Of a stretch of DNA of 64,000 nt, positions 1-64,000 are shown in pieces; position 1 is the stretch's first letter, and each line of letters opens with the position of its first letter. The stretch spans positions 1-64,000 of the forward strand of contig JABWCL010000019.1 of NCBI GenBank assembly GCA_013360295.1, written 5' to 3'. Under the pieces are notes generated by a model. That model searched no databases. It saw only the letters and a list, made by a program, of their open reading frames with translations, and was not told the DNA's origin. The stretch is from Ignavibacteriaceae bacterium. Lineage in GTDB: Bacteria > Bacteroidota > Ignavibacteria > Ignavibacteriales > Ignavibacteriaceae. Made by a program: the position numbers and the translations under genes.

Positions 1-207
1 AAAAGCTTTGATCATTGATCATTGATATTTGATCATTGTCCCCTGTTCCCTGCTCCCTGTTCCCTGTTCCCTGAAAAGCTTTGATCATTGATCATTGATC
101 ATTGATATTTGATCATTGCCCCCTGTTCCCTGTTCTCTGTTCCCTGTTCTCTGTTCTCTGTCCCCTGTTCTCTGTTCCCTGTTCCCTGAAAAGCTTTGAT
201 CATTGAA
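1..207. repeat. Intergenic low-complexity repeat cluster
   Basis: This stretch between the left edge and the cas1 stop codon holds no gene. It consists of a block beginning AAAAGCTTTGATCATTG, followed by further TGATCATTGAT units and then a run of CCCTGTT/TCTCTGTT heptamers. The block begins at positions 1, 74 and 189, so the spacing varies (73 and 115 bp) because the heptamer number varies. The same vocabulary recurs at about 3,120-3,385 and 5,150-5,290. The cas1 stop codon (208-210) lies immediately next to the last copy. There are no unique spacers of constant length, so it is not a CRISPR array. Confidence 0.8.
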
Positions 208-1278
208 CTACCACCTGCTTTTGAACGGTTTATATACCGCTTCCCCCTGCAGGTGGGTGATGAGTTTATGGCACTCAGTCCTGATTATCCTCCGGTAACT
301 CATATTCCGGTCATTCTGCCTGTTATTAATAACCGTGGCTATTCTCGAATCCAATTCCCTGACGTACATTTTGCGCGCGGGTTTTTTGATCAGGCAGCTT
401 CCGTTCTTTACGCTGAAATCATTTTCCGATATCATATTTTTATTCACAAGTTTAAATATGGCCCTGTCGGTAATTATGGGCTTGAATATTTCAGCAATGT
501 CATAACTAAGCGGAAGCTTATTATCGCCCGGCGAGTGGAGATATCCTACTTCGGGGTAGAGGCGGGTATGGTAAATCTCATTAAGGCAAAATGAGTAAAC
601 AACCATATTGCCAAATGAGATAAGCGCGTTAACCGGGTCGGGGGGAGGGTTGCGCTGACGTTTTGTAAAATTAAAGGGCTGTTTTAATATCTGTTTCCAG
701 CCGTTGAAATAAACTTTCTTTATAGTCCCCTCTATTCCCATCAGTTCTTCTATCCCGCCGGTGTTATTAATAAGCTCCATTATTTCTTCCATCGCCGCGG
801 CTTCGGCGTTTAATGACGCTCCCCGGTTTTTGTGATAGTTAATGTTCGCGAGCAGGTTTAGCGAGCTCCCTTCCACAAATGTTTTTGCGAGCCACAGCCG
901 CTTGTAATTATCCGCGAAGTGGTGCATCTGGCACATCAGCACTCCCCCAGACCTCTGATCCTTCACCGGAAGAAAGCTCCCCTTATATCCTCCGTAGAAG
1001 TTGAATACGTGCATCGGGATGTGATAATTAGAAAGCATCGAAAGGAAGGGAGTGTTAAATCTGATCGTTCCGAATGCAAAGATCGAATCAACCGTTTCGA
1101 CCGGGAAACTTCTTTTCTCCCCTTTGGGGATGTCAATATCCGCGCCAATGAGAAATTCTTCCTCCGCAGGCTCACAGTCGTCAGAATCGCCCGGAGGGTC
1201 CGCGAGAGTCTCCATCAAAATGGTATCGTTTTTCTTCTTCAGGATTGTATTCGAAAATATGTATAGCGGCTGTTTCAA
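208..1278 (-). CDS. cas1: CRISPR-associated endonuclease/integrase Cas1
   Basis: Cas1 is the integrase that inserts new spacers into the CRISPR array, normally as a complex with Cas2. The expected metal-binding residues are visible: E183 in GIEG, H248 in GYLHSPG and D260 (or E263) in SYDIAEIFKP, together with the family stretch NPPPDPVNALISFG. The N-terminal beta domain (SIFAFGTIRFNTPFLSML) is present but contains an acidic insertion around residues 25-50 that I do not expect in typical Cas1. The start is a TTG at 1278, preceded by GAGGA about six bases upstream and overlapping the upstream stop (TTGA), which implies translational coupling to the 600-residue gene. No cas2 is adjacent in the window; it could lie left of position 1 or elsewhere. 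Confidence 0.93.
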   Translation of the reverse strand: MKQPLYIFSNTILKKKNDTILMETLADPPGDSDDCEPAEEEFLIGADIDIPKGEKRSFPVETVDSIFAFGTIRFNTPFLSMLSNYHIPMHVFNFYGGYKGSFLPVKDQRSGGVLMCQMHHFADNYKRLWLAKTFVEGSSLNLLANINYHKNRGASLNAEAAAMEEIMELINNTGGIEELMGIEGTIKKVYFNGWKQILKQPFNFTKRQRNPPPDPVNALISFGNMVVYSFCLNEIYHTRLYPEVGYLHSPGDNKLPLSYDIAEIFKPIITDRAIFKLVNKNMISENDFSVKNGSCLIKKPARKMYVRELDSRIATVINNRQNDRNMSYRRIIRTECHKLITHLQGEAVYKPFKSRW

Positions 1279-3077
1279 GATTTTTCCTCATTATGTTCGT
1301 TAATAGAACCCTCACGATTAACAGACAGCCCCCCCGCGGCACCGCCGGGAGTTTTGATAAGGTTATCTTTGAACTCCAGCCCCGCTCCCTTTGACCGTTT
1401 TCCGTGGCGCCGCGGGGATTTCTCTTTTTCCCTGCCATTATTTGCGGTTTCCCGCATTTCCCTCAACTCTTCCTTTTGCTCATCACACCGCCCCTGCTGA
1501 CAGGAAGACATTTTACGTTCCTCGTCCTCCACGATTTTTTCATACTGCTTAAGGACAGACAGCGCGCCGTTTTTTTCTGACGCAGGATCTGAATGCGCGG
1601 GTTTTTCCGGTTGGAGAGCAGCCGGTAATGCAGCCTCCGGTGAGCGGAGTAACGCGTTCTCCCGCTTAATTGATTCAAGCCTCGTCTGCAGTGCCTCGAA
1701 ATCCTTTATCAGGTTTTTATAATTCTGTTCAAGTTCCTGTTTCTGCTTTGAAAGAATGCTGTTGCGGCTTTTCATTTTTTCAATATCTGCCTGCAGCCTG
1801 CCGTTCTCATCCCTCAGCCGCGTGCTGGTTTCCCTTAGTTCCGGAATCTCTTTTTTCAGGCTGTTTATCACCTTTTCAGAACCAGTAATGCTATCAAGAG
1901 TATAGCAGGCATTTTTAATTCTGTTTATCTCCGGCAGGATTGTTTTAATGGTATGGATACCTGAGATATAATCGTTAACAAGTTCGAGTTGGTCTGCCCC
2001 TGCCGGTGTTAAGCGGTTAGTAAGGGGCGAATTAAAAGCTAAATGAATTTCTCCGTTTTTCTTCCGGATGCAGTCAAACCGGTCGGCTATTACTGCAGGA
2101 AGAAGTTGAGCAAAATTATCGAACCCAAACTGGTCTTCGAGCCTGCTTGCGGTGTGAAGCATACCAAGAAGGAATACAACTGCTTTTCTATTGGTAGGGC
2201 TGCTTTCAAGGAACTTACGGAGGTTTTCCGTATCCGTGGCGGCAAGGTCAATAAACTCTTTTATGATCCGCGCGAATGTATCTTCAGGCTCCCAGGGAAT
2301 CCCTTTTTCAACGTAATTGTTTAGCAGTTCTTCGATTGCCCCGGCAGTATCATCCGCATCCGGCGAGGCTCTCAGCGCCCTTGCAGTGAACTTAAGATAA
2401 TCTTTTACGTCATAGCTCCTGTCAGAAAAGTAAATCGCGGAATTAACACACAAAGGCGCCAGCATATTGAATAAGGGATTGCCTTCGAAAATTTCCGAAA
2501 TGAAACCCTCCATACGCTGCCCGCTGAATATCAATAACTGGAATAAAATAAAACCGTCGGTCTTCTGGTTATAATCGGAAAGTTTAAGAATCCACGAATT
2601 ACCGGAAAATTTTAACTTTGCAAAGAAGGCGTCATATTCTTCCCTGAAGCAGTGATAACATAAGCCGAAACCGCCCGCGAGAACGTTCTTCCTTTTCCTT
2701 AGGGCATACCCCCGGCGAATAGTTTCGAAAGCCTGCAGGCGCAGCGCCGGATTAAGAGAAAGGATATTCTTCAGCTTCATACCGCCGCTCTCATTAAGGA
2801 TGCTTATGTTCGCCTCGTGGGCGCGCGTACCGTACCACCCGATTACGTCAGCTTCATCCAGCCCGACCGGCACTCCGATCGTAAGCATAGATTCCGTTTC
2901 CTCGGAGAGCAGCACCAGAAAATCATCCGGCATATACTTTATATGCAGCTTTTTAAAGTTGACAAAATCGTCTTCAGATTGTGCCCGGTCATAGTCAAGA
3001 TCAGCCGGTGTAATCGTCTTAAGCGACAAAACGCTGTTAATGGTATCTTCGTTGTATGTAATAGGATAAATTGTCAT
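1275..3077 (-). CDS. Unrecognised coiled-coil protein coupled to cas1
   Basis: I do not recognise this 600-residue protein. The N-terminal two thirds look like a mixed, mostly helical globular region with a CYHC motif (about residue 143) inside a basic patch. Roughly residues 380-470 form a heptad-like, Glu/Lys/Leu-rich coiled coil, and the last 130 residues are charged and probably disordered, including a CQQGRC motif and a very basic stretch near residue 555. It has no signal peptide or membrane segment. Its stop overlaps the cas1 TTG start, so the two are one transcriptional and probably translational unit. That context suggests a role with Cas1, for example in spacer acquisition, but no domain supports a specific activity. 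Confidence 0.85.
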   Translation of the reverse strand: MTIYPITYNEDTINSVLSLKTITPADLDYDRAQSEDDFVNFKKLHIKYMPDDFLVLLSEETESMLTIGVPVGLDEADVIGWYGTRAHEANISILNESGGMKLKNILSLNPALRLQAFETIRRGYALRKRKNVLAGGFGLCYHCFREEYDAFFAKLKFSGNSWILKLSDYNQKTDGFILFQLLIFSGQRMEGFISEIFEGNPLFNMLAPLCVNSAIYFSDRSYDVKDYLKFTARALRASPDADDTAGAIEELLNNYVEKGIPWEPEDTFARIIKEFIDLAATDTENLRKFLESSPTNRKAVVFLLGMLHTASRLEDQFGFDNFAQLLPAVIADRFDCIRKKNGEIHLAFNSPLTNRLTPAGADQLELVNDYISGIHTIKTILPEINRIKNACYTLDSITGSEKVINSLKKEIPELRETSTRLRDENGRLQADIEKMKSRNSILSKQKQELEQNYKNLIKDFEALQTRLESIKRENALLRSPEAALPAALQPEKPAHSDPASEKNGALSVLKQYEKIVEDEERKMSSCQQGRCDEQKEELREMRETANNGREKEKSPRRHGKRSKGAGLEFKDNLIKTPGGAAGGLSVNREGSINEHNEEKS

Positions 3078-3387
3078 ATCAATTAAAAATTAAAAATTAA
3101 GAATTAAGAATTATGAATTAAGAGTTAATATTTGCTGGTCTCTGATCTCTGGTCTCTGGCAAAAAATCCACGGGAAAATATCCCGTGCTACAAAAGAAAT
3201 CTGATCATTGATGTTTGATCCCTGTTCCCTGATCTCTACCAAAAATCCACGGGAAAATATCCCGTGCTACATAAGAAATCTGATCATTGATGTTTGATCT
3301 CTGTTCCCTGATCTCTTTCAAAAATCCACGGGAAAATATCCCGTGCTACAAAAGATTTGATCATTGTTCATTGATCATTGATAATTG
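3078..3387. repeat. Intergenic tandem 79-bp repeat with hairpin
   Basis: No gene is seen here. An AATTAA-rich run (about 3,090-3,130) is followed by three direct copies of a unit containing the palindrome CACGGGAAAATATCCCGTG. The copies start at 3168, 3247 and 3326, an exact 79-bp period. Between the palindromes lie the TGATCATTGATGTTTGATC and CTGTTCCCTGATCTCT blocks also found at 1-207 and 5,150-5,290. The palindrome can form a 7-bp stem with a 5-base loop. Confidence 0.85.
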
Positions 3388-4605
3388 TCAAACGTTGAAT
3401 TCTTCAAAGTGTTTTTTAATGATCTTATCAATGTCTTTCTCCGGCTTAACCGGGTTGCCGTTCTTCAGTATGTCTGAAGCAGGCAGCATCTGATAATATT
3501 CGGCATCCTTGTCATCCTTAACCACCTGGTACACCAGTGAGTTAGCGGGATTGGAGAAGCTGCAATACACCCTGCTTTTAGCCCTTGTGAAGAGCACAAA
3601 GAGAAGATTGTTATAAGTCTGCATATCCGCCCACTGGTCTTCCTCGCTCCAAGGAAAAAACACAAAATCGAACTCCAGGCCTTTGAGGCTGTGAATAGGG
3701 GAGATGATCAGTGTATCGGGCGCCGAAAAATCCGGCAGTTCCGCTTTCTCCTTAGTTACGCGGTAAGGGTTCAACCCCCTTTTCCTGAATTCAGATTCAA
3801 TGGCGTTAAGCCGGTCGTGACGCAGATGCCCGATGGCAATTCTTTTGCTTTGTAATTGCTTGTTATTCCTTATGCTTTTAATGATCTCCGCCATTGCGTC
3901 AATCTCACGCATCTTGTTTTCGCCGTGGATGAGAACCACAGGCTGATTAACCGCCTTTGAAGTTTTGCTTGTGTTCTTGAGTATAGGCTTCATAAAGTTC
4001 TCAATTTTATTTTCAATGGTCAGGCCCCTTGCCATATCTATCTCGGTAAGTTGAATAAACTTCGCCGCGAACCTGGCAACAAAGGGGCTGTTCCTGTAGT
4101 TAATGTCCAGCGTTTCAATGTGTGACTCATCGAATTTTGAAAGCAGCGCCTGAAAAGCCGGCCCCTGGTTATCTTCATTATATAACTGCTGGTTCTCATC
4201 ACCAAGCCATATCTGCGAAGTTGAATGTGTAATGACGGCGTTTATCCACTCAGGCTGAAAGTCCTGGCACTCATCTATCAGGAATATGTCCTTCTTTGTT
4301 TTCCCTCTGTAAAACCACTGATGGAAGTGAGTGATGTCCGCGGAAACGCCGTTATCGCCAAAGCCGTCCTGGATGAACTTTTTCAGGAGTTTTGTATATA
4401 CGAGCAGTCCCGCCTGTTTATTCTGAGTCTTGCGAAGTATTGAAAGGGCGTGGCTCGCCAGTACTGTCTTACCGCTCCCCGCGCATCCCCTAAGGAAAAA
4501 GCTCTTATCGGGATTCTGAATTACCTTCATCAAAAAGCCTTTTTGAGCCGGTGTAAGTTCCTCGTAGGTTATTCCGCTCCAGTTATGTGTATTGTTCGCT
4601 GTCAT
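3388..4605 (-). CDS. Superfamily 1 (UvrD-like) DNA helicase
   Basis: This 405-residue protein is a compact SF1 helicase/ATPase. Visible motifs are Walker A GCAGSGKT (residues 40-47), Walker B DECQDF (from D111), motif III around GDENQQLY, the arginine-containing NYRNS, and the C-terminal motifs SPIHSLKGLEFDFVFFP and LFVLFTRAKSRV. It is far shorter than UvrD/PcrA (about 700 residues) and appears to lack the large 1B/2B insertions, which fits the small UvrD-like helicases. The start is one base downstream of a small upstream gene, so the two form an operon. It lies between the cas1 unit and the CARF genes; whether it serves CRISPR immunity is unproven. Confidence 0.88.
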   Translation of the reverse strand: MTANNTHNWSGITYEELTPAQKGFLMKVIQNPDKSFFLRGCAGSGKTVLASHALSILRKTQNKQAGLLVYTKLLKKFIQDGFGDNGVSADITHFHQWFYRGKTKKDIFLIDECQDFQPEWINAVITHSTSQIWLGDENQQLYNEDNQGPAFQALLSKFDESHIETLDINYRNSPFVARFAAKFIQLTEIDMARGLTIENKIENFMKPILKNTSKTSKAVNQPVVLIHGENKMREIDAMAEIIKSIRNNKQLQSKRIAIGHLRHDRLNAIESEFRKRGLNPYRVTKEKAELPDFSAPDTLIISPIHSLKGLEFDFVFFPWSEEDQWADMQTYNNLLFVLFTRAKSRVYCSFSNPANSLVYQVVKDDKDAEYYQMLPASDILKNGNPVKPEKDIDKIIKKHFEEFNV

Positions 4606-4606
4606 C

Positions 4607-4828
4607 TTATTCTCCTTCTACTTTAGGTGTTGTAATCTGATTTATATCTTCTTTATGATTATGAAGCTGAAAAGCAATTTCATACCGCCAGATCTTCAGC
4701 CCGATGTGCAGGTGTTCTCCGTTACTGATAATGCCTCCGATAAGGAGTGAAATGAAGCTTAGGAGATTAACGACTATTACTCCGTTATCCCTGTTGGCAG
4801 CTGTTTGTATGTTAAAAATCGCGTTCAT
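4607..4828 (-). CDS. Small putative membrane protein upstream of helicase
   Basis: This 73-residue product has one hydrophobic segment (about residues 17-35, VIVVNLLSFISLLIGGIIS) and a polar C-terminus. I do not recognise a family. The case for a real gene is its spacing: its stop is one base from the helicase start, and its ATG is preceded by AAAAGG at a reasonable distance. It could instead be a leader ORF. Confidence 0.5.
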   Translation of the reverse strand: MNAIFNIQTAANRDNGVIVVNLLSFISLLIGGIISNGEHLHIGLKIWRYEIAFQLHNHKEDINQITTPKVEGE

Positions 4829-5406
4829 ATAACCTTTTAAATAATAATGGTTTAAGAAAAACTTGCCCCCCGGCTCCCGCGCGAAGGCGGGAGCGAGCGG
4901 GGCGCCCCATAATTATAAGGGGCTATAGTGTCCTGGCTAATACCCGCTTCCCGTTACGGTGGTTTGGGCTTGTTACCTGCCGCACCGGGAAGGGGAGAAA
5001 AATCTGTACAGACTAATTAATTATTTTCACTGGGACTAAATTAATACGCCATAAGGAGCGAAAGGAAAGAACAATATTGCGGAAATGTTGTGGGTTATTT
5101 TAAAGTTAAGAGTGAAGAGTTAAGAGTTAATATTCCTGATCTCTGAAAAAATTTTGATCATTGTTAGTTGGTATTTGATCATTGAAAACCGTACACAGGC
5201 AGATAACCCGTGTAACAGTAATTTTGTATTTAATATGATTTGATCTCTGTTCCCTGAAAAGCATTGATCATTGATATTTGATCATTGTCCCCCTCTATTT
5301 CTAAGAGAGGGGGCAGGGGGTGAGTTCATAAACACAAGCTATTACCTGGCGGACTTTGCGTTATCTTCGCGTCTTTGCGTTTAGAGTTTCTTATATATCC
5401 CCAAGT
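4829..5406. repeat. Gene-free spacer with GC-rich hairpins and dispersed repeats
   Basis: I see no gene in these 578 bases. From 4873 there is a perfect inverted repeat, GCTCCCGC (4873-4880) with GCGGGAGC (4887-4894), followed by the palindrome GGGGCGCCCC (4899-4908) and a GCCCC...GGGGC stem across 4904-4923. A further GC-rich stretch runs to about 4990. At 5,100-5,290 the AATTAA-like, TGATCATTG and CTCTGTTCCCTG repeats return, with a degenerate copy of the CCCGTG palindrome near 5,190-5,212. At 5289-5313 CCCCCTCT pairs with AGAGGGGG. None of the stems is followed by a clear T-run, so I do not call a terminator. Confidence 0.7.
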
Positions 5407-6510
5407 TCATTGATTATGCGCCGCCGGATTCACCCTGAACCTGCCAACGCCTGCTTTAATTCCGTATGCTTTACTGCCATAGACATTTATCACATCTGTA
5501 ACATAGAACTGCGAGGCCAGTTCCTTAGTCGTGAAAAGCTTGCATATTTTCTTTTTAATGTTCGAAAACTTTGGCCTCAGGTCGGCAATTTCAAATCCTT
5601 TATTAAACCAGGCATTCTTATACCCTTCATCAAAATACCGTCTATAAGTTTCCTCAAGGAATAATTTCAGACGGTTCGCGAATTCCCTGCTCTCGAGATA
5701 TTCCCTGGTTAATGAGAGCTGGCCTTCAGTTTTGAGTTCATAGATAAGATAATAGATGCCCATCTCAACTCTTTCAAGCTTCTCCTCGATGTTATCGTAA
5801 ACAAGCCTGCACCGCTGCAAATCAATTAAGAGGAAATTCTTCTCCGAAAGCTCTTTAAGTTTTGCCCTTGAAAGCGCAACAACCTCGGTAAACTTAAGGT
5901 TCACAAAACTCTTATCAGAGATCGCGTCAATAAGAAGCGGCCGCAAAGAAACAAACGGAATTTCGGAGAGCTCCAGTTCCCGGGCTTCCTTTGTATTCAT
6001 AGGATAGAATCCCTTGAATTCATTTTTTTCGCTTGTAAGCACGTGGAGCAGTTTATCATTCTCCCTGCCGAAGATCTGCAGGGCAGCGGCAAGGTGCACC
6101 CCCATTGACTTCCTTCCGCCGGAGATGGAACAGTAAAGAACATTCCCCGGATCCTCAGACATTTTCCTGATGAACTCTGCCGTCTTATTCGGGAAGAGCA
6201 GGTTATCCTTATCCGAGCGGATGTCGTTCAGTTCAAGAGATTCTTCCTGGGCGACGATCACATTTGAACTTACTTCAAATTTGGGAACCGGGAGTTTCCA
6301 CTTCGCGCACATATTCTTTATCTCTGCTTTAAGAGGCAGCTTATACGCCGATGAATTCTTATACTTGCCAAGTATCACTTCCCTGCCAAGTTTGGTGGTG
6401 ATGACATAAATTTCATCAATGTTAACCTTCTTCAGTTTAGCGAGACAGAAAAAAGTTTCTGTAACAATCTGGGGTGTAAGGCCCGTAACGGCGATGAGGA
6501 TGTTTTTCAA
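5407..6510 (-). CDS. CARF-domain protein, NE0113-like (possible cOA sensor or ring nuclease)
   Basis: The N-terminus (AVTGLTPQIVTET, residues 7-19) and the loop SISGGRKSMG (128-137, with S130 and K134) are the two nucleotide-binding signatures of a CARF domain. The overall sequence resembles the Cas_NE0113 (TIGR02584) family. CARF domains bind cyclic oligoadenylates made by Cas10; some of this kind degrade the ligand (ring nucleases). The C-terminal half (about 190-367) is helical and I see no HEPN R-x4-6-H motif, so a sensor, regulator or ring-nuclease role is more likely than an RNase role. The gene starts 30 bases after the CARF-HEPN gene stops, so it is probably the last gene of the csm operon. 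Confidence 0.82.
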   Translation of the reverse strand: MKNILIAVTGLTPQIVTETFFCLAKLKKVNIDEIYVITTKLGREVILGKYKNSSAYKLPLKAEIKNMCAKWKLPVPKFEVSSNVIVAQEESLELNDIRSDKDNLLFPNKTAEFIRKMSEDPGNVLYCSISGGRKSMGVHLAAALQIFGRENDKLLHVLTSEKNEFKGFYPMNTKEARELELSEIPFVSLRPLLIDAISDKSFVNLKFTEVVALSRAKLKELSEKNFLLIDLQRCRLVYDNIEEKLERVEMGIYYLIYELKTEGQLSLTREYLESREFANRLKLFLEETYRRYFDEGYKNAWFNKGFEIADLRPKFSNIKKKICKLFTTKELASQFYVTDVINVYGSKAYGIKAGVGRFRVNPAAHNQ

Positions 6511-6540
6511 TTTCTTTTTAGTTCCGTTTTTGAATGTGGG

Positions 6541-7791
6541 TTATCCTTTAAAAAAATTAAATTCGTGATCGGGTAATTTTTTGAGTTCCTGTTCCGGAAT
6601 GAAATCAACGACAATGGTGCGGAGGTTTTCGTAATCAGCCTTCTGAACGGGAACTGAACCGTGGGCAAGTATTGAGTTATTCCTTATTCTTGTAAATGTA
6701 AGTATTCTGTCGCTGCTTCTTTCATATTTCTTGCCTATCTTATTCCCTGCCGCGCCCAAAGCAATATATGTGGCTGTAAGGGGAAGTTTAAGATGTTTAC
6801 CTTCATTCGGACTGTAATTCTTAATAAATGAAGCCTTTATTTTTTCCGGCAGTACAGCAGGATCAACGCTGTTGGTATCACAACTAAACACAGCATTAAA
6901 TTCCACCTGCCCTACCATCTCAAGCACCCTGTAAAGCCGGGCTGAAGCATCATCATATTTTCCTTCCTCGGCGCGACGGCCTGCATTGGCGAGCAGGTCA
7001 ATAACCTTAGCAAATGAATAGCCTCTCTTATCCAGTTCAATAAGTGTTTTTTCAACCAGGGTTAAATCAATTTTTTGTTTATCTGATTCGGTGATATATG
7101 TATGATTCTTCAGCATTGCCGCGGCGATATTTTTCGCCTGATTAAACAAAAACATATCCCAATGTTTAATCAATCTCGTAAGATCGTAAAGGAATTGAAC
7201 CGGGAAATGCGCCTGAACATCTGTTTGATTTCTCATCGGATTAAGCAATTCTATGCAGGCTGTGAACTGATACTTATTAAAGTAGGAGTAAAACGTTTTA
7301 AGCTTCTTCTCCGCCCTGATGAGTAAAGGGGAAAGAGAGTAGACTTTTTCCGTACCGCTTGAAACCACTCCTCCTTCCGCGCCGTATTTGCGTTCGCCTG
7401 AAACATAACTTATATCCGCGACCTCAGATTCCAGGGACGCGCTTACCATAGCGGCTGACATTGCTTTGGTGCCGGAAGTATAGTCGCTGACGATATTCGC
7501 GCGGCTGAACCCGTTTCTATCCAGTTCCTCAATTTTTCCTTCGATGAAAAAATGAAGTTTCTGGAAGTCTTCAATTGTAGGAATCGTAATAATTTCGTGA
7601 GTAAAAACGCACTCCTCACAGAACCGTATTACGTGCTGAATGGTCTCAGTACTCTCATTTGAGGCAAAGAAGAGAACGTGGTCCGGCTTAACATTCCTTA
7701 TTGAAACCGCGATTCCGTGTGCCACATCTTCCCTTGTTTTGCCGGTACCGACGGTGATGAGCATAGCTTTGTTGCTCTTCTGATCTTCCAT
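6541..7791 (-). CDS. CARF-HEPN ribonuclease, TIGR02710/Csm6-like
   Basis: A cyclic-oligoadenylate-activated RNase is expected. The CARF half shows ITVGTGKTREDVAHGI (residues 12-27) and DYTSGTKAM (103-111). The C-terminal helical half ends with RNNSILAHG, giving R370-x6-H377, a HEPN-type catalytic motif. The whole resembles the TIGR02710 CRISPR family, related in role to Csm6. Known Csm6-type proteins cut RNA non-specifically once Cas10 has made the signal; that is inferred here. The gene is 12 bases downstream of csm4, so it belongs to the csm operon. The ligand ring size cannot be told from the sequence. Confidence 0.88.
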   Translation of the reverse strand: MEDQKSNKAMLITVGTGKTREDVAHGIAVSIRNVKPDHVLFFASNESTETIQHVIRFCEECVFTHEIITIPTIEDFQKLHFFIEGKIEELDRNGFSRANIVSDYTSGTKAMSAAMVSASLESEVADISYVSGERKYGAEGGVVSSGTEKVYSLSPLLIRAEKKLKTFYSYFNKYQFTACIELLNPMRNQTDVQAHFPVQFLYDLTRLIKHWDMFLFNQAKNIAAAMLKNHTYITESDKQKIDLTLVEKTLIELDKRGYSFAKVIDLLANAGRRAEEGKYDDASARLYRVLEMVGQVEFNAVFSCDTNSVDPAVLPEKIKASFIKNYSPNEGKHLKLPLTATYIALGAAGNKIGKKYERSSDRILTFTRIRNNSILAHGSVPVQKADYENLRTIVVDFIPEQELKKLPDHEFNFFKG

Positions 7792-7803
7792 ATTTTTTAC
7801 TTC

Positions 7804-8781
7804 CTATTCCTGATATTTGAAGCGGAGGAAGAAAGGCATACCGAATTGAACGGCTTTACCAAAGGAAGATCCTATTTCATTATCACCTGTTATCCGTCCG
7901 TAGAAATCCTTATTCAATTCAGTCTGAAAGCAACTACCTGCAGTAAGAAACGCGATAGGATTTTTAAAAGGATTAGCTTCAAGAGATTTCTCTTCACCCA
8001 GCCTGCCTATCTTGGTATTAATGTTATAACCTATTGGCGTGACCTTATCTCCCACGGCAGGAAGAAAGTTCCCAAACACCATAAACGCATTTCCGTCGTC
8101 AGGTTCAGTCAGATCTGTGAATAAACTAGCATCTTCCTCTATTTCAAAATGACCATATCCCGAAGACTTTTTCTTTCCAAAACCGGTAGTGAAGACCTCC
8201 TTAAGGATGGATTCGCAGTCTAGTTCAGAGAACCAAGACTCATCCAGAACCTTTATAAGAATGACATATCTTGTTTCAGCAGATGAATAAACCGGTTTGT
8301 AGGAAAAGAGTTTGCTTTGCGCGCTGGTAAATGTATCCCGGTCAATCTGAACGCTTACGCGAAGTGATTGCTCCACGGCTTTCTTTTTAGGTTTATTGCA
8401 ATTTTTTTCCGTCTTTTGTACTCTGGGCCTGATTTCTTTTCCTGCAATAAAATCTTCCAGCATCTCTAAGGTTAAAAACGACTCCTCCTTAAGAGTTTTT
8501 TGGGAAACAAATTCTACTATCTTGCCTGCTTTATTGGAGGGGGTATTCCCCTTTTTGTAAACTAAGGGCTTTGGGAATTGTATTCCATCCCTGGTTTTAA
8601 TTAAAGCATCAGAAAGCAGAAAGACGGGTTTTCCAGTCTGATAAGCCTTAATAAAATTTTCAAGCGCTTTCTCACCGGAACGTTCCAGCAACCGCCAGCA
8701 GAAATGGCCGTAGATAGTATCTGACTGCAAAGGAGACAGCAAGCCGGATTTTTGTTTTAGTGTTAATGATTTAATGGTCAT
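7804..8781 (-). CDS. csm4: Type III-A effector subunit Csm4 (RAMP)
   Basis: Csm4 caps the 5' handle end of the crRNA and contacts Cas10 in the Csm complex. The hallmark LQSDTIYGHFCW lies near the N-terminus (residues 18-29), and the glycine-rich RAMP loop GFGKKKSSGYG is near residue 200. The protein is 325 residues, normal for the family. Its ATG overlaps the csm5 stop (ATGA), so translation is coupled. The order csm3-csm5-csm4 is swapped relative to the usual csm3-csm4-csm5. Confidence 0.9.
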   Translation of the reverse strand: MTIKSLTLKQKSGLLSPLQSDTIYGHFCWRLLERSGEKALENFIKAYQTGKPVFLLSDALIKTRDGIQFPKPLVYKKGNTPSNKAGKIVEFVSQKTLKEESFLTLEMLEDFIAGKEIRPRVQKTEKNCNKPKKKAVEQSLRVSVQIDRDTFTSAQSKLFSYKPVYSSAETRYVILIKVLDESWFSELDCESILKEVFTTGFGKKKSSGYGHFEIEEDASLFTDLTEPDDGNAFMVFGNFLPAVGDKVTPIGYNINTKIGRLGEEKSLEANPFKNPIAFLTAGSCFQTELNKDFYGRITGDNEIGSSFGKAVQFGMPFFLRFKYQE

Positions 8782-9707
8782 CTGTCAATCACCTCCAATT
8801 CGCACCAACCAATATGAGATAGTCCTTGATTTTCCGGGAAGGCATAAGTCGAGTGCGCTGCTTCATATTGTGTCTGGCCAGGTACTTTACTTTTAAATTT
8901 TGGAATTACACCTTTGCGAACTTTGAACCAGCTACCACCGCCAAATCCAATATTGACGACTTTCTTTCCTGAATTAAAAGATGCAATTATAGGCTCAATC
9001 GCTTTGAGGAAAAGATCCGCTTTCCTAAGATTCCCGACCTTTTTTGATTTATATTTTGCGACCTCACGCTGCAGAGTTGTAAACTGAATATTATTATAAT
9101 TATACAAATTCGATAAGAAAGAGGCTTTGTCAAACTTACCGGTTTTCCGCATTTGAAGGGAAAATGTAGTGCCTGATTTTACACAGATAAGATTGGTTGC
9201 CGGTGGTCTATCCTCCGTTCTGTAAACTGCCAGAGATTGCTCAGAAAGGGGATCCGAATCAAGAAAGACAATTTTGTCTGTATATACAGGGTCATTTGGA
9301 TTGATACCAAGACTATCAACATTCAATATGGTCAATAACGCTCCCTTTACTGAACTCGCAGGAATATAAAACCTGCCGGAGCTATTAATAAATTCACCTA
9401 TCCTGTGTTTCCCAAGGGCCTTCGGATTTTTGTAATCTGATTCAAAAAAACTGGTGTAACTCAATGAGTAGACTGATGCTTCATCAATTAAAACCAACTT
9501 ATGTTTTCGTATCCAGCTTTCAATGTTCTTCTCATTAATAGGGTTGGAAAAGTCAGGTCTTTCCTTTTGTGCTATTACTCTGGCAACCTTAAAAGGATCC
9601 AATTTATACATTTTACCGTTGTGAATCGTATAATTAAAGTCTTTATCCAGCGTCTCACCATTGGATATATGAAGGGGTGTTAATGTTGTAAATTTAAATT
9701 CAAACAT
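8778..9707 (-). CDS. csm5: Type III-A effector subunit Csm5 (RAMP)
   Basis: Csm5 sits at the 3' end of the crRNA in the Csm complex and is needed for crRNA maturation in studied systems. The N-terminal signature TLTPLHISNGETL (residues 8-20) is diagnostic, the RAMP segment IPASSVKGALLTIL is present, and a glycine-rich region NIGFGGGSW follows. At 309 residues it is slightly short for the family but appears complete. It lies 8 bases downstream of csm3 and overlaps csm4 by 4 bases. Confidence 0.9.
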   Translation of the reverse strand: MFEFKFTTLTPLHISNGETLDKDFNYTIHNGKMYKLDPFKVARVIAQKERPDFSNPINEKNIESWIRKHKLVLIDEASVYSLSYTSFFESDYKNPKALGKHRIGEFINSSGRFYIPASSVKGALLTILNVDSLGINPNDPVYTDKIVFLDSDPLSEQSLAVYRTEDRPPATNLICVKSGTTFSLQMRKTGKFDKASFLSNLYNYNNIQFTTLQREVAKYKSKKVGNLRKADLFLKAIEPIIASFNSGKKVVNIGFGGGSWFKVRKGVIPKFKSKVPGQTQYEAAHSTYAFPENQGLSHIGWCELEVIDR

Positions 9708-9715
9708 ATTTATTA

Positions 9716-10315
9716 TTAATATTGTTTTATTTTAACAGCTCCGTAGCCACGGCTGCCGGAGCCTCCTAAATAGTCGTTATTTAAAAGCTCGAAAGCTTTT
9801 TGTAATACAGATTTGATAGTTGTTAATTCACTATCATTGGAATATCTGATAAGTATTTGCCCTACAAATTTAACAGAAGGAGGAACACGCTCAATTGTTC
9901 GTAATGCTCTATCTTGAGCAGTACCTTTGTCTCGGTCAATTCTGATTTCAGTCTTAAACTCTGTCGTAATTTCTCCAGATGCCCATCTCTCCGATTCAGC
10001 TAACATAAAATCACGAAAGATTAAACTTGTCGGAGTTTGCACATAAGCTTTATCCTCTTTCTTACTAGTAATATACTCCGGGGTTGGACCGAAATATTTA
10101 TTTATCTTGTCGTCTTTTACTCCATAGCTGCCCTCCACTTCAAGAAGACTACGCAGCTTACCTTTTAATGAGCTTCCGGGTATATATGGCAATTTGCTAA
10201 TGGGGTCTTTAATTACCGCAGAATCAACACCGCCGATTTGAACAGCATCATTACCGGCACCTATATGCAAACCGGTTAGCACTTCAATTTCAACATTTAA
10301 AGTCTCTTTTGTCAT
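9716..10315 (-). CDS. csm3: Type III-A backbone RNase subunit Csm3
   Basis: Csm3 forms the repeated backbone of the complex and cuts target RNA at 6-nt intervals. D31 in IGGVDSAVIKD aligns with the catalytic Asp33 of Streptococcus thermophilus Csm3, so target RNA cleavage should be intact. Other family motifs are TGLHIGAG, YIPGSSLKGKLRSLLE, LIFRDFML and the C-terminal glycine loop LGGSGSRGYG. At 199 residues it is near the usual 200-220. The gene follows csm2 by 14 bases and precedes csm5 by 8. Confidence 0.95.
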   Translation of the reverse strand: MTKETLNVEIEVLTGLHIGAGNDAVQIGGVDSAVIKDPISKLPYIPGSSLKGKLRSLLEVEGSYGVKDDKINKYFGPTPEYITSKKEDKAYVQTPTSLIFRDFMLAESERWASGEITTEFKTEIRIDRDKGTAQDRALRTIERVPPSVKFVGQILIRYSNDSELTTIKSVLQKAFELLNNDYLGGSGSRGYGAVKIKQY

Positions 10316-10329
10316 TGTGACTTCCTTTC

Positions 10330-10755
10330 TTAATTTTTTGGATAATATGCAACGAGTGCTTCAAAATGCAATTTTAAAGCTCGTAAGTTATTTTGAAAAT
10401 TAGTATCATTTTGTTTAACCACAAGATCTATTCTGTTACTTAGAAAATCCTTAAAACGATTTGTGCGCAATCTTTTTGCAGCATATTCGGCGTTCGCTTT
10501 AATCATCAGAAGCTGGATTTTCTTTTCCTTTTCTTCCGCATTGTTATTAACGACTTTTAGGAAGCTATCATAGAATTTTCTCAGTTGATTAATGTGTAAC
10601 AATACCTGCTTAAACTGTTTCTTTGTATTGAGATAGCCATCTGAACGAATGAATTCTACAATTTCTTTTACATTACCTGTACCGTTGTCTGAGATAAGAT
10701 TTTCGAGTACTTTGCCCTTTGAATCTGTTAGGGATTGGATTTGGATATTGGTCAT
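10330..10755 (-). CDS. csm2: Type III-A small subunit Csm2
   Basis: This 141-residue, mostly helical, basic protein lies between cas10 and csm3, where csm2 always sits. It shows the family pattern: an N-terminal helix (VKEIVEFIRSDGYLNTKKQF), a middle SQLRKFYDSF-like helix, LMIKANAEYAAKR, and a C-terminal HFEALVAYY. Csm2 forms the inner filament that lines the crRNA-target duplex. Only two bases separate it from cas10. Confidence 0.88.
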   Translation of the reverse strand: MTNIQIQSLTDSKGKVLENLISDNGTGNVKEIVEFIRSDGYLNTKKQFKQVLLHINQLRKFYDSFLKVVNNNAEEKEKKIQLLMIKANAEYAAKRLRTNRFKDFLSNRIDLVVKQNDTNFQNNLRALKLHFEALVAYYPKN

Positions 10756-10757
10756 TT

Positions 10758-13301
10758 CTATTCTCCTATAATATTTCTTAAATTAAAAATTGTTTGACAG
10801 ATTAATGGATAAAGCCGTTGTTTTAGATCGGTGGACTCGTTTTTGTTTATTTTCAAAACATCGTCAAAAAATCTACCAATTTCTGGGGTCTCATCGTATT
10901 TGTATTTGTTATTTTTATCTTTTAATAAACGATTAACTAAATAAGTCAGACGGGCGTGCCAGATAAGGAAATTCGGGTCCTTGGTTTTTTCATATTTTCT
11001 GAGAGATTCTGATACATACAGCAATTTTCTGATTATACCCAGACTGATATACTTTTTCTCCTTAACCCAGCAAACAATCTGATTTAGTTCGTTTAACAAA
11101 TCTCTTAATTCGTTATTTTTAATGGGTGTATCAAATACGAAAACACTTGATTTATCATTCTTGGATAAAAAAGCTTCTTTGTTTTTATCCTTAACTAATT
11201 TAAGCTGCTCCCATTTATTAATTGATTTCCCTTCCTTCTGATTCTCTTCAGCAATATCTGCCACAAGCCTTATCGGTGTATGATCCTTGAAGTGCGTGAC
11301 AGAATACGATATATGAACTTCAGGGTTGGCGCATACGAAGTCATTGAATTTTTCATTAAGTTCTGCCAGCAGTTTTACGGCTGAGCTTTGGGGGGTGATC
11401 AGCATAAGATCATCCCCGCCGGCAAAAATCGTGTAAACCTTATTTTCTTTATCTTTCTTTTCCCAGTCCTGCAGAAAGCCATTCAGAAAAAAACTAAAAT
11501 AGTACTTCAGATGATTGCTTAAGGTTGTAGTTCTTGATATTGCGGACATTCCCTTTTCAGCGCTTTCACTGTCTCTCGATAATCCGTACGCCATAATCAG
11601 ACCCAGGTTATCAATATCACCCTTAATAAGTGTAAGATATTCCGCGCCTTCATTAAACTTAGCGATCTGATCAAAGGGCAAAACAGAATCCTTGTCGGCA
11701 AATTTTGAGCAAAAATTGGCTACCTGGAGATAATGAGTTTCCTTTAAGATTTGGCTCCCTGATCGTGATAGTTCCAGCAGCTCCGAAAGCTCAGGATTGA
11801 GCAGTACTTTAGATTGTAAAGATGATTTTCTTTTATTAAAATCCTTAATACGTTCTATTCTGTCAGCATCTATGCTCAGTCCGTTTCCGAGTACCGGTAT
11901 GACGACATTATCGCCTGTAATCTTATCTCCGATTTTAAATTCTATTTCAACCTGACGGGTAACATCAAGATATTTTTCTTCATTGTTTTCATCATAAGTC
12001 GGTATTTTCCCTTCATACTTATCCCGGATCGGCTTATCCGTAACCTTACATTTCATATTGTCACTCAGACCCTCAACCACCGGAAGATATTCTTCCTTCC
12101 AGACAAAATTATTTAAGGATTCATTTTGCCCGAATAACCTTCCATAGAAAAGCTTATTTTTGTTCCGGTTTAAGGTAAATGATGCATCTTCAACAATTTG
12201 TCCGAAAGAAGTTTTTCCTTCCATCAGGTCGATGTAATCGAATTGCTCTATTGCTGAGTTGAATGCTAGATCCATTCTGAACTGATCGAATAAATAGGCC
12301 TCTATCTCTTCTTTGATTGTTTTAAAGGCATTCTTTATATCTGAAGTTGATGGGGCAAGTATGTAAAACTTACCTCCGGCCTGCATTATAAGGCTGCACT
12401 CATACAAACCTAAACCAGATAAGAACTTTGATGCAAGAAGCCGGGTTAATACCTGTACAAAAATTGATCTTCCGCGCAATATCTTTGCCGGCTTGGTGTT
12501 AACAATGTCAAATATATATTTTTGTATACCCGGAATGTCCCCTATTATCAGATTAAGTTTTGTTGAATCTTGAGATTCAGAACGGTTTCTCAAAATCGCG
12601 TGGCTGAATCCCGCAACGTCTTTGAGATGATTGTATAGAGAGATATCGGTAGCAGGGCTGCCTGTAAAATCCGGAATACACCAGAGATATTTTTCAAAAA
12701 CCATCAGAAGGACATTAACCAGGTTGCCAAAATCTTCATCTTCCTGGTAGAAAGAAAGAACGGTATCTATATCATTCGTGAATTTCTCAAAAATATTGGC
12801 CTTGTAAGCATACTGCCCGCCTTTGATATCAATTTTTGTCAGCTCTTCAGGAATGATGATTTCATAATTTTCTTTGTCTTTAGTTAACAACTCCTGCCTG
12901 AAATAGCGGGGAGGAACATCACTATCTGACATCAGCCTTATTTTAGAAAAGACCGAGCTAAGGTGCTTATTGCTCCAATCTATATATGTACCAGTATCTG
13001 AATCGCTTTCTTTATTTACTCTTTCACTGGCGGAAAGATGGTCGGCTATCTGAACAATGCCCGTCAGATCAATAGTCTTTGATCTGTGATGTTCGCTGAT
13101 TATGTTCTTAAAAGAATTAAATCCATCCTCTCCCAGAATACGAATGAATTTATCCTTTAACAAGCCGGAATCAACAAAGTCCACACCCAAAACCTGGTGT
13201 TTCTTTTTATCAGGATTTTTTGTGCACCGCTGCTCAAACTTCCCAATATCGTGAAAGAGCGCGCCCAGTATCAGTACTTTTTCTTTTGTTCTGTCTGTCA
13301 T
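10758..13301 (-). CDS. cas10: Cas10/Csm1, type III-A signature subunit with cyclase motif
   Basis: This large subunit senses target RNA, synthesises cyclic oligoadenylates and may cut single-stranded DNA. The HD motif LFHDIGKF (H17, D18) is at the N-terminus, and the second palm domain carries an intact GGDD at 628-631 (FAGGDDLMLITP). At 847 residues it is a normal length. The zinc-ribbon region between the palm domains is degenerate: CKVTDKPIRD keeps only one of the expected four cysteines, with no partner pair in the following region. The intact HD and GGDD predict both nuclease and cyclase activity, consistent with two CARF genes downstream. Confidence 0.95.
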   Translation of the reverse strand: MTDRTKEKVLILGALFHDIGKFEQRCTKNPDKKKHQVLGVDFVDSGLLKDKFIRILGEDGFNSFKNIISEHHRSKTIDLTGIVQIADHLSASERVNKESDSDTGTYIDWSNKHLSSVFSKIRLMSDSDVPPRYFRQELLTKDKENYEIIIPEELTKIDIKGGQYAYKANIFEKFTNDIDTVLSFYQEDEDFGNLVNVLLMVFEKYLWCIPDFTGSPATDISLYNHLKDVAGFSHAILRNRSESQDSTKLNLIIGDIPGIQKYIFDIVNTKPAKILRGRSIFVQVLTRLLASKFLSGLGLYECSLIMQAGGKFYILAPSTSDIKNAFKTIKEEIEAYLFDQFRMDLAFNSAIEQFDYIDLMEGKTSFGQIVEDASFTLNRNKNKLFYGRLFGQNESLNNFVWKEEYLPVVEGLSDNMKCKVTDKPIRDKYEGKIPTYDENNEEKYLDVTRQVEIEFKIGDKITGDNVVIPVLGNGLSIDADRIERIKDFNKRKSSLQSKVLLNPELSELLELSRSGSQILKETHYLQVANFCSKFADKDSVLPFDQIAKFNEGAEYLTLIKGDIDNLGLIMAYGLSRDSESAEKGMSAISRTTTLSNHLKYYFSFFLNGFLQDWEKKDKENKVYTIFAGGDDLMLITPQSSAVKLLAELNEKFNDFVCANPEVHISYSVTHFKDHTPIRLVADIAEENQKEGKSINKWEQLKLVKDKNKEAFLSKNDKSSVFVFDTPIKNNELRDLLNELNQIVCWVKEKKYISLGIIRKLLYVSESLRKYEKTKDPNFLIWHARLTYLVNRLLKDKNNKYKYDETPEIGRFFDDVLKINKNESTDLKQRLYPLICQTIFNLRNIIGE

Positions 13302-13386
13302 TTCAAGTCTCTATTGTTTCTTTATTCAAAACTAATTTATTTTTTTCAATGCATCGGATTAAAAACATTTCGGAAATATTCTGATT

Positions 13387-14175
13387 TCATCTTATCACTT
13401 CCGCCATTCCCATACCCATAGAATTTTTTTCGCCAAAGCCGCATTGATAACCCGTTCTTATCAGCTCCGGCGATCCAGTTATCGAGAAAGGGGCCTGTAT
13501 TCCTATGACATCAATGCGCGCGAGATTATGCTCATTAATTGTTATCTTTTTCGTTACGGTTTTTTTTCTCCGCAGATATTCCCCATCCCATTCGATCTCC
13601 ACCCTTCCGTCATTTATAACCGAGTTTGTCAGCACCTGATATTTGTTTTTCAGGTTCTCCGAGAGCACGCGATTGATGTCATCTGTATCGCCCGGCCGAA
13701 GATAGTATTGCTTTGTTCCTGCCTCACTTTCAATTACTTTTGAAAGCACCATTGGAGAGAGAAGCTTCAGTTTCATTGTAGTCCGATAGTGAGGCTCAGG
13801 TATCAGTTCTGCCTGCTCAATGCTGAATTTAATTTCGTGATCACGCGATGAAAGGTAAAACTGAGTTCGTTCAAAGGTACCAATGAGGAAGTTCTTCACA
13901 AACTCTTCAATCAGCGGAGAGGATATATGAAGATAACACTCGGGATCATTGAGTTTGAATAATCCGTTTTCGATCGTGAATTTTTTAAAAGAAAGCGCGA
14001 AGGTAAAAAGCTTGTAAGTCTTCCCGCCGGAGGGGTAGCCTACATCGTGAAGGTAAGAAGCGAATTCCTTTGAGCCGAATTTCAGCAGAAGGTAAATCGC
14101 TGATGAGAGCGGGTGGTTATAATTGATGCTAAACCGGTCCCCGCTTACTGATTTGAGCCGTAACTTAAGACGCAA
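13387..14175 (-). CDS. cas6: CRISPR pre-crRNA endoribonuclease Cas6
   Basis: Cas6 cuts the CRISPR transcript within repeats to make crRNAs. The N-terminal strand MRLKLRLKSVSGDRFSINYN leads into HPLSSAIYLLL, where the histidine is a candidate general base, and the C-terminal glycine-rich loop GYQCGFGEKNSMGMG is diagnostic. I choose the TTG at 14175 because it gives the canonical Cas6 N-terminus and has GGGAG just upstream. The longer reading from TTG 14232 adds 19 residues with no family match and no ribosome binding site. The gene is first in the csm operon, 85 bases ahead of cas10. Confidence 0.88.
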   Translation of the reverse strand: MRLKLRLKSVSGDRFSINYNHPLSSAIYLLLKFGSKEFASYLHDVGYPSGGKTYKLFTFALSFKKFTIENGLFKLNDPECYLHISSPLIEEFVKNFLIGTFERTQFYLSSRDHEIKFSIEQAELIPEPHYRTTMKLKLLSPMVLSKVIESEAGTKQYYLRPGDTDDINRVLSENLKNKYQVLTNSVINDGRVEIEWDGEYLRRKKTVTKKITINEHNLARIDVIGIQAPFSITGSPELIRTGYQCGFGEKNSMGMGMAEVIR

Positions 14176-14264
14176 AACACTCCCGAGGTTAATTGTTGAT
14201 GACAAATTAAAAAAGTTTTTCCTTAATGTCAAACAGAATCGTCATTAAGCAATTTAAGTGCCAG

Positions 14265-14294
14265 AATATATTTGCTGATTGGCAACTATTTCAA
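14265..14294 (-). promoter_or_regulatory. Candidate sigma-70-type promoter for cas6-csm operon
   Basis: On the minus strand TTGAAA (14289-14294) and TATATT (14265-14270) are separated by 18 bases, about 90 bases upstream of the cas6 start. The fit is good, but chance matches are common in AT-rich spacers. Co-transcription from the repressor/SWIM operon upstream is an alternative. Confidence 0.35.
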
Positions 14295-14342
14295 TTCGGG
14301 TTAGATCGTCATTGCAAGGTGAGTTAGAGCTTCAAGCGCACT

Positions 14343-14897
14343 CTATCGTTTTTTATTCAGGACCGGGCTGAGTATGCTGATAATTTCTTCTGATTTTTCA
14401 GGAAAAGAGTTGTATGCCCATCTCTTTTCTTTTTTATTATATGCAAATCTTCGCCATCTTTTTTCTTTGACGTAAACAGTTACCCATTCTTTGCCATTCC
14501 CTTTGCCCGTAAGAAAAAAATCATCGCCTGTCTTGTATTTCGAGAGATGTTCTCTTCCGTGCTTCAATTGGTTTTCGATCAGCAGTAAAGTGAGCGGATC
14601 AAGGATTTTTGCGTAGGCTGGGGAAATTAGTTTACTGCTGAGATGAGCGCAGAGGCGGCGTATGTCCCTTCCGGAAAAGTCTTCCGAAGCGGACTGAAAT
14701 TCATCGCAGGTGCAGGTTATGCGAAAGGGATTGCTCCTTCTTGTGCCGCACGCGTAATTCCTGTCGCACCACCCGGGAAGTTCAGGCAGCTGGTGCCCGT
14801 ACTCAGCAGTCGTGTCAAAGGTATCGTCAGGATCTGCTTTCCTCAGATCATCATAGACCCGTATCCCTTTCTCTCCTTTTTTTGATTTCAGTATCAT
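14343..14897 (-). CDS. SWIM-type zinc-finger protein
   Basis: CTCDEF...RRLCAHL gives the CxC...CxH pattern of a SWIM zinc finger (C62, C64, C83, H85), preceded by another possible metal pair (C44, C50). The C-terminal half (about 115-180) is a basic, aromatic-rich beta region (WVTVYVKEKRWRRFAYNKK). SWIM domains usually mediate nucleic-acid or protein binding and are often fused to helicases; here it is stand-alone. Its start overlaps the repressor stop by four bases (ATGA), so they are co-translated and probably functionally linked. I cannot name a more specific function. Confidence 0.75.
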   Translation of the reverse strand: MILKSKKGEKGIRVYDDLRKADPDDTFDTTAEYGHQLPELPGWCDRNYACGTRRSNPFRITCTCDEFQSASEDFSGRDIRRLCAHLSSKLISPAYAKILDPLTLLLIENQLKHGREHLSKYKTGDDFFLTGKGNGKEWVTVYVKEKRWRRFAYNKKEKRWAYNSFPEKSEEIISILSPVLNKKR

Positions 14898-15529
14898 CTT
14901 TTACTTCCGTGTTTTTTGATGAGCACCACTTTATACATTTTAATTTCATTCTTCTTAAACACCATAGGCAGTACCGCGGAATTGTATGATGAAAGCATTA
15001 CCATTGTTCTATCATTCGGGGGAAATGAACAGAGCTTAAGCGCGCCCTTTGTCCTGTCCCATCGGGCTGCAACAAGGTCGCCGTCATAAACCGGCGCGGT
15101 GAAACTGATGAGTACAAGGTCATCCGGTTTGATAAGGGGCATCATACTGTAACCAAATTCGCTGTCAACTTTTATGAATACGTGGTCTTCGGGGCTGTAG
15201 TCGAGCACATCGCTTTGGTACCATTCACTCAGGTCAACCAGTTCCCCCCTGCCCGCGGGAATGGCTGCTTCGATACGGTATTCCGGGTAGCCGAGCCTTT
15301 TCACCATCGTTTCACTTTCGCCAAAAAGGAGCCAGTCAATATTACACCCGTCCGCTTTCAGTTTTTCAAGTATTGCTTTACCCGGCAGGCTCTGGCCATT
15401 AAAGTAACTATTACGGAGGGAGGAAACGGTAGTATCCAGATACGCGGCGGCATCCTCCAGGTTTCCGAACCTCTCCGTAAGGAACCGCCTGAGCCTGTTT
15501 CCTGCCTCCTTTTTATCAATTTTTTTCAT
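14894..15529 (-). CDS. Self-cleaving repressor: HTH plus S24 (LexA/CI-type) peptidase
   Basis: Residues 8-60 form an XRE-like helix-turn-helix (LEDAAAYLDTTVSSLRNSYFNG). The C-terminal half is an S24 peptidase: cleavage site A92-G93 in IPAGRGE, nucleophile S128 in GYSMMP and catalytic lysine K165 in ALKLCSF. This is the arrangement of phage CI and LexA, which self-cleave when RecA filaments form after DNA damage. All three elements are present, so activity is expected. It overlaps the SWIM gene, faces a Mor-like gene across a 98-bp spacer with palindromic TAAGTAA sites, and lies upstream of cas6 on the same strand. Confidence 0.9.
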   Translation of the reverse strand: MKKIDKKEAGNRLRRFLTERFGNLEDAAAYLDTTVSSLRNSYFNGQSLPGKAILEKLKADGCNIDWLLFGESETMVKRLGYPEYRIEAAIPAGRGELVDLSEWYQSDVLDYSPEDHVFIKVDSEFGYSMMPLIKPDDLVLISFTAPVYDGDLVAARWDRTKGALKLCSFPPNDRTMVMLSSYNSAVLPMVFKKNEIKMYKVVLIKKHGSKR

Positions 15530-15530
15530 A

Positions 15531-15579
15531 TAAGTAATATTCTGATTCTTTTACTTGACTGATGTAAGTAAATTACTTA
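15531..15579. promoter_or_regulatory. Divergent operator with TAAGTAA half-sites
   Basis: Between the repressor and the Mor-like gene is the near-perfect palindrome TAAGTAA-A-TTACTTA (15565-15579). Additional half-sites lie at 15531-15537 (TAAGTAA) and 15551-15556 (TTACTT), which face each other. A TTGACT at 15555-15560 could be the -35 of the rightward gene, so the sites would cover the divergent promoters. The S24 repressor is the likely binder. Confidence 0.7.
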
Positions 15580-15627
15580 TTTTTATCCATAAATGCAAAT
15601 ATTATTTTCTGAAGGGACCCTAACGAA

Positions 15628-15939
15628 ATGAAATATAACTGGTTGTATGATGTCGATATAGATCTGCTTGAAGGGGATTACAGGACGATAGCGGAAAAGT
15701 GCGGGTTGGAAACGCTGGTAAAACTTCTGAACGAGTTTGAGAAATCAACACTCTACTTTTCACGCGGGCTGCTGAACGGTGCGGTGAGGGAGTATATCAT
15801 TAAGCATAAGGATAAATCCCCTCTCGCCCTTGCCAAAGACCTGAGCCTGAGCGAGAGGTATGTTCAAAGGATACTAAGCGATTACCGCCGTGAGGCAGTA
15901 GCGAAGAAAAACGGCAGGAAAAATAAAAATTACTGTTGA
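15628..15939 (+). CDS. Mor-like transcriptional activator
   Basis: This 103-residue protein follows the plan of the Mor/C activator family: an N-terminal dimerisation segment (YRTIAEKCGLETLVKLLNEF) followed by a C-terminal helix-turn-helix (SPLALAKDLSLSERYVQRIL, residues 63-82). Such proteins activate phage middle genes, but stand-alone chromosomal copies occur. The gene is divergent from the S24 repressor across the shared operator, so it may be controlled by that repressor. Its last ten bases overlap the convergent flavoprotein gene. No phage structural genes are nearby. Confidence 0.6.
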   Translation: MKYNWLYDVDIDLLEGDYRTIAEKCGLETLVKLLNEFEKSTLYFSRGLLNGAVREYIIKHKDKSPLALAKDLSLSERYVQRILSDYRREAVAKKNGRKNKNYC

Positions 15940-16934
15940 TCCTCTGCAGGAGGTGGGCAGTGGAGATAATCAACGCAGATCTTTTGCATCGCGCGTCTGG
16001 ACGAATTAAATGCCCAGTTGATCGAACCGCCCTTAGTTCCGGCAGAAAGATCGCCAATTAAAAACAGCCCGGGTACATTTGTTTCGTATTCCTCACCGAG
16101 AACCGGATCAGGACCGTTGAACTCAATGCCTATCAGTTTCAGGAAGTTGACGGGAGTGGTACCTCCAAGCGCGTAAACGATATAATCATATGATTCATAA
16201 ACGTCATCCCGCCCCTTGTAACTGATCGCGGGTTTCCCTTCAACGCTGCTCACTGCGTCAATATCCGTGCCAAGATGAAGTTTTACCTTACCATCTTTTT
16301 CAAGAGCGAGAAGGCTATCACGGTTAATAAAGTTCATACGTTTGAGATCAGTGCGCCTGTAGCTTAGCGTGACTTCGTTCCCTTCCTGGCTGAGGTACTG
16401 ACAGTATTCTGAAGCAGAATCACCTCCGCCCACAACCAGCACTTTTGAATTTTTCACTTCAACCGATGTGACATCAAATAGAATTTTATCTTTTATCGTA
16501 GCGGGGATTGGATAATCGGGTTTATTTGGCTTCCCCAGTATACCGATCGCGATCGCGGTAACTTTCGACTTATACTCGCCTTTATCCGTTATTACCGTAA
16601 ACTCGCCTGTGTCATAATTTTTATCAAGTTTCCATACCGTTTCGTGGTAGTGCACGTTTATCCCGTTCTGCTTTATAGCCTCATCAAGATAGGTAATGGT
16701 TTCTGATTTGGAGGAATCCCAGATACACATCACGCCGATGCAGACTGCTTCAAAGCCCTTGTAATTTGCGGTTACAAGTTTTTTATCGGGGTAAAATTTT
16801 TTAATAGTAAATGAATGTTCCGAAGCTTTCTCCAGGACAAGTACCTTATCTTTCGGCACGCCCGAGGAGAGGGCTTCAACCGCCATACTTATACCGGCGG
16901 GGCCGGCTCCTATTATGATTATGTCGTATGTCAT
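15930..16934 (-). CDS. YpdA-like FAD/NAD(P)-dependent oxidoreductase
   Basis: The N-terminal IIIIGAGPAGISMA (about residues 5-18) binds FAD, a second Rossmann motif KVLVVGGGDSASEY (about 163-176) binds NAD(P)H, and the C-terminal VPGLFLIGDL closes the FAD site. There is no CxxC redox pair, which separates it from thioredoxin reductase and fits the YpdA family, whose studied members reduce bacillithiol disulfide. At 334 residues it is full length. The substrate is inferred. It may share an operon with the photolyase 43 bases upstream. Confidence 0.82.
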   Translation of the reverse strand: MTYDIIIIGAGPAGISMAVEALSSGVPKDKVLVLEKASEHSFTIKKFYPDKKLVTANYKGFEAVCIGVMCIWDSSKSETITYLDEAIKQNGINVHYHETVWKLDKNYDTGEFTVITDKGEYKSKVTAIAIGILGKPNKPDYPIPATIKDKILFDVTSVEVKNSKVLVVGGGDSASEYCQYLSQEGNEVTLSYRRTDLKRMNFINRDSLLALEKDGKVKLHLGTDIDAVSSVEGKPAISYKGRDDVYESYDYIVYALGGTTPVNFLKLIGIEFNGPDPVLGEEYETNVPGLFLIGDLSAGTKGGSINWAFNSSRRAMQKICVDYLHCPPPAEDQQ

Positions 16935-16977
16935 ACTATTTTAGTTTATTTTATAAAGTCCGCAAATATAATAAAAA

Positions 16978-18291
16978 CTAATAAACAGGCAGCCATTTAT
17001 CAATATAATCGCCGCGGGGGTCATAAATCTCCGCCTGGCGCACAGGATTAAACTGCCTGAAAGGCCTCTGGTCATTCCCCACGCCCGCTACATACATCCA
17101 GTTTCCGTAGTTGGAAGAAACGTCATAATCTATCAGCATTGACTCGAACCAGGCCGCTCCGAGGCGCCAGTCGAGCCGCATATCGTGGATCAGATAAGAG
17201 GCAACGATCTGCCTGCCCCGGTTTGACATATAACCTGTTGCCTTCAGTTCGTGCATATTTGCATCAACAAACGGTTGTCCGGTCCTCCCCTCCTTCCATC
17301 GGTCAAATAACTCTTCCGGGTCGGCAGTTTTCATCGGCTTGTTCTTTATCCCCCCTTTCTTAAAAATACTGCTGCCGTACTTCATCGTTACAAATCTGAA
17401 AAAATCACGCCATAAAAGTTCATACTTCAGCCAGTAAGTGGAGTCATTGGCGCCCGCTTCATTTTCAAACCTGAGGACTTCGTCGTAGACCAGCCGGGGT
17501 GAAAGGGCGCCGCAGGCAAGCCAGGGTGATAATTTGGTTGAGTAAGCCTCGCCGAGAAGCTGGTTTCTGGTTTCTTTGTATGTGGAAATCAGCCGCCTGT
17601 CCCAGATATAATCTTTGAGCCTCTTCAGCCCCCAGCCTTCTCCCCCGTTAAAAATACCGGTATCCACCGTTTGTAATTCCTCTTCGGAATACCCCAGTTC
17701 ATCAAGCGCCGGCATCGATTCCGAGTTAAGTTCCAGCGGGTACGGAGGAAGCTTGGGAAGAACTCTGAAAGGCCAGCGGACAGAAGCCTTTTCCTCTACT
17801 CCGTTCTTAAATTCATTAAAGCCGTCAGGAAACCTCGAAATATCAAAAGGGAGTTCATTAGGATGGTATAGCGTAGCCTGCTCAAACAGGAGCAACCGTA
17901 TGTTGCCAAGATTGTTCCTCATTTCAGATTCTATCAGCACTTCGTCGTGGGCGTGTTCCTTTGTCGCGTATACATTTACACACTCATATTTCCTTGCCAG
18001 CTCAGGTATCACTATTTCCGGGAACCCGACCCGGACGATAAGCCCACGCCCGGCATTCCTCAGTTTCTTCTGAAAGTGCCTTACCGTTTCGTATAAAAAC
18101 TTTGCCCTGAATTTCCCGGTCCGCGGAAAGCCGTACTGATTGGGTAAAAAGAATCGCGGGTCAAATATATAGACCGGGATCAGAAGGCTGCAGTGTTTGA
18201 TATATCTGGAGAAGATCTCATTATCCTGGAGGCGAAGGTCGTTCCGGACCCAATAAATTGCGTGTTGGCCGTGTTTATCTCTGTTAGACAT
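16978..18291 (-). CDS. Photolyase/cryptochrome family, DASH-like
   Basis: The N-terminal photolyase fold (IYWVRNDLRLQDNEIF, residues 12-27) binds the antenna chromophore. The C-terminal FAD domain shows ELLWRDFFRFVTMKYG, GYMSNRGRQIVASYLIHD, LGAAWFE and SSNYGNWMYVAGVGND. The ending FNPVRQAEIYDPRGDYIDKW is typical of cryptochrome-DASH proteins, which repair cyclobutane dimers mainly in single-stranded DNA. At 437 residues it stops right after KWLPVY, so the usual C-terminal tail seems short by some tens of residues. The start overlaps the stop of the upstream membrane-protein gene by a single base. Confidence 0.88.
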   Translation of the reverse strand: MSNRDKHGQHAIYWVRNDLRLQDNEIFSRYIKHCSLLIPVYIFDPRFFLPNQYGFPRTGKFRAKFLYETVRHFQKKLRNAGRGLIVRVGFPEIVIPELARKYECVNVYATKEHAHDEVLIESEMRNNLGNIRLLLFEQATLYHPNELPFDISRFPDGFNEFKNGVEEKASVRWPFRVLPKLPPYPLELNSESMPALDELGYSEEELQTVDTGIFNGGEGWGLKRLKDYIWDRRLISTYKETRNQLLGEAYSTKLSPWLACGALSPRLVYDEVLRFENEAGANDSTYWLKYELLWRDFFRFVTMKYGSSIFKKGGIKNKPMKTADPEELFDRWKEGRTGQPFVDANMHELKATGYMSNRGRQIVASYLIHDMRLDWRLGAAWFESMLIDYDVSSNYGNWMYVAGVGNDQRPFRQFNPVRQAEIYDPRGDYIDKWLPVY

Positions 18292-18941
18292 TAGAAAATA
18301 ACCTTAAGTCCTATCACGTGACTGTCATTCTGCATAACAGCAAGATAGGGGTACAAATTGTTCTTAGCGTGCTGAAGATTAAAAGAATACATCAGCACGT
18401 CAAATATAAGCAGAAATCCCCCCTGCACAAACAAACTGTAACCATACCCCTTAAGCCTGTCACTATTCCCAGGAGAATTTTTACTCTTCTCAAGCAGGTA
18501 GAATCCGGCTGTTATGTAAGCCGCGTCAAGTCCGGCGTTCAGCAGGTAGAAACTTTGCAGCCAGGAGTACTCGTTAAAAATCTCACTGTAGCTGAGTGAA
18601 TTCACATCAACCAGAGAATTCGCATAATACCCTCCCGCGGCGATACCGAGGTTGACCACGTTCCACATCGCATTGAACTGATGAAAATATTTCTTTTCCC
18701 CGGCGGCTGAAAAGTTTCCCACAGTGCCGATGAGAATATTCCCTGCTGCCCAGGCTCCCAGAATCAGCAGGCCGTTATTGTTAAGATCCAGCCTCCCGGT
18801 TTCAAATGACCTGATTTTTTCTGAATCCTGGCTTAGTGCGGCAGGTGCCGCTGCCAGAAACAATATGATGAAAAGTTTAATTCGCATAAGTATATCCTTT
18901 TCCATAAACAACAACCGCAATCTATATATTTGTTCCTTCAC
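18291..18941 (-). CDS. DUF6992-like membrane protein
   Basis: A hydrophobic protein with the family-like segment KKYFHQFNAMWNVVNLGIAAGG in the middle and four to five transmembrane helices. The biological start is probably the internal MRIKLFIILFLAAAPAALSQ (residue 19, near 18887), which gives a signal peptide; the preceding 18 residues look like untranslated leader. The function is unknown. It precedes the photolyase on the same strand with a one-base overlap, and it is divergent from hemH. Confidence 0.65.
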   Translation of the reverse strand: MKEQIYRLRLLFMEKDILMRIKLFIILFLAAAPAALSQDSEKIRSFETGRLDLNNNGLLILGAWAAGNILIGTVGNFSAAGEKKYFHQFNAMWNVVNLGIAAGGYYANSLVDVNSLSYSEIFNEYSWLQSFYLLNAGLDAAYITAGFYLLEKSKNSPGNSDRLKGYGYSLFVQGGFLLIFDVLMYSFNLQHAKNNLYPYLAVMQNDSHVIGLKVIF

Positions 18942-19145
18942 AGCGCATACTCAGAGTATAAAAATTACCCAAAGAATTATTTCCTCACTCAGCGGTTTAT
19001 CATTAATTTTGTCATCTAAATCTCAATTATTGGGCTGAAATTGATTGACGGTTAAAACGGGCTTTCATCTGCCCGCGGGGGCTAAACATACACCGCCAGG
19101 AAATTTCTCGAACTTACTTTATTTAAGAATTTTTATTTGATCTGA

Positions 19146-20159
19146 ATGTCACCACAAACCTGCGTTTTACTCGTACAACTCGGCACACCGGACAGTCCCA
19201 CCGTCCGTGATGTCCGCCGTTACCTTTTTGAATTTCTTAACGATCCCCGTGTGATTGATATACCGGCATTACTGCGCGCATTTTTGGTAAATGTGATTAT
19301 TGTACCATTCCGTGCCCCGAAGTCCGCTAAGGTGTACCAGCATCTCTGGACTGATAAAGGTTCACCGCTGCTTCTTTATACAGAGGAAATTACTGAACTT
19401 TTACAGCGTGAACTCGGGAATGAGTATAAAGTCGAGTTCGCGATGCGTTATCAGAATCCCTCAATGGAAGAAGTGCTTGGTAGGATTAAAAAGGCCAACT
19501 ATAAAAAAATTATAGTTCTGCCTCTCTTCCCGCAGTATGCATCAGCTACAACGGGTTCGGCGGTTGAAAAGGTAATGAAGATAATAAGCAAATGGTGGGT
19601 TATACCCGAAGTTAAGTTCATCGGACAGTTTTATAATCACCCAAAATTCATTGAGGCTTTTGCTGAAAGGGGAAGACAATACGATCATAATTCGTACGAC
19701 CACGTCATCTTCAGCTATCACGGCCTCCCGGTAAGCCAGGTGGATAAAGTATATGAAGACGGCAAGCCTTGCGACGATCACGACTGCGAAACCACTCTCA
19801 CGGAGGATAACAAACACTGTTATAAAGCAACCTGTTATGCCACTACCCGTCTTCTGGCGGCAAAACTCGGGATTCCCGAAAGCAGGTATACCGTAAGTTT
19901 TCAATCGCGCCTGGATAAAAAATGGCTTGAGCCTTTTTCAGATGATGTGATAATTAAAAAGGCTAAAGAGGGAGCTAAAAAACTCCTGGTTTTCAGCCCG
20001 GCATTTGTCGCGGACTGCCTGGAGACTACCGTAGAAATCGGGTATGAATATCAGCAGTTGTTCACAGAGCACGGCGGCGAAAAGATCCAGCTCGTGGAAA
20101 GCCTCAATGCCCACCCGCTCTGGATCGAGGCAATGAAAGCCTTGGTGCTGGAGAAATAA
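19146..20159 (+). CDS. hemH: Ferrochelatase
   Basis: This enzyme inserts ferrous iron into protoporphyrin IX, the last step of heme synthesis. Family motifs are LLVQLGTPDSP at the N-terminus, the iron-ligand histidine H192 in SYHGLP, SFQSRLDKKWLEPF, and E293 in FVADCLETTVE. At 337 residues it is full length. A cluster of four cysteines (C209, C214, C225, C230) follows the active-site loop; some bacterial ferrochelatases carry cysteines here, and a metal or Fe-S site is possible. It is the only heme gene in the window. Upstream genes are divergent. Confidence 0.96.
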   Translation: MSPQTCVLLVQLGTPDSPTVRDVRRYLFEFLNDPRVIDIPALLRAFLVNVIIVPFRAPKSAKVYQHLWTDKGSPLLLYTEEITELLQRELGNEYKVEFAMRYQNPSMEEVLGRIKKANYKKIIVLPLFPQYASATTGSAVEKVMKIISKWWVIPEVKFIGQFYNHPKFIEAFAERGRQYDHNSYDHVIFSYHGLPVSQVDKVYEDGKPCDDHDCETTLTEDNKHCYKATCYATTRLLAAKLGIPESRYTVSFQSRLDKKWLEPFSDDVIIKKAKEGAKKLLVFSPAFVADCLETTVEIGYEYQQLFTEHGGEKIQLVESLNAHPLWIEAMKALVLEK

Positions 20160-20286
20160 GCGGGATAAATTTTCAGTTTGTATAATTAGCCGACTTATTT
20201 TATGTTTCTGTGGTGTTACAAATGAAATTCCAAATATTAACGAACGGTTCGGTACAGCCGTTTATAAATTCTTAAGAGGAGCTTAA

Positions 20287-20829
20287 ATGTTACAGGTAGT
20301 TGACGTAGAACTTACCCCTAATCCGCACGCACTGAAATTCGTCATCAGCGATGCGTTGTTAAAATATGAAACAAGACAGTTCAACAGTAAAGAAGAAGGT
20401 GAAAGCGACCCTCTGGCGAAGGGTATATTCGAGATTCCCGGCGTGGTTACTGTTTTTTATATGGCGAAATTCATCACCATAGAAAAATCAAAGGATTCCG
20501 ACTGGGGAAAGATCCAGCGGCCGCTTGTTAATTTCCTGGCAAAGTTTGATAAATCTCTGATACCCGCGGAACAGGAACCTGATGGCGGCGATGCCGAGTC
20601 AAGCGAACTCCTCAAGAAGATCAACGAAATCCTAAACCAAAAGGTGCGCCCCGCGCTGGCTTACGACGGCGGCGGGCTTGAGATTCTCGGTCTGGACGGG
20701 CATACACTCAGAGTGCGTTACCAGGGCGCGTGCGGCAGCTGTCCCAGCGCGATCAGCGGAACACTCAACGCGATAGAAAGTTTGTTGAAAAAAGATATTA
20801 ATCCGGCACTTCAAGTAATAGCAGGTTAA
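20287..20829 (+). CDS. Nfu-type iron-sulfur cluster scaffold/carrier
   Basis: Residues 1-90 are an Nfu N-terminal domain (TPNPHALKF...GIFEIPGVVTVF) and residues 105-180 are the NifU C-terminal domain with the cluster-binding pair C149/C152 in GACGSCPS. Proteins of this layout carry 4Fe-4S clusters to target enzymes. A strong ribosome binding site (GAGGAG) lies eight bases before the ATG. The Fe-S-rich hydrogenase and kinases elsewhere in the window are the kind of clients it could serve, but that is only inference. Nine bases separate it from the methyltransferase gene. Confidence 0.93.
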   Translation: MLQVVDVELTPNPHALKFVISDALLKYETRQFNSKEEGESDPLAKGIFEIPGVVTVFYMAKFITIEKSKDSDWGKIQRPLVNFLAKFDKSLIPAEQEPDGGDAESSELLKKINEILNQKVRPALAYDGGGLEILGLDGHTLRVRYQGACGSCPSAISGTLNAIESLLKKDINPALQVIAG

Positions 20830-20838
20830 CTTAGTAAG

Positions 20839-21333
20839 ATGAAAAACGAATCTCCGTTACTGCACGCATCGTTCCGCAGCAATGGTTTACATTTTGATGT
20901 CTATGCCAGTAAAAAAGGCATAAGAAAATTATTGATCAATTCAAAGAGCAAAGCAAAAGACACTTACGTTGTTGAGACCAGCCCGGACGACCAGAGGGTG
21001 TTCGGCATCGCGTCTCAGCTTGAAGAATATTTCGCCGGTAAGCGTAAAACATTTAAGATACCTGTTGACCCTGAAGGAACCGAATTCCAGAAGAAAGTAT
21101 GGAAGGCGCTGAGTAAAATAAAATACGGACACCTTAAGTCTTACCGTGATATTGCTTTAGCTATTGAATCTCCCAAAGCAGTTCGGGCCGTGGGGCAGTC
21201 CAACGGAAAAAATCCCATCCCCATTATTGTCCCCTGCCACAGGGTGATTAACAGTGACGGAAGTATCGGCGGGTATTCCGGTGGGATCAGACTTAAAGAG
21301 AGGCTGATCAATCTTGAGATGGCGAATAGTTAA
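20839..21333 (+). CDS. ogt: Methylated-DNA--protein-cysteine methyltransferase
   Basis: This suicide repair protein removes alkyl groups from O6 of guanine onto its own cysteine. C133 in IIVPCHRVI is the acceptor; the preceding RAVGQSNGKNP and following GGYSGG complete the active-site domain, and FQKKVWKALSKIKYGHLKSY is the DNA-binding helix region. At 164 residues it matches the Ogt/MGMT family. It follows nfu by nine bases and is probably co-transcribed. Confidence 0.95.
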   Translation: MKNESPLLHASFRSNGLHFDVYASKKGIRKLLINSKSKAKDTYVVETSPDDQRVFGIASQLEEYFAGKRKTFKIPVDPEGTEFQKKVWKALSKIKYGHLKSYRDIALAIESPKAVRAVGQSNGKNPIPIIVPCHRVINSDGSIGGYSGGIRLKERLINLEMANS

Positions 21334-21478
21334 CGGGAATATACCCCGATAACCTTTCTTATCTCTTTAAATTATCAGTATTCTTATGCAAATCCTTCGA
21401 TAGAAGTTTTAGTTATTGTAACAAATATTTCATTTAATGTTTTAAATTGGATCTTACTTAAACACGTCATATTCTAAA

Positions 21479-21811
21479 ATGAAATCAACTGATATTTCTC
21501 TTTCACTGCAGATCATTAAAGATTTCTTTAAGCAGAACAACATTATTGTATTAAAGATTTTATTATTCGGTTCACGGGTAAGAGAGAATCATTCCGCGGA
21601 TAGTGATATCGATCTGATCGTAATTACCGATCAGGAACTAAACCCTCTGAGTAAAAGAAGATTTCTTGCACGCCTAACCAGTCATTTGATCTCCCGGAAT
21701 GCTATGTTGCCTATGGATCTAATTATAAAAAGTCAAAAAGAATTTGATGCTGAAAAGGAGTATATCGGCACTCTTTCTTATAATATTGCATTGAATAATA
21801 TCTCCCTATGA
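21479..21811 (+). CDS. MNT-domain nucleotidyltransferase (antitoxin-like)
   Basis: A minimal nucleotidyltransferase: LLFGSRVRENHSADSDID (from residue 28) contains the GSxR...SDxD signature with D43/D45 as metal ligands. In characterised MntA/HepT pairs the MNT protein adds AMP to the HEPN partner and neutralises it. The stop overlaps the start of the HEPN gene (ATGA), as expected for such a pair. Confidence 0.85.
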   Translation: MKSTDISLSLQIIKDFFKQNNIIVLKILLFGSRVRENHSADSDIDLIVITDQELNPLSKRRFLARLTSHLISRNAMLPMDLIIKSQKEFDAEKEYIGTLSYNIALNNISL

Positions 21812-22191
21812 AGCAACCCATTCATGCATTACTTCTTAAAAAGGCCAAAGGTGATTTGAAAATCGCCAAATCTGAGCTTGCTACTTCTGATCCGGTACTG
21901 GATCTGGTATGTTTTCATATTCAGCAGTATGTTGAAAAATCCCTCAAAGCATTTTTAATCTATAAAAACGTAAATCCTCCCCGAACACATAACATCGGTT
22001 ATCTGATTCAGGAAGCGCTAAAGATCAATCAGGATTTTTCAAAATTTATCAACGGGGTGATTCTGGAGTTATCAGACTGTGCCGTTGAAGTTCGCTACGA
22101 AGAACTGGATTATATAGACAGGAAGTACATAGAAGATACTCTGAAGGAAGCCGAGAACCTGGGCAACTGGGTTGAAACTTTAATAAAATAA
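21808..22191 (+). CDS. HEPN-domain partner of MNT nucleotidyltransferase
   Basis: A 127-residue all-helical HEPN protein (PF05168-like): DLVCFHIQQYVEKSLKAFLI, then PRTHNIGYLI, then EVRYEELDYIDRKYIEDTL. It lacks the catalytic R-x4-6-H of toxic HepT RNases, so this may be the non-toxic HEPN subtype found with nucleotidyltransferases; whether it is a true toxin-antitoxin module is uncertain. It is translationally coupled to the MNT gene. Confidence 0.82.
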   Translation: MKQPIHALLLKKAKGDLKIAKSELATSDPVLDLVCFHIQQYVEKSLKAFLIYKNVNPPRTHNIGYLIQEALKINQDFSKFINGVILELSDCAVEVRYEELDYIDRKYIEDTLKEAENLGNWVETLIK

Positions 22192-22222
22192 AAGGAAGGG
22201 ACGATGATCCGCACCTTCCTTT
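22191..22222. terminator. Bidirectional terminator
   Basis: The inverted repeat AAAGGAAGG (22191-22199) and CCTTCCTTT (22214-22222) lies between two convergent genes and is flanked by an A-rich run that would be a U-tract on the minus strand. Confidence 0.65.
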
Positions 22223-22234
22223 CATAAAAAAATA

Positions 22235-23584
22235 CTATCTGCCTCTGATTAACATCAGAAGTTCATCGGTTTTGTCACGCATCAGCTTGTCATCCCCGCG
22301 GCTTTCAACATTTAACCTGAGTATTGGTTCAGTATTACTCATTCTTACGTTGAATCTCCAATCGGGATAATCAATGCTTATACCGTCGGTTTTGTCAACT
22401 ATTCCGCCCCTATACTTTGATTCAATTTCTTTTATCTTTGCCGCCGGATCGTCAATCACGGAATTGATCTCGCCTGAGCAGGGATAATCTTTTATCATTT
22501 CACCTACAAGCTCTGAAAGAGATTTTCCCTCTTCGCTCATAAGCTGCAGTACCAGCAGGAACGGGATCACTCCGCTATCCGAATAAGCGTTTTCGCGGAA
22601 GTAATGATGCGCGGACATCTCACCGCCGTAAACCGCGTTCACTTCTCTCATTTTTTCTTTGATGAACGCGTGTCCGCTTTTTGACTGAACGGCTTCTCCG
22701 CCCGCGGCTTTCACTATCTCCACAGTGTTCCAGGTTAGGCGCGGATCGTGAATAACTTTTCCTCCCGGATGATTTTTAAGAATGGATTTTGACAGTAAAC
22801 CGACGATATAATATCCTTCGATAAAATTCCCGCTTCCGTCAAAGAAGAAACAACGGTCATAATCCCCGTCCCACGCAACACCAAGGTGGGCGCCGCTTTC
22901 TTTTACAGCTTTGATGGTTGGTACGCGGTTATCTTCAAGCATCGGGTTCGGCACGCCGTTAGGGAAAGTTGAATCCGGTTCAAAAAACAGTTTGATCATT
23001 TCGACCGGAAGCACTGACTCCAGCCTCTCAAGTATCGGCCCGACACAACCGTTACCCGCATTACAAACAACCTTAAGCGGCTTGACTTTTTTGACATCAT
23101 AAAAGCGGTTAAGGTTATTCAGGAAATCTTCCGTAAGGTCAAGCTGTTTAATTTTTCCTCTGACATCCGCTACGGGGGGCAGATCGTTTTTCAATATCCA
23201 CCCTTCCATAGTATTCAATCCGCTGTCATAACTTACCGGAACGGAATCCCTTTTTACGAATTTCATACCGTTGTATTCCGGAGGATTGTGGCTCGCGGTG
23301 ATCATAATGCCGCCGTCAGTCTCCAGGTGTGAAGCACCGAAGTAGATCATCTCCGTTCCGCACAAGCCTATATCAATAACATCCGCGCCGCTGTCCATAA
23401 GTCCGTCAGCAAGAGCGTTCGATAGTTCAACCGAAGAACTCCTGATGTCGTGACCGATAACAACACTTTTCGCGCTGGTAAATTTGGCAAACGCCCTGCC
23501 GATCTTATACGCAAGTTCAACATTCAACTCCGAAGGCACTTTGCCCCGGATATCGTATGCTTTAAATGATGCTAACTTATCCAT
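22235..23584 (-). CDS. manB: Phosphomannomutase/phosphoglucomutase
   Basis: Interconverts hexose 1- and 6-phosphates for cell-surface sugar synthesis. The phosphoserine loop is ITASHNPPEYNGMKFV, the metal loop is DGDYDRCFF, the sugar-binding loop is GGEMSAHHYF, and the C-terminal phosphate loop is RMSNTEPILRLNVES. At 449 residues it is normal for the family. It follows gyrA by 21 bases and may be read through from that operon. Mannose versus glucose preference cannot be read from the sequence. Confidence 0.92.
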   Translation of the reverse strand: MDKLASFKAYDIRGKVPSELNVELAYKIGRAFAKFTSAKSVVIGHDIRSSSVELSNALADGLMDSGADVIDIGLCGTEMIYFGASHLETDGGIMITASHNPPEYNGMKFVKRDSVPVSYDSGLNTMEGWILKNDLPPVADVRGKIKQLDLTEDFLNNLNRFYDVKKVKPLKVVCNAGNGCVGPILERLESVLPVEMIKLFFEPDSTFPNGVPNPMLEDNRVPTIKAVKESGAHLGVAWDGDYDRCFFFDGSGNFIEGYYIVGLLSKSILKNHPGGKVIHDPRLTWNTVEIVKAAGGEAVQSKSGHAFIKEKMREVNAVYGGEMSAHHYFRENAYSDSGVIPFLLVLQLMSEEGKSLSELVGEMIKDYPCSGEINSVIDDPAAKIKEIESKYRGGIVDKTDGISIDYPDWRFNVRMSNTEPILRLNVESRGDDKLMRDKTDELLMLIRGR

Positions 23585-23605
23585 ACTAAATCCTTTATAA
23601 TTATT

Positions 23606-26038
23606 TTATTCTTCTTCATCAGGAACGACCTTAGCGATATCCGCTATGCCGTCATTGTCTTTTAACTTTATAAGCTTGATACCCTGTGTGTTTCTTCCCA
23701 TCACACGGAGGTCTTTAACACTTATACGCACAACCATACCGGAAGTGGTGATAATAACAAGTTCCTCATTGTCGGTAACTTCCATTATGGAGATCATCTT
23801 ACCAACCTTGTCGCTTGTCTTTACGGTTATGATTCCTTTACCGCCGCGGCGCGTAATACGGTAGTCATTCACATCAGACCTCTTCCCGAAGCCGTTCTCT
23901 GTAACTACAAGTATTGTGCCCTGGCGTTTGATAACCAGAGAGCCAACTACAACGTCATCATCAGAAAGAGTAATACCCTTGACTCCGGTTGCAGTCCTGC
24001 CCATATCGCGAACATCCTTCTCGTGGAAGCGGATTGCAAGGCCGCTCTTTGTACCGAGCACTATATCATTAGTCCCGTCGGTTTGCTTTACGTCGATCAG
24101 AGAGTCGCCTTCATTCAGGCTGATCGCGTTGATACCACCCCTGCGGACATTACTGTAAGCGGAGAGCACGGTTTTCTTTATTACTCCCTGTTCAGTAACC
24201 ATTACGAGGAACTGATCATCTTTGAATTCCTTTACGGCGATAAAGGCTGATATTTTTTCATCTTTATCCTTTTCGATCAGGTTGAGTATTGACCTGCCCC
24301 GGGTTGCCCGGCCTCCCTCCGGCACCTCGTGAACTTTAAGCCAGTAACACTTACCCTTATCCGTGAAGAAAAGGATATACTGGTGAGTAGAGGCGATAAA
24401 CATATGCTCGATAAAATCATCGTCCTTCGTGCCGGCTCCGGTTACCCCCTTGCCGCCTCTCGCCTGGCGCCTGTATCCGCTTACCGGGAAGCGCTTAATG
24501 AATCCCTGGTGAGATATTGTAACCACAACGTCTTCTTCAGCGATCGTGTCTTCAAGGGAGAACTCGGTATAATCATAAATGATCTGGGTCCTTCTCTCGT
24601 CGCCATATTTCTCCTTCAGTTCGAGAAGTTCTTCTTTAATGATAAGGTACCTGCGGTCCTCATTATCAAGGATGCCTTTTAATTTTTCAATGAGTTTAAT
24701 AGTCTCACGGAATTCATCCTCAATCTTTTTCCTTTCAAGTCCGGTTAATCTCTGCAGCCTCATATCAAGGATCGCTTTAGCCTGGATTTCGCTTAACTTG
24801 AACTTCCGCATAAGGTTATTCTTAGCGGTTTCAGTATCGCGGGATTTCTTGATGGTTTCAATTACTTCATCAATATTATCCAGAGCGATGATATAACCCT
24901 GCAAAATATGAGCGCGTTTTTCAGCGGCGTCAAGTTCAAATTTTGTTCTTCTGATAAGCACCTCCATCCTGTGGGTGAGGAAGTGCTGCATGATTTCTTT
25001 CAGGTTAAGTATTTTCGGCACACCGTGAACCAGGGCGAGCATTATCACCCCGAAGGTTGTCTGCATCTGAGTGTGTTTATACAACTGATTCATCACAACC
25101 GCTGCCTGCGCGTCGCGTTTTAATTCAATCACAAGCCGCATACCATCACGGTCAGATTCATCCCTGATATTGGAAATATCGTGAATCTTATCATCTTTAA
25201 CCAGTTCAGCAATCTTTTCAATCAGCGTTGACTTATTCACCTGGTAAGGAAGTTCTGTAACGACAATATTTTCCCTGCCGTTCTTGAGTGTTTCGATGTT
25301 GGCTTTAGCGCGCAGCAATATTCTTCCGCGCCCGGTCAAATATGCTTCCTTCACGCCTTCATAACCAAAAATTATACCGGCAGTCGGAAAATCAGGCGCG
25401 GTGATGTGCTTCATCAGTTTCTCGATTGTAATATCGGGATTCTTAATAAGAGCGATCAATCCGTCGATTACTTCCGTAATATTGTGCGGAGGAATGTTAG
25501 TAGCCATACCAACCGCGATACCGCTTGAACCGTTAATAAGAAGGTTCGGCAGGTAAGCGGGGAGAACGGACGGTTCCTGGAGAGTATCGTCAAAATTCGG
25601 GACAAAATTCACGGTGTTTTTATCAAGGTCGCGAAGCATTTCATTCGCAATCCTGTCGAGGCGCGCTTCAGTGTAACGCATAGCCGCGGCAGAGTCACCG
25701 TCTATCGAACCAAAATTTCCCTGCCCGTCAACCAACGGGTAGCGAAGCGAAAAGTCCTGAACCATTCTAACCATAGTATCATAAACCGCGGAGTCGCCGT
25801 GCGGGTGATACTTACCAAGCACCTCTCCCACGATTCTCGCTGATTTTTTATACGGACGGTTAAAGAACATACCAAGTTCAGACATACCGTATAAAACGCG
25901 CCTGTGCACAGGCTTAAGCCCGTCCCTTACATCAGGCAGAGCCCGCGACACTATAACCGACATAGAATAATCTATGTAGGAAGATTTCATCTCATCTTCA
26001 AGCGCTATCGGTATTATTTTATCAAAAAGATTAGCCAT
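23606..26038 (-). CDS. gyrA: DNA gyrase subunit A
   Basis: The breakage-reunion subunit. Catalytic Y122 lies in AMRYTEARL, and the quinolone-determining region [10 protein letters not shown] carries S83 and D87 at the same numbers as in Escherichia coli, both in the susceptible state. The C-terminal beta-pinwheel begins near residue 500 and contains the GyrA-box-like RQARGGKGV, which distinguishes gyrase from topoisomerase IV. At 810 residues it is full length. It follows gyrB by 27 bases. Confidence 0.98.
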
Positions 26039-26065
26039 AAAATTTTTCTTTTACTTTCCTTTTAT

Positions 26066-28063
<1,998 letters not shown>

Positions 28064-28087
28064 TTAAATTCTCCTGTCCTTCGCTGT

Positions 28088-28372
28088 TTATATTATAAAC
28101 TTTAAGTGTTTAATCCGTTCGCCGGAAAAATAATCGTTAATCGTTTTTATTAATTCGTCTTCCCTGAATTTCAGTTCACTACGCCACGCCGCGTTCTCAA
28201 CTCTCAGGTATAAATTCTTTTTCTCTACCTTGACCGGTTCTGCTATATTAATAAACTGCGGGAAAATTATATAGAAGTAGTAAAGTACTTCTCCTTCCTC
28301 AAGCAGTTTGCGGGTTTTCTTCAATCCGGGCTCGCTATCAAACAGTTCACCGATACTTTTAAAGTCCGACAA
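28088..28372 (-). CDS. DUF721 protein (DciA-like)
   Basis: A small protein with the DUF721 pattern IGELFDSEPGLKKTRKLLEE and VENAAWRSELKF. DUF721/DciA proteins are implicated in replicative-helicase loading in bacteria that lack DnaC/DnaI. I start it at a TTG (28370-28372), preceded by GGGAGGG seven bases upstream, which gives a 94-residue product overlapping the recF end by 14 bases. A longer reading to 28489 would overlap recF by over 100 bases and has no family match. Confidence 0.8.
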   Translation of the reverse strand: MSDFKSIGELFDSEPGLKKTRKLLEEGEVLYYFYIIFPQFINIAEPVKVEKKNLYLRVENAAWRSELKFREDELIKTINDYFSGERIKHLKFII

Positions 28373-29480
28373 CCTGTCTCCCTCCCTTAATATGTAAAAC
28401 AGAATCGTTCCCGCCGGTCCTGATAAAACCGAGGTTGGAAAAATCAGTAATCGTAACAAAAGCCTGTCCCACAACTTTAAGATATTCACTTATCTTCACT
28501 GACCTTTCCGCGTCCAGTTCACCGAACACATCATCAAGCAGTAAAATCGGAGTCAGCCCCGACCTCTCCTGAAGATAAAAGAATTGTGCAAATCTGAGAG
28601 CCGCCTGAAAAGTCTTGTGCTGCCCCTGTGATCCAAAATTCCTCAGGGACTTTCCATTAATACTAAAAACAAATTCATCCTTCTGAGGCCCGGTCAGGTT
28701 CGTCCCGCGCCTGATCTCTTCATTTCTCCGCTCTTTCAACTGGCTGAGATAATGATCTTTAATACCACTACCGCTGAATCCATCCAGATAAACATAGTCT
28801 ATCTTCGGCAGTTCAGAACTGCCGGGAATTTTTTTATAAGCATCATTAAGATAAGGGATGAATTCGTCGGTAAATCTTTGCCTGTAACTGATCAGTTCAG
28901 CCCCTGATTCTGCCAGTCTTTCATCCCACGCATCCAGTTCAGCCAACCGGTTAGTCGTTGTACCTTCTTCCCTCAGACGGAATAACAGGGACGCGCGCTG
29001 TTTTAATGTCCTGTTGAAATCGAGCAGTGTCTGCAGATAGGCGCTGCTCTCCTGCGATATAACGGAATCAACAAATTTCCTGCGGTCGGCGGGTGCGCCC
29101 TGCGTAATGGCGTGGTCTTCGGGTGTAAGTAACACAACCGGAAGGCTGCCTATAACATCAACCGCCCTTGAAACCTGTTTACCGTTTTTCAGATAATATC
29201 TTCTGTTCTCAGCCAGAGAATAATATATTCTCGCGGCTGTTTCAGTTTTATCACTGAATTCACCCTGAATCTCGTAAACCTGCTCACCGAACCTGAGTAT
29301 TTCCTGGTCAGGCGCCCCTTTATAATTTTTTGTTGTGCATAAAAAATAAATTGCTTCAATAATCGAAGTTTTCCCCTGCCCGTTGCCTCCGACGATCAGG
29401 TTTAAACCGTCGGAAAAACTAATTTCAGTATCAGCGTGGATCCTGAAATTTTTTAATTGAAGCTTTTTTAACACCATCAA
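28359..29480 (-). CDS. recF: DNA replication and repair protein RecF
   Basis: An SMC-like ATPase that helps load RecA at gaps. The Walker A is GGNGQGKTSIIEAI (about residues 32-45), the signature region is SQGQHKTFQAALRFAQ, and Walker B is PILLLDDVFGELD. The N-terminus LKKLQLKNFRIHADTEISF is typical. Its start overlaps the dnaN stop by four bases. Confidence 0.96.
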   Translation of the reverse strand: MMVLKKLQLKNFRIHADTEISFSDGLNLIVGGNGQGKTSIIEAIYFLCTTKNYKGAPDQEILRFGEQVYEIQGEFSDKTETAARIYYSLAENRRYYLKNGKQVSRAVDVIGSLPVVLLTPEDHAITQGAPADRRKFVDSVISQESSAYLQTLLDFNRTLKQRASLLFRLREEGTTTNRLAELDAWDERLAESGAELISYRQRFTDEFIPYLNDAYKKIPGSSELPKIDYVYLDGFSGSGIKDHYLSQLKERRNEEIRRGTNLTGPQKDEFVFSINGKSLRNFGSQGQHKTFQAALRFAQFFYLQERSGLTPILLLDDVFGELDAERSVKISEYLKVVGQAFVTITDFSNLGFIRTGGNDSVLHIKGGRQVVGL

Positions 29481-30589
29481 CCATTATTTAAACGGACCGG
29501 CATAATGAGAGTAAGCAGTTCCTCCTTCGCCTGCTGCTGTGAGGGAAGAATTATTATCGCTTTCGTCGGTAAATTTATTTTAAATATGATGTCATCACCT
29601 TCGAGGTGCGTAAGCACATCGGCGAGGTAAGATGTATTAAAAGCAATCTCCATGGTTTCGCCGCTGAATTCACAAGGTATGCGGTCAATACCCCTGTGTC
29701 CCTTTTCTGCGTCATCCGCGGAGACTTCAAGTGTATCTTCGTAGATCGTAAACTTAACCTGATGGAAATTTACTCCTCCGAAATAGAGCATTCTTCTGAT
29801 AGAAGTCAGGAGTTTATGTTTGTTGATCTTCATCATCTTTTCATTATCGAGCGGGATCACACTGTTATAATCGGGGTATTTATGCCCGATCAGTTTGGTG
29901 ATCATTTCAACATTTTCAATTTCAACACCGAGTACAGTTTCATCCGGGTAGAGGCTTACTTCACCGTCCTCAAGAAGTTTGCTCATAATATGAACAGCTT
30001 TTTCGGGAATGATATACTGCTGCACCGGTTCGGTTTCGTGGGCTTTATATAAATACCTGATCAGCCTGTGCCCGTCTGTGGCAACAAACTTAACGCCGTC
30101 TTCTGAGAGTTCTATCAGCTCACCTGTCATAGCCGGACGGGCGGGTTCTTTACTAACGGCATAAGTGGTGAGGTCAAATGCCCTTTTAAGTTCGTTCGCG
30201 CTGAAAGTCATTTTTGTTTCTTTTGAAGGAGCTGTCAGTACAGGATATTCAACATTGGTGAGATAAGTCAGGAAATACTGACCGCTGTCGGTTTTAAGTT
30301 TGAGTTTGAAGTCCTGTGTCGCTTCAAAACGGACATCTTCATCTCCGAGGGATTTTACAATGTCATAAAGCAGTTTGGCAGGAACGACGCCCTCGAATTC
30401 CTCCTCGGCATTAATATAGGAGGTAGCCTTAATGGCAATTTCATTATCAGTCGCGTAAACAAGGAGTTTATTTTCCTTGATCACGAGGTAGAAATATTCA
30501 AGGATCGGCTGCGGGGTTTTGTTGGGTACCACAGGCAGAACTTTAGCCAGAAGCCTCTCTAAAATGCGGCTGTTTATGTTGAATTTCAT
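29477..30589 (-). CDS. dnaN: DNA polymerase III sliding clamp (beta subunit)
   Basis: The processivity clamp. Three repeated clamp domains are present, with typical stretches MKFNINSRILERLLAKVLPVV, FVATDGHRLIRY and FNTSYLADVL, and a C-terminal ILPSQ...LTLIMPVRL. At 370 residues it is full length. It is first in the recF/gyrB/gyrA series; no dnaA is adjacent. Confidence 0.97.
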   Translation of the reverse strand: MKFNINSRILERLLAKVLPVVPNKTPQPILEYFYLVIKENKLLVYATDNEIAIKATSYINAEEEFEGVVPAKLLYDIVKSLGDEDVRFEATQDFKLKLKTDSGQYFLTYLTNVEYPVLTAPSKETKMTFSANELKRAFDLTTYAVSKEPARPAMTGELIELSEDGVKFVATDGHRLIRYLYKAHETEPVQQYIIPEKAVHIMSKLLEDGEVSLYPDETVLGVEIENVEMITKLIGHKYPDYNSVIPLDNEKMMKINKHKLLTSIRRMLYFGGVNFHQVKFTIYEDTLEVSADDAEKGHRGIDRIPCEFSGETMEIAFNTSYLADVLTHLEGDDIIFKINLPTKAIIILPSQQQAKEELLTLIMPVRLNNG

Positions 30590-30848
30590 ACTATTGTTTC
30601 TCCGAATTTAACCTTGAAATTTAGTAAAAAAAGCTGTATTCTCAAACTTTTTCACATTTTTCTGAAATCAGGATTATTGCTTCCGCCCGCCCAATTTAGC
30701 CCACATCCCCCTATTCAACAGAAAAGATAACACCTCTTTCGATATGCTTTGAATCACATTGGGATTATTCACTATACAGTAAAATAAATAATCTTTAAAC
30801 CCAATATTACAGTCCATTGTCCAATTGTGAAAAAATATCGGAGACTAG
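30590..30848. other. AT-rich divergent spacer upstream of dnaN
   Basis: This 259-bp spacer separates dnaN and a rightward gene, so it must hold divergent promoters. It contains three sites that each differ from the DnaA box TTATNCACA at one position: TTTTTCACA (30648-30656), TTATTCACT (30765-30773) and the reverse of TTTTTCACA at 30826-30834. This is suggestive of DnaA binding but not strong. Confidence 0.35.
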
Positions 30849-32375
30849 ATGAAAAATATCCTGACTTTTTTAATCTTTTTAACATCAGCACTAGAATTAT
30901 TTACTCAGCCTCACGGCATCCATCCGGCGTGGTATCAATCGCCAAAAATAGCTGTGGCCTCCGTAAATGCAGACCTGAATGGTGCTGTTGCGAACAATAT
31001 GGTTGTCAAGGGGAATGGGACAACTATCTTTTTTTACAGGAAAGGTAATTCAAACTACTGGACAGGAACAAATGATAACGGCGTTTCGTGGGATGCACCG
31101 GCACCTTCACTTCTGACAACTCCGCCGCCAAACGCTGCAACTGGGTTGTCAAGCATATCTGCCGACATAGATGTAAATGACAACATACATATATTGTGGA
31201 AATCTCAGCACTTTGCTCTTTCCTATTCGAGGTATAATGGAGTGAGTTGGTCAAATCCGGTTACGATAAGCACCAGTACCATAACCGCAAATGACACGAT
31301 CGGGTTTTCACAAATTACAGTTGACCGGAGAGGAATAATCCATTTGATGTGGCAGCAGGGAAATCATAACAACAATAGCCTTAGTTCATCCTGCTGGTAC
31401 AGCAGGTCAGCCGACGGCGGGGTGACTTTTTCTTCCGTTCCGGTAAAACTTTCGGGGACTTTACCGGGGGATGCTGCTTTCCCTGTTGCGGATTTTGGGG
31501 GCACCGCGACGGATACTCTGATAATTACCTGGAGGCACAATACAAGCGGGAACCCTAATATGCATATTATGGACTGGGATGTATATGGCGCCGTTACCAG
31601 GGACGGCGGAGTGACCTGGGGACAACCTGCCCCAATCGCCGCGGGTCAACATCATCAGTGGGATCCCAACACGATAGTTGATAAAAAAGGTTTTATCCAT
31701 CTCTTTTTCCACGAGTACCATAGTGATACTACCGGGGCTGATTCAACCGCCAACATCCATTACAAATTTTCAACTGACGGTGGAACAACCTGGTCCGGAA
31801 GCCATATAATTTCCGAACCGTACCGGAGCCACCTTGTAAAAACAGCCTACGATATTAAAAATGACGCGGTCTGGTGCGTCTGGAAAGATGAGAGGGATGC
31901 AACATTCGGGAATCCCCGCGCGGACCTGGTTGGGGTTTACCTTACAAATAACGGCATCCCGGTAATTTCCGCTCCCGAATTCATAACCGACCACGACACA
32001 ATGGAAATATCATACCATAATTTCAAGGTTGGAGCGGACGGAATTATGCGTGCCGTATACAACAACAGCCTGATGCAAGGTAAAGGAGATAAAATATATT
32101 ACACACAAAGAACTCCTTTAGCAATAACAGCAATAAAGGAGCAATCGAAAGAAGATAATGGAATCCTGCTTTATCCTAACCCAACAAGCGGGAACATACG
32201 GATCAACAATCAGAATAAGGAAAAGATCTCCCTAAAACTATTTAATATCTTAGGGGAAATGATAATGCAAACCGAACAAACTGATTTTTCAATCGCCAAC
32301 CTGCCTGGTGGAATTTATATTGCGGTTGTAATTAGGGGTAAGTCAACAAGTAGTTTAAAAATTATGAAGCTTTAA
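30849..32375 (+). CDS. Secreted sialidase-like (BNR) protein with T9SS sorting tail
   Basis: A signal peptide (about residues 1-19) is followed by a beta-propeller with several Asp-box motifs (SADGGVTFS, TRDGGVTWG, STDGGTTWS), as in sialidase/BNR proteins. The C-terminal 75 residues (ILLYPNPTSGNIRI ... LPGGIYIAVV) are the sorting domain used by type IX secretion. Asp boxes are structural, and I do not see the arginine triad needed to call a true sialidase, so the enzymatic activity is unknown. GGAG lies six bases before the ATG. Confidence 0.82.
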   Translation: MKNILTFLIFLTSALELFTQPHGIHPAWYQSPKIAVASVNADLNGAVANNMVVKGNGTTIFFYRKGNSNYWTGTNDNGVSWDAPAPSLLTTPPPNAATGLSSISADIDVNDNIHILWKSQHFALSYSRYNGVSWSNPVTISTSTITANDTIGFSQITVDRRGIIHLMWQQGNHNNNSLSSSCWYSRSADGGVTFSSVPVKLSGTLPGDAAFPVADFGGTATDTLIITWRHNTSGNPNMHIMDWDVYGAVTRDGGVTWGQPAPIAAGQHHQWDPNTIVDKKGFIHLFFHEYHSDTTGADSTANIHYKFSTDGGTTWSGSHIISEPYRSHLVKTAYDIKNDAVWCVWKDERDATFGNPRADLVGVYLTNNGIPVISAPEFITDHDTMEISYHNFKVGADGIMRAVYNNSLMQGKGDKIYYTQRTPLAITAIKEQSKEDNGILLYPNPTSGNIRINNQNKEKISLKLFNILGEMIMQTEQTDFSIANLPGGIYIAVVIRGKSTSSLKIMKL

Positions 32376-32466
32376 AATCAGCTGATTGAACAAAATTTTC
32401 TATCGCGATGTTTGTAACTAGGGCACTGTAATGTTTGGCAAATGAGACAAAAATAATTCTTTAAAA

Positions 32467-32492
32467 AAAGAGGCCCACGATGGAGCCTCTTT
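32467..32492. terminator. Bidirectional hairpin terminator
   Basis: AAAGAGGC (32467-32474) pairs with GCCTCTTT (32485-32492) between two convergent genes. It has an A-run on the left and a short T-run within the right arm. Confidence 0.65.
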
Positions 32493-32537
32493 AGAAAACC
32501 CATTTTAATTAATAACGTTTCAACACAGGATTAAGGT

Positions 32538-34370
32538 TTATTTCACCAGAATCAATTTGCGACTCTGAACAAAGCTACCCGTCTGCATCCTGTAAATATA
32601 AACACCATTTGCCAAGCCACCTCCGGAAAATGATACGCTGTGATGACCTGCATCCCTATAGCCATCTACTAAAGTCGTAATTTGCTTACCAAGTATGTCA
32701 TAAACCCTTAGCGAAACGTTGCCAGCAAATGGCAATTGGTAATCTATCACAGTACTTGGGTTAAACGGATTGGGGTAGTTTTGCGCGAGATAGAATCCCG
32801 AGGGCTGGAAAACTTCCTTAACTGCGGTTTTAATTCGATAAAATTTAACGGTTGCTGTACCAGTATTGTCCCCAAGATCGCCCCCATCAAGGAAGAATAA
32901 ACTTACCGGGATATTATTTGCCATGCCCGATGGGGTTGGTAAAATAATTTTGGTGGTATCCGTCCCGATTGATTCATTTATGGCATGACCGACCGGAAAT
33001 AGAGGGGTCGTCTCTCCACTGTAAGTCCATAAAAGCACTTTGTCGATAGTTCCACCGGCATGAGTATTGTCAAATGAAGAAGTAACGAACCATTCACCAT
33101 GTGTTAAATTAACGGTTGCAGCAGCGCCAAAATTAGTTGGAAATAGAGCGGTATTTATTTTGGGGTCTACGATTATACTGACGGAATCAATTATTTGAGT
33201 TCCGTTCATACGTCTGAATGTAACCTCGGCAGTTCCTCTGTTATCATTCAGGTCTCCTCCATCAACGAAGAATAGGTAGCAATCAACTGTATCGAGCAGG
33301 GTAGATGGTGTTGGAAGTGATATTGTTATTGGTGTTGAGGGAATGGCTAGGTGTATCGCATGTCCGTTAGGAAATTGAGTAGTCATCTCTCCCGTTGTTG
33401 TCCAGAAAAACACTTTATCAATATCCCCACCGGCGTGAGCATTGAAGAAAGAGGCTGACACATTAAATGTACCGTGAGGCAAGCGAACTTTTTTTGGATT
33501 CGCGAAATTAGCAGGGATAAGCATTGTGTTTTGATTGGGTTTTACCTGAACAGTGAGTGTGTCTGTAAATTGAGATGTTATTTTAGTAAAATTGACTGTA
33601 GCAGTTCCTGTATTGTCATTTAGGTTTCCACCATCAACAAAAAACAAATAACCATCAATACTATCAAGAGTAGAAGGAAGTGGAAAATCTACCATTATAG
33701 TATCTGCCCCAAAACTCTCATGAATTGCATGCCCTCTTGGATAATAAGTTGTTGATTCTCCTGATGGGGCCCAGAAAAGAACTCGTGTGATATCACCGCC
33801 CGCGTGTGTGTTTAACAGTTGAGCATGAACTTTATATTTACCATGGGGCAGGCGTACTTTTTTTGATAGCGAAAAATTGGATGGTATTAATAATGTATTC
33901 TCATCTGGACGGACAGAAACCCTGAATGAATCATTAGAGGAAAGACCAGGCTGTTTAATAAAGAGCAGATTTGCAGTGCCGCTATTATCATTTAAATCGC
34001 CTCCATCCAAAAAAAATAAATTAATTTCCACACTATCAGGGAAATTAGAAGGTAAGGGTAATGAAAAGTATTGAGGAGTCGTTCCTAAGGAAAGATGGAT
34101 AGCATGACCCCGAGGAAAAGCAGGGGTAATTTCGCCGTTTGACGCCCACATAAAAACTTTATCAATGTCCCCGCCTGCGTGCGTATTGTTGAAACTCGCA
34201 ATAACCTTATAATCACCGTGTGGCAGTCTTATTTTTGCCGAAGAATTAAAATCTCCCGGAATCATTACTGTGTTCTGATTTGGATACACATTCACCGAAA
34301 TCGTCTGTGCTGATGAGGGCGATGAAATTTGTAACATAAAGAACGCAAAGAGAGTAATAAAAAGTTTCAT
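32538..34370 (-). CDS. Secreted protein with four copies of an unrecognised repeat and T9SS tail
   Basis: A signal peptide ending near SSAQ (residue 22) precedes four tandem units of about 115-125 residues (roughly 23-146, 147-267, 268-389, 390-510). Each unit contains the pattern KVRLPHGxYxV, NTHAGGDIDKVxxW, GExTxxFPxGHAIH and FFVDGGDLNDNTGTA. The strongly kept His, Asp and Gly residues hint at ligand or metal binding. The last 80 residues (YLAQNYPNPFNPSTVIDYQ ... GVYIYRMQTG) are the type IX sorting domain, so it is exported and anchored or released. I do not recognise the repeat family. Confidence 0.85.
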   Translation of the reverse strand: MKLFITLFAFFMLQISSPSSAQTISVNVYPNQNTVMIPGDFNSSAKIRLPHGDYKVIASFNNTHAGGDIDKVFMWASNGEITPAFPRGHAIHLSLGTTPQYFSLPLPSNFPDSVEINLFFLDGGDLNDNSGTANLLFIKQPGLSSNDSFRVSVRPDENTLLIPSNFSLSKKVRLPHGKYKVHAQLLNTHAGGDITRVLFWAPSGESTTYYPRGHAIHESFGADTIMVDFPLPSTLDSIDGYLFFVDGGNLNDNTGTATVNFTKITSQFTDTLTVQVKPNQNTMLIPANFANPKKVRLPHGTFNVSASFFNAHAGGDIDKVFFWTTTGEMTTQFPNGHAIHLAIPSTPITISLPTPSTLLDTVDCYLFFVDGGDLNDNRGTAEVTFRRMNGTQIIDSVSIIVDPKINTALFPTNFGAAATVNLTHGEWFVTSSFDNTHAGGTIDKVLLWTYSGETTPLFPVGHAINESIGTDTTKIILPTPSGMANNIPVSLFFLDGGDLGDNTGTATVKFYRIKTAVKEVFQPSGFYLAQNYPNPFNPSTVIDYQLPFAGNVSLRVYDILGKQITTLVDGYRDAGHHSVSFSGGGLANGVYIYRMQTGSFVQSRKLILVK

Positions 34371-34504
34371 AAAAACAACCTATAAATATTAATGAAAATA
34401 ATGTCTCAAAGGAGGTAGAGATAGTTCCTTTAAGAATTTTTAATTAAAATTATATCGCTTCATTTGGGGATACTTGCAGAAAACAGAACGGGATTTCAGA
34501 GGTT

Positions 34505-36652
34505 TTAATTATTTACGGAGTTTAAAGATGAGGATTTAACAAATTTATCACCTGTCCAGTATTCAATACTATTGAGGTATTCAGTATTTAATCTCTGACG
34601 ATTTATACCATAGATTTGATCGGTCTTTTTTAGCAAGGCGATTTTATTTTCATAAGGCGTACTGGTTGCCAATGACTTCGGATTCATATTGAAATTCAAA
34701 TACACATAATAAGAAACATCGAAAGTATTATCGCTAAAAGATTCCTTTATATGTAATCTAAGATATTGAGCTTCAGAAAAAATATCCATCTCGTGCAGAT
34801 TGCCGTAGAGTAACTGATCAACTAAAACCTGCCCTAAAAGATAATTGGGAAATTTTATATAGTACTTTTCCGTACCTCCAGCTAAATCCTGAACACGGTA
34901 TTTGGTAGTACCTGGTGACTGGCCATTAATTAACTTCTGATCAAATACTATAAGCACTGCTGACTTAAATGCATTGTTTATTCCCCCGATCACAACTTCT
35001 GTGCGACCGTCATAATCTAAATCAATGAATTTGATGAGATTTAGCCCTCCTATATGAACGTAGCATTGGAGTTCCTTCCCATCCCGAGCATCTATTTTGG
35101 TCAAATAAGTTGAAAAATAGGGGCATCTGGCAAGAACAAGTAATTCATATTTGGAGTCTGGGTTTTTAAGAACATATAAGCTGCCACAAATGTAACTGTC
35201 CTCAAGAAGTTCAACACCAACGAATTTTATTTTTTTCTTCAGTTCATGTTTCCATAATATTTTATTCTGCGTTATGGACTTACAGAGTATTATATCCAGG
35301 TAGGTATTTATTTTTCTGTCACAATATATAACCTCATTTATTCCATCATCATCTATATCAATAAAATCAACATAATTGAAATAGTCCCTTGATCTCTTAA
35401 GGTAATCGATACCAATGCTGCTGAGTTTAATATAATCCAGAGCTTCACCAAACTGATTCTGTATCACGAGATAATCGCCTTTGTATGTGTGTTTGACAGG
35501 ATTTTTATCTACCGGACCATATAAAACAAGAGACAGTGTTCCCGCCAATATTAAGAACAACAGAAGAGCAATTACGCGCCTTATCTTCCATATCTTCCGT
35601 AACGCCCAAACTGGATAACGGATTGGTTTGATTTCTGTCAATTCAGGATTCAGAAGTATATCTTTAATATTATTAACCGGAACTAATTTTAATTCGGGAA
35701 TTTCGGGATAAGATTCCTTAAAAGCCTGCTGATGCCTTTTTGCGATATGGTATTGCTCCTCCGGTACCACCAATATTTTTATTGGCGAAAAAAAGCAGGC
35801 TTCAAGTTTTTTTAATAAGCCTGTGTCATCCACCGAAAGCATTCGTCCATCCGGATCTATCCCTCCCGTTATGGCAATTCCCGTGCGGATTGAATACTCC
35901 CTCCTGTTTTGCATCATTTTAATCATCCCCACCGCAATACTTACCGCAAGCCCTGCTAATAAAGATTCTCCAAGCAAGTAATCAGGCCTTTCAAACCAGC
36001 ACATTGCAACCATCTTTTTTGTGGGGCAGGAGCCTGTGATTTTGGTTACGACTGTACGGGCAGCCCTGATTGCTTTTTCAAATATTTTTTGCTGCTCAGT
36101 ACCAAGATGATTCGTCAACTGAACAATATCCCCGTTGGAACTCTTGCTGTAACTCAATTCAACAAAAAGCTTCCTTACACTGCTGAAATTGGAATGCCCC
36201 GAGGCAGACAATAATTCATTCTCTAAAAGTGGTATATTTACTGAATTGTGGAGTTCACTCTTTTCCGGAGCCGGGACGTGGGTAAATCTCAACTGTGCTG
36301 TATCAATTATCTGATGCAATACCAAAACCAGGCGTTCACGGCTAATAATTAATTCGCTTCGTTCAGTTGGATTTTCAACTATCCCTTCAAGTAAATCGGT
36401 AAAATGTATCAACTCCCTGATAAAAGCCGGATTTGTAAACGAAAAATCCGTTTCCTTGATAAGTTGTGTAAAATGTGGATGAAGAAGAATATAGTAACTT
36501 CGCAGGAAATTTTTGTTCCTGAAGTTATTAATTTGCAGCAAAAAATCGGATATGAGTTTTAGCTTATACCTGCTTGCCGGAGAAATCCGCAGTAACTGGT
36601 TAATTCTTTCGAATTCCCTTTCAATTTCCAATGGCCCTTTAATCCCTTGCAT
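34505..36652 (-). CDS. Membrane protein with Lon-like (S16) protease domain and FG-GAP-like segments
   Basis: Residues 1-200 are helical and unrecognised. Residues 215-335 resemble the Lon protease catalytic domain: GESLLAGLAVSIAV stands where Lon has GPSAG, giving candidate nucleophile S230, then AITGGIDPDGRMLSVDD and GLLKKLEACFFSPIKILVVP, with K281 or K282 as the candidate general base. A transmembrane helix follows (about 359-378). The outside part carries FG-GAP/VCBS-like calcium-loop segments FIDIDDDGINEVIY and FIDLDYDGRTEVVIGG. There is no AAA+ domain. It is last in an operon with an anti-sigma-like and a sigma-like gene, six bases after the former. A membrane protease or pseudo-protease that acts on the cytoplasmic partner is a reasonable inference. 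Confidence 0.7.
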   Translation of the reverse strand: MQGIKGPLEIEREFERINQLLRISPASRYKLKLISDFLLQINNFRNKNFLRSYYILLHPHFTQLIKETDFSFTNPAFIRELIHFTDLLEGIVENPTERSELIISRERLVLVLHQIIDTAQLRFTHVPAPEKSELHNSVNIPLLENELLSASGHSNFSSVRKLFVELSYSKSSNGDIVQLTNHLGTEQQKIFEKAIRAARTVVTKITGSCPTKKMVAMCWFERPDYLLGESLLAGLAVSIAVGMIKMMQNRREYSIRTGIAITGGIDPDGRMLSVDDTGLLKKLEACFFSPIKILVVPEEQYHIAKRHQQAFKESYPEIPELKLVPVNNIKDILLNPELTEIKPIRYPVWALRKIWKIRRVIALLLFLILAGTLSLVLYGPVDKNPVKHTYKGDYLVIQNQFGEALDYIKLSSIGIDYLKRSRDYFNYVDFIDIDDDGINEVIYCDRKINTYLDIILCKSITQNKILWKHELKKKIKFVGVELLEDSYICGSLYVLKNPDSKYELLVLARCPYFSTYLTKIDARDGKELQCYVHIGGLNLIKFIDLDYDGRTEVVIGGINNAFKSAVLIVFDQKLINGQSPGTTKYRVQDLAGGTEKYYIKFPNYLLGQVLVDQLLYGNLHEMDIFSEAQYLRLHIKESFSDNTFDVSYYVYLNFNMNPKSLATSTPYENKIALLKKTDQIYGINRQRLNTEYLNSIEYWTGDKFVKSSSLNSVNN

Positions 36653-36658
36653 TTCAAA

Positions 36659-37486
36659 TCACAGATAAAACTTTACAGATATAAGGCCTTCCGCCGCTTT
36701 TGAGTTTAATATTAATCTTCTGTCAATTAGCTCCATAAGCACAGGTTTATCCTCCTTATATATTAAACCAGCCCTTTTTATCCCTGCTGAATAAGCGGGC
36801 AATTGAATAACGAATTCATTAACATCATTTTTTTCAATAACAAGTTTGCCGGGGTTACTAATCTTCTCTTGTTCAATAGAATTTACCGGCACTTCCAATA
36901 TAGCAGCGGTAACAGCTACTTCCGCTGATTCCCAATCATCAATTTCAAAGTTACTCACATTACACCTCCCGTCACTGCCGGATAAGAAGTAATGCATTTT
37001 ATCCGATTTAGTTTTGACTATTATCAGGACTGTATCATAGAACTTTTTATCGTCGGTCAGAATATAAAATAGTATATCATCGGTGCCTTTTTCCTTCAAA
37101 ACACGGATTAAGACATTGCCATTTACCGCTGAGAATACAGCCATTGTTGAATAATTCTCCTCTGTTTGACGCTTGTCAGCAGCCGCAAATACAATGAGGT
37201 TCTGTGAAGTTTCTTCTTTCGGCCCGGGCAGTTCATTAATATTAAGAAACTTTAATTTAGTCTGGTTAGAGAGAAGCCTCGCTAATTCTTTTGCAGAGTT
37301 AGAAACCGGTTCAGATATTTCTGCATTCAGTATGGAATAAAACTCTATAAATTCCCTGAATTTTTTCAGGCAAACCGAACATAGGTTTTGAAGGGAAGCT
37401 TCGAATTCCTCGATTTCAGAAGGATTTAACTTGATAGCCAGCTTTTCCAATTCAGTTTCAGTATAATGAGTGTGTTCCATATTCAT
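36659..37486 (-). CDS. Anti-sigma-factor-like protein with CxxC finger
   Basis: The first 50 residues look like a zinc anti-sigma domain: an N-terminal HTHYTETELEKLA, then LNPSEIEEFEASLQNLCSVC with C36/C39, although the usual histidine before the first cysteine is a glutamine. The remaining 220 residues are a mixed alpha/beta region rich in acidic residues; I do not recognise it and see no membrane helix. The middle gene of three, it sits 30 bases after the sigma-like gene and 6 before the Lon-like gene. Anti-sigma function is inferred from this pattern and context. Confidence 0.55.
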   Translation of the reverse strand: MNMEHTHYTETELEKLAIKLNPSEIEEFEASLQNLCSVCLKKFREFIEFYSILNAEISEPVSNSAKELARLLSNQTKLKFLNINELPGPKEETSQNLIVFAAADKRQTEENYSTMAVFSAVNGNVLIRVLKEKGTDDILFYILTDDKKFYDTVLIIVKTKSDKMHYFLSGSDGRCNVSNFEIDDWESAEVAVTAAILEVPVNSIEQEKISNPGKLVIEKNDVNEFVIQLPAYSAGIKRAGLIYKEDKPVLMELIDRRLILNSKAAEGLISVKFYL

Positions 37487-37516
37487 ATCGTTCTAAAACA
37501 TCAACCATTCAGAAAA

Positions 37517-38545
37517 TTATAACTCATTTTTCAAAAGAGTGCGTAAATTTTCTTTTGTAATTTTCGCACAGTATTCAAATTTCGTACGGTATTTTACGCC
37601 ATACTCTTCTTCCGAAAGCCCGGGTATATAAAAGCTTAAATATTCATAATAAGATTTTTCGTGTCCATTTAATTCCACAAACTCATCTATCAGTAATTCC
37701 CTGATAGCCTTAATAAAGATTTCAGCCACACTTTCGTGGAGTTTTGCGGAGATACGGTATTTTTTTATAATTGTGTTTTCAAGAAAGCCGATTGCGTCTT
37801 TTATAAACATTAAGATTTCATCCCTAAGTAATGGAGATACAGTGGAATAGCATTCGGGGAAGAGTTCCTGATAAAAGAGAGTTCGAATACTTAACGCGGC
37901 TTCTGTAAGGGATATCTTCCTAACATCTTTTCCGCTGTTCAAAAGCGTATCCGCGACCTGATTAATTATTTCCCTGAGGGTGATATTATTCTTCGGAGTA
38001 AAAGAAACCGCCAACTCATCCCCACCGATATCCTGAACGGTATTTATCCCGGATGGTAAAAATTTTGGCTTTATATACTCCTTATTCATTAAACGAGTTA
38101 ACTCAATCCCCGGATGATCTTTAATGGACAGTTTTATATTTCTGATCAGTTTTCCCAAGGCAGGATCATTTGACTGGTATAATCTGAATATTCTGTGATT
38201 GACGCTGCTGAAAACTAATTTCCTGAGCAGGATGAGTACATCAGTTTCATCAAGACTTTCATATGTATGATGCTCAACAAAATAATTGTAAAGTTCAGGA
38301 TATGTTTTATATGGGTCGTCATTTTTAAAGAGGTCTGCAATCGAATCAAAAGCAAGGTCATTTGCGGACAAACCAAATTTATCAGCCCTGAATTTAGTTT
38401 TACCCGTCTTTAACCAGATATAGCTGAGGGCTATCTTATGACAAAAATTAATGAGATACTTAAGTTTTTCATAAGACTGCTCTCCGCTGAAGATTGATTT
38501 CAGAGCAGCTTTTAGGGTAGTACTATTTATGCCTTTATGATTCAT
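37517..38545 (-). CDS. Sigma-70-like protein, divergent
   Basis: This 342-residue helical protein has stretches that recall sigma factors: LSANDLAFDSIADLFKND (about residues 59-76) resembles the region 2 start, and the C-terminal LSFYIPGLSEEEYGVKYRTK resembles region 4 where helices read DNA. It is longer than an ECF factor, and the similarity is weak and partial. Its place as first gene before an anti-sigma-like gene supports the reading. If it is not a sigma factor I cannot offer another family. Confidence 0.45.
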   Translation of the reverse strand: MNHKGINSTTLKAALKSIFSGEQSYEKLKYLINFCHKIALSYIWLKTGKTKFRADKFGLSANDLAFDSIADLFKNDDPYKTYPELYNYFVEHHTYESLDETDVLILLRKLVFSSVNHRIFRLYQSNDPALGKLIRNIKLSIKDHPGIELTRLMNKEYIKPKFLPSGINTVQDIGGDELAVSFTPKNNITLREIINQVADTLLNSGKDVRKISLTEAALSIRTLFYQELFPECYSTVSPLLRDEILMFIKDAIGFLENTIIKKYRISAKLHESVAEIFIKAIRELLIDEFVELNGHEKSYYEYLSFYIPGLSEEEYGVKYRTKFEYCAKITKENLRTLLKNEL

Positions 38546-38677
38546 CAGTTTCTATAAAACAACACTCATTTTCATCCCTCTCAAAGACCTGGAGGTTTAT
38601 CTCTCCGGTACAAATTTCCGACAGGATAATTTGGAACCGGAATGCTCCCCCGGTCATCGCTGTTTCCCCACACTCAT

Positions 38678-39472
38678 CTATTGCACCCCAACCGCCGGCC
38701 GCCTCAACCCCATATCCTTCTCCATTATCTCCATCGCCAGGCTCATATATGCGAGAGAGCCTTTTGCTTTAGCGTCAAATAGTACGGCTGGCTTTCCCTG
38801 GAACTCGGATACCGTAAGTACCGTGCTCCTGGGGATGGAAGTAGTAAAGAGAAACGGGCCCAGATCCCTCTCGATATCCTTACGGGTCATTGTCCAGGCT
38901 TTGGAATGAGACTCATACATCGTGAGTAGTATGCCTTCAATGGAAAGTTTGTGATTGTAGGCTGACCTTACCCACTTAACGTGTTCAACCATCCGTTTAA
39001 GCGCGGTAATGGAAAATTGCCCTGCGCGCATCGGGATAATGATTGAATCAGAAGCTATGAGCGCGATAGTCGTGAATCCTTTCAGATAAGGAGGGCAGTC
39101 AATAATGATATAATCATACTCTCCAAGTTCGTGCGTCAGCATATTACTAAAGAGATTTAAGTTGCCAGTGAGCCGGGAGATCCTGTCTTCGTGATGATAA
39201 GAAGGTTCACCGGATGCTATAAAATCAAGCATCGGAATCTGGGTTTTTGTTATTACCTGGGATATCCTGCGGGTAAAACTTAACACTTCGAACAGTGAAC
39301 CTGTGGTTTGTTCGTTTTCAATTCCAAGATAAATAGCACAAGTGCCCGATGGGTCCGCATCGATGAGGAGAACCTTTTTTTCTGCCACAGCAAGGCTGGC
39401 AGCAAGGTTTACTGCGGTTGTAGTTTTACCTACTCCGCCTTTGGGTAACGCAACTGATATTACTTTTCTCAT
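38678..39472 (-). CDS. ParA/Soj-family ATPase
   Basis: The deviant Walker A KGGVGKTTTAVNLA (residues 11-24), DADPSG and DYIIIDCPPYLKG identify a ParA ATPase. At 264 residues it matches the chromosomal Soj size, with no N-terminal DNA-binding domain. There is no parB in the window, so it may position some other cargo or work with a distant partner. It precedes the sigma-like operon by 132 bases on the same strand. Confidence 0.92.
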   Translation of the reverse strand: MRKVISVALPKGGVGKTTTAVNLAASLAVAEKKVLLIDADPSGTCAIYLGIENEQTTGSLFEVLSFTRRISQVITKTQIPMLDFIASGEPSYHHEDRISRLTGNLNLFSNMLTHELGEYDYIIIDCPPYLKGFTTIALIASDSIIIPMRAGQFSITALKRMVEHVKWVRSAYNHKLSIEGILLTMYESHSKAWTMTRKDIERDLGPFLFTTSIPRSTVLTVSEFQGKPAVLFDAKAKGSLAYMSLAMEIMEKDMGLRRPAVGVQ

Positions 39473-39570
39473 TAATAGCTGAATAAAATTAGGAACCAGA
39501 AAACAAACGGATGAATGGAACGGGTCATTTTTATTAAACCCGCCGATAAAATATAATAATAATTAGGAAA

Positions 39571-40956
39571 TTAAAAGTTCTTTAACGGAAAAATAACCGT
39601 GAACTTGGTACCCGGATGTTTTTGGTCGCCGAATCCCGAGGGGCTTTCTAACTGAATTCTGCCATTATGAGTCTCAACGATTTGCTTTACTATTGACAAT
39701 CCAATCCCCGCGCCTTCATACCCTTTCCCCTTAATGTTTGACGCACGGTAGAAGTCCTCGAATATTTTATCAATATCCTGTTTTGGTATCCCGATACCGC
39801 TGTCAATAACTTCAACCCTGATCTCTTTGCTAATGCGGTATGCCCTCACAATAACTGCGCCGCTGTGAGGCGTGTATTTAATGCCGTTACTAATAAGATT
39901 CGTGAATACCAGGGTGAGTAAGAACGGATCCCCTTCGAGAGTAGTCTCTCTGCTAAGGTCATTGATGTAATTGAGTTCAACACCTTTTGCGATTGCCGTA
40001 TCAAAAAATTTATCAACCGAGCTTTCCACTAACTCATGCATATTGAGTATTTGCAGATTCATCTGACCGAACAGCCTCATCCGTGAAACGTGAAGCACAT
40101 CATTTATCATATCAATCGCTTCCCGAGTCCTGATCTGAGCCCTCTCAAGCCTTTCGAGCGGCTCGTGTGGTATTTCGCCCAGGATCTTTCCCGTCACAAT
40201 ATTAAGATAAGACATTACCGCGGTGAGAGGAGTTTTCAGTTCGTGTACCACAGCCATAATATACTTCTCTTTTTCTTCCTCGCTTTTTTTGAGTTTATCA
40301 AAGGAGGTGAGAAGCTGCTGCTCAAGTTTGTAAAGCTGAACCGCTATCCCATTGGCAATAAATACACTGGTTAATACTATCGCGGCGAAGATAACAGTAT
40401 TAAGGATGACAAAATTAAAATTATTATGAAGTGGTTCTGATTTATATCCCGAAACATTCTGGTGGGCGATCAGATCAAAATATTCGCCGAATGAAATTCC
40501 TGAAAAAGCAAGGATCAGCAGTATGGCGAGAGAGTATATGACCCTGCCCGGTAATATCAGGCTCCCGATTATCATATGAAAAATAAACATCATTCGCACA
40601 GGCGACTCAGGCCCACCCGTATAGTACACTATCACAAACAGCGTAAGCAGGTCCTGTATCATCTGTAGCAGACTGAAATGAAGCACATTAAAACCACCCG
40701 ACATTGCCTCTGTTTTGCCCCATATCTTGTCAAACATCAGGTTATAGCCGAGAAGAAAAAAAGATGAGCCGAAAAGTATGACGAACTGTTCGTTCGTGTA
40801 TCTGAACCCTAAAAGCAGGTGAGTGGTCAGTATATACCCTACCAGCAGTACTACCGCGAGGTACCGGAGGCGGATAAACCAGAGGTTACGGGTTTTTACC
40901 GTCTCCCAGAATTCTTTGTAATGTACCGCCCACTCGGGCGCTAATGACAGAATCAC
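39571..40956 (-). CDS. Membrane sensor histidine kinase
   Basis: About six transmembrane helices in residues 25-215 form the sensor part, with no large extracellular loop. The kinase core has the phosphoacceptor histidine in VVHELKTPLTAVMSYL, the N box NLISNGIKYTPHSG, and the G boxes VIDSGIGIP and GAGIGLSIVKQIVETHNG. The signal is probably sensed in the membrane. No response regulator is immediately adjacent; the regulators at 44,767-47,349 are the nearest candidates. Confidence 0.9.
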   Translation of the reverse strand: MILSLAPEWAVHYKEFWETVKTRNLWFIRLRYLAVVLLVGYILTTHLLLGFRYTNEQFVILFGSSFFLLGYNLMFDKIWGKTEAMSGGFNVLHFSLLQMIQDLLTLFVIVYYTGGPESPVRMMFIFHMIIGSLILPGRVIYSLAILLILAFSGISFGEYFDLIAHQNVSGYKSEPLHNNFNFVILNTVIFAAIVLTSVFIANGIAVQLYKLEQQLLTSFDKLKKSEEEKEKYIMAVVHELKTPLTAVMSYLNIVTGKILGEIPHEPLERLERAQIRTREAIDMINDVLHVSRMRLFGQMNLQILNMHELVESSVDKFFDTAIAKGVELNYINDLSRETTLEGDPFLLTLVFTNLISNGIKYTPHSGAVIVRAYRISKEIRVEVIDSGIGIPKQDIDKIFEDFYRASNIKGKGYEGAGIGLSIVKQIVETHNGRIQLESPSGFGDQKHPGTKFTVIFPLKNF

Positions 40957-41197
40957 TTACCGGCTTTCTATAAATTATTTATTTATATGTGGTAAAAATA
41001 ATAAACAATTACTGGGTATTATCATGCAATGACCCGCAAGCAAACGCCTGGTGTCACAGCCGATCGTTTTAATAAAAAAGCAGATAGACCGGGAAATGCG
41101 AAGTTAATATTACCAATTGCTATTCTGATTGATTAACCACCCGCATTAATCCCGGTAATCCGCTAATTTAGTTTTATGATATAACGAGAATTATCTC

Positions 41198-43078
41198 CTA
41201 TACGATAAAGTCTCCGCGTTTCGTGTAATGAGTATGGAGAAGTTTATGCGAAATATGCCCGCACGGGCCGTCCGTCAGAAACTTCTCATAGATATAAGCA
41301 ATATGCGGATTTTCGTGCGACTTCCTTATCGGGAGCGATTCCTCTTCTTCATAGATCGCCTTCGCGCGAAGCTTCCTGATCTCAGGTGAAGTCGGGATTG
41401 GTTGACCGCCGCCGCCTATGCAGCCTCCGGGGCAAGCCATAATCTCGATGAAGTGGACGTCATTCAGTTCTCCTGCCTTCAGCATTTCCATTACTTTCCG
41501 GGCGTTGGCTGTTCCGTGTGCCACGACAAACTTAAAATCAACACCTTCAAGGAATTTCCATTCTGTTTTCACATTCTCCAGTTTCACCGAAGCTTGTTTT
41601 ATTCCTTCGAATCCGCGGCAAGCTTCTATTCTAAGATTCTCAAACGGAACTTCACGGCCGGTAACAAGCTCATACGCCGTTCTCAGCGCCGCTTCCATTA
41701 CTCCGCCGGTGGCCCCGAATATTAATCCCGCACCTGATGCTTCTCCGAAAGGATCATCGAAATCGGATTTGGGTAATTCAGGGAGGTGAAGTCCCGCTTC
41801 TTTGATCATCTTTGCGAGTTCGCGTGTTGTTAAGCCGTAATCAACATCCTTAAAACCTGAATCGGTCATTTCGGGACGGTTGCATTCGAACTTCTTCGCT
41901 GAACAAGGCATCACAGCAACAGTAACAATATCCTCGGGATTAACACCGCTTTCCTGCGCGTAAAATGTTTTAGTTATCGCTCCGAACATTTGCTGCGGAG
42001 ATTTCGCGGTTGAAAGGTAATCGAGGTATTCGGGATAGAAGTGCTCGATAAACTTTACCCAGCCGGGTGAGCAGGAAGTGAACTGCGGCAGTTTAACGGA
42101 GTCATCTTTATCAACAAGTTTCTTCTTCAGCCTGAGAAGCAGCTCCGTGCCTTCTTCCATAATTGTAAGATCGGCAGAATAATTTGTATCAAATACTTTG
42201 TCAAATCCTATCCGCCTGAGCGCGGTGTTTAGTTCGCGTGTATATGATTTACCGGCAGGCATACCAAATTCCTCACCGATAGCCGCTCTTGGAGATGGCG
42301 CAGTCTGAATAACAACGTGCTTTTTCGGATCGTCAATCGCCGCCCATATCTCATCGGAAGGATCATTAGTGAACAGGGCGCCGGTAGGGCAGCGGTTTAT
42401 ACACTGGCCACAATTGATGCAGATTACATCATTCAGAGGCCTGTCAAAGAAAGTGGAAATCTTTGTTTTATCTCCTCTTTCAACTGCTTCAAGCACTCCG
42501 ACTTCCTGAATGTCAATGCAAGTTCTTACGCATCTTCTGCACAAGACGCATTTATTCATGTCTCTCATAACAGAGTAAGATGAGCGGTCAATTTCGAATA
42601 CCGGTTTTTCCGGGTGCCCGAAAGTGAAACCGTCAACGCCGTACTCACCGGCAAGATTCTGGAGTTCGCAGTTCTTGTTCCTCACGCAAGAGTAGCATTC
42701 ACCGTAATGCTCGCTGAGCATCAGGTCGATAATATGCCTGCGTGCCCTTCTAACGCGCTCGGAAGTTGTTTTGACTTTTATCTGCTGAGTTATCGGAAAC
42801 GCGCAGGACGCCTGAAGGGTCTTCATTCCTTCCACTTCCACAACGCAAATACGGCAAACACCGGCAATGCAGAGGTCTTCGTGATGGCAAAGAGAAGGAA
42901 CGTATATCTGGTTATCACGGCACGCTTCAAGTATGGTTGTCCCGAAAGGTACGGAAAATTTCTTTTCATTAATTTCGATACTGATCATACTCCCAATGGT
43001 AGTGGTGTCCTGTGGTTTCGGAACCTTTAATGGTTTCTGACTAACGGGGGCTCTGTGATTATTATTATTAGTTGACAT
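41198..43078 (-). CDS. hydA: [FeFe] hydrogenase catalytic subunit (electron-bifurcating type)
   Basis: Produces or uses hydrogen, coupled to NADH and ferredoxin in the HydABC complex. In order: 2Fe-2S domain (CHHEDLCIAGVCRIC), His/Cys 4Fe-4S segment (HYGECYSCVRNKNCELQ), two 4Fe-4S clusters (CVLCRRCVRTC, CINCGQCINRCP), and the H-cluster motifs TSCSPGW (about 331), MPCSAKKFE (about 390) and MACPGGCIGGGGQP (about 549). All cluster cysteines are present. The start at 43078 has GGAG at good spacing and overlaps the hydB end by 11 bases. HydE/F/G maturases are not in the window. Confidence 0.97.
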   Translation of the reverse strand: MSTNNNNHRAPVSQKPLKVPKPQDTTTIGSMISIEINEKKFSVPFGTTILEACRDNQIYVPSLCHHEDLCIAGVCRICVVEVEGMKTLQASCAFPITQQIKVKTTSERVRRARRHIIDLMLSEHYGECYSCVRNKNCELQNLAGEYGVDGFTFGHPEKPVFEIDRSSYSVMRDMNKCVLCRRCVRTCIDIQEVGVLEAVERGDKTKISTFFDRPLNDVICINCGQCINRCPTGALFTNDPSDEIWAAIDDPKKHVVIQTAPSPRAAIGEEFGMPAGKSYTRELNTALRRIGFDKVFDTNYSADLTIMEEGTELLLRLKKKLVDKDDSVKLPQFTSCSPGWVKFIEHFYPEYLDYLSTAKSPQQMFGAITKTFYAQESGVNPEDIVTVAVMPCSAKKFECNRPEMTDSGFKDVDYGLTTRELAKMIKEAGLHLPELPKSDFDDPFGEASGAGLIFGATGGVMEAALRTAYELVTGREVPFENLRIEACRGFEGIKQASVKLENVKTEWKFLEGVDFKFVVAHGTANARKVMEMLKAGELNDVHFIEIMACPGGCIGGGGQPIPTSPEIRKLRAKAIYEEEESLPIRKSHENPHIAYIYEKFLTDGPCGHISHKLLHTHYTKRGDFIV

Positions 43079-44273
43079 GGCTTACTCCATTACCTTTTGA
43101 GTGAAAGATTTCATCATCGAAGTTTTCAAGAATTGAGAGGAAAGAATTAGGGCTCGACTGGCCGAGGCCGCACTTTGAAGCGATCTGCATTGTCTTAGCT
43201 AATTCTTTCAGAGAATTGATGTATCCGAAAGTGAAAGTACCTTTCTCAATCATCTCTACTCCTTCGAGCAGTTTCCTGTTTCCGATACGGCACGGAGTAC
43301 ACTGTCCGCACGATTCCTCAACAAAAAACTCCATGAAATTTTTAAGTACCTTTATCATACTGCGTTTGCTGTTAAAGATCATTATTGAGCCGCCTGTTCC
43401 CGCGTCTTCATACGCAAGCTTTCTTCCGAATTGCTCCTGGTTCAGGCACACGCCCGATGCGCCTCCAACCTGAACGGCTTTTGTATCTTTCGCGCCCACG
43501 AGGTCAAGCAGTTCATTAATTGTGGTTCCCCACGGAAGTTCATACACGCCGGGTTTTTCGCAGTCTCCCGAAACCGAAAAGAGTTTCGATCCGGTTGATT
43601 TATCAGTACCGTTTGTGCAGTACCATTCCCCGCCCTTATTGATAATATGAGGAACGGAAGCCAGGGTCTCCACATTGTTAACGATGGTAGGATAACCGAG
43701 GTAACCTCTGTTTACCGGATAAGGAGGCCTGTTGCGCGGTTCGCCCCTGTTCCCTTCGAGAGATTCGATAAGGGCGGTTTCTTCGCCGCAAACATAGGCG
43801 CCGGCACCGAGTTTAATTTCTATATCAAAATTAAATCCTTTTTTACCGGCAATATCTTTTCCGAGCAGGTTCTCTTTGCGCATCATAGCGAGGTAATCGT
43901 TCAGGCTTTTTAACATATAGTTATATTCTCCGCGGAGATAAACAAAGCCGTATTCCGCGCCGATTGTATAACCGGCGATTACCATACCTTCAAAAACAAG
44001 TTCGGGATACTCTAAAAGGAGCACACGGTCTTTGAAAGTTCCGGGTTCGCCTTCATCCGCGTTGCAGACTATATACTTTTTATCCGCAATAGCCGCGGCA
44101 GTAAGCATCCATTTTGTAGAAGTAGGAAAACCCGCGCCTCCGCGCCCCTTTAATTTAGCTTCGCGTAATTCAAAGAGAATATCATCGCGTGTGAGGGTCA
44201 CGGCTTTTTTAACCGCGCTTCCCTGCTGATAATCGGTAAAAAGAACTAATCCATTTCTTTTCGCTTTTTCCAT
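43068..44273 (-). CDS. hydB: Hydrogenase/NuoF-like flavoprotein subunit
   Basis: This subunit binds FMN and NAD(H) and passes electrons to the hydrogenase. KLKGRGGAGFPTSTKW and CNADEGEPGTFKDR are the FMN/NADH site, and SCGQCTPCRIGNRKL binds a 4Fe-4S cluster. At 401 residues it is shorter than bifurcating HydB proteins that have an N-terminal thioredoxin-like domain and a C-terminal ferredoxin domain; both are absent. It is between hydC and hydA in one operon. Confidence 0.94.
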   Translation of the reverse strand: MEKAKRNGLVLFTDYQQGSAVKKAVTLTRDDILFELREAKLKGRGGAGFPTSTKWMLTAAAIADKKYIVCNADEGEPGTFKDRVLLLEYPELVFEGMVIAGYTIGAEYGFVYLRGEYNYMLKSLNDYLAMMRKENLLGKDIAGKKGFNFDIEIKLGAGAYVCGEETALIESLEGNRGEPRNRPPYPVNRGYLGYPTIVNNVETLASVPHIINKGGEWYCTNGTDKSTGSKLFSVSGDCEKPGVYELPWGTTINELLDLVGAKDTKAVQVGGASGVCLNQEQFGRKLAYEDAGTGGSIMIFNSKRSMIKVLKNFMEFFVEESCGQCTPCRIGNRKLLEGVEMIEKGTFTFGYINSLKELAKTMQIASKCGLGQSSPNSFLSILENFDDEIFHSKGNGVSHVN

Positions 44274-44288
44274 TTTATTCTCCTTTCC

Positions 44289-44762
44289 TTACTTAATCTC
44301 TGATAGAATTTTAATGGCTCTCTGCGGATCAAGGTGCGTGTAAACGGCGTCATTCACTATCATTGCCGGGCCGCAGTCACACATTCCGAGGCAGTTTGTA
44401 TATTCAAGGGTAATTCTCCTGTCGCGGGTTGTCTCGCCGAATCTAATGCCCAGTTCCTTCTGGATGGCTTCAGCCACTTTACTTTTCCCCGCAAGGTCGC
44501 AGGAGATTGTCTGGCAGAGTCGGACGATATTCCTCCCCTTCGGTTCAGCATGCAGGAAAGAATAAAATGAGATAACACTGTACACTTCAACAGGATGGAT
44601 CGCCAAATGCTGCGCAATCTCCTGCTGGGCAAAATCAGAAATATAATTGTACTTGCTCTGTATTGCTTCGAGGATAGGGAGAAGCGAAGGTCTCTCGTTA
44701 CCGTAGGTCTTAACAAGTTCTTCTATCTCTTCTGCTAATGAATTTTTCTCGTAGACTAGCAT
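44289..44762 (-). CDS. hydC: Hydrogenase/NuoE-like 2Fe-2S subunit
   Basis: A thioredoxin-fold 2Fe-2S protein with the four ligands in CQTISC and CLGMCDC. The N-terminal helical part (LLPILEAIQSKYNYIS) is typical of NuoE/HydC. At 157 residues it is the standard length. It begins the hydCBA operon, four bases after a response regulator gene, so the regulator and hydrogenase are probably co-transcribed. Confidence 0.95.
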   Translation of the reverse strand: MLVYEKNSLAEEIEELVKTYGNERPSLLPILEAIQSKYNYISDFAQQEIAQHLAIHPVEVYSVISFYSFLHAEPKGRNIVRLCQTISCDLAGKSKVAEAIQKELGIRFGETTRDRRITLEYTNCLGMCDCGPAMIVNDAVYTHLDPQRAIKILSEIK

Positions 44763-44766
44763 ATAA

Positions 44767-45147
44767 TTAATTCTCCACCGGCTGTTTGACGAATTTCAGT
44801 ACTTTAGCGACAAGGGCTTCAGGTGAAATCGGTTTTTCAACAAACTCGTCCACCGGAACCATATCGCTTTTATCGAACTGCATACCAAGAGTTTTTGAAA
44901 TTGAGGTGTACATTATGATCGGCGTTGTAATCTTTTCCCGCCGGAATTTCTGGGCAAGAAAGAAACCGTCATCCGGTTCATTCATAATTACATCAAGAAT
45001 TATAAGATCCGGTTTATGTTCTTTGACTATTTTATACCCATCCACGGGGTTGCTTGCGGTAATGACTTCGAAACCTTTAGTTTTAAGGATTAAACTGCTG
45101 GCATCGAGAATATCTGGATCGTCGTCTATTATTGCAATTAGAGACAT
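44767..45147 (-). CDS. Response regulator, receiver domain only
   Basis: A single CheY-like receiver domain: acidic pocket IDDDPD, phosphoacceptor D52 in LIILDVIM, T/S in MYTSIS and the conserved lysine in VEKPI. It has no output domain, so it is a phosphorelay intermediate or acts by protein contact. It sits directly before hydC (four bases). Confidence 0.93.
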   Translation of the reverse strand: MSLIAIIDDDPDILDASSLILKTKGFEVITASNPVDGYKIVKEHKPDLIILDVIMNEPDDGFFLAQKFRREKITTPIIMYTSISKTLGMQFDKSDMVPVDEFVEKPISPEALVAKVLKFVKQPVEN

Positions 45148-45180
45148 AAAGTTTTCCTGTAAGTTTTATTTAAGTTGTGT

Positions 45181-46683
45181 TTAATTATTGATTTCATCTT
45201 CATTCAAATCCATGGGAATAAAAACTCTGAAACGTGTCCCTTCGGTATATTTGCTTTCCACCTCTATTTTCCCCGAATACGCGTCAATTATCCTCTTGAC
45301 AATTGAAAGCCCAAGTCCGGTACCGGTAATATCTTTGGTAAATTCATTCTTTGCCCTGTAAAATTCACTGAAGAGTTTATCCTTCTCCTCCGGCCTCATA
45401 CCGATTCCCGTATCCGCAATTTCAAAAACGCTATAATGTTTCTCAGCGTAGCACTTTATATCGACAGTTCCGCTCTGTTTGTTGTATTTGATGGCGTTAC
45501 TGATAAAGTTTGTTATTAATCTTGATATTTCGCTGTAGTCCGCACGGATTGTGATCTGCAGCCCTTCTTGGTCGTATAATATAGATAGGTCCTTCTTCTT
45601 AATTTCCGCTGTAAAGAGGCTCAGAGTTTCAGTAATGATATTGTTTAAGTTGAGCTCTCTTATCTCACGCGTGATCGTTTTCATTTCAATCCGCGAAATA
45701 TCAAGAAGGTCGTTTACCATATTTAATAAGGAGGCGAGCCTGTGGCGTGACCTTGAGAGGAAGTCGAGTTCCTGATCGCGGGTTAGGCTCATTTCTTTAT
45801 TCAGGATTATGTTAAGGAATCCGAGAGTGGCGGCAACCGGCGCCTTAAGTTCGTGCGCGACCATTGAAACAAACTGCGATTTCAGGTGCTCAACTTTTTT
45901 AAATGTGCTTATGTTTTTCAGAACGATCACCACGCCTGATAACTGGCCATTATGTCGCAATACAGGGGAGAGAGTTGCTTCTACCACCAGTTCGTGCTTC
46001 GGTTTTAACTCAACTTCCACTGAAAACGATTTTTTCTCCGTCACATTTACGGTAAAATTGGTAAATATTATTTCCCTGATCTCAGCAGGAAGTTCTTCGA
46101 GGATTGGCCTTCCGATCACGACATCATGAAGGTTAAGTAAAGTCATAGCGGCATTATTATAATACACAACTTCGCCGTCGGTATTAACAACAAGCACTCC
46201 GTCAGCAAGCGAGTTAATGACAGTGTTAAGCCTTGTACGTTCAAACGCGATTTCGAGCAACCTTTCCTCGCGTTCATGCTTAAGCGCTTCGGCTTCGAGG
46301 ATAAGCAGGCGTTTTTTATAACCTGAAGTTAAATGGTTAAGGAGTTCTTCGGGTGTAAAAGGTTTAAGTATATATCCGTCAGCGCCCATTTTGGTGGCTT
46401 CGACTGCGGTTTCATAAGAGGCGTAAGCGGTAACAATAAAACAAACGGTATTCGGTTTCTGGCGGCGTATCTCCTTAAGCACATCAATGCCGCTGTAATC
46501 TGGCATTTTAAGATCAATAAGGGCAAGGTCATACTCTTCCCGTGTTCCGAGTTCTATGCCTCTGGAACCGTTTTCAGCGGTGGCCACCTGGTAGCCTTCC
46601 CGCTCGAGTATCCTTTTAACCGCACCTCTCAGGGCATCTTCGTCATCAATGATCAGAACCCTGGGCTTGCCGTTTGTGTTCAT
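45181..46683 (-). CDS. Receiver-PAS-histidine kinase hybrid
   Basis: Residues 8-120 are a receiver domain (D57 in LALIDLKMP, K in ILKPFTPEE), about 150-260 a PAS domain (NSLADGVLVVNTDGEVVYYNN), and 270-495 a kinase core with the histidine in MVAHELKAPVAATLGFL, the N box ITNFISNAIKYNKQSG and the G box GTGLGLSIVKRIID. It has no membrane helix, so the signal is cytoplasmic or arrives by phosphotransfer. It lies 33 bases before the response regulator in the same series. Confidence 0.93.
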   Translation of the reverse strand: MNTNGKPRVLIIDDEDALRGAVKRILEREGYQVATAENGSRGIELGTREEYDLALIDLKMPDYSGIDVLKEIRRQKPNTVCFIVTAYASYETAVEATKMGADGYILKPFTPEELLNHLTSGYKKRLLILEAEALKHEREERLLEIAFERTRLNTVINSLADGVLVVNTDGEVVYYNNAAMTLLNLHDVVIGRPILEELPAEIREIIFTNFTVNVTEKKSFSVEVELKPKHELVVEATLSPVLRHNGQLSGVVIVLKNISTFKKVEHLKSQFVSMVAHELKAPVAATLGFLNIILNKEMSLTRDQELDFLSRSRHRLASLLNMVNDLLDISRIEMKTITREIRELNLNNIITETLSLFTAEIKKKDLSILYDQEGLQITIRADYSEISRLITNFISNAIKYNKQSGTVDIKCYAEKHYSVFEIADTGIGMRPEEKDKLFSEFYRAKNEFTKDITGTGLGLSIVKRIIDAYSGKIEVESKYTEGTRFRVFIPMDLNEDEINN

Positions 46684-46935
46684 TGTATCTGCAATTCCGT
46701 GAAAATTAAAACTATTGCTGCACGGAAGACTATGCTCCTGCCCGGCGTAATTAACGAGGCCGTCCTAAACCAGCCCTGCGGCAAACCGCACCGGGGGAAA
46801 CATGAAATAATTAAGAATTATGAATTACAAATTAAAAATGAATTTTTGCTTATAAATGAAAATCGTGTGGGATTTCCATAAAAAAAGATTCACTTCTCCT
46901 AATTAAAACAATTCTTAATTCTAAATTTTTAATTT

Positions 46936-47349
46936 TTAATTACTATAATATTCTTCTATTTTCATCAACAAGTCATCCACATTCACCGGTTTGTTGAGAA
47001 TAGCGTCGCATTTGAGCCAGCTTTTTTCTTCTTTGGTGCCAGCGTCAAATTTGAACCCGGTAAGATAGGTGGCTGAAGTGAGGATCATTACCGGTATATT
47101 TTTCCCTTTTTCCGTTTTCTTGATCTTGTAGCTGAGTGTGAATCCTGTATCCATCTCCTCCATTATCAGGTCAAGAGCCGCGGCATAAATATCATTCTTC
47201 TCGAATACACGAATGGCATCCTCCGCGTTATCAGCGGTAAGTACCTCATAACCCCGTGCCTCCAGCAAGATCTTTGTCTGTGCTAAAATATCCGGATCGT
47301 CATCTGTTACTAATATTTTCTTCTTGTTTTCCATTATCTTTTCCTGCAA
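46936..47349 (-). CDS. Response regulator, receiver domain only
   Basis: A second stand-alone receiver: TDDDPDI, phosphoacceptor D60 in AALDLIME, T/S in MILTSATYL and K in LNKPVN. The internal methionine at residue 6 is an alternative start. It follows the iron-sulfur kinase by nine bases, so it is that kinase's likely partner. Confidence 0.92.
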   Translation of the reverse strand: MQEKIMENKKKILVTDDDPDILAQTKILLEARGYEVLTADNAEDAIRVFEKNDIYAAALDLIMEEMDTGFTLSYKIKKTEKGKNIPVMILTSATYLTGFKFDAGTKEEKSWLKCDAILNKPVNVDDLLMKIEEYYSN

Positions 47350-47358
47350 AATAAATTT

Positions 47359-49338
47359 TCAGGCAGTAAAGTTACCAATTGTACGTGGAATTTTCACTGT
47401 AAAAAGAGTACCGCTGCCTTCGTTACTCCTGAAATATATTTCCCCTTTGTGCATTTTAATGATCCCGTAAGCTATGGCCAGCCCTAATCCCGTCCCCTTC
47501 CCCATCTTTTTCGTCGTAAAGAATGGGGTGAAAACTTTCCCCTCATTTCCCTTTTCAATACCACAGCCGCTGTCCTGAATATCAACACACCAGTGGGTAT
47601 CATTTGTATAAACTTTGATCGCGAGTTTCTTAACTTCTGAATCTTCCATTGATTCACAGGCATTCTGAATTATATTGCTGAATACCTGCTCAAGCTGCTC
47701 CTTATCACCCGAAACGATAAAATCTTCAAGGTCGACGATAAATTCTTTCCTTATCTGTTTGAACTCCGGCCTGACATTGAGTTTCTGTATAATATCCACG
47801 ATGATATTCTGCAGGTTGAATTTATCAATATTCAGTTTCCCCTGCCTTGCAAAATTCAAAAGGTTCGAAACAATATTCTTGCACCTGTTGGCTTCATTGA
47901 TGATCAGGCTCAGATCATCGGAGCTTTCGGCTTTTATTTCTTTAATGTCATCCTTCACTAGTGAAGCATAGAGCATAATTGTTGATAAAGGGTTATTTAT
48001 TTCATGCGCCACCCCCGCGGCAAGCTGCCCGATTGACGCGAGTTTCTCCGCTGAATGAAGCTGTTCCTGCGTTGTCCTGAGCGAGTTATACGCGTTCTCA
48101 AGTTCATCAATAAGGAACGGCAGGCACATCTCTTTTTCAGCCAGCCCTTTTGCAACTGTAATTGCAAACTCCCTGCAGGTTGGGTAACCGCAGGCGCCGC
48201 AATTTAATTCGTCTTTATCATTTGTCTTGTTTATCTGCCTTAATATTTCTTTTATTTCTTCTTCCGAAGGCATTGGGCGCCTCTGGTTTTCAGCCTTGAA
48301 GCTTCGCCTGAGGTTAAGGTTGCGGTTGTTGTATAGATCACTCTTCCACACTGCCTTATCTGTTCGGTTAAGGCTCTCCTCCACAAATTCGATAACTTTT
48401 TGCCTGCGGGAATAATAGTTGAGATGACTATCAATAGCCGGCCCGCTGATACACCCCTCACAGAAAAGAATGTCAATGAATCTTGCGTCAATATGATTTT
48501 CCGCCAGTTCTTCAACAATTTCAACAACCTTGCTTTTTCCCTCCACTACGATCACCTGCTTCTGCAGAATATCATCAGAAATATCGGCTGTTTTCAGGAG
48601 ACCGCCTGCGAGAGGATAAGATTTTCCCATATAGGCGTGAGGCGGATCGAAGGGAATTATTGCTTCATCTCCGGGGATGATCTCCTTAATGGCAAAAAAA
48701 TCTTTTAATTCCGTAAAAGTCAGCACGGCGTCAATCACACCGCCGGTTTCCTCATCAAGAATTTCAGACTTCTTCGCAATACAAGGCCCGATGAACACAA
48801 CTTTTTTATCTTCGCCAAAGTTGGCTTTTATATACCTGCCGAGAGCAACCATCGGTGAAACAATAGGTGCAATATTGTCCACCAGTTCGGTATGATATTT
48901 TCTGATAAAGTTATACACTGCCGGACAACTTGAAGAAATAACCGGTTTACCGTTTATTTTTTCAAAATCCTGGGCGTAAACCGTTGAGATCAGGTCTGCA
49001 CCGAAAGCAGTCTCAATAACTTGCGAGAAACCAAGCTTTTTTAGCGAAGCGGGGATGTGGCGATAATCCGCCGGAAATGAAGCTGCGAAAGAGGGCGCTA
49101 CAATGGCATAGACATCAGGTTGCGCGCTTAATAACGATATTACAAATCCGAGATCACTTTTTATATTTTTTGCATCCTGAGAGCAGACTTTAACACAGTG
49201 CCCACAGGCAATACATCTCTCTTCGAGGACTACCGCCTGTCCTGAAACAACCTTAATCGCTTTTGCCGGGCATTCCCTGATGCAGGAGTAACATCTCTGG
49301 CATCTGTCGGGAATAGTACTGATTATTCCATCTCTCAT
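47359..49338 (-). CDS. Cytosolic histidine kinase with hydrogenase-like iron-sulfur sensor
   Basis: In order: two 4Fe-4S ferredoxin motifs (CQRCYSCIRECP and CIACGHCVKVC, residues 13-54); a domain resembling the [FeFe] hydrogenase C-terminus with changed cluster motifs (SSSCPAVYNF, GPCIAKKSEI, CEGCISGPA) at about 80-320; a 4Fe-4S motif CGACGYPTCREF near 379; then a kinase with the histidine in AAGVAHEINNPLSTIML and the G box GTGLGLAIAYGIIKMHKG. The first H-cluster cysteine is Ser and the last motif is shortened, so catalysis is unlikely and redox or hydrogen sensing is likely. It begins the signalling series that leads to hydCBA. Confidence 0.88.
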   Translation of the reverse strand: MRDGIISTIPDRCQRCYSCIRECPAKAIKVVSGQAVVLEERCIACGHCVKVCSQDAKNIKSDLGFVISLLSAQPDVYAIVAPSFAASFPADYRHIPASLKKLGFSQVIETAFGADLISTVYAQDFEKINGKPVISSSCPAVYNFIRKYHTELVDNIAPIVSPMVALGRYIKANFGEDKKVVFIGPCIAKKSEILDEETGGVIDAVLTFTELKDFFAIKEIIPGDEAIIPFDPPHAYMGKSYPLAGGLLKTADISDDILQKQVIVVEGKSKVVEIVEELAENHIDARFIDILFCEGCISGPAIDSHLNYYSRRQKVIEFVEESLNRTDKAVWKSDLYNNRNLNLRRSFKAENQRRPMPSEEEIKEILRQINKTNDKDELNCGACGYPTCREFAITVAKGLAEKEMCLPFLIDELENAYNSLRTTQEQLHSAEKLASIGQLAAGVAHEINNPLSTIMLYASLVKDDIKEIKAESSDDLSLIINEANRCKNIVSNLLNFARQGKLNIDKFNLQNIIVDIIQKLNVRPEFKQIRKEFIVDLEDFIVSGDKEQLEQVFSNIIQNACESMEDSEVKKLAIKVYTNDTHWCVDIQDSGCGIEKGNEGKVFTPFFTTKKMGKGTGLGLAIAYGIIKMHKGEIYFRSNEGSGTLFTVKIPRTIGNFTA

Positions 49339-49715
49339 ATGATATTATATTATCATATAAAGTGCCAATTTTTTCAACACTTTATCCCCTCTTTAAATCA
49401 ATTAAACGCATCATTTCATTCTGCCACCCAAAAAAGTTCTTATTTTTAAGAATATTTTTATCGTTTGATGAAAATATTTGATAAATAGCAATCAAAAAGG
49501 AGCAATGATTCCTCCCTCCTCTGTCCACTTACAGAAATTTCCAGATAGGTAATTAAGCAATGAATCGGTAATAATTACCTGTAAAAATTGCCGTGACAAC
49601 TGAACAGGCTTAAAATGTTAAAAAAACGAGGTGATTTCCATTTGGCACGATATTTTCATATAGAATGCGAAAACATAGTTCATTCATTTAATCATCAATT
49701 TAGGAAGGTCCCAAA
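49339..49715 (+). promoter_or_regulatory. Spacer with inverted repeat and sigma-54-like promoter
   Basis: This 377-bp spacer divides the leftward kinase from the rightward pilin-like genes. At 49547-49555 AGGTAATTA is mirrored by TAATTACCT at 49572-49580, and the right arm is part of the perfect-arm palindrome GGTAAT-A-ATTACC (49567-49579). At 49643-49658 TGGCACGATATTTTCA resembles a sigma-54 promoter: the -24 TGGCAC is exact, but the -12 TTGC is TTTC. It lies 58 bases before the ATG, with the dyad about 65-95 bases upstream, where an enhancer would sit. Confidence 0.45.
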
Positions 49716-50105
49716 ATGGGTCAACAACAATTATTACTCATCGTTCTCGGTGTTATCATCGTTGGTATCGCTATCGTAGTTGGTATCAATCTTTTCCAGG
49801 CAAGTGCAATCCAGGCTAACAGGGATGCAATCGTTGCCGACCTCAACAACTTAGCCGCTCAGGCTCAGCAGTACTATAAGAAACCTACCTCTCTCGGTGG
49901 TGGCGGAAACTCATTTGTTGGATTCGCTATCCCCACGGGTATGAGTTCAAACGCTAACGGTACATATTCAATCAGCACTGCAGGAACAGCTACAACTATT
50001 GTATTCCAGGGTGTTGGTACGGAAACAGGTGACAACGGAACCTCCGGTGTTTCCCATAGAGCCACAGTAACTGCTACCGCAATTACTATCGCTAAAGTAA
50101 ACTAA
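49716..50105 (+). CDS. Pilin-like membrane-anchored protein, copy 1
   Basis: A 129-residue protein starting MGQQQLLLIVLGVIIVGIAI, a long hydrophobic helix that begins almost at the N-terminus, followed by an amphipathic helix (ANRDAIVADLNNLAAQAQQY) and a glycine/serine/threonine-rich beta region ending in alternating polar residues. This is the profile of type IV pilins and pseudopilins, but there is no K/R...G prepilin leader and no Glu5, so it would be non-canonical. GGAAGG precedes the ATG. It is the first of three tandem paralogues. Confidence 0.75.
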   Translation: MGQQQLLLIVLGVIIVGIAIVVGINLFQASAIQANRDAIVADLNNLAAQAQQYYKKPTSLGGGGNSFVGFAIPTGMSSNANGTYSISTAGTATTIVFQGVGTETGDNGTSGVSHRATVTATAITIAKVN

Positions 50106-50116
50106 GAGTTTTTCCC

Positions 50117-50146
50117 ACAAAATCCCGGCATCCGCCGGGATTTTGT
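50117..50146 (+). terminator. Terminator after pilin-like copy 1
   Basis: ACAAAATCCCGGC and GCCGGGATTTTGT form a perfect 13-bp stem, followed by a T-rich run. It should stop or attenuate transcripts from copy 1, so copy 2 may need its own promoter. Confidence 0.8.
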
Positions 50147-50300
50147 ATTTTTTATAGCTAATTCAGACAGGATCATTTTTCAGGAAAAAGAGCTGTGTGT
50201 GGAGATAATGAATTCTTCGATTTCTGGTTCCGTTAAAGTTATCCTGACTGTCTTAAAAATGAAATATTTTTTTCTTCATAAACCATAGAAAGGATCTATA

Positions 50301-50690
50301 ATGGGTCAACAGCAATTATTGCTCATAGTTCTCGGTGTTATTATCGTTGGTATCGCAATCGTAGTTGGTATCAATCTTTTCCAGGCAAGTGCTATCCAGG
50401 GTAACAGGGATGCGGTTGTTCTTCATCTGAATACTCTCGCAGCCCAGGCTCAGCAGTACTACAAGAAACCTGCTACACTTGGCGGAGGAGGAAACTCCTT
50501 TGTTGGATTCGCTATCCCCACAGGTATGGGTTCAAACGCCAGTGGTACATTTACAATCAGTACTGCCGGTACGGCAACTACTGTTGTGCTCCAGGGTGTT
50601 GGTACGGAGACCGGTGACAACGGAACCTCCGGTGTAACTCACAGAGCTACAGTAACCGCCACCGCGATTACAATCTCAAAAGTTAACTAA
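50301..50690 (+). CDS. Pilin-like membrane-anchored protein, copy 2
   Basis: Nearly the same as copy 1 along its entire 129 residues; the differences are conservative (for example GNRDAVVLHLNTLAAQAQQY). It keeps the hydrophobic N-terminus, YYKKP, the GGGGNSFVGFAIP loop and TETGDNGTSGV. GAAAGGA precedes the ATG. Strong conservation with copy 1 suggests recent duplication or gene conversion. Confidence 0.75.
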   Translation: MGQQQLLLIVLGVIIVGIAIVVGINLFQASAIQGNRDAVVLHLNTLAAQAQQYYKKPATLGGGGNSFVGFAIPTGMGSNASGTFTISTAGTATTVVLQGVGTETGDNGTSGVTHRATVTATAITISKVN

Positions 50691-50697
50691 CTTTTTT

Positions 50698-50723
50698 CGG
50701 AGCCCGGAACTTTCCGGGCTCCG
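50698..50723 (+). terminator. Terminator after pilin-like copy 2
   Basis: CGGAGCCCGGA pairs with TCCGGGCTCCG in a perfect 11-bp stem. No strong T-run follows, so termination may be partial. Confidence 0.6.
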
Positions 50724-50794
50724 TCTTAACATAATTAATGTATTTTCTATTTGATAATAGAGTCACAACTTAAAGCTGAAAGGATAAAATTCAG

Positions 50795-51184
50795 ATGGGC
50801 CAGCAACAGTTACTTCTCCTGGTGCTCGGCGTAATCGTAGCAGGTACCGCAATAGTGGTGGGAATTACTTTGTTCCAGGCATACACAGTTTCAGCTAACC
50901 GCGACGCACTTATCGCAGACCTTGACCACCTTGCTTTCCGCGCGATGGAATACTACAGGAAACCGGCTCAAATAGGGGGAGGCGGGAATTCTTTCGTTGG
51001 TTTTTCCATTCCGATGGTCCTTGCATCCAATCCAAACGGTAACTTCTCTATTACAGCAGCCGGCACAGTTTCCTCAATCACTTTTCGCGCTACCGGCAAT
51101 GAGATCGGAAATAATGGTACTTCACCGGTAACCGTCCAGGCGGTAGTCACAAATTCTTCAGTGAATATCACGATAATCAACTAA
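50795..51184 (+). CDS. Pilin-like membrane-anchored protein, copy 3 (divergent)
   Basis: The third paralogue, also 129 residues, keeps MGQQQLLLLVLGVIVAG, the amphipathic helix, YYRKP, GGGGNSFVGFSIP and a beta C-terminus, but has diverged in the surface part (EIGNNGTSPVTVQAVV). GAAAGGA precedes the ATG. It may be a minor subunit of the same structure. Confidence 0.72.
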   Translation: MGQQQLLLLVLGVIVAGTAIVVGITLFQAYTVSANRDALIADLDHLAFRAMEYYRKPAQIGGGGNSFVGFSIPMVLASNPNGNFSITAAGTVSSITFRATGNEIGNNGTSPVTVQAVVTNSSVNITIIN

Positions 51185-51265
51185 CAAAACATTTCTCCCG
51201 GCTAATCCCGTTATTTAGTTTATTGTTATTTTAAGGGTAAATTTTTTTTACTTTTATATAACAGT

Positions 51266-52636
51266 ATGAAAACTATAATTGAGCCTTTCAAGATCAAATC
51301 CGTCGAACCGATCCGGTTCACTACGCCCGAAGAGCGGCACAAAATTCTCGTAGATGCAGGCTATAATCCATTTCTTATTCACGCCGATGATGTATTAATA
51401 GATCTTCTAACCGACAGCGGTACTTCAGCAATGAGCGCGCAGCAGTGGGCAGGAATAATGCTCGGCGATGAATCTTATGCCGGCTCAAAAAGCTTTTACA
51501 ATTTTGAGTCCGTCGTTAAGAAAATTACCGGACTGAAGTACATCATCCCCACTCACCAGGGAAGAGCGGCGGAAAAAATATTGTTCTCAATTCTCGGCGG
51601 CCCCGGTAAGTATTTCCCAAACAACACACACTTCGATACTACCCGCGCTAACATCGAATTTACCGGTGCTGAAGCTGATGACTTCCTTAATGAAATCGGC
51701 AAACACCCGGAGATAAAAGCTGACTTCAAGGGGGATATTGACCTTGAGGCGCTTGAAGCCTTTATCAAACAGAAGGGCGCCGCAAATATCCCTTTGGTAA
51801 TGCTCACTGTTACGAATAACTCCGGCGGCGGACAACCGGTTTCTATGCATAATATCAGGGAAACAAAAAAGCTTTGCAAAAAATACGGGCTTCCTCTCTT
51901 CATTGATGCCTGCCGCTTTGCCGAGAATGCCTACTTTATAAAAAAACGGGAACCTGGTTACGCTGAAAGAACAGTTCTCAGTATAGCTCAGGAGATGTTC
52001 TCCTACTGTGATGGCGCGACGATGAGCGCGAAAAAGGACGGACTTGTCAACATTGGCGGGTTCCTTGCTCTTAATGACGAGCAATTAGCTCTCAACTGCA
52101 GAAACCTTCTGATCGTGACTGAAGGCTTTCCTACATACGGCGGACTTGCAGGAAGGGATCTTGAAGCTATGGCAATCGGACTCGAAGAAGTCCTTGATGA
52201 ACATTACCTGCAGTACCGGATCAGAAGTGTTGAATACCTCGGCGAGAGGCTTGTTGCCGCGGGAGTACCGATTATCGAGCCCCCCGGAGGACACGCGATC
52301 TATATTGATGCCAAAAAATTCCTTAGCCACGTTCCTCCCCATCAGTACCCGGGGCAATCAATTGTCTGCGCGCTCTACGAAACTGGCGGAGTGAGAAGCG
52401 TGGAAATAGGAAGCGTTATGTTTGGTAAGTATGCTGGCGACGGCTCCCTGATTTCTCCTCCGATGGAACTCGTGCGAATGGCCATACCAAGAAGAGTTTA
52501 TACTCAGAGCCACGTGGATTACCTGCTTGAAGTAATTCTCGATGTCTTTAAATTCAGGGAATCACTCGGCGGTTACCGTATTACTTACGAAGCGCCGATG
52601 CTCAGGCACTTTACAGCAAGGTTCGAACCGATTTAA
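51266..52636 (+). CDS. tnaA: Tryptophanase (beta-eliminating lyase)
   Basis: A PLP enzyme splitting tryptophan into indole, pyruvate and ammonia. PLP binds the lysine in MSAKKDGLVNIGGF (K257). It resembles both tryptophanase and tyrosine phenol-lyase, but at the diagnostic positions it has D124 (HFDTTR; Thr124 in the Citrobacter freundii phenol-lyase) and I381 (VEIGS; Arg381 in the phenol-lyase), so tryptophanase is favoured. At 456 residues it is full length. It has no leader peptide or tnaB neighbour. Confidence 0.9.
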   Translation: MKTIIEPFKIKSVEPIRFTTPEERHKILVDAGYNPFLIHADDVLIDLLTDSGTSAMSAQQWAGIMLGDESYAGSKSFYNFESVVKKITGLKYIIPTHQGRAAEKILFSILGGPGKYFPNNTHFDTTRANIEFTGAEADDFLNEIGKHPEIKADFKGDIDLEALEAFIKQKGAANIPLVMLTVTNNSGGGQPVSMHNIRETKKLCKKYGLPLFIDACRFAENAYFIKKREPGYAERTVLSIAQEMFSYCDGATMSAKKDGLVNIGGFLALNDEQLALNCRNLLIVTEGFPTYGGLAGRDLEAMAIGLEEVLDEHYLQYRIRSVEYLGERLVAAGVPIIEPPGGHAIYIDAKKFLSHVPPHQYPGQSIVCALYETGGVRSVEIGSVMFGKYAGDGSLISPPMELVRMAIPRRVYTQSHVDYLLEVILDVFKFRESLGGYRITYEAPMLRHFTARFEPI

Positions 52637-52928
52637 TTCAATTAAGAATTAGAAATTATAAATTAAGAATCCCTTAGAAGATAAAGAGTTTTCGGGTTTG
52701 AAATAAAACTGTTTTCATAAAGTTGAGAAATTTTAATGAGAGTTTAAATACAAGATATTTTTTGTGGTCTTTGCGTGAGGCTTGCGCGGAAGGTCATCCC
52801 TGGTATTGTATTGGCAGGTTTATCAATTAACCCCGGCAATTTTAACTTTTCACTCTTTACTTTTAACTGTAGAGCCCTGAATCCCAAAGCCGGTGATTGC
52901 ATCATATTTAATAAAGAAAGGAATTATT
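52637..52928. other. AT-rich spacer
   Basis: I see no gene. It contains AATTAAGAATT-type runs (about 52,640-52,675) and a TTTTCACTCTTTACTTTTAACT run (about 52,845-52,870), both common in this genome's spacers. The last bases hold the ribosome binding site AAAGGA of the thioredoxin gene. Confidence 0.6.
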
Positions 52929-53264
52929 ATGAACCAATTTGTAATTGAAGGAACCGACATAAATTTTAAGAATGAAGTACTGGATTCAAATCTTCCTGTA
53001 CTCGTTGATTTCTGGGCGCCCTGGTGCGGCCCCTGCCGGATCGTCGGCCCGGTAGTTGAAGAACTCGCGAAAGATTATAATGGTAAGCTAAAAGTGGTCA
53101 AAGTCAATACAGATGAAAACCAGATGGTGGCCGCAAAATACGGGATAAGGAGTATACCCACGCTCGGGATTTTCGTAAATGGAAAAGTTGTTGATGGTAT
53201 TATCGGAGCGGTTCCGAAACAATATCTCGAAAGTAAAATCAGTCCTTATCTGAAAGCTAACTGA
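52929..53264 (+). CDS. trxA: Thioredoxin
   Basis: A small dithiol reductase with the active site [10 protein letters not shown] and the family motifs [10 protein letters not shown] and [11 protein letters not shown] (cis-proline). I choose the ATG at 52929 because AAAGGA lies seven bases upstream and the N-terminus [10 protein letters not shown] matches thioredoxins; the longer reading from 52893 adds 12 unmatched residues. It is full length at 111 residues. Confidence 0.96.
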
Positions 53265-53278
53265 GCTATTTAAAAAAG

Positions 53279-53310
53279 AAACGCAGTCTGAATAATCGGG
53301 CTGCGTTTTT
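53279..53310 (+). terminator. Terminator after thioredoxin gene
   Basis: AACGCAG and CTGCGTT form a stem followed by a run of T, just downstream of the trxA stop. Confidence 0.8.
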
Positions 53311-53344
53311 TGCTTTAAATGTTTAACGGAAAGTCTTAATAATA

Positions 53345-53767
53345 CTAAGGACCGGTTGCCGTGTTAACATCATCGGAGGAAGAAATCGAGGCAATAAGGA
53401 TATAGTTAGTCTGACCCGCAGTTCCTCCTGTTCCGGTGGTGGCTTGTATCCGGCTTGAATAAAAAATGGCAACACGCGTTCCAGGACCCATCACAATTTC
53501 GCCTTCAGATTCCCCTTCAACGGAAGCTCCTGTTACTGAAGAGGGAATATCAAAAGTCGTGGCAAACCTGTAGGTTCCTTTCCTTACGTCTTTGATCTGA
53601 ACGCTGGCATTCGGAGTAACTGTGATAAGCCTGCCGAGGAAATTCAGGTACACATTCTCAGCAGCAATGCTTCTTATATTAACAACATTGTCGTAAGTGA
53701 CATCACAGTGTGTAAATAAAAACGCCGAACCAACAATAAAGCAGCCTAACAAAATTTTCTTCATCAT
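53345..53767 (-). CDS. Putative secreted lipoprotein of unknown function
   Basis: The N-terminus MMKKILLGCFIVGSAFLFTHC reads as a lipoprotein signal with the cysteine at about residue 21, although the lipobox FTHC is weak. The mature part (about 120 residues) is beta-rich (NVYLNFLGRLITVTPNASVQI). I do not recognise a domain. Confidence 0.6.
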   Translation of the reverse strand: MMKKILLGCFIVGSAFLFTHCDVTYDNVVNIRSIAAENVYLNFLGRLITVTPNASVQIKDVRKGTYRFATTFDIPSSVTGASVEGESEGEIVMGPGTRVAIFYSSRIQATTGTGGTAGQTNYILIASISSSDDVNTATGP

Positions 53768-53855
53768 CGCCGGTTTCCAAAAAAAATATTCATGTACGAT
53801 AAGTTAATGTAAAATGAAGAGTAAATCAAATAAATTCTGCAGCCGGTTCCCTCCC

Positions 53856-56800
53856 TTATTTTACAACAACGAGCTTGTCTGTCGCCGTAAATTCTCCGGC
53901 AGTTATCCTTATCAGATATATCCCTGAAGCAAGCCCGGAAGTATTAATCTCCATCCTGTGAGTCCCCGCGTCAAATTCTCCCGAGGCAATAGTTCTTACC
54001 ACTGCACCCCGTGTATCATAGAGCACCGCCTCAGCTTTTCGCTTCTCCGGTAAAGTGAAACCGGAAACGATGACGTTTGAGCCGGTAGGTACTGAAGGAT
54101 TAGGGTATGGCCGGATTAATTCGAACCTCCGCGGAAGTGCGGTTTTTACTTCAATAACCGTGGAGTAATCGAAAGACCCGTCATAGTCAACCGTCCTTAT
54201 CCTGTAAAAATAAGATCCTGTTTTAGCGGGATTATCGGTAAAGATATATTTCTGAACGGATGTTGTTGTTCCCGCGGCTTTTATTTCGCCAATAGTGCTG
54301 AACGAGGATCTGTCAGTACTTCTTTCAATCTGAAAGCATTTAACATTCAACTCGCTGGCAGTTGTGAAATACAATACTACTCCTTCATCTCCTGCCATAG
54401 CATAGAAAGACACAAGTTCAGCCGGAAGAGGGAATTGGAGGCTTTCATCCGCCCCCATATACGGTGTATAAAAATGCCTGAGTTCACCGTCGATATCAAC
54501 GTCAATTCCGGGGATGGTAGTGCCGGCCAGGTCGAGGTCGCCCAGGGAGGGTGCGGCGAGATGAGGGCCGAGTGAATCCGCAAAGTGTACGAATTTTGAA
54601 ATGCTGTTCGCGTCCAATCCTGTAGTGGTCTTCCACGCTGGGAGACTGCTGATATCCGTCCCGTTCCAGTTGCCAAACATAACGCCGTTCCCGTTTACGA
54701 ACATATCATTGTAATCAGAGACAATGTTACCGAGAATATTTTCGAACTGAACTGCATAATACTTCGCGCTGGGTGTATTACTGCTGCGGAGTACCTGGAT
54801 AATATTGTTTTTCATTATAAAATTATTTGCGCTGTATCTTTTATATATCCCGGCACTCGGCACCAGACCGTCTGCCACACCGCCTATCTCAATCGTATTA
54901 TAATAAATCTCAATGCTGTTTTCCGGATATCCGTAGTAGTCAATTCCGTAGAACTTCCCCCAATCGGCAGGGGGATAATATTTCGCGAGACTGATATAGT
55001 TATTCCTTACAACCGTTGTCATCGGTACGCCAAGCGAACCGATCATAAAAATTCCCCTGACAGTGTAAGTTGAAAGTATGTTGCTCCAGAGATTATAGAT
55101 CATATTTTGTTCTACGAGGGTATTCGGAGCGTTGTCTATCCTGACGCCGTGAACGGTACCGGAAGCTGCTATGAAATTCGGACTATCAATAAAATGAATT
55201 TTGTTCCCTTTAATAACGGTTCCCGTTATGCCGCCGGTCAGATAGATTCCATTATCGTGGAAGTTTATCAGGTCATTATTTGTTATTCGGTTACCTTTAG
55301 AAGGAGAAGAGGAATATCCTGTTGCATAGATCAGCGTATTAGAAGTATTGAACAAGACATCAGCGCTTCTTATCACACATTCGGATATGGTATTGTATAA
55401 GTTACCGGACATTATTAAGTCAGTGAATTTTATTACACCACCGGTAGTACTTGAATTACGTCCCCTTATTTCACACTTTGTGATCGCATTATAGGCAGAA
55501 CCGTTCCTAATCAGCACCGCATGGCTCTGGGAGTTTGTGTTCGAGATCAGCAGATTCCTGCTGCTTCCTCCGGTGATACTGAAATGCTTTCCGCCATCAA
55601 AGATTAACACCGCGAGTGAATCCGTTCTCAGATGTACCGTATTAATACCCTGAGCGGGTCTTATAACAACAGGATTCAAACTGCTCACTCCCGGCAATTC
55701 CCTTAGATAAACCGGGTACTGCTCGTTTGTTGTATCATACGAAGCGGTTAATTCCAGGGAAACAGGTCCGGCCACTCCTTTATTTTCAAGTTCACTCAGC
55801 GCTGCGGTCAGGCTCTGAAATTCATTCCCTATACCGATAGAGAGAAGCCCCGATCTGCCGACAGTGATTTTTCTGTTTCCGGGCGGTTCGACAGTGTCCG
55901 GCATAGATGATGCCAGTCCTGCAAAATCAGCCGATTTAAAACCCGCGTCAATAAAATTACCCGCGGTTGCATTTGGCTTAAGGTCATAAACCAGCCAGAA
56001 ATAGTGATAGCCGTTTGTTAATTGCCTGCTGCCGCTGAAGGTAAAAGCAGTATCAGGTGAAATTATAACCGTTCCGAATTCTTCAGGCTCATTCATTACC
56101 GGTGAACTGCCGGTGTAATAAACCCTGGCTTTGTCTATATCATTTTTATTCGTCGTAGTAGAAAGGTTAAACTTTAACGCGGAAAGAGTAGCAACCGGAT
56201 CAGGAGAAACCTGCGCGATGGTTAAGCGCAACACCGGCTGATCAATGCTCCCCGCGGGAATATTCATTGTTATCTGGTCTGCCCTGACTTTTATCGGCTG
56301 CACCGGCGGAGTAAACGTATATTCCAGCCCCGGATTAAGAAATGCAACTGAGTTTACGCTGTTGTTCGCAGTAACTGTCGAGATTGCGGGAACTGCCCCC
56401 GGGGTAACACTGATAAAATGCCCCGGTCCGCCAACTTCATCATTAATTCCTATAGAAGCTGAACCGCTTGCGGGAGCCTGCATAGCTCCATAACTGAATT
56501 TTACTGCGTTTGTCCCCTCAAATAGTATGACCTGAAAGTTCACACGATAACTAACCGAACTCCAGCCGGAATTTTTCCACTGAACGGTAAATACCCTGTT
56601 TGGCGCCGTACCGGAAACTTTATACATAATAGAGCTTGAAGCGTCGCGCTTAAGGTCGTCCCAGAGCGGGCATAATAATGGCTTGGAGAATGTAGAGCCG
56701 AGATCATTCAGCCACCCTGTTCCGGTATACGAGATACCCATCTCAAGCCAGCCGTTTGTTGAGATACGGGCATTATTGTACGCTATTCCGTTATACACAA

Positions 56801-57020
56801 AAGTAAACGGCAGGCTTATATTTTCCCCACCGTCATCGCCTGTGGCAGTGCTCTGAGTCCCGTCACTGATCTCCGAATAAGTTGAATTTGATGAGGAGAA
56901 AGAATAATTAGCAGCCTGTGCTTTTACTGAAGGAGATGCGAAAAGGAGTATAATCTGACTTAAGATAAGCGTTCTGTATAGCCTCAAATTCAAACTCTGG
57001 AAAGTAATTCTGGATTTCAT
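53856..57020 (-). CDS. Large secreted beta-helix protein with T9SS sorting tail
   Basis: A signal peptide (about residues 10-35) is followed by a beta-sandwich-like domain (residues 37-240, beginning YSFSSSNSTYSEISDG), a region repeating NIPAGS...VRLTI, and a long stretch (about 400-830) of short Asn/Ile-rich turns (GNRITNNDLINFHDNGIYL, VVRNNYISLAKYY) that looks like a right-handed parallel beta-helix of the kind that binds or cuts polysaccharides. A fibronectin-like region precedes the type IX sorting tail (LASGIYLIRITAGEF). Catalytic residues are not apparent. The first domain is duplicated in the truncated copy at 58573-58818. Confidence 0.8.
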   Translation of the reverse strand: MKSRITFQSLNLRLYRTLILSQIILLFASPSVKAQAANYSFSSSNSTYSEISDGTQSTATGDDGGENISLPFTFVYNGIAYNNARISTNGWLEMGISYTGTGWLNDLGSTFSKPLLCPLWDDLKRDASSSIMYKVSGTAPNRVFTVQWKNSGWSSVSYRVNFQVILFEGTNAVKFSYGAMQAPASGSASIGINDEVGGPGHFISVTPGAVPAISTVTANNSVNSVAFLNPGLEYTFTPPVQPIKVRADQITMNIPAGSIDQPVLRLTIAQVSPDPVATLSALKFNLSTTTNKNDIDKARVYYTGSSPVMNEPEEFGTVIISPDTAFTFSGSRQLTNGYHYFWLVYDLKPNATAGNFIDAGFKSADFAGLASSMPDTVEPPGNRKITVGRSGLLSIGIGNEFQSLTAALSELENKGVAGPVSLELTASYDTTNEQYPVYLRELPGVSSLNPVVIRPAQGINTVHLRTDSLAVLIFDGGKHFSITGGSSRNLLISNTNSQSHAVLIRNGSAYNAITKCEIRGRNSSTTGGVIKFTDLIMSGNLYNTISECVIRSADVLFNTSNTLIYATGYSSSPSKGNRITNNDLINFHDNGIYLTGGITGTVIKGNKIHFIDSPNFIAASGTVHGVRIDNAPNTLVEQNMIYNLWSNILSTYTVRGIFMIGSLGVPMTTVVRNNYISLAKYYPPADWGKFYGIDYYGYPENSIEIYYNTIEIGGVADGLVPSAGIYKRYSANNFIMKNNIIQVLRSSNTPSAKYYAVQFENILGNIVSDYNDMFVNGNGVMFGNWNGTDISSLPAWKTTTGLDANSISKFVHFADSLGPHLAAPSLGDLDLAGTTIPGIDVDIDGELRHFYTPYMGADESLQFPLPAELVSFYAMAGDEGVVLYFTTASELNVKCFQIERSTDRSSFSTIGEIKAAGTTTSVQKYIFTDNPAKTGSYFYRIRTVDYDGSFDYSTVIEVKTALPRRFELIRPYPNPSVPTGSNVIVSGFTLPEKRKAEAVLYDTRGAVVRTIASGEFDAGTHRMEINTSGLASGIYLIRITAGEFTATDKLVVVK

Positions 57021-57030
57021 AAATATCTCA

Positions 57031-58524
57031 TCATTTTATTAGTTTATCTCTCAATGCAATGCCTTTTGTTGTCAGACGGTATTTTTGATTTTTGCTGTTC
57101 GGTTTCTCAGGAACCGTCATTTCAATCAAATCAGCTGATAGCGCTTGTTTTAAATATGACTCCCGAAAATATTCTCTGTCTTTCACCCTAAGAATAACTT
57201 GAAGATTTTTCCTTGACATTTCAGAGTTAAGTACTAAGACAAGTTGCTCCACTTGCGGGGTAACTTGCGGGGTAACTTGCGGGGTAACTTGCGGGGTAAC
57301 TGGGCTGGCAACTTTTGTTTTCCTCCAAAGTATTACCCTGAATGCTTCTTCCTGAACCAATTCGGGTTCCTTTAAGCCCGCCTCAATGCAAGCATTCACC
57401 ATATCCGGTATTCCAGTCCCCATACGTTCAATGTAGCCGGAAAGATAGAGAGGTTCAGCAATAAGGGGATTGGCGGGATAAGAAGCATGAACTTCTTTTA
57501 GTTTTGAAACCGGTAAATGGTATGGTAAAATACCCGGATTCCATACCTCAACCCTATTGCGAAAAATCATAATCTGAATAGAAGCGTTGCTTGTATAATC
57601 TCTGTGTGCAATCGCATTAACTATTGCTTCGGTTACCGCAATTTCCGGAATTTCATATTTAGTGGGAACGGTAACCGATTTACTCCTGTCTCCAACAAAT
57701 AGGTCTATTCGCGACATAACAAAACCAACAGCTTGATCAACCAGTTGAAAAAGATCGCCTTTATAGACCTGGTATGAGGGAATGGGCTTACTAACTTCAT
57801 TACCGTGAAACATTGCGCAGCGAACCTCAGAAGTAATAAAGAATCGTTGAGGCTGCGTTCCAAAAAGAAGGACTGCGGCATTTGTAAGCATACCATTCCT
57901 CATTAGGTTTAGGTGAGTTAGGATTTCCTCGGGTGTAGCATTTTCGGCCAAAGGAAAACTTCTCTTCGCTCTGGCTTTGCGGATGAATGAAGACATTCTT
58001 TCTTGATTTAAATCGTTCATTTTAGCTTCCCTGCAAACGGCAGAATCAAATGGTGCTGTGCGAATTAGTTCTTTTTCTTCAAGAAGGTTGATAAGAGATG
58101 CATAAACCGAGGTTTTTAACTCAAAAAAATCACGGAACATTCTCCTGACAACAACAGATTCTGCCTTTTTAATCAGATGTGATAATTTAGGATGACGGTC
58201 TTTATCATTATGACTGCTGATAAATATAAGCCGAGTTTTATATTCTTTTGATGCTAGATTAAATTCCATCTCTGTAGGTGATAATCCGTCCGCATTCTCT
58301 GACCCATATTGAACTCCAAATAATCCAAGATAGATATCTGATTGTCTAACCTGTTCTAAATATGCGGTTGAGGCTTTCACATCAGCAGCAGGTAGTGTTT
58401 CAAAAATAAACGGCTCAAAAAAGCGGCCCAGAAGCGCGTCTGTTAGCAAATATTCATATAGTTCTTGCCTTTCAAGGGCAAATTCAGATTGAACGCTGCT
58501 GATGAATATTTTTAATTTATTCAT
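57031..58524 (-). CDS. DUF4062 domain with RecG-like ATP-binding domain and winged helix
   Basis: The N-terminal 110 residues (KLKIFISSVQSEFALERQEL...SPTEMEFNLAS) are DUF4062, a TIR-like fold often fused to defence NTPases. Residues 190-410 form the HATPase_c_4 type region (VTEAIVNAIAHRDYTSNASI, ERMGTGIPDMVNACIEAGL) seen in AlbA/Schlafen-type regulators. The C-terminus has four VTPQ repeats (12-bp DNA repeats, 57244-57300) and a winged-helix segment. The gene lies between the beta-helix gene and a truncated copy of its start, so it probably arrived by insertion. A regulatory or defence role is inferred. Confidence 0.8.
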   Translation of the reverse strand: MNKLKIFISSVQSEFALERQELYEYLLTDALLGRFFEPFIFETLPAADVKASTAYLEQVRQSDIYLGLFGVQYGSENADGLSPTEMEFNLASKEYKTRLIFISSHNDKDRHPKLSHLIKKAESVVVRRMFRDFFELKTSVYASLINLLEEKELIRTAPFDSAVCREAKMNDLNQERMSSFIRKARAKRSFPLAENATPEEILTHLNLMRNGMLTNAAVLLFGTQPQRFFITSEVRCAMFHGNEVSKPIPSYQVYKGDLFQLVDQAVGFVMSRIDLFVGDRSKSVTVPTKYEIPEIAVTEAIVNAIAHRDYTSNASIQIMIFRNRVEVWNPGILPYHLPVSKLKEVHASYPANPLIAEPLYLSGYIERMGTGIPDMVNACIEAGLKEPELVQEEAFRVILWRKTKVASPVTPQVTPQVTPQVTPQVEQLVLVLNSEMSRKNLQVILRVKDREYFRESYLKQALSADLIEMTVPEKPNSKNQKYRLTTKGIALRDKLIK

Positions 58525-58572
58525 TGTAAAAACGTGGAATAATTAAAAATTTTTGGTGAAGATACATTTAAG

Positions 58573-58818
58573 TTAACAATTAACCTTCACCGGCCACCCG
58601 TTAGTTGAGATACGGGCATTATTGTACGCTATTCCGTTATACACAAAAGTAAACGGCAGGCTTATATTCTCCCCTCCGTCATCGCCAGTCGCAGTACTCT
58701 GAGTTCCGTCACTGATCTCCGCATAAGTTGAATTTGATGAGGAGAAAGAATAATCAGCAGCCTGAGGGAATGTCATAGAGAAAAGGAAACAGGAGATAAA
58801 AAGAATTTTTTTAATCAT
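58573..58818 (-). pseudogene. Truncated duplicate of the beta-helix protein N-terminus
   Basis: The first 18 residues form a signal peptide, and residues 20-75 nearly match the start of the mature 1,054-residue protein (YSFSSSNSTYAEISDG ... YNNARISTNGW). The reading frame then leaves homology (PVKVNC) and stops. DNA identity over about 140 bases is very high, so the copying is recent. The rest of the gene is missing, replaced by the DUF4062 gene. Confidence 0.88.
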
Positions 58819-58936
58819 AATTCTATCTGTGGAAAAACAAAAAATAACTTTACTAAATATTACGGATAAACATTTTAGCGGCGTTGGTCAAAACCAGGCA
58901 GCCCGCACTTATCTGAGCTATTGCCCGGGGCACCCA

Positions 58937-59305
58937 TCATAAAAGCCATTTTACCGCATCATCATAATCCGTGAAAACAGAGACCGAGAGTCCGCGGTTA
59001 TTCGCGACAACTTCATAAAATTTTGCGTCCGGAAGAAATGAAGGGTTGCAGACAATTGCTACTTTAACAAATGTTTTTACGTGTTTGGCGGCTTCGGTTG
59101 CCATCTGAAAGGTTTCTGCCGTCGATATTTCGTAAACAAGTTCACGCTCATCACAGAGGATTCGCTTCTTTTTACTACTCAGTACCGCTTCAATAATCGC
59201 GGAAGAGTATCTTTGCGCTTCTTTAGCATTATCATCATTACCCTTAGCGGTTACTTTTAAGTGCTCGCCGGCATCCTCTATGGTAAATTCAATCGGCATT
59301 ATCAC
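58937..59305 (-). CDS. STAS/SpoIIAA-like protein
   Basis: A 122-residue alpha/beta protein: a beta strand FTIEDAGEHLKVTAKG, a helix KEAQRYSSAIIEAVLS, a core strand KKRILCDERELVYEIS, and further alternation to VSVFTDYDDAVKWLL. This fits the STAS/SpoIIAA-like fold used in signalling or lipid binding. The ligand is not evident. Confidence 0.6.
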   Translation of the reverse strand: MIMPIEFTIEDAGEHLKVTAKGNDDNAKEAQRYSSAIIEAVLSSKKKRILCDERELVYEISTAETFQMATEAAKHVKTFVKVAIVCNPSFLPDAKFYEVVANNRGLSVSVFTDYDDAVKWLL

Positions 59306-59594
59306 CTCTAATAATATTCATAAATGACAGTTATAATTTTCTAAGGAAAAATAACTAATTTCTTCTATTTATTGATACCTGCATATCAGAATCTTTTGCT
59401 CTGCAATTTCGCCTTCTCAGCCCCGCTGAGGCAGGTAGAAACCGCCCGCGTAATTCCGCCGGTTCCCGAAAGATTCATCCTGGTGGTGTAGGTCCCCATC
59501 AATTGGATTTTATGGAACAAAACGGAAAATTCTTCAGTACATCAGTTAAGAAGCATATATTAGAACCTTAAATTTAATTTTTCCGGAGACTGAG
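59306..59594. other. Spacer with GC-rich island
   Basis: No gene seen. A GC-rich island (about 59,415-59,500) starting CAGCCCCGCTGAGGCAGG and containing AACCGCCCGCG and CCGCCGGTTCCC stands out from AT-rich flanks. On the minus strand its AATTACGC-GGGC core recalls the island near 46,740-46,800. It may be a dispersed repeat or a structured RNA. Confidence 0.35.
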
Positions 59595-60155
59595 TTGAAA
59601 CACTTACAATATATAGTTCTTGTTTTTTTGCTGGTGGTTGTTACTGCCGCCGCGCAGGAACGCGGAACAACACGCAGCCAGGGAAAGAAGCCGGTAAAAC
59701 TAAGCCCGACTGACGCCCTTGAATATAAACTGAATGAGATGGACGAGCTGTATTTATCAAAACTGCGAAAAAATGATTACAGGAAAGCAGAGGAACTGCT
59801 TTCAGAAATGTATTACCTGCTCGATCTCATACGCGGCAAACTGGATCCGCCCCCCTATATGCCTATGATAATGCCGGAAGCAGACCTGCAGAATCTTTTG
59901 ATCGCGCTGAAAAAGGAATCATTTGAAAAGGAACAGCTGAATGTGCTCGGAGTAGCCGCCAGATACGGTTACTTCTCGGTGGATCAGTTAATCAGGATAA
60001 TAGATGTTTTCACTTTCAGCAGTGGCAAGATTTCTGCCATAAAAATTGTCTTTCCAAGGGTTGCGGATAAATACAATTCTTACAATCTGATAAACGCGTT
60101 CACGTTCTCATCCGATAAGGAAGAAGCAAAAAAAGTGATTGACAAGGGGGAATGA
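59595..60155 (+). CDS. Secreted DUF4476-like protein
   Basis: A signal peptide (MKHLQYIVLVFLLVVVTAAA) is followed by a charged helical part and a C-terminal DUF4476-like domain (LLIALKKESFEKEQLNVLGV ... AINAF-type ending YNLINAFTFSSDKEEAKKVI, about residues 100-184). This family is found in Bacteroidota; its function is unknown. Confidence 0.72.
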   Translation: MKHLQYIVLVFLLVVVTAAAQERGTTRSQGKKPVKLSPTDALEYKLNEMDELYLSKLRKNDYRKAEELLSEMYYLLDLIRGKLDPPPYMPMIMPEADLQNLLIALKKESFEKEQLNVLGVAARYGYFSVDQLIRIIDVFTFSSGKISAIKIVFPRVADKYNSYNLINAFTFSSDKEEAKKVIDKGE

Positions 60156-60160
60156 CTCAT

Positions 60161-60991
60161 TTATCCCGGAGCGACTCCCGGTTTTTTTCCAAATAAAAAT
60201 TTCAAAGGGCGCTCAAGGCGGTTTGCCCAGGCGGACTCAGTATGAAGCGCCCCCCTGTCGAAATAGTAATCTATGTCGTCTCCGATGATATACCCCTTCT
60301 GCGTTAATAAGGAAAACATTTTCTGAGCGTCGCGCTTTCCGTCATCGCCGCTGTCGAGATAAATTTTTAATGGTTTCCGGTCCCCCTGGTAACTCTCGAT
60401 GATTTTAAACATCTTTCCGTTGTCGTAGTAAAAAGAACTCGAGAGCGCGGCGGCTTTCATAAAAATATCTGAACGGTACCATACCATCAGGAATGAGGCG
60501 AGTCCCCCCATAGAGGAACCCATCACGCCGGTATTCTCCCTCTCCTCAGATACCCTGTACTTTTCTTTAATGAACGCCCGCAATTCTTCAATTATGAACC
60601 TCCGGTATTCTATCCCCTTTTCACTGTCACTGTATTCTTCGAGCCTTTCGGGCGTATTATATATCCCCACGACAATTATTTCCTCAATCTCATCCGCGTT
60701 TATAAGCCTGGTAAGCGTTTCATCCAGACGCCAGTCGGATCCGGCATAAGAGGTCTTTGGGTCGAATATATTTTGCCCGTCGTGGACATAAAGAACAGGG
60801 TATGATTTCCCTGTTTTCTTTTGGTATGAAGGAGGGAGCCAGACTATAATGTCACGTGATGTTCCGGTGAACGCGGACTGAAATCCGCGGTGATACTCAA
60901 CCTGTCCTGTTATGGCTTCGCTTCCTTCAGCGGGTGATTTCTTCCTCACAGGCAATTTTTTCAGCGCCGGGGAAGACTTAATAGGGTCCAT
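60161..60991 (-). CDS. Esterase of the alpha/beta-hydrolase fold (enterochelin-esterase-like)
   Basis: The nucleophile elbow is GVMGSSMGG (S160), with the oxyanion region YVHDGQNIF and a late histidine in GALHTESAW. The sequence RDIIVWLPPSYQKKTGKSYP opens the fold. There is no signal peptide, so it is probably cytoplasmic. The substrate is uncertain (ester, or a trehalose/enterochelin-type target). It is convergent with the preceding gene, five bases away. Confidence 0.85.
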   Translation of the reverse strand: MDPIKSSPALKKLPVRKKSPAEGSEAITGQVEYHRGFQSAFTGTSRDIIVWLPPSYQKKTGKSYPVLYVHDGQNIFDPKTSYAGSDWRLDETLTRLINADEIEEIIVVGIYNTPERLEEYSDSEKGIEYRRFIIEELRAFIKEKYRVSEERENTGVMGSSMGGLASFLMVWYRSDIFMKAAALSSSFYYDNGKMFKIIESYQGDRKPLKIYLDSGDDGKRDAQKMFSLLTQKGYIIGDDIDYYFDRGALHTESAWANRLERPLKFLFGKKPGVAPG

Positions 60992-61079
60992 TGATTAAAA
61001 ATTTCGTGCAAATATTGATTAAATTGGAAGGCATAAAATAACAATTTATAGATATTCAAAAAATTATTTAGCAGGACTG

Positions 61080-61838
61080 ATGCACAAAAACATAATACTC
61101 TGGATTGCCGCGGCTATTATCACTTTCCTGGCGGGTTATCTTAACTCCGTCACCGGAAGCGGACTGCCGCTTAGCGGTACTTTCGGAATTGAAGGGAAAA
61201 AGACAACTTATAAATTCGATACGTATTATGACGGAAAGCAGCCGGTGCCCGTGGCGATCAGAACTGACCGTGACAGCCTGAAGGGAATAATAATTTATAA
61301 AGAAGAGAACTCAGCATCGTGGGATACTTCCGTAATGAAATTCAAACCCGGAATGCTGGAAGGATCAATGGATATCAGAACAGCTCCGGGAAAAGCGGAA
61401 TACAGGGCGGAGGTATTTTCCAACGATAAGACTTATAAGATTCCGTACGAGGGCACTGTCCGGCTTCAGGTTATGGGAGCAACTTCGCCGATAGTAACGG
61501 GATTATTCTGGTTCTGCCTTCTGTTCGCGCTGTTCCTTTCCACCAGGACAGGACTTGAATATTTTGCGGAAACAAGAAATGAAAAAAAGCACGGAATATT
61601 CGCGGCGATATTTTTTATACTTTACGGATTCGTTGTATCCCCGCTTTTGATATCATACCACAAAGGAGCGATAGCACACAGCGTCCCCGGCCCCGCAGAG
61701 ATATGGAGCATTAATCACATCATACTTCCGGTGCTCTGGATTGTTTCGCTCATCGTTATGTTTAACAGTAAACATCAGAAGATAACCGCGCTGACAACAT
61801 CCATCCTGACAATTCTGATTTTTTTATTACTCCATTAA
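61080..61838 (+). CDS. Membrane protein of unknown function
   Basis: An N-terminal helix (residues 5-22) leads to a beta-rich outer domain of about 120 residues (TFGIEGKKTTYKFDTYYDG), then four further helices (about 140-160, 177-198, 212-232, 237-251). I do not recognise a family. The layout suggests an inner-membrane protein with a periplasmic domain. Confidence 0.65.
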   Translation: MHKNIILWIAAAIITFLAGYLNSVTGSGLPLSGTFGIEGKKTTYKFDTYYDGKQPVPVAIRTDRDSLKGIIIYKEENSASWDTSVMKFKPGMLEGSMDIRTAPGKAEYRAEVFSNDKTYKIPYEGTVRLQVMGATSPIVTGLFWFCLLFALFLSTRTGLEYFAETRNEKKHGIFAAIFFILYGFVVSPLLISYHKGAIAHSVPGPAEIWSINHIILPVLWIVSLIVMFNSKHQKITALTTSILTILIFLLLH

Positions 61839-61857
61839 CACGCTGCCATTCATCAGA

Positions 61858-64000
61858 TCATTTAATATAAATAATTTTCCCGGCGAATGATTCATCTCTG
61901 ATATTAATGCGGTAGAGATAAAACCCCGATGAAAGATTTATTTCGTCAGCATCGATCCGAAGAATATTGGTCCCTGCCTGAGTGATAAATTCTTTCCGGT
62001 GGATAAGCGAACCGGTAACATTGTAAAGAGAAATTGATGAGAATGAAGGTTGGGAGTCTGCTATCCTGATCTCTGTACTGTTATTACCTTTACCTCTAAA
62101 TTTTCCAAAAGGATTGGGATAAGGATTTGACACAGCAATTCTGTTGAATCGGGAGCTTTCGCCTGAACTTTCAAAACCTGAGATTATCCCGTTATGAATC
62201 CTCAGATTATCCAGCAAAATCTTTCCGCTGTATACCGAATCAACTATACCGCCTGTTTTAACTGCAAAAAACGTAAGGCGTTTTAACTTTGCGGGGTGAT
62301 TAAAACTTGTACCGAATTTATTGATCGCAACTTTAACGGTTTTCCATCCGTACTGGTTTATCAACGCGGAACTTGCGGAATTAACCGAGAAAACCTGCCC
62401 GTCGGCATCTTCGAGCATAAAATTAAATACGTGCCCATTACCATTGCCATATACATCAATCAATATGGAATCAGGCTCGCCTGTCAGCGGATAATTACAA
62501 TCAAGATAAACACGGTGCTTATCAATCCCCTGATACCTGAACCTGTATTTAATTTCCATAGAACCGGGAGGGGTTGTATATGAAGAATCAATAAACTTAA
62601 GTACGTCAATGGTATCGAGCATATTAAAGAACGATGGGGTAAACTGAGTAACGCTGTTAAACGGTTCTATCTCCAGATAAGTGTATGCTGGTTCAATCGT
62701 GAAGATGTGTGAGTACTGAGTGAAATTATATGTACCTTCTACTCTGCATAGCCCCGGAGAGAGCGCCCTGAATCTTCCGAGCGAATCAATTTCTCCGTTA
62801 CCGGTTGTTACCGACCACTGCACTAGTGAACTGTCTATGAAAACGGTTTTACCTTCAGGCGTTAATCCCCTCATCGAAAAATTTATTTTCTGATTAACTA
62901 TTACAGTATTGATTATAGGGGTAATCTCAAGGTAAGTGTTGGCAGGCAGTAATGGCTGAGAACAGTAATATGCAGGGGACGTTGTGTAACGCACTGTCAT
63001 AGCGCCGTCCTTATCGTGGATATAATACTCCTGCCCGGTTGATTGTTTAACATTCAAAACCCTGGCGGCGCCAAAATTATAAATCAGGTTCGCCTCTCCG
63101 CTTTCGTGCCAGAATGCCCACACAGGCTCGCTGCCGGCGCCGAATACAAAACTATGCGCTCCGCTGTTCGAGGTTGATGAAGAGTACGGCCGGTCACCAA
63201 GCGCTGACCTCATTATACCGTAATAGTTATAAGCTGGCTTTGGTGCATATGTGAAATCAACTATTCCAAAATTATGTTCATTATTCGCAGGGTCTTCTCC
63301 GTCATTTTTATAGTCATACCACGATATCATTTTTAATTCCGGTATCCTCCTCCCCAGCAGATAAACCCGCGCGAGGTATTCAGCTTGTTTTGCCTGTGAG
63401 ACATTTGGCCAGACAGAACTAGTGGGATATCCGATCTCGGTAAGGTAAATCGGTTTGCTTCCGGTAACCGCTTTTAAACTATTTACATCATTCTGAAGAT
63501 AAGTTTCAGGCGCTTTATCAACACGGTACTGATGGAAAGAAACCGCGTCCATAAATGCACCGCCTCCCGCGTTAAACACCTGCGTAATAAAACTGAGCCA
63601 GGAAATGTAAGGAGCCGGATTACCCTCCGCCGGCGAAGTGGCGCATCCCATCACCGTTATTGTCGTATCAACTGATTTGATTACAGGATAAACTGACTGA
63701 AGTAAAAGTTTATATTGCTGCGCGTTGGGTGCCGGATCCCAGAACATAGGGATGTTGGGTTCGTTCCATATTTCATAATATTTCACCCCTTGCGGAGCAT
63801 AGCGTTCAACCACACGCCTGCAGTACTCCGTAAACGCCGCACGGTTACTGTCAGTGGTTACGGCGGATCCCGCGTGGGGAGCGTAAAGAGGATTATTGTA
63901 GTTGAGAATAAGCAGCACATCTATCCCCCTCTGCTTCGCGGAATTAATGTAATAATCAAACAGCGGATGAAAGCTGTAAACGCCCCGGGTCGTTTCTATG
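61858..64000 (-). CDS. Secreted glycoside hydrolase with T9SS tail (5' end outside window)
   Basis: The reading frame continues without a stop to the right edge (it includes TTRGVYSFHPLFDYYINSAK), so the start is missing. The TIM-barrel enzyme has YEIWNEPNIPMFW (acid/base Glu) and PIYLTEIGYPTSSVWP (nucleophile Glu), as in clan A hydrolases such as GH39 or GH5. Ig-like and carbohydrate-binding-like beta domains follow, then the type IX sorting tail (NPYPNPFGKFRG ... LSSGFYLYRINIRDES). The substrate is not determinable. Confidence 0.85.
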   Translation of the reverse strand, partial: IETTRGVYSFHPLFDYYINSAKQRGIDVLLILNYNNPLYAPHAGSAVTTDSNRAAFTEYCRRVVERYAPQGVKYYEIWNEPNIPMFWDPAPNAQQYKLLLQSVYPVIKSVDTTITVMGCATSPAEGNPAPYISWLSFITQVFNAGGGAFMDAVSFHQYRVDKAPETYLQNDVNSLKAVTGSKPIYLTEIGYPTSSVWPNVSQAKQAEYLARVYLLGRRIPELKMISWYDYKNDGEDPANNEHNFGIVDFTYAPKPAYNYYGIMRSALGDRPYSSSTSNSGAHSFVFGAGSEPVWAFWHESGEANLIYNFGAARVLNVKQSTGQEYYIHDKDGAMTVRYTTSPAYYCSQPLLPANTYLEITPIINTVIVNQKINFSMRGLTPEGKTVFIDSSLVQWSVTTGNGEIDSLGRFRALSPGLCRVEGTYNFTQYSHIFTIEPAYTYLEIEPFNSVTQFTPSFFNMLDTIDVLKFIDSSYTTPPGSMEIKYRFRYQGIDKHRVYLDCNYPLTGEPDSILIDVYGNGNGHVFNFMLEDADGQVFSVNSASSALINQYGWKTVKVAINKFGTSFNHPAKLKRLTFFAVKTGGIVDSVYSGKILLDNLRIHNGIISGFESSGESSRFNRIAVSNPYPNPFGKFRGKGNNSTEIRIADSQPSFSSISLYNVTGSLIHRKEFITQAGTNILRIDADEINLSSGFYLYRINIRDESFAGKIIYIK

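Follow-up and report, generated by a model that had tools for sequence, protein, structure and literature searches.

The window, a stretch of 64,000 nucleotides from an Ignavibacteriaceae bacterium (contig JABWCL010000019.1, positions 1 to 64,000), holds three minus-strand open reading frames, here called P1, P2 and P3, separated by intergenic gaps of 30 and 6 bases, and their coordinates match the three closely packed genes described in an earlier note on this DNA. Judging from the sequences, all three are real coding genes, because divergent homologues of each are found in other genomes. Single-sequence searches of Pfam, NCBIfam and the PDB gave no match above cut-off for P1, P2 or P3. On the 5' side of the trio, the same strand carries a ParA-type gene and a histidine kinase-like gene, for which conservation with the trio was not seen. 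A role in anti-phage defence was also considered and dropped, as PADLOC returned no match.

Table. Features of the P1-P2-P3 locus, in window coordinates.
Feature	Coordinates	Strand	Remark
T9SS-sorted surface protein, 610 aa, candidate regulatory target	32538..34370	-	TIGR04183 41.2 bits, cut-off 23
P3, membrane Lon-fold/beta-propeller protein	34505..36652	-	715 aa
P3 residues 386-715, FG-GAP-type beta-propeller, predicted extracytoplasmic	34508..35497	-	beta-rich model; FG-GAP_3 in 17/33 members
P3 residues 382-385, juxtamembrane D-x-N-P motif	35498..35509	-	directly C-terminal of helix
P3 residues 360-378, transmembrane helix	35519..35575	-	N-terminus inside by charge
P3 residues 128-342, Lon S16 proteolytic-domain fold	35627..36271	-	profile, VIA, Foldseek
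P3 Lys282 codon, putative catalytic Lys	35807..35809	-	Lys in 67/67 relatives
P3 Ser230 codon, putative catalytic Ser	35963..35965	-	Ser in 67/67 relatives
P2, soluble anti-sigma-type protein	36659..37486	-	275 aa, without membrane helix
P2 residues 1-78, class I anti-sigma-type N-domain	37253..37486	-	28 bits to two-gene-variant profile
P2 C36-x2-C39, apparent remnant of Hx3Cx2C, His lost	37370..37381	-	comparison with outgroup P2s
P1, sigma-like protein	37517..38545	-	342 aa; family recurs just upstream of anti-sigma-type gene (wider loci)
P1 residues 242-342, helical C-domain	37520..37822	-	best VIA match lambda Q
P1 residues 8-126, predicted sigma region-2-like N-domain	38168..38524	-	AlphaFold2 + VIA

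At about 20% identity, relatives of P3 occur in 32 of 80 genomes from the taxonomic family and in 48 of the 395 phylum genomes sampled; those of P1 occur in 30 of the 80 family genomes. The divergence of P2 defeats single-sequence search; iterated profiles recover it adjoining P1. The named relatives belong to Ignavibacteriota and Bacteroidetes metagenome-assembled genomes (MAGs). In MAGs of Ignavibacteriota/Bacteroidota, members of the three families are found together throughout the phylum, and this conserved co-location is what the co-occurrence analysis proposed earlier was meant to look for. Loci outside the taxonomic family mostly run P1-P2-P3 with little space between the genes; within the family, P3 sometimes precedes P1 or lies 6-13 kb from P1-P2, and tandem P3 copies occur. 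At four loci (L138, L140, L143 and L090), two or three copies of P3 follow a single P1-P2 pair, as if several sensors served one switch. In three family members (L065, L093 and L094), P1 is broken into two adjacent open reading frames, possibly by frameshift or decay. A second match in the window's own genome, on contig 19, was rejected as another P3 copy, being an FG-GAP protein that lacks the Lon domain.

Regarding P3, its predicted structure very clearly carries a Lon proteolytic-domain fold. A profile of 33 P3 sequences matches solved Lon proteolytic domains in the PDB, the best being that of A. fulgidus Lon (E 7e-5), and the AlphaFold2 model (pLDDT 82) superposes on E. coli Lon (3wu4) in VIA with Z 19.0, an rmsd of 2.6 and 174 of 178 residues aligned, Foldseek giving E 5e-8 against Lon. 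Structure prediction had been named beforehand as a check on a Lon-type domain at residues 215-335, and it came out in favour of the fold with other boundaries, the model alignment spanning about 128-342. As for sequence profiles, Lon_C stays sub-threshold on the window P3 (residues 237-333, E 0.055), and a phylum-level relative, L172, exceeds the Pfam cut-off (E 5e-7).

The putative catalytic residues, Ser230 and Lys282, are found in 33 of the 33 sequences of the family alignment and in all 67 P3 relatives, phylum-wide, that cover both columns; they lie 52 residues apart, and the profile comparison pairs them with the S and K regions of the A. fulgidus enzyme. The pair first proposed was S230/K281, of which the serine stands; column 281 holds lysine in just 12 of 33 family members, and the dyad lysine is K282. 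Since the dyad is invariant at approximately 20% identity, it would be hard to explain without catalysis. Lon (MEROPS S16) shares both this fold and the Ser-Lys dyad with P3; however, Lons are described with ATPase and protease domains (PMC9569914), whereas P3 is devoid of the AAA+ ATPase and has one membrane helix and a beta-propeller. A Walker A motif is absent from the window P3, and in its strict form it appears in one of 68 P3 relatives, where the match is likely due to chance.

The residues before the P3 helix are more positively charged than those after it in each of the 53 relatives tested, and by this sequence criterion the Lon domain should therefore be cytoplasmic and the propeller extracytoplasmic. 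Directly after the helix, the NP of the D-x-N-P motif is kept in 67 of 76 relatives, whether or not they bear a Lon domain, and the motif is possibly a structural element or an Asn-Pro cleavage site; RsgI-like Asn-Pro autocleavage at this place was dropped, as the Asn is missing in nine of the 76. The FG-GAP-like part previously recognized in P3 holds through its relatives, since FG-GAP exceeds the Pfam cut-off in L142, L152, L154 and L158 and is sub-threshold in the window protein itself.

The N-domain of P2 was compared with a profile of the membrane anti-sigma N-domains from a two-gene variant of the operon (see below), against which it scores 28 bits, and full-length P2 reaches 105 bits against the zinc-type P2 profile. 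The full Hx3Cx2C motif is present in seven outgroup P2s, from six loci, as well as in the two-gene anti-sigmas. Where one outgroup P2 reads HLSACPAC, the window P2 reads LQNLCSVC, so that its CxxC, which survives only in this protein within the taxonomic family, looks like a leftover of the full anti-sigma zinc motif. Anti-sigma domains without a zinc motif are common, at about 44% (PMC7406223), and zf-HC2 is sub-threshold in the P2 relatives. In the 31 wider loci whose next same-strand gene is readable, an anti-sigma-type gene stands immediately 3' of P1, and at every locus tested P2 is free of a membrane helix. The CxxC anti-sigma-like protein of the earlier note is supported by the outgroup motif and by the 28-bit match.

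The two-gene variant, present at ten loci, pairs P1 with a single protein of about 480 amino acids encoded directly after it, in which an Hx3Cx2C anti-sigma domain is joined to a membrane helix and a propeller that are the counterparts of those in Lon-type P3. This arrangement lends independent support both to the anti-sigma reading of P2 and to the predicted N-in topology of P3. Among the outgroup loci, a separate soluble P2 is present in 22 of 22 with a Lon-type P3 and absent from 10 of 10 without Lon, where the anti-sigma domain is fused to helix and propeller. Mapped on a maximum likelihood tree of 56 P1 sequences, these states must have switched at least twice to agree with the well-supported branches. 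On the sensor, the Lon domain stands in for the anti-sigma domain in precisely those loci where the anti-sigma is a free protein. This coupling of Lon-type P3 with soluble P2, although correlational, is the main argument that the Lon domain would act on P2. At another locus (L163:1549-4140), a membrane anti-sigma-type protein bears two tandem propellers.

Instead of a protease, the Lon-fold domain could be a docking platform, with P3 keeping P2 at the membrane and letting it go or capturing it by conformational change. The structural matches of P3 include BrxL and RadA, in which this fold serves other roles; the domain is devoid of a Walker ATPase, and the sensor shared with the two-gene variant works there without a Lon domain. 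However, an invariant Ser230 and Lys282 in so divergent a set of proteins argue for catalysis, and mere docking is considered unlikely.

P1 is quite probably a sigma factor. In its AlphaFold2 model (pLDDT 82), the best VIA match of the N-domain is WhiG (Z 6.1, rmsd 3.3, 89 residues aligned), and among the matches listed all are sigma region 2, from WhiG, SigB, sigma-S, sigma-70, sigma-32, FliA and SigE, with Z from 4 to 6.1, values of a size that, by VIA's own caution, may mean a common arrangement. Foldseek alone found no match for P1 at E < 0.5. The Pfam profiles of sigma regions 2 and 4 leave it unmatched at both window and family level, NCBIfam gave two single-member sub-threshold matches (SigW, E 0.02; ShbA, E 0.05), and the hhalign sigma comparison reached a probability of 1.3%. 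Sequence profiles of the genome's own ECF sigmas showed no signal, shuffled or reversed controls scoring at least equal, and a likeness of the string ED..D....LF to region 2.2 was discarded as evidence because the reversed control scored higher. Thus, the sigma-like label given to P1 by the earlier note draws some weak agreement from structure and none from sequence profiles, and, as the fold match is weak and the sequence match absent, the sigma reading leans on the anti-sigma partner. The window P1 also falls outside the clade of its own taxonomic family's P1s; its nearest relative is that of the class-level L142, at 33% identity, which suggests a transfer or an old paralogue.

Another reading takes P1 as a different RNA-polymerase- or DNA-binding regulator, for instance one whose C-domain resembles lambda Q, and has an anti-sigma-type protein hold it. 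This reading agrees with the missing sigma profile match and with the top structural match of P1, that of its C-domain to lambda Q, whose Z of 7.8 is inside the noise range for helical domains; against it stand the listed N-domain matches, all of them to region 2 of sigma factors of several families, and the zinc anti-sigma domain that partners P1 in two-gene loci. Such a regulator appears decidedly improbable.

Taken as a sigma-like relay, the three proteins would work as follows. P2 would be the soluble cytoplasmic anti-sigma of P1, an RNA polymerase factor of divergent, sigma-like type, and P3 would be a sensor-protease with an outside propeller, one helix and a cytoplasmic Lon-fold protease without ATPase. 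A signal at the propeller would activate the Lon domain, which would cut or inactivate P2, and the freed P1 would transcribe a regulon likely to include the neighbouring surface proteins exported by type IX secretion (T9SS). This proteolytic scheme, put forward in the earlier note, is now the best-supported mechanism, its cleavage step being putative, and the whole relay is given a little better than an even chance. It builds on the computed operon conservation, Lon fold, invariant dyad, topology, anti-sigma domain of P2 relatives and module swap, to which it adds, by inference, the sigma identity of P1, an active Lon domain with P2 as substrate, and both the signal and the genes targeted. Counting against it are the P3 genes that can lie 6-13 kb from P1-P2 in the window's family, the missing sigma profile match of P1 and its low structural Z values, the failure to find a promoter common to operon and cargo, and a cargo enrichment that falls short of significance when the window's family is taken alone. 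That the Lon domain cuts another substrate (for example P1, its own P3 chain or the precursors of exported cargo) and a different protease regulates P2 would suit the T9SS cargo encoded downstream and the several P3 copies after one P1-P2 pair, but is very unlikely given the strict coupling of Lon-type P3 to a separate soluble anti-sigma.

Regulated proteolysis of anti-sigma factors normally takes separate site-1, site-2 and cytoplasmic proteases. Whether an ATP-independent membrane Lon, its cutting of a soluble anti-sigma gated by the outside propeller, replaces the site-1/site-2 cascade, with evolution swapping it for the classical membrane anti-sigma and back while the sensor stays the same, is evenly balanced. 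If true, one membrane protein could combine sensing with the destruction of the anti-sigma, a previously undescribed route for a signal across the membrane to transcription. In the open-access literature, no description was found of a Lon domain joined to an anti-sigma or FG-GAP domain, in line with the earlier statement that no example with Lon in this position was known. The Lon and non-Lon pairs on the same sensor would also provide a natural comparison for the passage from membrane anti-sigma to sensor-protease, and a function is offered for a large and uncharacterised gene family of Ignavibacteriota/Bacteroidota, one that has multiplied and diverged strongly.

Among known systems, the ECF-type class I anti-sigma (ASDI) systems likewise place an anti-sigma N-domain, with or without Hx3Cx2C, beside a sigma-like gene, and the two-gene variant follows their usual plan of anti-sigma, one helix and outside sensor. 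Anti-sigmas of this class are membrane-bound in about 65% of cases (PMC7406223). Unlike the membrane ASDI systems, the window operon has a soluble anti-sigma and puts the Lon-fold protease on the membrane sensor; unlike ECF systems, P1 escapes sigma profiles. SigI/RsgI of Clostridium thermocellum has a similar outline, with outside sensor, helix, anti-sigma and divergent sigma, a likeness at the level of function only. RsgI relies on autocleavage, RseP and ClpXP (PMC12203970), whereas the window operon has no RseP-type step and its protease is built into the sensor protein.

T9SS sorting tails are found in 12 of 48 same-strand downstream neighbours of the operon, compared with 39 of 516 other genes of the same loci (Fisher p 5e-4), and the wider loci alone give 9 of 30 against 11 of 193 (p 3e-4); within the window's taxonomic family alone, the enrichment is not significant. 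The T9SS surface proteins are likely regulatory targets, and the large gene family of Ignavibacteriota/Bacteroidota is probably tied to them. A search for a promoter motif common to operon and cargo gave none above shuffles. In Porphyromonas gingivalis, PorXY-SigP is a sigma pathway linked to type IX secretion (PMC4800418); it uses a two-component system, without a Lon-type or anti-sigma module of the window's sort. Just downstream of the operon in two relatives (L151:8494-13620 and L146:9280-12681), surface proteins with a T9SS tail carry cohesin, dockerin, BACON, fn3 or CBM domains. SigI/RsgI controls cellulosome genes, and the dockerin or cohesin genes of these two relatives recall that control.
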